From a virus: a stretch of 24,861 bases of DNA. Below the pieces are notes generated by a model. That model did no database searches. It saw nothing but the letters and a program-made list of their open reading frames with translations, and was not told the origin of the DNA. Below are positions 1 to 24,861 of this stretch, one piece after another; within the stretch, counting starts at the first letter, position 1; each line of letters starts with the position of its first letter. Location: the IMG/VR virus record IMGVR_UViG_3300007960_010139, positions 1 to 24,861 of that record. One strand, 5' to 3'. Both the position numbers and the translations under genes were made by a program.

Positions 1-821
1 ATAACCTTGGGATCTGCCGTGTACTGAACATTTACGAGGTCAGAGTGAGTAACGCTGGCGAAGGTCTGGCCATCGTTGGCGAACTCAACGGAGGTGATGT
101 TGGTGTCGGCAGCAACTCCAGTGTAGGGACTTGTAGAATTGAAAGCCTGCTTGTTTTCTTCCTTGCCAACTGCCTCAGCGAACATCTGTGCGAAGAACGG
201 CTCAAGAGCAACAATCGAGTCCTCATCCAGCTCTGCAGAAACCTCGTCAATTGCCATGAGAGTCTTGCTGCTAAGGGTGTTGTTCTCGAACACGACAGAA
301 GTCTTGCTTGCTTGAGTTGCACCTTGGTTGGTTAGCCAAGAAACCGAAGGGCCACTTGAACGAGTCGGCATCACCATCGTGTTGGAGGACATTGGCACAA
401 CCGTAGCAATATTACGAATGATCGATGCCTCTTCTACGATACGGGCAACCTTATCATAGGTAAGCTGGGGAACGAGAACACTACCAGCAGTAGCCTCATC
501 GCCATCGTTACCAGCTGCGCCTCCCGAACGACCATAGTGCTTCATTCGCCAAGCGCGAGTGATCTCACCTCCAAACTCACGAAGAGCAGTATTCTTGACC
601 GGAGTCTCAGCAGAGAAAACCTTCTGCCCCATCGGCAGTTCCTTATCAAGCTGATCACATCGAGCAGAAAGACGCTCAATTGCACCCTTAAGCTCGTCTA
701 CCTCGCTACCAACATCACCAAGTTCCTTAGTACGAGCGGAAATTCCCTCAAGAACCTCCATCATGGTATGAAGATTTTCGTCCTCACCACCGCGAACAAT
801 AACATTCTTTTCTGAAGCCAT
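1..821 (-). CDS. Major capsid protein, HK97 fold (3' end cut by window edge)
   Basis: This would be the shell protein of the phage head. The first 273 codons are visible and the frame is open to the left edge. Residues 1-65 form a charged, probably coiled-coil delta-like segment. A glycine-rich linker follows (about 98-113), and then the body opens with AGSVLVPQ at 112-119, typical of HK97-type capsid proteins. Later segments such as VVPMSSNTMVMP and SWLTNQGATQASK also fit the family. The ATG at 821 is preceded by GGAAAGGAAATATT, a good ribosome binding site, and by a TTGACA promoter. It lies directly downstream of the prohead protease, the usual HK97 order, and the protease probably removes the N-terminal segment (inference). 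The C-terminal half cannot be assessed. Confidence 0.93.
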   Translation of the reverse strand, partial: MASEKNVIVRGGEDENLHTMMEVLEGISARTKELGDVGSEVDELKGAIERLSARCDQLDKELPMGQKVFSAETPVKNTALREFGGEITRAWRMKHYGRSGGAAGNDGDEATAGSVLVPQLTYDKVARIVEEASIIRNIATVVPMSSNTMVMPTRSSGPSVSWLTNQGATQASKTSVVFENNTLSSKTLMAIDEVSAELDEDSIVALEPFFAQMFAEAVGKEENKQAFNSTSPYTGVAADTNITSVEFANDGQTFASVTHSDLVNVQYTADPKV

Positions 822-926
822 AATATTTCCTTTCCAATTTATGGGTTATTATTTTTAATATCTAAATCTTATTCAACTTGGCGATGTATGTGATGCATTA
901 TTATTGCCACATACCGACCTTGTTTT

Positions 927-955
927 AGATTAATATAAGAATTTTTCTATGTCAA
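927..955 (-). promoter_or_regulatory. Putative sigma70-type promoter for the major capsid gene
   Basis: On the minus strand a perfect TTGACA (955-950) is followed after 17 bases by TAATCT (932-927), a 3/6 match to the -10 consensus. This would start transcription near 920 and leave a leader of about 100 bases before the capsid ATG at 821. It sits in the 138-base gap after the protease stop, so it could boost capsid expression above that of the rest of the head operon. The -35 is strong and the -10 weak, so this is a prediction. Confidence 0.5.
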
Positions 956-959
956 ATCA

Positions 960-2705
960 CTAGGCTTTTGACTTCTTAATTAAATTTTGAAGATACTTAG
1001 ACTTAACTTCATCTGATTTTTCGCCGTCGAGCTTGAGGCTTATTGATTCAAGAATGGACCTTGCAGCTGTTGCTAAATCTGAAATTTCATAAATCTTAGG
1101 GCTTTCTTCAGTTACGGCCTTTTCTTCCTTCTCAACCTTCGAGAATTGGCGAGATATGCTTGAGGCTAGATCTATTGCACGAAGCCAGTCTGAATTCTCC
1201 TGTGGATCCTCATCCAAGCTCATGGTGGTGTCATCCTCTTCGGGAATTTCTACTTCCATCCCATCTTTTTCAGAATCCTCCATCATGCCCTTCTCTTCCA
1301 TCATTTTGTCAATCTCAGATACAACATCCTTCAGCATGTCTCGGCATCGGCATAGACGATCCTTATTCTCACGCGAAACCTTGGCGCCAATCCTTCCTTG
1401 AACATTTCTATCGCTTGTTATGGAGGCTGCTTCCTCTGCCGCCAAGTTGACGAATTCATCGTCAAGTTCAGGAGCTTCTTCCTCTGAAGCTCGATCCTCT
1501 ACTTGACCATCCTCCTTTGGAGCGTCATCTGCCTGATCTTTGTCCTCTTCTTCAACTTCACCAAATCCATCAGATTCAACAACTTCCATAACTGCGGAAA
1601 CGATTGAATATGTAAAGTCCTTGCTTGCTTTTTCAATGACGTATAGCAACTTGTCTTTCACAGACTTGCCATTCTCATCTTCTTCACTTTCGTCCATTTC
1701 ATAATTTGACCGAGAAGAGATGTCCTCCAACCGATCTTCATCTATTGTTTCAGCTGAAAGCAAAATTTCTTGCTCCTCACCAATCTGCATTACTTCCTCT
1801 GCATCTGAAGAAGCACATTCCAAGCCAAACTGGTTAGAGCCCTCATATTCTTCACTCAAAGGAATAGACTCCATTTCTTCCGAATTGGATATAAAAATGT
1901 CTTCTTCAATTTCTCGACTATCCAATGGAAAATCTTCTTTGGAGGAATGATCTTGATTAGATAGACGGTACGCAACATTAAAGTCGTCTTTATTTTTGCG
2001 ATTCCGAACCAATTTCTCCATGTCTTCAGAGGATAGAACTCCCCGCTGGACAGCTTCAATAAGGGCATTGGGGTCCGAAGGTACAGGGACTGCTGAGAAC
2101 TCTAGAAGATCATTTTCTAGAAAATCGAAACCAACCGTATAACCATTTTTGTCTACTATGGTTTCGTATTTTAAAGGAATCCATCCAATAGACCCAGCCC
2201 GTAGAAATCCTTGCTCATACATCTTGCGCACCTTATCCGCAAAGGGATAAAGGTCCTCGGAACAAAATTGACTCCACAAACGAAGAACTGGCTCGCCATC
2301 TACTTTCTCAACTCGCCAATCCACATGCTTTCCAATCGGAAGGGAACTATAATCGTGACACCAAAGAAACTGAGGGTTCTTACTAAAATTCTCAAAAGAC
2401 CAGCCGTCGTTTCGCACCCGATTGCCATCCCTCTTTACTCCCTCGGTGGAGGCAATAAATTGAACAATCCCCTCACCCATGTCCGGCTCTGCTTGGGCTC
2501 TCTTAATGGAAATTCCTCTTTCCAAAAGAACCCTCTTGCTGGACTTAAGATCTCCTATCAAATCTCCAGATGCTACGGAAATCCCTAAGCTTTCAATCAA
2601 GCCGGATCGAGTAATTCCACTGCCCATTCCGTCTTGAATGGATTCGGGTTTTGAAGCATTCTCTTGGTCGAAAATGTCATCTAGGGTAACAGATTTATCA
2701 GCCAT
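960..2705 (-). CDS. Prohead protease (HK97 gp4/U35 type) with long acidic scaffold-like tail
   Basis: This is a serine protease that matures the phage prohead by cleaving capsid and scaffold parts. The protease domain spans about residues 75-220. The probable catalytic residues are His117 (CHDYSSLPIG), Ser172 (AGSIGW) and Glu202 in LEFSAVPVPSDPNAL, the signature C-terminal strand of the family. The protein is 581 residues, whereas ordinary members are about 200. The extra 360 residues are strongly acidic and low in complexity, with runs of E and D. They most likely act as an internal scaffold that is digested after assembly (inference). The ATG is preceded by AGGTGAATAT. It lies between the portal and capsid genes, as expected. 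Confidence 0.9.
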   Translation of the reverse strand: MADKSVTLDDIFDQENASKPESIQDGMGSGITRSGLIESLGISVASGDLIGDLKSSKRVLLERGISIKRAQAEPDMGEGIVQFIASTEGVKRDGNRVRNDGWSFENFSKNPQFLWCHDYSSLPIGKHVDWRVEKVDGEPVLRLWSQFCSEDLYPFADKVRKMYEQGFLRAGSIGWIPLKYETIVDKNGYTVGFDFLENDLLEFSAVPVPSDPNALIEAVQRGVLSSEDMEKLVRNRKNKDDFNVAYRLSNQDHSSKEDFPLDSREIEEDIFISNSEEMESIPLSEEYEGSNQFGLECASSDAEEVMQIGEEQEILLSAETIDEDRLEDISSRSNYEMDESEEDENGKSVKDKLLYVIEKASKDFTYSIVSAVMEVVESDGFGEVEEEDKDQADDAPKEDGQVEDRASEEEAPELDDEFVNLAAEEAASITSDRNVQGRIGAKVSRENKDRLCRCRDMLKDVVSEIDKMMEEKGMMEDSEKDGMEVEIPEEDDTTMSLDEDPQENSDWLRAIDLASSISRQFSKVEKEEKAVTEESPKIYEISDLATAARSILESISLKLDGEKSDEVKSKYLQNLIKKSKA

Positions 2706-2722
2706 ATATTCACCTATACTTG

Positions 2723-2737
2723 TAGCGAGTGTCGCTA
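2723..2737. repeat. Perfect inverted repeat in the portal-protease gap
   Basis: TAGCGA-GTG-TCGCTA gives 6-base arms around a 3-base loop. It lies in the 77-base AT-rich gap between the portal stop and the protease start, 18 bases ahead of the protease ATG and just upstream of its ribosome binding site on the minus strand. No T-run follows it on that strand, so it does not look like a terminator. It could be an mRNA hairpin that sets protease translation or an RNA-processing site (inference). Confidence 0.4.
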
Positions 2738-2782
2738 TATATTAGTTTTAAATAATTTTAAAGGTTAAACAAGCAACTAGCA

Positions 2783-4810
2783 TTAATCCGAAGAATTGCA
2801 TTCTGCAAATATAACACAGCTGCATCCTATGTTTTGTTGCTCTGACTCAGCCCCATCGCCGGGGTAATCCAAGCCTGTAGAAAAATTGTCCCCAAATTTG
2901 ATTGTCTGAGAAAACCCCTTGTGATTACTACATCCGCCACTTGACCAAGTTAGATTATCAATCTTATCATGATCCTTATAAAACATATACTTGGCCTTAT
3001 TGTAGGCAGCAAAAATTTCAGTTATTGCTAACGTCTTAGAGCGACCAATTATCAAGTTATATGCTTTTCTAACCCTACTCTTGATCTCTTCTAGGTTTTC
3101 ACCCTCTCCAAGCCCTGCATTTATTTCGTCACGAAGAATACCCTTAGCCTCTTCGCATATTTCAAAAAGAACATCGTATCTATGAGTGCAATACTGAGTT
3201 GCTCTAGAAATTGCTTCGTCTTGCCCTAAAACCTCAACTGCCCCCCCCAGCTCATGCCCCGCTACTGCACACCCCTCCGTGTATGCAGAAACAAGGAAAG
3301 GCATTCCAGATTCAGCAAAATCCCTGCTGTCAATTTTGTCCAATAAATCGTCTAAGTCGTTGCCAAGATTTAAATAATCAACTTCTATCTTCCTTAGCAA
3401 CAAGCTTCTTTGCTTAAGAAAAATTCTCCTCATTTTATTCGTAAATTTACACTCCATACTTCTGCAAATCTTAGTGGACTTATTCCAATTATATGAAGCT
3501 GTACCATTTCCCTTAACTTCATCAATTGGAGAATCAACAAGATCATTCGAGGAGTCCCCGGAGGGCAGCTGAACGGAGTGATCTACAACATCTTGAGCGG
3601 GAACCATATTAACGGGTATAAAATGCTCATCTCCCCAAGGCTCGTCCCGAAGTCCTAAGTTGAGACGCTCATTGATTTGATTTATGCTGAATCCAATTTT
3701 GTGAAGATTCTCTGCTGCCTTAACCCGTTCGTTGTAGTCTACTTGAAGAGCTGCAATGTTTGAAAAGTCGAATTCTATAGAAAGCATATTGTCGATATTT
3801 ACTAGTAATTCTGAGTTGAAAATTTCTTCAATTTTTCTAGCCAGAGGAATCAGGTTTTCTTCGTAGAACATTCTTCTCTGAATCGTGATGCTGGCCTCGC
3901 TAAGCGCACTTGCAGAATCATCATTCAAGTACATTACTGGGACATTATAGGCTCGAGCTATGTCCACCAAGTTCCATCTCCGAGCCTCCAAAAACTCCAT
4001 CTCTTTTTGGCTTGTGCCCGTTGGTTGAAAAGCCCAATCAGAGTTGGTTACCGCAAGGCGGGAAGAAGACCTAGGAGATCCATATGTCCTATACCAGCTC
4101 TGCCTTATTTCCTCTTTCATTTCCTCTGTAAGCTTACCCGGACCCTTATATGACAGTATTCCAGAAGGAAGGCCCCCATTCTTCATTACGCTCCTGTTAT
4201 AAACAGCGGCAGCAAAATCGGTATCGACAGCAAGCCTAGCTACCCTAGATGGACCAACTCCTAAAATTGGATCTTCAGGGTTTGCCGCGTACTTAATGTG
4301 TACAACATCTTTTTTAGGAACATCTACTGTCTCTCTACCCCTCGTCTTAATTCGCCACCCTAACAAATCGTAAATGCTATCACCTTTTATGGGGCAAACA
4401 GCTGAGGGAGGAAGAAGCATAAGAGACCTGGGAATCCCATCTGAATTTCTGCTGTCTACATAAACGTATACATTTCCATGTATGTGGAGCTGGGTTAGCA
4501 GCATATTTAAGAACTCGATCCTATTTTGAACAGGATTTGGGCGAGAGATTAAATTATATACTTTGCCATTTTTAATCTCATCGCCTCTTCTCACAAGGCG
4601 TAAAGGAACTCTACTAAGAGAGCTTGCAATTATATTTATGCATCTAAATACTGCTATGTTTTGATTGTATGGATCTTGAATTCCATGATCAAAAACACCA
4701 TCGCCCTGGAAAGGAAGATCGTCTCCCCTGAGGAAAGCTTGAACCAATGCGGCGTCGGTTCGCTTTTCTCTTGGCACTATGCCAAAGGTTCTCTTTATAC
4801 GCTCAAACAT
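2783..4810 (-). CDS. Portal protein fused to a MuF-like head morphogenesis domain
   Basis: The portal forms the dodecameric ring through which DNA enters and leaves the head. Residues 1 to about 390 match the HK97/SPP1-type portal family: PYNQNIAVFRCINIIA near 47-62, FLNMLLTQLHIHGNVYVYVD near 100-119, and a long helix with LSEASITIQRR. After a Ser/Asp-rich linker (about 410-440), the C-terminal 230 residues resemble the Mu gpF minor head domain, with ITEIFAAYNKAK and a final block ending in GCSCV, which recalls the usual HPxxRC-type ending. At 675 residues it is far longer than a lone portal (about 400-500), which supports a fusion. The start lies just after the TerL stop (TAAGATG arrangement). 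An eight-G run occurs inside the frame near 3241-3248 without breaking it. Confidence 0.88.
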   Translation of the reverse strand: MFERIKRTFGIVPREKRTDAALVQAFLRGDDLPFQGDGVFDHGIQDPYNQNIAVFRCINIIASSLSRVPLRLVRRGDEIKNGKVYNLISRPNPVQNRIEFLNMLLTQLHIHGNVYVYVDSRNSDGIPRSLMLLPPSAVCPIKGDSIYDLLGWRIKTRGRETVDVPKKDVVHIKYAANPEDPILGVGPSRVARLAVDTDFAAAVYNRSVMKNGGLPSGILSYKGPGKLTEEMKEEIRQSWYRTYGSPRSSSRLAVTNSDWAFQPTGTSQKEMEFLEARRWNLVDIARAYNVPVMYLNDDSASALSEASITIQRRMFYEENLIPLARKIEEIFNSELLVNIDNMLSIEFDFSNIAALQVDYNERVKAAENLHKIGFSINQINERLNLGLRDEPWGDEHFIPVNMVPAQDVVDHSVQLPSGDSSNDLVDSPIDEVKGNGTASYNWNKSTKICRSMECKFTNKMRRIFLKQRSLLLRKIEVDYLNLGNDLDDLLDKIDSRDFAESGMPFLVSAYTEGCAVAGHELGGAVEVLGQDEAISRATQYCTHRYDVLFEICEEAKGILRDEINAGLGEGENLEEIKSRVRKAYNLIIGRSKTLAITEIFAAYNKAKYMFYKDHDKIDNLTWSSGGCSNHKGFSQTIKFGDNFSTGLDYPGDGAESEQQNIGCSCVIFAECNSSD

Positions 4811-4811
4811 C

Positions 4812-6251
4812 TTATAAAAATGAGATAGAATCCCTTAGGGAAGCTTCTCCAACTCCAATTTTTACCGAAGATGCAAAGGCTAATATGAATGCATCGGCCC
4901 GATCAGGGCTTCCTATCCCACTTCTGCGCATTTCATCTTTTGTCATAAGCCGCCTTTGCCTAGCCTTACCAGTGAACTTATATTGCCTAATTTCTAGCTG
5001 ATTAGCAAGAATCTCATCTTCTATTATTGAGCAACTCTGTATTGCGTCCTTGCCATCTTCCATCCAAAGCTCGCATCCCAAATTATAATAATCGTCGGGC
5101 ATGTATGACCTGGACCCATTGTGAACCCCACGAACCATCCACCCCTGCTCCACTAATGGGTCCACAACCCCTGATCCACCAAGGCCCGTCTCGTCTACCC
5201 TAAACTCCACAACAGCTTGAGGATCCTCCCAAGACCTGGACCACTTTTCAGCTAACTGAATTGCCCTGCCCACAACTTGAGGACCGTCAGTTCTAGACTC
5301 ACAAACCATATCTAGCATTTTCATGCCCCTACGAACGACATAGACAGTCTCATCAGTCCCAAATCTTGAAACATCTATCCCTATGCATATTGGCTGATCA
5401 AGATCTTCTTCTACTTCTCTCTCCATAGCCATCTGTATCTCTTCTCTACTAAATACGGTATCGTCTGTGCTAGACTGGGGAAACTGACCAAAGACCCTCG
5501 CCTGCACATAGGCCGAATCTTTACCGTACATTTCGATCCACTTTTCCCTGATTGCTCTAACCTCGGGGGTGCCCGAAGTCCGCGAAGAGTCCAGGTAGCT
5601 CACATGCTGTTTATACCAATCCCCCCCAAACCTTTGGTCTAGAAAAATTTTAGCAAACCGGCCAGTCCTTCTTAGAGGGTTGCCAATCACAAGCATTTTA
5701 CGCCTTGGCGTATTCGCACTTCCCTCTAGCGCATCAAAGTTCGCATCATCTACGCCTGAAGCTTCATCTACAACGGCTAATGTATCATCTGCATATTTAC
5801 CGGCCAAACCTTCAGCCTGAGCATTCCCTCCTCCCGCAGAATATTTTTTGGAGGTTGTTCGAGCTACCGCAAACCATTCTTCTTCAGCACCCTTCGCCGC
5901 AATTTTAGTCATTCCAAAATGGAATAGATGCTGGATTAGTTTAGATCTTCTTTGAAGTCTTGATAGCTCACCCCAAAGATTATCTGTTAATGTTTCCTTC
6001 TTAACGGCTGTGCAAATAACTTTTGGATATTCGTGAGTGCAAAGAAACCACCAAATTAAATTTGCTGCTAAAAAATCTTTGCCAACACCCGTACAACCTG
6101 CAATTGCAACTTTTTGATTCTGAGAAGTTGCTCTCATTGCATCGACCTGCCATGGGTCTAGCTCTACATTGAAAACATCTTTTGCAAATTCAGCAGGATA
6201 ATCTCGATATTTTTTAAGCCTTCCTGCTATATCGTCATTTATACTGGACAT
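4812..6251 (-). CDS. terL: Terminase large subunit (packaging ATPase and nuclease)
   Basis: This is the motor that cuts concatemeric DNA and pumps it through the portal. Counting from the ATG at 6251, Walker A is GCTGVGKD at about 52-59 and Walker B is LAVVDEAS with Asp162/Glu163. The RNase H-like nuclease begins with GIDVSRFGTDE (Asp293), continues with FRVDETGLGGSGV, and ends with the metal-binding DRADAFILAF. The length of about 480 residues is normal. An in-frame TTG at 6257 would add two residues. Neither start has a clear Shine-Dalgarno site, and I prefer the ATG. It follows TerS by about 20 bases and precedes the portal, the canonical order. Confidence 0.95.
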   Translation of the reverse strand: MSSINDDIAGRLKKYRDYPAEFAKDVFNVELDPWQVDAMRATSQNQKVAIAGCTGVGKDFLAANLIWWFLCTHEYPKVICTAVKKETLTDNLWGELSRLQRRSKLIQHLFHFGMTKIAAKGAEEEWFAVARTTSKKYSAGGGNAQAEGLAGKYADDTLAVVDEASGVDDANFDALEGSANTPRRKMLVIGNPLRRTGRFAKIFLDQRFGGDWYKQHVSYLDSSRTSGTPEVRAIREKWIEMYGKDSAYVQARVFGQFPQSSTDDTVFSREEIQMAMEREVEEDLDQPICIGIDVSRFGTDETVYVVRRGMKMLDMVCESRTDGPQVVGRAIQLAEKWSRSWEDPQAVVEFRVDETGLGGSGVVDPLVEQGWMVRGVHNGSRSYMPDDYYNLGCELWMEDGKDAIQSCSIIEDEILANQLEIRQYKFTGKARQRRLMTKDEMRRSGIGSPDRADAFILAFASSVKIGVGEASLRDSISFL

Positions 6252-6272
6252 TACCAATGGCCAACTGAGAAA

Positions 6273-6605
6273 TTAACTATCTTCTTCTTCGGGTATAGAA
6301 TTGCCATAAAACATATTAGCCAAAGATATTTCCACAGGCCCTCCATCTCCACCCGAGATTTCCTTCCTCTTAGGAGAGCAATGAGCAACTAAACTTTTCA
6401 ATGCATCAAAACCAAAAGCCTTGTGCCATTCGTGTTCTTGATCATTGGCGATCTTCCAAAGAAGAGCCATTCCTTCGATTGTATATCCATCCAACGCCTC
6501 GGTAAGCTCCTTCGGTCTTCTGCCACCAGATCTCTTGCCAGCAGCGGCTTTGTTACCCGGCTTAAATCGAGTATCCTTCTTGCCTGTAGTATTTTTATCA
6601 GACAT
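6273..6605 (-). CDS. terS: Probable terminase small subunit
   Basis: This is a 110-residue basic protein. Its N-terminus carries TRFKPGNKAAAGKRSGGRRP, resembling the FxPGxSGNPxGRP motif of DUF5681-type phage proteins often annotated as small terminases. The rest is short and helical, with an acidic C-terminal tail. It would recognise the packaging site and recruit TerL. Its position immediately upstream of terL is the main support, since the sequence alone does not show a classical HTH. The ATG is preceded by AAGGGAATAAAT, and the gene starts 2 bases after the RRM gene stop, so the two are probably translated together. Confidence 0.65.
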   Translation of the reverse strand: MSDKNTTGKKDTRFKPGNKAAAGKRSGGRRPKELTEALDGYTIEGMALLWKIANDQEHEWHKAFGFDALKSLVAHCSPKRKEISGGDGGPVEISLANMFYGNSIPEEEDS

Positions 6606-6607
6606 AT

Positions 6608-6877
6608 TTATTCCCTTTTTTTCTCCTTAGGAACTGCAAAGTCGATATGAATTGGTCTTCCATTTAATTCTCTACCCTGTAGCTTGGATCTCCAAGTATC
6701 CTGGTCAGCTCCCAGGGTGTCTAGAGTTACAAATCCAAACCCTTTAAAATTCCCAGTCTTTTTGTCTTTAATTAAATTGATTACAGTTGGCCTACCAACC
6801 TTACAAAAAAAAGATCTTACCTCTTCTTCCTTTATATCATAATCCAAGTTAGCTATAAACAAACGAATTATTGCCAT
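6608..6877 (-). CDS. RRM-domain RNA-binding protein
   Basis: This is an 89-residue protein that is essentially a single RNA recognition motif. RNP2 is LFIANL at 6-11 and RNP1 is KGFGFVTL at 45-52, with aromatic residues where RRM proteins stack on RNA bases. ELNGRPIHIDFA at 70-81 is the usual last strand, and a short basic tail PKEKKRE follows. I chose the ATG at 6877, preceded by GGGAGAAAT, over a TTG at 6907 that adds ten residues outside the domain and lacks a good site. It is the first gene of the packaging operon and nearly abuts terS. RRM proteins occur in some bacteria, notably cyanobacteria, but are rare in phages. It may regulate phage or host mRNAs or act in packaging (inference). 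Confidence 0.85.
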   Translation of the reverse strand: MAIIRLFIANLDYDIKEEEVRSFFCKVGRPTVINLIKDKKTGNFKGFGFVTLDTLGADQDTWRSKLQGRELNGRPIHIDFAVPKEKKRE

Positions 6878-6921
6878 ATTTCTCCCGTAAAACTTGGCCA
6901 ATTGCAAAAATAGGCCATATA

Positions 6922-6937
6922 TAATATTTAAATATTA
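6922..6937. promoter_or_regulatory. 16-bp perfect palindrome in divergent promoter region
   Basis: TAATATTTAAATATTA is its own reverse complement. It lies in the 71-base AT-rich gap between the minus-strand RRM start (6877) and the plus-strand start at 6949. A weak minus-strand promoter, TTGTAT-17-TATATA, overlaps it, as does a TATAAT on the plus strand (6920-6925). It could be an operator for both directions or simply an AT-rich melted promoter core. Confidence 0.4.
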
Positions 6938-6948
6938 AGGATACAAAA

Positions 6949-7248
6949 GTGAGTCAAGTTCGAAAATTCCTAGAAAAAATTGATCCGAGTATATTATGTG
7001 TTGATGGCTATGATGACGCAATAATAGCTTTTTGTCACGATAGGGGATACTACAAGGCAGTTTACGATATCCAAAAAATGATTGAAATATGCAGTGATAG
7101 GGGGAATTTTAGTGCAGATGAAGCAATAGAATATCTTGAATATAACTGCTGGAATGCTTTCCACGGCGAAGGAACTCCTATTTATATCAACCTTATTGAA
7201 GGTTATGATATTTGGGAGTGTCTTCCAGAATCATATCCTCCGGAATAA
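6949..7248 (+). CDS. Conserved phage protein of unknown function
   Basis: This is a 99-residue acidic protein starting with GTG, preceded by AAGGA at 7-base spacing. I recognise the pattern of a widespread small phage and plasmid family of unknown function: a GYDDAIIAF-type start (19-27), a YDIQKMI-type helix, then EAIEYLEYNCWNAF followed by GTPIYI (about 56-80). No catalytic residues are evident. It is one of only two plus-strand genes between the head block and the replication block. The next gene (HNH) begins 36 bases downstream and may be co-transcribed. Function unknown; coding status well supported. Confidence 0.8.
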   Translation: MSQVRKFLEKIDPSILCVDGYDDAIIAFCHDRGYYKAVYDIQKMIEICSDRGNFSADEAIEYLEYNCWNAFHGEGTPIYINLIEGYDIWECLPESYPPE

Positions 7249-7284
7249 TATCAATTTGTTAGCATTAACCGGATCGTAAATATT

Positions 7285-7830
7285 GTGAATACTTTTCTCA
7301 AAAAAAAAGGAAGAGGTAAGCCCCCTTCCTTTTCAAACATAGTAGTCGCTCAACGAGATATTATTTATAGCTTAGATATACCTATTAACTCTGCAGAGAA
7401 AACCTGTTGGTCCTGCAAGAAGTATTTTTCTTCTAATCTTGAGAAGGCTCACATAGTGGCTTTTAGCAAGGGTGGATCAAACTTGCCGGATAATTATTTT
7501 TTACTTTGTCACAATTGCCATACAAATCAGCCCGATGGTGCTCCTCCTGATTACCAGATCGAATGGCTTCAAAAGAGGCCGCAATTCTGGGAGGTTAGGT
7601 TTGACGCGAATCCTTTCAAATCCGAGTTCGAGCTTATGTCTGGAATAAAGATCCAAGAGTTCTTCGGCCTGATAATCGATAGACATGGGACCTATGGCCT
7701 TCGTGGAGTTTTTAAAAAAACCCTCAAGGGCGGCACCATTGCAAAGGCTGGAATGACATCGGGAAACGCCATGGCAAATGCAGTTCATGCATTTGTCCAT
7801 CTATACCGGAGCGAATACTTAGATAAATAA
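7285..7830 (+). CDS. HNH endonuclease
   Basis: This is a 181-residue metal-dependent endonuclease. Zinc is probably bound by Cys41-x2-Cys44 and Cys75-x2-Cys78. The HNH core runs from KAHIVAFSKGG (His56) through LPDN (Asn70) to CHNCH. The C-terminal 80 residues, with FFGLIIDRHGTYGLRGVFKK, match nothing I recognise and may bind DNA. The GTG start has only a weak upstream site. Its last 46 bases overlap the 3' end of the convergent AEP gene. It lies about 700 bases upstream of terS. HNH proteins near terminases assist cos cleavage in some HK97-like phages, but a free-standing homing-type role is equally possible. Confidence 0.82.
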   Translation: MNTFLKKKGRGKPPSFSNIVVAQRDIIYSLDIPINSAEKTCWSCKKYFSSNLEKAHIVAFSKGGSNLPDNYFLLCHNCHTNQPDGAPPDYQIEWLQKRPQFWEVRFDANPFKSEFELMSGIKIQEFFGLIIDRHGTYGLRGVFKKTLKGGTIAKAGMTSGNAMANAVHAFVHLYRSEYLDK

Positions 7831-9371
7831 GCAATCCTTTCTTCTGAAAAATTATCCCGCTGACGAAGGCTTGAGCCATCTAACCCAATCTCGACTGCCG
7901 CCTGATCCAAGAGGTCGTCAACATTACCAGATACCACACCCCAACCACCATTCGCCCTGTAAGCGATTCTGACGGCCTCTAGCTTTTTTAGGCATCTCCC
8001 CACGGTGCTTCGAGAAAATCCCGTTAGGCGGCAAATCTCGGCGTTTGAGAGGGTATCCGAATTGAGAAGGTATGAGAGCACCACCCCGGAAGATGCCCCC
8101 AGCCCTATTTTCCCCTCGAAGGAGTAGCGAAATGCGTCATGACCGGAGTGTATCTCATTTGACCCACTATAGACACGCCCCCTATTCCTTATCTTCTTCC
8201 GGTGGGGTGAACCTAATGGGTTAGTTACGACACCTTTCTCGGAAGAAACCTGGGGGCGGAGATGTGAGGTCCTGAAGAACAACTCCCAAGCAGAAGCCTT
8301 CCTCCCCTCTCCTTTGCGCAATCTTCTCAAAATTCCAATCTCATCCAGCTTTCTATGAGAAGCCCTGACTGTTGAAAGTGAACTTATATTAGCTTCTGTT
8401 GCAATCTGTCGATCGCTTGCGGTATATACATATGACCTTGATTTTCTAGATACTGCCAAGTGGGCCTTAATTACGCATATAAGGCTCATCTTTTTTCTGC
8501 CGTTTAAAGGCAGGGATAATATGTAAGACCTTATTGCAGACTCCCACCCCAACATTAGCTCGGGGCTCCTTACGATATTAAACTTGACTGCCTTTTTGTA
8601 GCTTCTTATTAGCCATTTTTTTGCTTGCTTCTCACCCCGGATTCTTATGCGGCTTTGCAGTGAAGCACCTCCCAGGTTACTTTTGTCGGAAAGTATTTCG
8701 TATATATCTCTAAGCCGCACTCCCTCTGCCACTAGGTGATTTACAATGGATTGAAATATTTCTGATCCACTACTGTATTCCGCGTACTTTGAAATACCAT
8801 ATCTAATCTTATCCTTAACTATAAGATTCTCACCATTGAGCGGCTTTGTTCTTTGTATTAATCTTATTGCTTCTATGGGGGTTGATGGATCCTTCATAGA
8901 AACCGCAAGCCCTGCTCTGTGAGGAGAAAGTGGTGGCCTTATGAATGATCCACTACGGAGCCATCCGGATGCTCCGATTGAGGATATTTTTTTAACTATT
9001 TCTCTGTATTTATCCTGTTCCTTTACCCTACAGAATAGATGTCTATGTCCGGGCGTACCGCTATTTATTACTATACATCTATATCCCGAATCATTTATAT
9101 ATTTGTGTATATAATTAAACTTTAGTATTTCGGTTTCTGGCTCATCAAAATCTAGAGCTATAATGTCGTCATATGGCCTAACCGCAAAACAAGCTTTAGA
9201 TTCCACCGCACGATCGAAATCCTCTGAAAATGTGGCCTTGTTATCTCTATTTATCAGGAGTAACCTGTCGCACGGGCTAATAGATAAAGCTAAGTCTCTT
9301 ATGTTTAACAAATCACTTGATAGGACAAGATCCGCCTTCACACTCAACTTCAAGAGATTCTTCTCCTGCAT
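7785..9371 (-). CDS. AEP-type primase/replication protein with two winged-helix domains
   Basis: This 528-residue protein probably acts in initiation or priming of DNA replication. The N-terminal half carries motifs expected of archaeo-eukaryotic primase-like proteins: a metal-binding LDFDEP (Asp74/Asp76), SGTPGHRHLF at 104-113, and RPPLSPHR at 145-152, a signature of prim-pol-like replication proteins of phages and mobile elements. Two winged-helix segments follow, near 318-352 (DRQIATEANISSLSTVRASH) and 438-475 (SNAEICRLTGFSRSTVGRCL). The ATG at 9371 has AAAGG six bases upstream; a TTG at 9377 is the alternative. The start overlaps the ribonucleotide reductase end by 59 bases. Whether it polymerises, primes or only binds an origin is not visible. 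Confidence 0.7.
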   Translation of the reverse strand: MQEKNLLKLSVKADLVLSSDLLNIRDLALSISPCDRLLLINRDNKATFSEDFDRAVESKACFAVRPYDDIIALDFDEPETEILKFNYIHKYINDSGYRCIVINSGTPGHRHLFCRVKEQDKYREIVKKISSIGASGWLRSGSFIRPPLSPHRAGLAVSMKDPSTPIEAIRLIQRTKPLNGENLIVKDKIRYGISKYAEYSSGSEIFQSIVNHLVAEGVRLRDIYEILSDKSNLGGASLQSRIRIRGEKQAKKWLIRSYKKAVKFNIVRSPELMLGWESAIRSYILSLPLNGRKKMSLICVIKAHLAVSRKSRSYVYTASDRQIATEANISSLSTVRASHRKLDEIGILRRLRKGEGRKASAWELFFRTSHLRPQVSSEKGVVTNPLGSPHRKKIRNRGRVYSGSNEIHSGHDAFRYSFEGKIGLGASSGVVLSYLLNSDTLSNAEICRLTGFSRSTVGRCLKKLEAVRIAYRANGGWGVVSGNVDDLLDQAAVEIGLDGSSLRQRDNFSEERIAYLSKYSLRYRWTNA

Positions 9372-11241
9372 CGTCAACCTTTTCTATAGGTGTTATCTTA
9401 CTCTTGAGCTTATTGTATTGATCTTCGCTTATTGGTTCGTATGGCGCTAACTCAAATCCGTGATCCTCATGAAGTAGGAATGAAACTGATTTTATGTTCT
9501 TCTTGTAATTCTTACTAAGCCATTCCTTAATCAAGGGTAGTTCATCTCTTTTATAGTAAACAGTCACACTGACAGCATTGTCGCTCCAGAGGGTTTGTGC
9601 TTTCACAACCCAATTTAGCTGATCAATTGCGCTAAGACCGCTTGCCAATATTGTTCCTTCTGGATATTCGCAGGGAAATTCTACAACCGACAACAAATGA
9701 TTATCTCGCCCATCAATTCCCCTATCAAACTTTACTGGGTATCCTAGATCCCTGCATATGTCTACAAGTGGATCATGCGACCCAAGTCTTACTCTCCTTA
9801 TGAAATAACGGCTGTAGCCGGGGTGTATTCCAGGGGTAACAAAGGGAAGTAGGCTCAATGTACCAGATGGCTTTACGGTGGTAAGCTTGATGGATGGATT
9901 TATCCCTTGCTTTTTAGACCAAGCTATATCAAACTTCTTTAAGTTTTTATAACAACCATCAAGCCAAGAAATCTGCTCTTCGCTTGCCTGTAACCACCCA
10001 GTCACCCCAAGGCCCAGGCGTCTGTTTCTGTAAGTGGTCTCGCGAGTTTTTTCAAACGGGAAATGCAAAGAGGTAATTGCTTTTTGAGTTTTGTAAAGAA
10101 GTTTGGATATGTCATACAGCTCCTCCCTAGAGCTAACTCTAGGAAGAAATATCTCTGCAAGGTTGCAATTCTCTCCATCTTCAAGCCAAATCTCGCTACA
10201 GGGATTGGTTCCCACTACCTTTGAGTCATTTACTTTTTCACCTAGTCGACCATACTGTCGAGCAAGCTTTCGATTTAAAAGCCCATATGGCTCTCCATTC
10301 CCTAGATAACCATTCCAGACCTCATCGATTATCTCCTCGAAGCTGTCGGCTAATATCGAATTGTTGCTGTTTGCCCTATAGGCGGGGATATTGCCCTTGT
10401 CCCATCTTTTGGCTCGAAGAAAAAGGTAATCATCTGGGTCGCCAGCCGCAATTTGGGCAGAACGCCGGGCTGATCCCGCAACAACGATTTTCCCGATTAC
10501 ATTGCATATATCAAGTGCGTCAATGGAGCGTATTTTTTTACCAGCTCTGTCATTTAGGATATTGCAAATGTCATTAATGCCCTCGATTAAAACTTCGGGA
10601 CCGCTGGCTGTTCCACCAAAAGTTTTTAGCGGAGCGCCCTTACCGCGTATAAGAACAGTTGAGTAAGTAAAGGATTCCCCAGTTTTAAAAAAAGACGTGA
10701 GAACCTTATTGAGAATTGAAGACCAGCCTTGCCTGCTATCTGGTATAATAAAATCGGCGTCGTTGGTTTTCTTATGAATGATAGCAACACCTGATTTTAC
10801 TTTATTGAATGAATGTACGCTTGCTCTTTCAACCGAAAACCCGACGCCTCCACCTAGCATAAGATGAGACATTAGAAATTCAAAGTCTTTTATATCCTCG
10901 ATGTTTGTGAAATAACAGTTCAAAAGAGATGGGCCACCAAACTTGTCGATCATTTCTGTTCCAAGTTGCCAAAGCGCCCTTCCAGAAAAAGAACCCTTTA
11001 GACTGAATACATAATCAAAGAGTCTTTCTGCTTCTTCTTGAGAATAGTTCGCACCTATCGCCTGTGCCCCATTCACGCATCGCCTTACGGTTTGCCACCA
11101 CTCTTCTCGTTCTCCATTCTCCCCCAATTCTCTCGCATATGTTCTCTTATAAACGAGATAACCGAGTCCATTTCCGCCAAATGGAGCCCTCTTTCCTGCA
11201 TAAGCGGCAGCAAAATCTTCACTTATAATTTCATCTTGCAT
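9313..11241 (-). CDS. nrdJ: Adenosylcobalamin-dependent (class II) ribonucleoside-triphosphate reductase
   Basis: Reduces ribonucleoside triphosphates to deoxyribonucleotides using a B12-derived radical. The 642-residue protein carries the full functional set known from the Lactobacillus leichmannii monomeric enzyme: Cys109 and Cys359 (the active-site redox pair), Cys348 and Glu350 in NPCSE (radical cysteine and acid), and C-terminal Cys634 and Cys639 (CEGGSC) for re-reduction. The spacings 348-359 and 634-639 equal those of the model enzyme (408-419 and 731-736). The segment between the first and radical cysteines is about 50 residues shorter, so allosteric parts may be trimmed. The ATG has an eight-G tract as part of its ribosome binding site. 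Oxygen-independent, it would suit varied host conditions. Confidence 0.95.
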   Translation of the reverse strand: MQDEIISEDFAAAYAGKRAPFGGNGLGYLVYKRTYARELGENGEREEWWQTVRRCVNGAQAIGANYSQEEAERLFDYVFSLKGSFSGRALWQLGTEMIDKFGGPSLLNCYFTNIEDIKDFEFLMSHLMLGGGVGFSVERASVHSFNKVKSGVAIIHKKTNDADFIIPDSRQGWSSILNKVLTSFFKTGESFTYSTVLIRGKGAPLKTFGGTASGPEVLIEGINDICNILNDRAGKKIRSIDALDICNVIGKIVVAGSARRSAQIAAGDPDDYLFLRAKRWDKGNIPAYRANSNNSILADSFEEIIDEVWNGYLGNGEPYGLLNRKLARQYGRLGEKVNDSKVVGTNPCSEIWLEDGENCNLAEIFLPRVSSREELYDISKLLYKTQKAITSLHFPFEKTRETTYRNRRLGLGVTGWLQASEEQISWLDGCYKNLKKFDIAWSKKQGINPSIKLTTVKPSGTLSLLPFVTPGIHPGYSRYFIRRVRLGSHDPLVDICRDLGYPVKFDRGIDGRDNHLLSVVEFPCEYPEGTILASGLSAIDQLNWVVKAQTLWSDNAVSVTVYYKRDELPLIKEWLSKNYKKNIKSVSFLLHEDHGFELAPYEPISEDQYNKLKSKITPIEKVDDAGEESLEVECEGGSCPIK

Positions 11242-11325
11242 CTAATCCCCCCCCTTAATTGGGATTGGAAGTTTTGCCAACTATGCATCGGGAAGTCAAT
11301 GTTGATTTTCCAAATTCTATCTTAT

Positions 11326-11694
11326 CTACGGAATAATCTTCAATTCATTTTCCATGTCAAGATGGATGCTCAGTAGAATAAGATATCCAACAAGGTCAAT
11401 TACCTGATCTTCTCCCTTGTCCCTTACTCCTGTTTTCTGAATGCGAGATATCTTGTCATCGCATCTAACGAGGATTCCTTCTAGGGCGTCAGATTTGCTG
11501 AAAATTCTAACTGGGCTAATCGCACTATTACCGTAGTCTTTGTTTTTATTTATTAGAATCTTTCTAATATGATCGCATTTTTCATATATCCTATCCTGTA
11601 TTGTCTTGACTCTAGACTCACCTTGGCAGTTTACAGACTGACATAGAGGGCTATAAGCCCCGCCATCATATGCGTCATAAAATCCATTGCTCAT
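11326..11694 (-). CDS. Nmad1/DUF1599 (MazG-like) nucleotide-related protein
   Basis: This 122-residue protein carries the signature of the nucleotide modification associated domain 1 family (DUF1599): NKDYGNSAISPVRIFS, then GILVRCDDKISRI, then EDQVIDLVGYLILLSIHL. The family is helical and related by fold to MazG-like nucleotide pyrophosphohydrolases. It is common in phages, often near nucleotide-metabolism genes, and here it lies just upstream of ribonucleotide reductase. It may sanitise or modify nucleotides (inference). The start ATG overlaps the upstream stop (TAATG), and GGAG lies nine bases upstream. The N-terminal 30 residues, with two cysteines, precede the domain. Confidence 0.8.
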   Translation of the reverse strand: MSNGFYDAYDGGAYSPLCQSVNCQGESRVKTIQDRIYEKCDHIRKILINKNKDYGNSAISPVRIFSKSDALEGILVRCDDKISRIQKTGVRDKGEDQVIDLVGYLILLSIHLDMENELKIIP

Positions 11695-12056
11695 TAGTTA
11701 TATCTCCCAACAAATGTTTTTAAATAAGATTTACCGTAATCTTTCTTTAAGATAGATTCCCTAGCCGCATCTGGCGATATCCCAAATATATGGCATATAT
11801 CTATAAAGCTATATCCTGGCATAGAATCACAATTGCCAAGTAGCCAATCTACTGCTTCCCTTAATACGGAGCCCTTACCCCTCTCTATGTCATTTATTGC
11901 ATTGGCTAAAACTGCACTGCGTATAGAGAGTTCTGGCTTACTCTCACTCATAGACCTGGGAGTATTGGCTAAGCAATGCTCGTCGGATAAGTAAACTACA
12001 TTGAATCCGGCTTTCCACTTTGGATCTTTTCTCTTTGCATTTTTTACATTTGGCAT
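11694..12056 (-). CDS. Unknown protein, copy 1 of a paralogous helical domain
   Basis: This 120-residue basic protein has no recognised function. Its C-terminal half (about 43-105) shares a pattern with the genes at 15586 and 20919: a leading helix (VLANAINDI), LREAVDWLLGN, then GYSFIDICHIFGISPDAARESI. The pattern is AxxW[FL]...[YF]SFxx[VLI]xxxxGxxxxxxR. The last part has the spacing of an HTH, so DNA binding is possible. The start ATG has no clear Shine-Dalgarno site. It is followed without a gap by the Nmad1 gene. The domain recurs in small phage proteins, to my recollection, without a known role. Confidence 0.7.
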   Translation of the reverse strand: MPNVKNAKRKDPKWKAGFNVVYLSDEHCLANTPRSMSESKPELSIRSAVLANAINDIERGKGSVLREAVDWLLGNCDSMPGYSFIDICHIFGISPDAARESILKKDYGKSYLKTFVGRYN

Positions 12057-12100
12057 ATTGCGTCTTTATAGTTTGTGGTTAACTTAATTTCAAGGGGATA

Positions 12101-12421
12101 TTATAGATGATTAAGCTTGCTAATCTTAATATTGGAAACAACTGCACCCTCAAGGCTCTCTTTTATAAGGATGACTTCCCTTAGCCACGTCTTTCTTTGG
12201 CTAACTTGAAGGCGTTCAATTTTGGGAGCTAGGTGATTTAATTCATTGCGAAAAAATACTGCCCTTCTCTTCTTCCTCCCACTGCTGTCTTTTATTATCT
12301 TTGAAGAAAAAATAGAAAAGTCCTCATAGTCTCTGGTTATATACCAGATTTCTTCCCAGCTTCTGATCCTTAGAACTCTCCAATCAGAAGCTATCTTCAA
12401 TGTATTCGATGTCGTCGTCAA
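12101..12421 (-). CDS. Small basic protein of unknown function
   Basis: This is a 106-residue basic protein with two tryptophan-rich patches (SDWRVLRIRSWEEIWYI) and no domain I recognise. The TTG start at 12421 is supported by GGAGGA eight bases upstream, located inside the 3' end of the primase-helicase gene. It overlaps that gene by 38 bases in another frame, suggesting translational coupling. A role accessory to replication is only an inference from position. Confidence 0.6.
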   Translation of the reverse strand: MTTTSNTLKIASDWRVLRIRSWEEIWYITRDYEDFSIFSSKIIKDSSGRKKRRAVFFRNELNHLAPKIERLQVSQRKTWLREVILIKESLEGAVVSNIKISKLNHL

Positions 12422-14219
12422 CCTCGCCGTCCTCCCATATTGGCTTAATATACTCTGATTTCTGGTCTATGAATTTCTGTCCGGAGTAAGAAAATGCCAT
12501 CTCAACCTTGCCCTCAGATCCGCATTCCGAGCGACACTTAAGCGAGTGAATCTCGGCCCTTCCCATGTTTGGGTGCAAGTTGATTATATCCCGGTCCCTC
12601 CAGACAACAAGAACATTGTCCGCAACTTGGCTTATAAAGCTGGATCCTCGAAAATCTTCTATTCCAATTACGGGGTTTTCATCTTGCTTCTTTCTGGGGT
12701 GGGCAACTACATAGCAAGACAAGTCTCTTTCAATAGTCATTTGTTTTAATGCCAACATTGTGTTGTCTATTTCTATTCTCTCACTGTCCGCTCTTTCGTG
12801 CTTAAGCATAAAATGTATATGGTCTAAAATTACAGTTTTTACATTTAGTCTGCGTCTTGCAAACTTAACTGCATCCATGAATTCTTCTGTTCTCATCTGA
12901 CCAAAAACATTCAGCACATAAAGAGGAATCTCTTCAAATACCCTAATAACCTGCTCTAGGTCGTCTGCGTTCATGACCTTACCCAAGTCATCCTCCCTAA
13001 GGCTCCACCATCTTCCCGATACCATCTGAGCCATTTTCCTCATTATTGCAGGGATGGTCTGCTCAAAGCTTCCCAAGAGAACAGCTTCCCCGGTTGCGGC
13101 AATGTTCAAAGCCGTATTTAGGCAGAATGTACTCTTGCCGCTTCCCGTATTTCCAGAGATGACTGTTATTTCTCCTTTTCGTCTTCCGCCTATAAGACTG
13201 TCCAGACTAGGGAACCCTGTCGTAGACCCCCTATCCCTATCTCCGTTCATAAAGCTACTTCGGAAATCTTCTATAAATTCCGATATATGCCTAACAGATT
13301 CGGGCCTTGATCCTTGCGCATTTACTATCGATTCTATTGCTATGTCCAATGCGCCAGATAGGGCAAAGTCAGTAATATCTTTTGCTACATCCCCAGTTTC
13401 TGGGACAATCACATTTTCTGGAAGAGAAACAATTCTGCACCTTTCTTTTCCAAGCGCAGATCGCAATTTCTCCGCCCCACTTTGTCCTGCATCATCAGAG
13501 TCAAAACAGATAACTATATCCTCAAAAGCTTCGATATCATCCAGGAATGAGCCAACACACGACTGGGCTCCGTTAGGAACACTGACTACATTTTTAACTC
13601 CAGCCTGATGTAGGATTATGCAATCCTCTTCTCCCTCAACAACGTAACAAGTCTTGTTCCCAGAAAGGCTGTCTACATTATAAAGAGTAGACTCTGTCCT
13701 TCCTGAGCTTGAATCTCCTAACTTCCATCTAGTAATAAACTTAGATCCGTCTGCGGTTTTCCTTTTGAACTTAATGGATATCAGCTCTCCCTTCCTGTAA
13801 TAAGGGAAAGATACAGAACCCTTAGATGGATCTAGGCCTATTAAGAAACTAACTATAGACTCTCTGTTTATTTTGCGAGTTTCACAATATGAAAGTAATC
13901 TTTTTTCGTCATTAATTAACTTTTGGTGGAGTTCTTTGGCTAGATTTTCTGGTGGCCGAACTATTTTCCTAGAAGGCTTCTCTGCAAGCTCGGCAACGGT
14001 AGATACTAAATCCCCCTGTGAGGCCTTCAGGAGAGACATCCCTCCTCGCCAATCACACCTGTGGCATTTTGCATAACCTGCATCTGGCTCGATTGAAAAT
14101 GGTGCTCTCGATGTGGACTCACAGAATGGGCACTTCCTAAGCCTAATCTCTCCTCCCTGCTCTATGTACTTCCATCCCTTTGAATCTAAGTAGCTAAGAA
14201 TTGAAATCCTAAGACTCAT
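12384..14219 (-). CDS. Primase-helicase (T7 gp4 / Twinkle type)
   Basis: A single 611-residue protein that should unwind the replication fork and prime the lagging strand. The zinc ribbon uses Cys30, Cys33, Cys52 and Cys55. The TOPRIM domain shows VVEGEED (Glu196) and CFDSDDAG (Asp240/Asp242). The DnaB-type helicase has Walker A GNTGSGKS at 356-363, Walker B VILDHIHFM, and a late arginine-rich FRGSSFISQVADNVLVV segment. The length and domain order match T7 gp4-like proteins. AAGGAG lies four bases before the ATG, and the start overlaps the upstream gene by 11 bases. The window also encodes an unrelated AEP-type primase, which makes this one half of an unusual pair. Confidence 0.93.
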   Translation of the reverse strand: MSLRISILSYLDSKGWKYIEQGGEIRLRKCPFCESTSRAPFSIEPDAGYAKCHRCDWRGGMSLLKASQGDLVSTVAELAEKPSRKIVRPPENLAKELHQKLINDEKRLLSYCETRKINRESIVSFLIGLDPSKGSVSFPYYRKGELISIKFKRKTADGSKFITRWKLGDSSSGRTESTLYNVDSLSGNKTCYVVEGEEDCIILHQAGVKNVVSVPNGAQSCVGSFLDDIEAFEDIVICFDSDDAGQSGAEKLRSALGKERCRIVSLPENVIVPETGDVAKDITDFALSGALDIAIESIVNAQGSRPESVRHISEFIEDFRSSFMNGDRDRGSTTGFPSLDSLIGGRRKGEITVISGNTGSGKSTFCLNTALNIAATGEAVLLGSFEQTIPAIMRKMAQMVSGRWWSLREDDLGKVMNADDLEQVIRVFEEIPLYVLNVFGQMRTEEFMDAVKFARRRLNVKTVILDHIHFMLKHERADSERIEIDNTMLALKQMTIERDLSCYVVAHPRKKQDENPVIGIEDFRGSSFISQVADNVLVVWRDRDIINLHPNMGRAEIHSLKCRSECGSEGKVEMAFSYSGQKFIDQKSEYIKPIWEDGEVDDDIEYIEDSF

Positions 14220-14988
14220 TTTGCTCCTTCTTTACAATCTCCCAATACGTTCCCGTCTTATCTGAAATATTTTTCCTAGTGGACTTCCTTGCAAATTTAT
14301 TTATATTTCTTCTGAAGGAAGTGAAATCCAAAGAGGCCTTAGACTTAAGCCACTCGTCTTTGAAGTATAAATCAATTCTCTTCTTTATTTCTTCAACATC
14401 TAAGGTTTCGAGCAGGGACTTAGCTATAGCTATCTCCTTACCCCAATTGGCAACATATGAGCCGTATCCATTTACCTCAAAAATTTCGGCAAAATACCTA
14501 ACTAAAATTACTGCATCTGAACCGGGATTCTCGGAGCCAAAATCACTGGCGCCAAATGTGTCAGAGATTTTTTTGAACAGGGATCCACTCTTTTCTTTAG
14601 ACACGCTTAGTATCATCGATAACCAAGCCTTTTTGATCTCTGAATCTGGGAATAAATCTATCCTCTTGCTCCATGATATAACATTGCGCGGTGTATAGGA
14701 TTGAATAAGATTCCCGAGCAGGATCGATGGCATCAATATTAGCGATGCTGCCGGATCCTCCCTGATAAAGCCGGATGCACACAGGGGCTCTAGGTCTTGC
14801 GGTATCCGTATGCCCGCTCGCCGGGCATGCTTGGCTAAATCCTTCTCGCCCGCATACCAGACTAACCCAGGGGGCAATGCGGGAGACCTGGCTGTAGCTA
14901 TGAACCAGTAAGCTTCCCTAGCCTTGCGCGGGGATAGGAGAAATTGCGGACTTGTCCATTCGTTGGCCAAAAAATCAATCTTAGGCAT
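14209..14988 (-). CDS. Unknown replication-linked protein, possible helicase loader
   Basis: A 259-residue protein placed directly upstream of, and overlapping, the primase-helicase gene. The N-terminal 90 residues resemble a winged-helix reader (VWYAGEKDLAKHARRAGIRI, then PLCASGFIRED). The C-terminal part contains a helical YFKDEWLKSKASLDFTSFRR segment, which recalls the end of DnaD-like loaders and phage replication proteins. Combined with its position, this suggests helicase loading or origin recognition, but neither is proven from sequence. The ATG is preceded by GGGA at six bases. I am confident it is coding and unsure of its role. Confidence 0.6.
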   Translation of the reverse strand: MPKIDFLANEWTSPQFLLSPRKAREAYWFIATARSPALPPGLVWYAGEKDLAKHARRAGIRIPQDLEPLCASGFIREDPAASLILMPSILLGNLIQSYTPRNVISWSKRIDLFPDSEIKKAWLSMILSVSKEKSGSLFKKISDTFGASDFGSENPGSDAVILVRYFAEIFEVNGYGSYVANWGKEIAIAKSLLETLDVEEIKKRIDLYFKDEWLKSKASLDFTSFRRNINKFARKSTRKNISDKTGTYWEIVKKEQNES

Positions 14989-15013
14989 TGCAGTTCCCGG
15001 CTCCTACTGTTCG

Positions 15014-15046
15014 CCAATTCACCCCCCTCATTCTCTCACGAATTGG
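15014..15046. repeat. Spaced inverted repeat upstream of the putative loader gene
   Basis: CCAATTC (15014-15020) and GAATTGG (15040-15046) are exact 7-base inverted arms separated by 19 bases. They lie in the 119-base gap ahead of the gene starting at 14988. Another AATTGG-like stretch occurs at 15079-15084 in the same gap. It could be a paired binding site for a regulator or initiator. Confidence 0.3.
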
Positions 15047-15107
15047 ATCTCAGCTCAATTTTGTCGAGCAAGGAGGCGCCAATTTTTTCCCGCCTTGGCC
15101 CTCGTCT

Positions 15108-15593
15108 CTAGTCGAGTGCAAAAGGAATCTGCTTAATTTTTCCGTCCAAGTTTACTAGCTCAAACATCTCTGTCTTACGCCCATCTGGCCTTGATGCGAT
15201 AACTGGAGTTACATTGAGAAAACTACAAACCCTCATCAGTTCATCCGTTTCCGACTTGTTTATGCCTCCCCCTCTTTTGCATTGAATAAATACGACCTCG
15301 TCCCTCTTGAACGCTATTAGGTCAGCAACACCCCTAGACTGTGCTGAACGAAAAACGAAATATCCAGATTTCTCAAATAGATCCCTCGTTCTATATTCGA
15401 ACTGCCTTCCGAGAGAATACTGACTTTGCTTTTTTTTCTTGGAAGAAACAGCGTCGATCCACCCCTGATCCCCAAGCTCTTTTCTGCCAATCTTCCTAAG
15501 CTTGCTAGCGGATATTTTATTGGATGCGCAAAATTGCTTAATATCCCTAGAGCCTTCTATGAAAGACTGTAATATTTCCTTGTCTTTAATCAT
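15108..15593 (-). CDS. Hjc-like Holliday junction resolvase / PD-(D/E)XK nuclease
   Basis: Probably cleaves branched DNA during phage recombination and before packaging. The N-terminal 55 residues are basic and helical (KISASKLRKIGRKELG), possibly a DNA-binding extension. The nuclease core, about 60-140, reads GRQFEYRTRDLFEKSGYFVF, then SAQSRGVADLIAF and VVFIQCKRGG, which fits the archaeal Hjc pattern E...D...(E/Q)xK with Gln replacing the middle acid. Such replacements are seen in phage homologues. The start overlaps the previous stop by 8 bases, and no clear ribosome site is seen, so translation may be coupled. Confidence 0.75.
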   Translation of the reverse strand: MIKDKEILQSFIEGSRDIKQFCASNKISASKLRKIGRKELGDQGWIDAVSSKKKKQSQYSLGRQFEYRTRDLFEKSGYFVFRSAQSRGVADLIAFKRDEVVFIQCKRGGGINKSETDELMRVCSFLNVTPVIASRPDGRKTEMFELVNLDGKIKQIPFALD

Positions 15594-16125
15594 TTGTTAT
15601 ATCTGGATTTGTAGAGCGAACTAGCCTTCTTCCCAGCATCTGCAACGCTTTGGCCTTATTTCTATTTGCCTTTTTAATTCCTCTAAGTACAAAGCCTGAA
15701 CTCAACCCTAATATTTCACAAACCTCTTCAAATGAATATGTAGGTTCACTCTCTATCTTGCCCCTAAACCAGAGCCTTGCATTTTTCTGTTCGGCTGGTC
15801 TTTTGTCCGTTAGAGAATCCTTAACTGCTTGTATTAACACTGCCAATCTCAAGCTTCTTTCCGGGCTATCTGATTCTTCAGAATCATTGAAGGCAAGGAA
15901 ATGAAGATAATAGTCATTCTCAGTTTCTACCGGGAGAGAAGACGTAGAATAACTGTGTACATACTTTATCTTACTGCCATTTGAATATTGCCTTTCAGCA
16001 TGCTTTCTAGCTTTCAGGGCATCATCTTGATTGCTAAAATAACCTAAGTGATAGACGCAGCCGTTGCGTGTTAATCTTGCTCGGTACTTTTTGCACCTAG
16101 CATCATAGTCTACCCCCTTAGGCAT
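15586..16125 (-). CDS. AP2-domain protein carrying copy 2 of the paralogous domain
   Basis: From the ATG at 16125 the protein has 179 residues. Residues 1-45 form an AP2-like DNA-binding domain: MPKGVDYDARCKKYRARLTR, then CVYHLGYFSNQDDALKARKH. Phage AP2 domains usually sit in HNH homing nucleases, but no HNH core is present here. The C-terminal half is the same domain found in the genes at 11694 and 20919: NARLWFRGK, then TYSFEEVCEILGLSSGFVLR. An upstream ATG at 16152 adds nine residues but lies directly on the U-tract of the ssb terminator, so it is less likely. Neither start has a Shine-Dalgarno site; TATATT/TATAAT-like bases just ahead suggest a local promoter and perhaps leaderless translation (inference). 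Confidence 0.7.
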   Translation of the reverse strand: MPKGVDYDARCKKYRARLTRNGCVYHLGYFSNQDDALKARKHAERQYSNGSKIKYVHSYSTSSLPVETENDYYLHFLAFNDSEESDSPERSLRLAVLIQAVKDSLTDKRPAEQKNARLWFRGKIESEPTYSFEEVCEILGLSSGFVLRGIKKANRNKAKALQMLGRRLVRSTNPDITND

Positions 16126-16152
16126 TATAATAATATAGCAAAATAAAGACAT

Positions 16153-16184
16153 AAAAATAGGGGGAGTAGCAAGGCTACCCCCCC
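16153..16184 (-). terminator. Rho-independent terminator after ssb
   Basis: On the minus strand an 11-base stem (GGGGGGGTAGC, loop CTT, GCTACTCCCCC) forms with one G-U pair and is followed by TATTTTT. The wobble pairs only in the minus-strand transcript (it is an A-C mismatch on the other strand), so it points to termination of the Cas4-Sak4-ssb operon. It begins 27 bases after the ssb stop. Confidence 0.8.
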
Positions 16185-16211
16185 TATAAAAATCTAACTA
16201 TAAATTTTTAT

Positions 16212-16604
16212 CTAGAAATCTAGATCACCGTCTTCATTGCTCGCGGCAGAACCAGAACCACCCCCACTATTGCGAGAACTAAGGAACTGAACCTTGTCTG
16301 CGTTTATCTCAGCGGAGATACGCTCAACGTCATCCTTCCCGGTGTACTTTCGGTAGCGCATTTCGCCAGTAACCAAAACGAGAGATCCCTTATTGAGATA
16401 CTTTGCGCAGTTCTCTCCTTGTGGACCCCAAACTTGAACCGAATGCCACTGGGTATCTTCCTTGTCTTGACCGTCTCTAGTCTTGTAACGCCTGGAGGTT
16501 GCCACCGGGAAAGACGTAACCGTCCTCTCCCCGTCTCCAATCGAACGCTGCTCTGGGTCTCGGCCAAGATTTCCAACTATTGTAATGCTATTAAAGCTCG
16601 ACAT
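16212..16604 (-). CDS. ssb: Single-stranded DNA-binding protein
   Basis: Coats single-stranded DNA during replication and recombination. This 130-residue protein opens with the OB-fold signature FNSITIVGNLGRDPEQRS and contains WHSVQVWGPQGENCAKYLNKG and LVTGEMRYRKYTGKD. A flexible Gly/Ser linker leads to an acidic tip, DGDLDF, the bacterial SSB-type tail that recruits partner proteins. AGGAGATAGAT precedes the ATG. It follows the Sak4-like gene by about 20 bases and is followed by a strong terminator, so it is the last gene of a recombination operon. Confidence 0.96.
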   Translation of the reverse strand: MSSFNSITIVGNLGRDPEQRSIGDGERTVTSFPVATSRRYKTRDGQDKEDTQWHSVQVWGPQGENCAKYLNKGSLVLVTGEMRYRKYTGKDDVERISAEINADKVQFLSSRNSGGGSGSAASNEDGDLDF

Positions 16605-16625
16605 ATCTATCTCCTATCAATCTCC

Positions 16626-17600
16626 CTAATTGGAGTCTTTGTCCTCGCCATTTCCGCGAGGATTTTCTTTCATTTTGTTAGCCAATGTTCTGGCCTGAGA
16701 TATCGTGATTTGACCATCAATTTCACCAAGGAATAGTGAAATTGCCTTCTTGATATCATTATAGCCACACTCCTTTGCAAAGGCAACCAGCTTGTTCTTA
16801 CCTGCTTTGCTCAAGGGCTTTTCTCCTTCCGGCTGAACTTCCCCGTTATCTCCAGATACGACTGGCTGTTCACGTTTAACTTCAGGTGAGTCTATCCCGC
16901 CCTCTAGCCAATTCTTGATAAGATTCCCGGTTTCATTTGTAATTAGATATGACTGATCGGGAGGGAAAAGAGACGTGCGGTCTTTCGTGGAGATAGCCGT
17001 ATGTGTCTTTTGATCGATGTCAAAAACGATCGTGAACTCATACTCCAAGCCCTCCCTTTGCACCGGAGCCAAGCCAACCTTTTTAGGCATCTTCTTGCCA
17101 CGCTCATTCTCTTCAATAACATACTCCTGCTTGCTTCTCATGGTGGCGATTATATGACATGAGCTTTGCAACATGCAGTCGACAAGAGAGTTGTGCTTGG
17201 GAGTAATCTGCCGCCACGCCGTGAAAGAATTTGTTCCTCTGTCCGCAATCTTGCCTTGCTGATCCAACAACCCACCACTGCCAGCCCAGGCATGAGAAAG
17301 GGAATCAATGATGATCACATCGAAATCATTTTCTTCGGCAGCTTTTATCACGTCAATAAACTTAGACGGATCAAAGGGAGGCTCGATAGAAACCACAAAA
17401 TAATCGGGAATGCCCGGCTTCCCAGCCTCCATCTCTCCTGAATGATTTTCTGTATCAATCAAGAGAATCTTCTGTCCTAGTGCGCTAGCCAGCCGCAGTG
17501 AACTATGCGTCTTTCCAGAGCCCGCAGGGCCACACATCGCAATTCTGGCTTTCGCTCTCTTTCTCTCTGCCCTTGCTGGGTTAAATTGTATATTCGCCAA
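16626..17600 (-). CDS. Sak4-like RecA-fold ATPase (AAA_24 family)
   Basis: This 324-residue ATPase belongs to the RecA-like phage group that includes the single-strand annealing partner Sak4. Walker A is GPAGSGKT at 24-31 and Walker B is DVIIIDSLSHA with Asp99. A characteristic IIATMRSKQEYV strand follows. The last 90 residues are a hydrophilic linker and a small helical domain (LSKAGKNKLVAFAKECG). TTG is the start codon, with AAAGGA eight bases upstream and the previous stop within it. It lies between a Cas4-like exonuclease and ssb, the partners expected of Sak4, which is reported to need SSB for annealing. Confidence 0.85.
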   Translation of the reverse strand: MANIQFNPARAERKRAKARIAMCGPAGSGKTHSSLRLASALGQKILLIDTENHSGEMEAGKPGIPDYFVVSIEPPFDPSKFIDVIKAAEENDFDVIIIDSLSHAWAGSGGLLDQQGKIADRGTNSFTAWRQITPKHNSLVDCMLQSSCHIIATMRSKQEYVIEENERGKKMPKKVGLAPVQREGLEYEFTIVFDIDQKTHTAISTKDRTSLFPPDQSYLITNETGNLIKNWLEGGIDSPEVKREQPVVSGDNGEVQPEGEKPLSKAGKNKLVAFAKECGYNDIKKAISLFLGEIDGQITISQARTLANKMKENPRGNGEDKDSN

Positions 17601-17604
17601 TTTA

Positions 17605-18717
17605 TTATCCTTTCATCCGCTTGGTGTTAATGGTCTGTATTGGCTGAAACTTAGTTGCCGCCTCTAGAATTGATTCCGGTATTAAGGAGTTGTCTACTGT
17701 TTTTTTATTGAAACTTCTAAGGCTAAACTTCATGTCTCCACACTTACCTGATTTTATCTCAAGATCTGCAATGCGGGACAAAATCCGCCCCCGTAGATCT
17801 CTCGCATTTGACTTCAAAACTCTCTCCTCAGACTTGATCTTGTCCAGATCGTCAAGCATGGAATAAAGCTCATCAGTTTCTGGGATCTCTTTTTCCTCCG
17901 AATACGAAGAAAACTCCTCTACATATCCGGACCAGCACTCATCCGAATATCTGCAAAATCTACAGTGCCAATCATTAGATTCGTATGGCCTAGCTGGGAA
18001 TTCGTCTTCCGACTTACCTCGATATTCCTCCACAACTTCATGAAGAGAAATCACCTTTTTTACTACATCGCTATGATAAGTTTCTCTTCCGCTCCAGGTG
18101 TTATAGGCCACTGCGGTATCCGTCGCCTTGTCGTAAGTTACATTTATCTGCCTGTACTCAGATGTGTTCTTGTTCTTAACAATCAGAACCGCACTCTCAA
18201 GTTCAATCCCTGCATTCTCTAACCCGACAATATAGCAACAACATTGGCCGATGTAGCCTTCCGGAGCCTCGTTGTTCAAGTTATCGAAGGCAAATTGACC
18301 TAGGCCCTTATGCTCGAATAATAGAGAAATCTCGTCGGTGAGAATAAGTCCGTCGATGTGGCCGTGCAAGGTGCTGAATTTCACATCCCTCTCGCAGGAT
18401 TCGCACCGCCAGCTGCCTTCGGGTGCGCCATTTACCTCGGCAATATCAAGACCGAGTTGATTATGAGTTACCTTGTAGTCAGTCTTTTCTAGCCATCTAA
18501 TCGTAATGTCTTCGTGGACATTGCCGTCTTCAAATAGCAAAGCCATTCTTCCCGAATGGGGCTTTGCATCGTACCCTCTTGCCGCATAAGTAAGAGCCCT
18601 CGGGCACGAACCGGAGTTCGATACCCTAGGTCTATATATTGAATTAGTATCCTCTTCCGCCTTCTCGATACGAGCAATATTTGGCAATATTGCATCAAGT
18701 CTCGGTATAATTTCCAT
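17605..18717 (-). CDS. Cas4/RecB-like PD-(D/E)XK exonuclease with iron-sulfur cluster
   Basis: Likely resects DNA ends to give single strands for annealing. In this 370-residue protein the four cluster cysteines are Cys38 (SGSCPRALTYA), Cys252, Cys255 and Cys261 (HCRFCRYSDEC), the split arrangement of Cas4 and AddB nucleases. The catalytic set is Asp122 (GHIDGLI), Glu135 and Lys137 (LLFEHKG), and Gln158 with the following Tyr (QCCCY). CESC at 105-108 is an additional pair. AGAGG precedes the ATG. It is the first gene of the operon with the Sak4-like gene and ssb. No CRISPR array or other cas gene is present, so this is a recombination enzyme. Confidence 0.87.
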   Translation of the reverse strand: MEIIPRLDAILPNIARIEKAEEDTNSIYRPRVSNSGSCPRALTYAARGYDAKPHSGRMALLFEDGNVHEDITIRWLEKTDYKVTHNQLGLDIAEVNGAPEGSWRCESCERDVKFSTLHGHIDGLILTDEISLLFEHKGLGQFAFDNLNNEAPEGYIGQCCCYIVGLENAGIELESAVLIVKNKNTSEYRQINVTYDKATDTAVAYNTWSGRETYHSDVVKKVISLHEVVEEYRGKSEDEFPARPYESNDWHCRFCRYSDECWSGYVEEFSSYSEEKEIPETDELYSMLDDLDKIKSEERVLKSNARDLRGRILSRIADLEIKSGKCGDMKFSLRSFNKKTVDNSLIPESILEAATKFQPIQTINTKRMKG

Positions 18718-18760
18718 TACAAACCTCTAGTCGTTGTGCTTTTATTTATTAGGTGTTATG

Positions 18761-18766
18761 TATAAT
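18761..18766 (+). promoter_or_regulatory. Putative -10 element for the membrane/HTH gene pair
   Basis: An exact TATAAT lies 35 bases ahead of the plus-strand ATG at 18802, in the 84-base AT-rich region between divergent genes. No good -35 is seen at 16-18 bases, so an activator or weak constitutive use is possible. Confidence 0.4.
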
Positions 18767-18801
18767 TAGGAGTTTAATATTTTCAGTGAAAGGAGATTTT
18801 G

Positions 18802-19008
18802 ATGGATTGGGGTATTTTTTTTCTAGGATTTATAACGGGAATCGGTTCCATAGGCTTCCTTGTCTTAGTCTTCGCAATGGTCTTCGCTGTTCGGGGGCAT
18901 CGAGCACAGCAAGAAATCGCAAGGAACACCGCCGCAGCTTTTCAAGACATTGTGGCTAAGGCGGGCACGGCGGCAATGATGGATAGAGAAGGAGGGAATC
19001 GACACTGA
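18802..19008 (+). CDS. Small single-pass membrane protein of unknown function
   Basis: The 68-residue product begins with a hydrophobic helix (about 3-29, WGIFFLGFITGIGSIGFLVL then VFAMVFAV), followed by a soluble tail that looks like a helix (HRAQQEIARNTAAAFQDIVA). No signal cleavage site is evident, so it should stay in the inner membrane with the tail probably cytoplasmic (inference). The ATG at 18802 follows AAGGAG by six bases. Its stop overlaps the next start (TGATG), coupling it to the HTH-like protein. Holin-like, superinfection-exclusion or signalling roles are all possible, and none is shown. Confidence 0.7.
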   Translation: MDWGIFFLGFITGIGSIGFLVLVFAMVFAVRGHRAQQEIARNTAAAFQDIVAKAGTAAMMDREGGNRH

Positions 19009-19694
19009 TGGACAACCAGCACTTGAAGTTTTTCGATGGCGTCTCATATCTCGACCGCGTAATCAATCCGGTTGAAGTCAAAAACTCCCTTCAGACTGCC
19101 ACTGTAGAAACAATCGCAGAAGCCTTCAAGCAAGTCAGAGATGTTTTTCAAGGATCTTGGATGTCCATGGCTGTTTGCGTCGGCCTTGCCCAAGAAAAAG
19201 CCGGTCCAGGCGAGGCAGTCACCGATGATCTTGCTAAGCTCTTTGAAATGCATAAGAGTCGTATCTCCAGGCTCGGGAAAATTTATCGTGAAATTCTGCT
19301 GCCCCGCTTCGAGCAGCTTGGGCAAGATGCGCGATTCTATATTAAAGAAATATCATTCTATGAAGCTGCTGCCGATGCGGCTTCCAGAACAGGCGAGCCA
19401 GCAATAAAGCTTCTCGAAATTGCAGAAGAGAATAAAATCAATAACCCCAAATATTCTGTTCGTAAGTTTCGCGATGACATAAAGCTCGAAAACTCTAGCA
19501 AGTATGAAAAGGGTGCAATGTCGTTAGCCCTAGACTTCGCTAACTCACTGTCCGAAATTGCCACCACTCCAGATGATGTTATCGCGACCTTCATAGAAAA
19601 TGCAGTTAATGCAGAGGGCTGGATTGAAATAGCGCAAAGAATAAAAATTATTAGCGAACACATAGAGTCCAAATTCAATTCATCGAAAACTTAG
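19008..19694 (+). CDS. Unknown 228-residue protein with a possible HTH
   Basis: No family is recognised. Residues 72-95 (TDDLAKLFEMHKSRISRLGK) look like a helix-turn-helix of the ParB/KorB kind, followed by a helical stretch and a basic segment (YSVRKFRDDIKL, 149-160). The rest appears helical. It is translationally coupled to the membrane protein before it and ends 4 bases inside the convergent XRE repressor gene. The pair could connect a membrane event to DNA binding, but this rests on context alone. Confidence 0.65.
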   Translation: MDNQHLKFFDGVSYLDRVINPVEVKNSLQTATVETIAEAFKQVRDVFQGSWMSMAVCVGLAQEKAGPGEAVTDDLAKLFEMHKSRISRLGKIYREILLPRFEQLGQDARFYIKEISFYEAAADAASRTGEPAIKLLEIAEENKINNPKYSVRKFRDDIKLENSSKYEKGAMSLALDFANSLSEIATTPDDVIATFIENAVNAEGWIEIAQRIKIISEHIESKFNSSKT

Positions 19695-19975
19695 ACCTTC
19701 CCTCTGATGCTATTAATTATAGCAGGGTCGCTTACTATTGCTTTTATAACATCAGTCGCAACCTTGCCCGCTTTTGCGAGAAGCCAATCAGAATCAACTT
19801 CTAAAGCTGAAGATATTGAATTTATAAACTCTTCACTCGGGGGTGGTAGCAACCCTCTCTCTAGCTTGGATAGATAGGCGGGGCTTATCTCTGCCATGCG
19901 TGCAAGCTTGCGCAGGGAAACCCCAGTCTCCTTGCGCGACCTGCGAATCGCCTCGCCAAAACTTTCTTCTGCCAA
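19691..19975 (-). CDS. XRE-family transcriptional regulator (Cro/CI-like)
   Basis: A 94-residue repressor with an HTH across about 10-62: EAIRRSRKETGVSLRKLARM, then ISPAYLSKLERG, the standard XRE recognition helix and turn. The C-terminal tail is helical and may dimerise. I chose TTG at 19975 because AAAGGAG lies eight bases before it. A TTG at 20014 adds 13 residues without a comparable site. A promoter-like TTGATC-17-TATCGT sits upstream. It faces the membrane/HTH pair head to tail (4-base overlap) and is divergent from the plus-strand block at 20077, so it may control that block and itself. No toxin partner or CI-type peptidase domain is present. Confidence 0.82.
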   Translation of the reverse strand: MAEESFGEAIRRSRKETGVSLRKLARMAEISPAYLSKLERGLLPPPSEEFINSISSALEVDSDWLLAKAGKVATDVIKAIVSDPAIINSIRGKV

Positions 19976-20017
19976 ATTTAACTCTCCTTTCGGGCCGCTT
20001 GACGACCGTTTCAAATA

Positions 20018-20056
20018 ACGATACAGGGTCTTGCTGGAGCGATCAATAGTGGTCGC
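20018..20056 (-). promoter_or_regulatory. Promoter and operator-like region of the XRE gene
   Basis: On the minus strand TTGATC (20046-20041) and TATCGT (20023-20018) are spaced by 17 bases. An imperfect palindrome GCGATCAATAGTGGTCGC (20039-20056) overlaps the -35 and would suit a dimeric XRE protein. The same gap holds the ribosome site of the plus-strand gene at 20077, so one bound repressor could affect both directions. Confidence 0.45.
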
Positions 20057-20076
20057 AAGCGAGGAGGTGCGGAGAG

Positions 20077-20607
20077 TTGGTCTACGAAATTACTGCAGCG
20101 GCAGACACCGAGATTCGGCGCAAGGCCGCAGAGCGCCAAGCAAACAAGGATGCGCATCAAATCCAAAGTAAGAGATTTGATCCCCGCAGGTCGGATCTAG
20201 AGATCCACATAGAAGGAATGAGGGCCGAATATGCCTGCTCTCAGGTCTTAAATGCCAACCTGGAGTGGGCAATTACTCTCGGCGGCGACAACAATACTGG
20301 CGACCTAACACTCATCGATGGGCGATCCGTTTCCGTGAAATTCCGCAGAGTCAAAGGTTGGGATTTTGCCCTGCAATCTTCGAGTCCTAACGAATTTAAA
20401 GAAGATATAGGAATACTCACATACCCAAGCCCAACTCATTTTCGAGCAATTAAAATTCACGGCTGGGCAACAAGGGATGAGTTCCTGAATAATTATCATA
20501 TCGCCAATTACGGATATGGCGATAGAGCAGCACTGGCCCCTGATTATTTTAAACCAATCTACGAACTTATAAAAGAACTTAAGTACACAAATGCTTCAGT
20601 ACTTTAA
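20077..20607 (+). CDS. PD-(D/E)XK-like nuclease family protein
   Basis: A 176-residue protein whose centre resembles a phage endonuclease-like family: Glu51 (EGMRAEYACS), then LGGDNNTGDLTLIDGRSVSV with Asp76, then Lys88 (VKFRR). These could form a PD-(D/E)XK site, although Ser replaces the usual acid two residues before the lysine, so activity is uncertain. The N-terminal 45 residues are charged and helical. The TTG start is supported by AGGAGG nine bases upstream. It leads the plus-strand block and faces the XRE repressor gene. Confidence 0.62.
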   Translation: MVYEITAAADTEIRRKAAERQANKDAHQIQSKRFDPRRSDLEIHIEGMRAEYACSQVLNANLEWAITLGGDNNTGDLTLIDGRSVSVKFRRVKGWDFALQSSSPNEFKEDIGILTYPSPTHFRAIKIHGWATRDEFLNNYHIANYGYGDRAALAPDYFKPIYELIKELKYTNASVL

Positions 20608-20628
20608 GCTTATAATATGGTGGATATT

Positions 20629-20922
20629 ATGGAACAGAATGCCAAGACGATTGAGATGAGAGATCTTGGACTTGCTATGTCATTAGCTATTGAACTGTCC
20701 GAATTAACAAATGGCAACTTTGGTATAATACCAATTTCAGAATCAGGCAAGCAGAAGCTATACCACATTATCTCCAATTATAAAAATGATTGTGAGGGAA
20801 ATATTAACCATTATAAAATAATAACAAGCGAGCCAAGAGAAATAAGACCAATCCTATTGCTTCTCAATAGAGAAATACAGGCAATTAGATCTTCTCTCCC
20901 AGAAAAGAGGGCACAGCCGTGA
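20629..20922 (+). CDS. Small protein of unknown function
   Basis: This protein has 97 residues from the ATG at 20629, which has GGTGGAT just upstream; an ATG at 20617 would add four residues. It looks helical (RDLGLAMSLAIELSELTNG near the start) and ends with a basic tail. No domain is recognised. Its stop overlaps the GTG start of the next gene (GTGA), suggesting coupled translation. Confidence 0.55.
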   Translation: MEQNAKTIEMRDLGLAMSLAIELSELTNGNFGIIPISESGKQKLYHIISNYKNDCEGNINHYKIITSEPREIRPILLLLNREIQAIRSSLPEKRAQP

Positions 20923-21275
20923 TCTCCCCAGAGAAAATAATGGAGAATATGGATGGAGGCGACGCGAGTAATGTTATCCCTACGAATAAGTCTCTCCAGG
21001 CTGAGCACTATATGATCCACGAAATGCTGGTTTTATCATTGTTCGATCTTATGTCTAAGGATATCGAAGAGAGAAATGAAGCAATACGTTGGTTTCAATC
21101 GGAGGAAGAAGATTACTTTTTCAGCTTTAGAAACCTAGCCCAAGTAATTGGCACCACTCCAGAAAAAATACGAAAGCATTTTGTCATACCGGCCATGCTT
21201 GGCGACTATACTCCAATTAAAAAAATTCATAAATTTTCTAAGGTAGTTAAAAAAAGCCTACTATATCAAACATGA
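20919..21275 (+). CDS. Unknown protein, copy 3 of the paralogous helical domain
   Basis: This 118-residue protein starts with GTG, overlapping the previous stop. Residues 34-88 repeat the pattern of the genes at 11694 and 15586: LSLFDLM, ERNEAIRWFQSEEED, then FFSFRNLAQVIGTTPEKIRK. The conserved W[FL]...SF...G.....R positions match. The C-terminus is basic (KKIHKFSKVVKKSLL), which suggests nucleic-acid contact (inference). Its stop overlaps the start of the secreted nuclease (ATGA). Confidence 0.65.
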   Translation: MISPEKIMENMDGGDASNVIPTNKSLQAEHYMIHEMLVLSLFDLMSKDIEERNEAIRWFQSEEEDYFFSFRNLAQVIGTTPEKIRKHFVIPAMLGDYTPIKKIHKFSKVVKKSLLYQT

Positions 21276-21733
21276 CACATATATTAAAAGCAGCCACATT
21301 AACAATAATACTTTTAGCACATACATCTAATGCTGCCACAAAACTTGATCTAGAATCTTGTGCAAAGTTTACAGTAGAGGTTAAAAATATTACCGATGGA
21401 GATACGCTCGTCGGGAATATAGACCTAGGATTCTCTATCTCCCTGAAGGACGCAAAGATTCGCCTCTACGGAATCAACACCCCAGAGTCTCGCACTCGCA
21501 ATCTGCAAGAAAAAGAACTCGGCTTGGCAGCCAAAGCAAGACTCTCTGAACTGCTTGGCTCCGCTCGAAAAGTGCAGATATGCGTAGACCAGAATAATCC
21601 TCGCGGTAAGTTCGGAAGAATCCTAGCTATAATGCTGGCAGACTCTGTGAATGTAAATGAAATCCTAATATCAGAAGGACATGCGAGGCATTACTTTGGA
21701 GGCAAGAGAGAGCCCTGGTTCCCAACTCGATAA
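21272..21733 (+). CDS. Exported staphylococcal-type (thermonuclease-like) nuclease
   Basis: A 153-residue SNase-family nuclease. The N-terminus (MTHILKAATLTIILLAHTSNA) is a signal peptide with a likely cut near residue 21, so the enzyme should reach the periplasm or outside. The core shows TDGDTLVG (Asp42/Asp44), IRLYGINTPES (Arg64, Glu72) and GKFGRILA (Arg116), the arginine/glutamate/arginine set of staphylococcal nuclease. It may degrade host or competing phage DNA outside the cytoplasm, or scavenge nucleotides (inference). It is coupled by ATGA to the gene before it. Confidence 0.88.
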   Translation: MTHILKAATLTIILLAHTSNAATKLDLESCAKFTVEVKNITDGDTLVGNIDLGFSISLKDAKIRLYGINTPESRTRNLQEKELGLAAKARLSELLGSARKVQICVDQNNPRGKFGRILAIMLADSVNVNEILISEGHARHYFGGKREPWFPTR

Positions 21734-21735
21734 GC

Positions 21736-21764
21736 TTGACATACTGACAGGATATTTATATGCC
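21736..21764 (+). promoter_or_regulatory. Possible promoter before the small gene at 21776
   Basis: A perfect TTGACA (21736-21741) is followed after 17 bases by TATGCC, a weak -10. It sits in the 42-base gap after the nuclease gene. The strong -35 resembles the capsid promoter (TTGACATA in both), but the -10 is poor. Confidence 0.3.
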
Positions 21765-21775
21765 TACCCACAGCT

Positions 21776-22003
21776 ATGAATACCCTAAGTGGCAACTTAA
21801 CTAACAATATATTAGCTCTCGCAATCGAAAAAGCTTCCGAAGCTATTTCCTTAGAAGTCAACCTAAATGTCAGGGATGGCATTTATTCCGAAGAAGATGG
21901 ATCCAGAATTATAATGGGAGCGGCTATGTTCTTAGTTGCTCTGGGGGACCTGCTAAAAGAGAAGGGCACCAAGATAGATAACCCATTTTGGGATTTAAAC
22001 TAA
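21776..22003 (+). CDS. Small protein of unknown function
   Basis: A 75-residue, mostly helical protein (NNILALAIEKASEAISLEVN, then MGAAMFLVALGDLLKEKG). The ATG has no Shine-Dalgarno site. A 14-codon reading frame starting 16 bases earlier (21760) with AGGA before it overlaps this start and could couple translation. No family is recognised. Confidence 0.5.
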   Translation: MNTLSGNLTNNILALAIEKASEAISLEVNLNVRDGIYSEEDGSRIIMGAAMFLVALGDLLKEKGTKIDNPFWDLN

Positions 22004-22143
22004 AATACGAATAATCCCATTTCCAGAATGCGACATAGTAACAGCACAATCCCCGCTGACCCGGAAAGCCTCCTCTCATTTTTTCAAGTCTAGAATAATT
22101 CGCATTAATGACGCGATTATTTTAACGGCCATGCGATAGGTGA

Positions 22144-22149
22144 TATACT
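22144..22149 (+). promoter_or_regulatory. Extended -10 promoter element
   Basis: TGATATACT is a TGn extended -10 with TATACT at 22144-22149, and a weak TTTAAC lies 17 bases before it. Transcription would begin about 7 bases later, at the ATG of the next gene (22156), giving a leaderless mRNA. Confidence 0.4.
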
Positions 22150-22155
22150 GTATGT

Positions 22156-22359
22156 ATGGAACTATCCAAAAAAGAAAAAATACTCAGGCTGGTTGATGCA
22201 TGCAGAGACCTTGGCTGGGATATGGTAATACCAGACGTTGATCTACTAAAAGACGATGACGAGATCCCAGGGATGGTAATCGGAAACATGGAATATATCC
22301 AAAAAGTATTAGATGTTCTTCCGACCCCCGATGCGCCCACTAAAGAAACCATCCATTAA
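22156..22359 (+). CDS. Small acidic protein of unknown function
   Basis: A 67-residue acidic protein with a start helix (SKKEKILRLVDACRDLGW), an acidic centre (LLKDDDEIP) and GMVIGNMEYIQKVLDVL. No domain is recognised. No ribosome site precedes the ATG, which sits at the predicted transcription start. Coding status is probable because the frame lies in a strong promoter context and has typical phage composition. Confidence 0.5.
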   Translation: MELSKKEKILRLVDACRDLGWDMVIPDVDLLKDDDEIPGMVIGNMEYIQKVLDVLPTPDAPTKETIH

Positions 22360-22380
22360 TTCGAATATTCCAATTTAAGT

Positions 22381-22731
22381 ATGTCCATTACTCGTCGGGT
22401 TATTCAAGTAGCGAGAACTTCTAACCACAAGCAAAGAGTGGGGGCCATCCTCGCAAGGGGCTCTCGGATAATCTCCGTTGGAACCAATAGCTACAAAACG
22501 CACCCCAAAAGTAACTCACCCTATAAAACTACCCACGCCGAATTCTCGGCAATAAACAAAGCAAGCAGAGACCTTGCAGGGGCAACCATTTATGTAGTTA
22601 GGTTGCTGGCAACGGGTGAGCTGGGAATGGCAAAGCCTTGCCAAGACTGTAGGAGGTTCATAAAAAAAATGAACCTCAGAAAAATCGTATACTCAACCTC
22701 CTCAGGCTTTCAAGAAGAAATTCTGCCATAG
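22381..22731 (+). CDS. Cytidine/deoxycytidylate deaminase-family enzyme
   Basis: A 116-residue zinc-dependent deaminase. The zinc and catalytic residues are His52-Ala-Glu54 (THAEFSAI) and Cys87-x2-Cys90 (KPCQDCRRFI), the HAE and PCxxC signature of this superfamily. IYVVRLL between them is the usual strand. It is short, and nearest in pattern to phage deaminases that convert dCMP to dUMP or act on free cytidine; the substrate cannot be told. It would feed dTTP synthesis together with the ribonucleotide reductase. The ATG has no strong ribosome site. Confidence 0.85.
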   Translation: MSITRRVIQVARTSNHKQRVGAILARGSRIISVGTNSYKTHPKSNSPYKTTHAEFSAINKASRDLAGATIYVVRLLATGELGMAKPCQDCRRFIKKMNLRKIVYSTSSGFQEEILP

Positions 22732-22738
22732 GCGCAAC

Positions 22739-23047
22739 CTAGGGATCGCTTCCGTGATCAGGGCGCGGTAGCCGATCCAAGATCTGATCGATCTTGTCGC
22801 CGTTCCTGCGAACACTCTCATCGATGTTTCGCACCCTCTCCTTTACAACCTCGACATCACGCTGGATCTCCATCTGGCGAGTCGCGGTTATGTCCTGAAC
22901 CTCCTCCGCAGCATATATCCTGCCCGTATTGGCAGCTACACGCTCATCAACGCGAGCGATCTCCACCAATCCACTGGCCCCAGCGCCAACACCAGCAATC
23001 GCCATGCTCCCAAGAACACCTAAAATTAAATTACTATAGTTATCCAT
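22739..23047 (-). CDS. Membrane-anchored coiled-coil protein, possible lysis-related
   Basis: A 102-residue protein with one membrane helix (about 5-27, SNLILGVLGSMAIAGVGAGA) and a charged, coiled-coil-like remainder (VDERVAANTGRIYAAEEVQD, then VVKERVRNIDESVRRNGDKI). The layout resembles some holin or spanin-type phage proteins, but no lysis enzyme is present nearby and the match is only of shape. AGGGGA precedes the ATG. It lies 9 bases after the glycosyltransferase-like gene and is probably in the same operon. Confidence 0.65.
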   Translation of the reverse strand: MDNYSNLILGVLGSMAIAGVGAGASGLVEIARVDERVAANTGRIYAAEEVQDITATRQMEIQRDVEVVKERVRNIDESVRRNGDKIDQILDRLPRPDHGSDP

Positions 23048-23056
23048 ATGCTTCCC

Positions 23057-24226
23057 CTAGCTTGTAATAGAAACCGCGCCACGACTTGTATCGATGCTAT
23101 TTAGCTTTAACCAATCCTCTCGAGCCTGATTCTTTGTCTTTCTGATAATTGTCCAAAGCAAATCTCTCGGAATAAATTTCTCAGCATGATTATTCTCGGA
23201 AATAGTTGCCGAACCTAACTCCATATTCAATAAATAATGCTCATCTAATTCAGAGTGGTAATTCAATGACAACAAGCCACTGTTTATCAGATGCATTCCC
23301 ATCTGATTCTCAGAGCACCAATCAGCATCTAATCCAGATTCATAACGTCCTACATGGTCACTTATAGAAACAATTCGATCAAAAAATTCTCTTCTGGTAA
23401 AGTAGATTACATTGCCTCTTATGGTGAATACAGAACAAGTACCCTTCAAGAACTCACTTGTATAGTTATTACTACAGGGCTCCCTAAGATCTATTGCTTT
23501 TAATACCTGAAGATACTTATCATGGAGAATATCACCGCTGTTTGCTCGAATGCAGTCGCCCAAATTATCGCCATTAACCACCCCGGAGTACCCCACTTCG
23601 GCCATTCGATCTCGTAGGATTTGCTCCATCATATTGGAGTCGCCCCCAGATAATAAGGCGGCATATAAAAGCTTAGAACTCGACCAACCCATCTTTCGAG
23701 CATGATCTCTATATTTAAATATCGATTCCCAAAAAATTTCAGGGTCGTAATAGTTGCGGAAGACCAATGGGCGAAATAATGCTACGTCAAATCGACATCG
23801 TGCAATCAGATCGTATTTCTGACCCGAACTCATCTCCTCCTCTCGCAACTGATTATATGCTTCGCTCAGTTGCATATATTCCAGAGCAGAACCCGTGCTT
23901 CTATACCATAGAGCACCCGCCTCCGATTGAACCCTCTCTGCGCATAACTCTCGGTAGCTACTCCTGTAAGAAATTTGCCCAGCCCTATCCTGCCAGTAGC
24001 GAGTATCCTGATCAGCTACTACCAAAGACTTTATGGAACTCCCCCAGCATTTCTTAAGGTAGTCCAAACTTCCCGGCTCCTGCGTTCCATATTGTTCATC
24101 TGCCAAACGCTCCTCGCAGTATAGAAATAAATCTGCACCGTTTGGATCAATTATATTTGCCTTCAGAAGGTCTGCCGTTCGCTGAATGGTCCTAAGCTGA
24201 CCAGTAAATAATATCGCTGATTTCAT
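23057..24226 (-). CDS. Glycosyltransferase-like protein with GQLRT N-terminus
   Basis: A 389-residue protein opening with MKSAILFTGQLRTIQRTADL, a motif I associate with nucleotide-sugar glycosyltransferase-like proteins of some bacteria, giant viruses and aquatic phages. A later YDLIARCRFDVALFRPL resembles the 'YD.IIR.R.D' strand of these proteins, and NGDNLGDCI near 220 is a candidate acidic site. The family's substrates are mostly unknown; glycan decoration of virions or host cell surface is plausible (inference). GGAGG precedes the ATG by about 6-7 bases. The upstream AT-rich gap carries a palindrome at 24337-24351. Confidence 0.65.
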   Translation of the reverse strand: MKSAILFTGQLRTIQRTADLLKANIIDPNGADLFLYCEERLADEQYGTQEPGSLDYLKKCWGSSIKSLVVADQDTRYWQDRAGQISYRSSYRELCAERVQSEAGALWYRSTGSALEYMQLSEAYNQLREEEMSSGQKYDLIARCRFDVALFRPLVFRNYYDPEIFWESIFKYRDHARKMGWSSSKLLYAALLSGGDSNMMEQILRDRMAEVGYSGVVNGDNLGDCIRANSGDILHDKYLQVLKAIDLREPCSNNYTSEFLKGTCSVFTIRGNVIYFTRREFFDRIVSISDHVGRYESGLDADWCSENQMGMHLINSGLLSLNYHSELDEHYLLNMELGSATISENNHAEKFIPRDLLWTIIRKTKNQAREDWLKLNSIDTSRGAVSITS

Positions 24227-24336
24227 CTCTGCCCTCCTCGATCATGTTAAATGAAAAATTCCAATCACAACTCTAACTAGGCGAATATATAAATACCACA
24301 CCACACCTAAATAAATAAGACAATAATATCAAGTCA

Positions 24337-24351
24337 TTTCCAGATTGGAAA
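24337..24351. promoter_or_regulatory. Operator-like palindrome
   Basis: TTTCCA-GAT-TGGAAA is a perfect inverted repeat with 6-base arms and a 3-base centre. It lies at the composition boundary, 111 bases before the minus-strand ATG at 24226. It could be a repressor site. Confidence 0.4.
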
Positions 24352-24419
24352 CATCGACTTGAAATTCCCCCGGTGTTCATACGGTTGCCAACATATACCG
24401 CCCCCCTTGGCCGTCGATT

Positions 24420-24459
24420 GACGCGATGCGGCATACCCTGGGGCATGACGCAATGCGTC
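24420..24459. repeat. 40-base imperfect inverted repeat (long hairpin)
   Basis: The arm GACGCGATGCGGCATACCC (24420-24438) pairs with GGGCATGACGCAATGCGTC (24441-24459) at 15 of 19 positions (16 if one G-U pair is allowed in the plus transcript), with a 2-base centre. Seven A's follow within a few bases on the plus strand; no U-tract follows on either strand, so it is not a standard terminator. Function unknown. Confidence 0.5.
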
Positions 24460-24558
24460 GAAAAAAATGTGGTGCGGGTGGTTGACTACCGTTCGCGGAT
24501 GTGGCAGGGTTGTGTCTCCGGCAATGGTGCCGACAAGGAAAGCGAAGGGAAAGCGAAA

Positions 24559-24861
24559 ATGGCCTGTACACTCAAGGAAATCATGGAAGAACAAGGGATC
24601 GGCGGAAAGCCATCGAAGGCCCCAACTAGCCTCATGCGGCTTTGTGGGTGCGAGCGTTGCACCGACAAGGCCGACCGAAGGAAGGCGGCAACCGCGAAGA
24701 AACGCGCCAACGGGTATGATTGGCGGAACAACGCCGACGACGTGGCGCGTCATGGCGAAGCGTCGGCAATTCTCGCTTCGGCCAACGTCATCGCAAGGGA
24801 TGCGAATGACGGGACCAAGGATCCTCGCGCCGTTGCACGAGGGTTGGGTTACAAATGGGAT
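24559..24861 (+). CDS. Unknown protein, incomplete at the right edge, GC-rich
   Basis: The 101 visible codons are open to the window end. The protein begins MACTLKEIMEEQGIGG, has a CxxC-type CGCERC motif at 29-34 that may bind metal, a basic helix (DKADRRKAATAKKRANG), and ends GLGYKWD at the cut. Codons here favour G or C at the third position (many GCC, AAG, GAC), unlike the AT-leaning genes to the left, which suggests recent transfer or a different replicon. AAGGG about nine bases upstream supports ATG 24559; ATG 24499 and 24445 are alternatives in the same open frame. No family recognised. Confidence 0.5.
   Translation, partial: MACTLKEIMEEQGIGGKPSKAPTSLMRLCGCERCTDKADRRKAATAKKRANGYDWRNNADDVARHGEASAILASANVIARDANDGTKDPRAVARGLGYKWD

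Follow-up and report, generated by a model that had tools for sequence, protein, structure and literature searches.

Organization of the packaging/head region

The window, i.e. the whole stretch of DNA that was analysed, is a 24,861-base IMG/VR virus record. The RRM gene, the features that precede it and the genes that follow it on the same strand are listed below, from upstream to downstream.

7304–7334, minus strand: terminator-like hairpin with a trailing U run, ahead of the RRM unit; it overlaps the beginning of the HNH gene in antisense (scan match and fold)
6878–6948, minus strand: leader of the RRM gene, with an SD-like GGGAG before the RRM ATG
6608–6877, minus strand: RRM gene (89 aa), opening the packaging/head unit (RRM_1 match, fold model, selection, clade-wide presence)
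6273–6605, minus strand: presumed small terminase subunit, terS (110 aa; position directly before terL, 69–83% identical in relatives)
4812–6257, minus strand: large terminase subunit, terL (481 aa; phrog_2, E 1.8e-36)
2783–4810, minus strand: portal protein with a MuF-like C-terminal part (Phage_portal, E 3.3e-68; phrog_12; weak match to Phage_Mu_F)
960–2705, minus strand: head maturation protease/scaffold-like protein (phrog_80, E 7e-14; phrog_617, E 6e-21)
3–821, minus strand: major capsid protein, truncated by the window edge (Phage_capsid, E 9e-18)

The open reading frame at 6608–6877 starts with an ATG and encodes 89 aa. Its coordinates in the first-pass annotation were right and the strand was corrected to minus (6877 to 6608). 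The same annotation had described it as the first gene of a packaging unit, and this holds: the terS, terL, portal, protease/scaffold and capsid genes follow on the same strand. Upstream of the RRM gene, a 99-aa gene and then an HNH gene are read in the opposite direction. On the far side of the HNH gene is the replication region, which includes a replication-initiation-like gene and a ribonucleotide reductase. The 99-aa gene (6949–7248, plus strand; phrog_13182), located between the RRM and HNH genes, was present in the window only and absent from the relatives.

The RRM gene had also been said to nearly abut the small terminase gene. The distance was as claimed, with 2 nt between the RRM stop and the start of the neighbour, whose SD-like AAGG sits within the final RRM codons; the name of the neighbour is presumed from its position directly upstream of terL. 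Searches of Pfam and PHROG profiles with this protein from four members, at E values up to 5, returned no match. A structure model of the 110-aa protein was helical, with a weak mean pLDDT of 51.

The 89-aa protein

The protein matched Pfam RRM_1 (PF00076) with an E value of 3.2e-13 and a score of 49.8 bits, above the gathering cut-off of 20.7, over residues 6–77 (profile positions 1–70 of 70). No family match was obtained in PHROGs. RNP2 (LFIANL) and RNP1 (KGFGFVTL) are both intact, which agrees with the initial description of a near-minimal RRM with clear RNP motifs. Of the three aromatic residues that stack on RNA, two (F7 and F49) are invariant in the clade described below and the third, F47, is found in four of five members (Leu in L004).

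Structure prediction had been proposed as a check, and an RRM fold was obtained. The AlphaFold2 model, for which 25 viral and bacterial RRMs were used as input, had a mean pLDDT of 79 and the canonical RRM order of strands (E) and helices (H): E3–9, H17–24, E29–37, E44–53, H61–66 and E77–80. It was aligned to solved RRMs in the PDB with Z up to 12.7 and 1.9 Å over 84 residues, and the matches included the RNA-binding RRMs of hnRNPA2B1, HuR and PABP. The solved structures closest by sequence were eukaryotic RRM proteins. In BFVD, Foldseek gave significant RRM matches in giant viruses only.

Between relatives, pN of the RRM gene was 0.18–0.24 versus a pS of 0.71–0.94, which indicates that the gene is under purifying selection. 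A chance open reading frame or frame artefact was ruled out by the RRM_1 profile, the predicted fold and pN/pS. Judged from profile and model, the protein is a genuine single-domain RRM, and RNA binding is expected from its family membership.

Conservation in related contigs

IMG/VR was searched with RRM, terL and terL-alignment queries, and seven further contigs were retrieved. Six of them reach upstream of terL (L003, L004, L006, L148, L149 and L150), the last three being 99.9% identical to one another. L005 starts inside terL and was kept outside the count of RRM presence. The order HNH (reverse)–RRM–terS–terL was found in all six relatives with sequence upstream of terL. With the window included, RRM–terS–terL was present in seven of seven contigs, belonging to five populations. 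The distance from the RRM stop to the next start was 1–8 nt across the clade.

Identity to the window in the relatives was 58–72% for the RRM protein, 69–83% for terS and 80–91% for terL; the RRM gene was thus kept at 58% identity where terL was at 80%. Values of pN between relatives were higher for the RRM gene than for terS (0.09–0.13) and terL (0.06–0.09). On these comparisons the RRM protein is changing faster than both of its neighbours. The order of all common genes is conserved across the clade, and a functional link to packaging therefore does not follow from adjacency by itself.

Two other stretches of the window were recorded in these alignments. A conserved block in the gap between the portal and protease genes (2746–2776; 31 nt at 93.5% identity in L003) is possibly an internal promoter. 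At the capsid-gene end (1–918), the DNA is 92% identical to L004 and L005, versus about 67–76% in the other matched stretches, and the window and the L004 contig share their end position within the capsid gene. The jump in identity and the shared contig end may reflect recombination or an assembly break.

Hairpin, leaders and RNA elements

The terminator-like hairpin stands just upstream of the RRM gene, which suggests that the gene opens a new transcription unit. In the window it folds with −19.3 kcal/mol (z −2.9), and similar hairpins are found at the equivalent place in L003, L004 and L006. The z-scores were −2.4 to −3.2 in three of these four members; the L004 fold was no better than shuffles.

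No motif of the RRM leader was conserved in all five members compared. A conserved operator hairpin was sought there and rejected: a TAGTTTCCCCAA block was common to only three of the five. As no leader element is kept in all five members, autoregulation is not demonstrated. An Rfam search of the region gave no match, and neither a known structured RNA nor a tRNA was found there.

The capsid-gene leader (805–925, minus strand) contains TGCATCG..TACATCGTCAAGTTCA..TAGATTTAG behind a TTGACA-like box; it is conserved in four members, with partial conservation in L148. It is a candidate target of the RRM protein, and is given here only as a lead.

RRM genes in other viral sequences

The next terL relatives among the matches listed were 30–37% identical. 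An RRM gene was sought in 46 such records (among the matches listed, several being short fragments) and none was found. The RRM–terS pairing to which the first-pass annotation had pointed is present in all clade members with sequence at that place and was not found in these distant terL relatives.

A set of 50,697 deposited phage records was then searched. The window RRM gave one match and a generic bacterial RRM query three. The match in Microcystis phage MaAM05 was an Rbp-like protein with two RRMs, whose gene context is unrelated, and was discarded. Two records of ‘Acinetobacter phage MD-2021a’ had RRM matches; the one inspected (L155, CAKLQH020000005.1) looks like bacterial chromosome, with topA, rpmG and rpmB around the RRM gene. 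Among the 50,697 records, no RRM match lay in a convincing phage context, in keeping with the earlier remark that RRM proteins are uncommon in phages.

With generic bacterial RRM queries, 43 more RRM-bearing viral contigs were collected from IMG/VR. The large terminase gene was detected in 14 of the 43 and was close to the RRM gene only in a Bacteroidota-type group (L108–L116) and in L103; in most of these contigs terL was not detected or was far off. In the database check of how often an RRM gene sits beside terS, the two genes were adjacent in the window clade and near each other in the Bacteroidota-type group; elsewhere the RRM gene was mostly not near a detected terminase. In L103 (2784–3155), the RRM gene and terL share a strand and are about 2.2 kb apart, with stops inside the terL match. 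In L098 (879–5261), the order is terL–700-aa gene–RRM, with terL assigned by a weaker match. A general RRM–terminase association was rejected: the independent lineages are too few and short contigs favour closeness, so no enrichment is claimed.

The contigs of the Bacteroidota-type group carry an S24 repressor, a Terminase_3 terL and a terS of the GP3_package type; Bacteroidota as the host phylum is a reading of their proteins. Like the window clade, they have a single RRM_1 gene close to terS/terL. Unlike it, the gene is transcribed divergently from terS, at a distance of 0.2–2.3 kb (e.g. L114:3820–4754), it belongs to a different RRM clade, and the terS type differs. Within the group, RRM identity was 88–100% (median 96%), with pN of 0–0.03 versus pS of 0.26–0.63, and terS identity was 40–50% in most pairs.

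In the tree, the RRMs of the window clade grouped together with full support, on a long branch and apart from the Bacteroidota-type group. Their identity to the bacterial-type RRMs sampled was 27–38%. The separate positions of the two phage groups suggest that RRM genes were acquired by phages twice, separately. The RRM–terminase linkage appears to be specific to the clade, perhaps with one independent case in the Bacteroidota-type prophages, and is not a general rule. No publication describing a phage RRM next to terminase was retrieved in the literature search. As far as the databases and literature searched go, the combination of a phage RRM with a terminase operon is undescribed; the domain itself is ordinary.

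Possible roles of the RRM protein

Phages control translation with RNA-binding proteins of their own. The best explanation, which we put forward tentatively, is that the RRM protein binds single-stranded RNA and regulates phage mRNA at the late stage, in a RegA-like manner. It is preferred because the RRM gene opens the late unit and abuts terS, and because small phage RNA-binding regulators exist. As the opening cistron of the late packaging/head transcript, the RRM gene would probably be translated together with terS. Its product would then bind short unstructured stretches of phage late mRNAs, either in the ribosome-binding regions of its own operon or in leaders, that of the capsid gene among them. 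Once bound, it may set the translation or decay of these mRNAs, as RegA of T4 competes with ribosomes at many mRNAs. The RNP motifs, the RRM fold, the hairpin in four members, the 1–8 nt to terS, the SD-like site of terS within the RRM 3' end in the window, the persistence of the RRM at 58% identity and a pN far below pS are consistent with this. RegA represses translation of about 30 T4 mRNAs (PMC3014915), and when the RRM protein Musashi-1 is introduced into E. coli it represses translation, within an operon too (PMC10942595). Four points stand against regulation of phage mRNA. Simple autoregulation might predict an RNA element in the RRM leader of all five members, and there was none; Rfam gave no match; host-RNA targets would fit the same facts; and the position in the operon could reflect expression timing only.

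A host-directed role is nearly as likely, though still doubtful in itself: the RRM protein would target the host's mRNAs, its sRNAs or its RNA decay machinery in the course of infection. It could, for example, mimic or compete with a host single-RRM protein such as RbpB of Bacteroides. In some bacteria single-RRM proteins such as RbpB are global regulators (PMC11697453). Among the control genomes, single-RRM proteins were found in those of cyanobacteria and Bacteroides, and a Treponema chromosome carries an RRM at 35% identity. However, a long branch separates the clade RRM from the bacterial-type RRMs sampled, and takeover genes are less typically found in a late operon position.

The varied places occupied by RRM genes on other viral contigs, and the faster amino-acid change of the RRM protein relative to terS and terL, would fit an accessory passenger whose function is unrelated to the operon and which merely shares its expression. 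The same spot is kept in all five populations, under purifying selection, and we regard such a passenger as improbable. More improbable still is a transcription-linked factor that would bind nascent late RNA and aid antitermination or the stability of the late transcript; the RRM unit does begin right behind a terminator-like hairpin, but no nut-like or leader element was conserved across members.

A cofactor of packaging or assembly would cooperate with terS/terL by way of an RNA or ssDNA partner, or bind nucleic acid of the packaging site. Some RRMs bind ssDNA, the adjacency to terS is fixed in five populations, and the unrelated prophage group also has an RRM gene near terS. Against this, the 46 terL relatives at 30–37% identity among the matches listed lack an RRM gene, conservation of the whole gene order leaves little weight to adjacency, and none of the known structured RNA families searched was found. 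Support for a direct packaging role does not extend beyond adjacency, and the role is very unlikely. Least probable, by a little, is a dedicated packaging partner joining RNA or ssDNA to terS/terL, with the Bacteroidota-type pairing as a second instance; we know of no RRM in such a role.

Comparison with known systems

Deposited phages contain hardly any canonical RRM proteins, and the window clade represents a phage-specific RRM subfamily heading a late operon. Together with the unrelated prophage group, in which a strongly conserved RRM gene lies near terS, it suggests that RRM-based RNA control operates in some phages.

Like the VIPR-associated (Vipr, or RAMP) phage proteins, the window protein is encoded by a phage, is of an RNA-binding type and has an RRM core; RAMPs differ by a G-loop and thumb and by their YNNGG-repeat RNAs (PMC13142463). 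In the VIPR system, 9–16 tandem YNNGG repeats lie in a nearby non-coding RNA (PMC13142463). When such repeats were sought in the window and its relatives (partial records), the best 10-unit score was 21 of 30 and none was near the RRM gene. A VIPR-type RNA-guided system was rejected: there is no repeat RNA and no RAMP G-loop or thumb, and a plain RRM accounts for all 89 aa.

RegA of T4 is, like the window RRM, a small phage RNA-binding protein, and its fold has been described as RRM-like (PMC7824862). It works through a helix-loop groove and not through RNP1/RNP2 (PMC3014915). Its gene belongs to the DNA replication cluster, beside gene 62, whereas the window RRM gene is first in a head/packaging unit. 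The two proteins are unrelated in sequence: no RegA profile matched the window RRM, for which Pfam gave RRM_1 only and PHROGs nothing.

The bacterial single-RRM proteins (RbpB of Bacteroides, Rbp of cyanobacteria) share with the window protein one RRM_1 domain, a length of about 80–90 aa, RNP1/RNP2 and a short tail. The window RRM differs from them in being phage-borne and encoded in a packaging operon, in forming its own deep clade and in having no Gly-rich tail.
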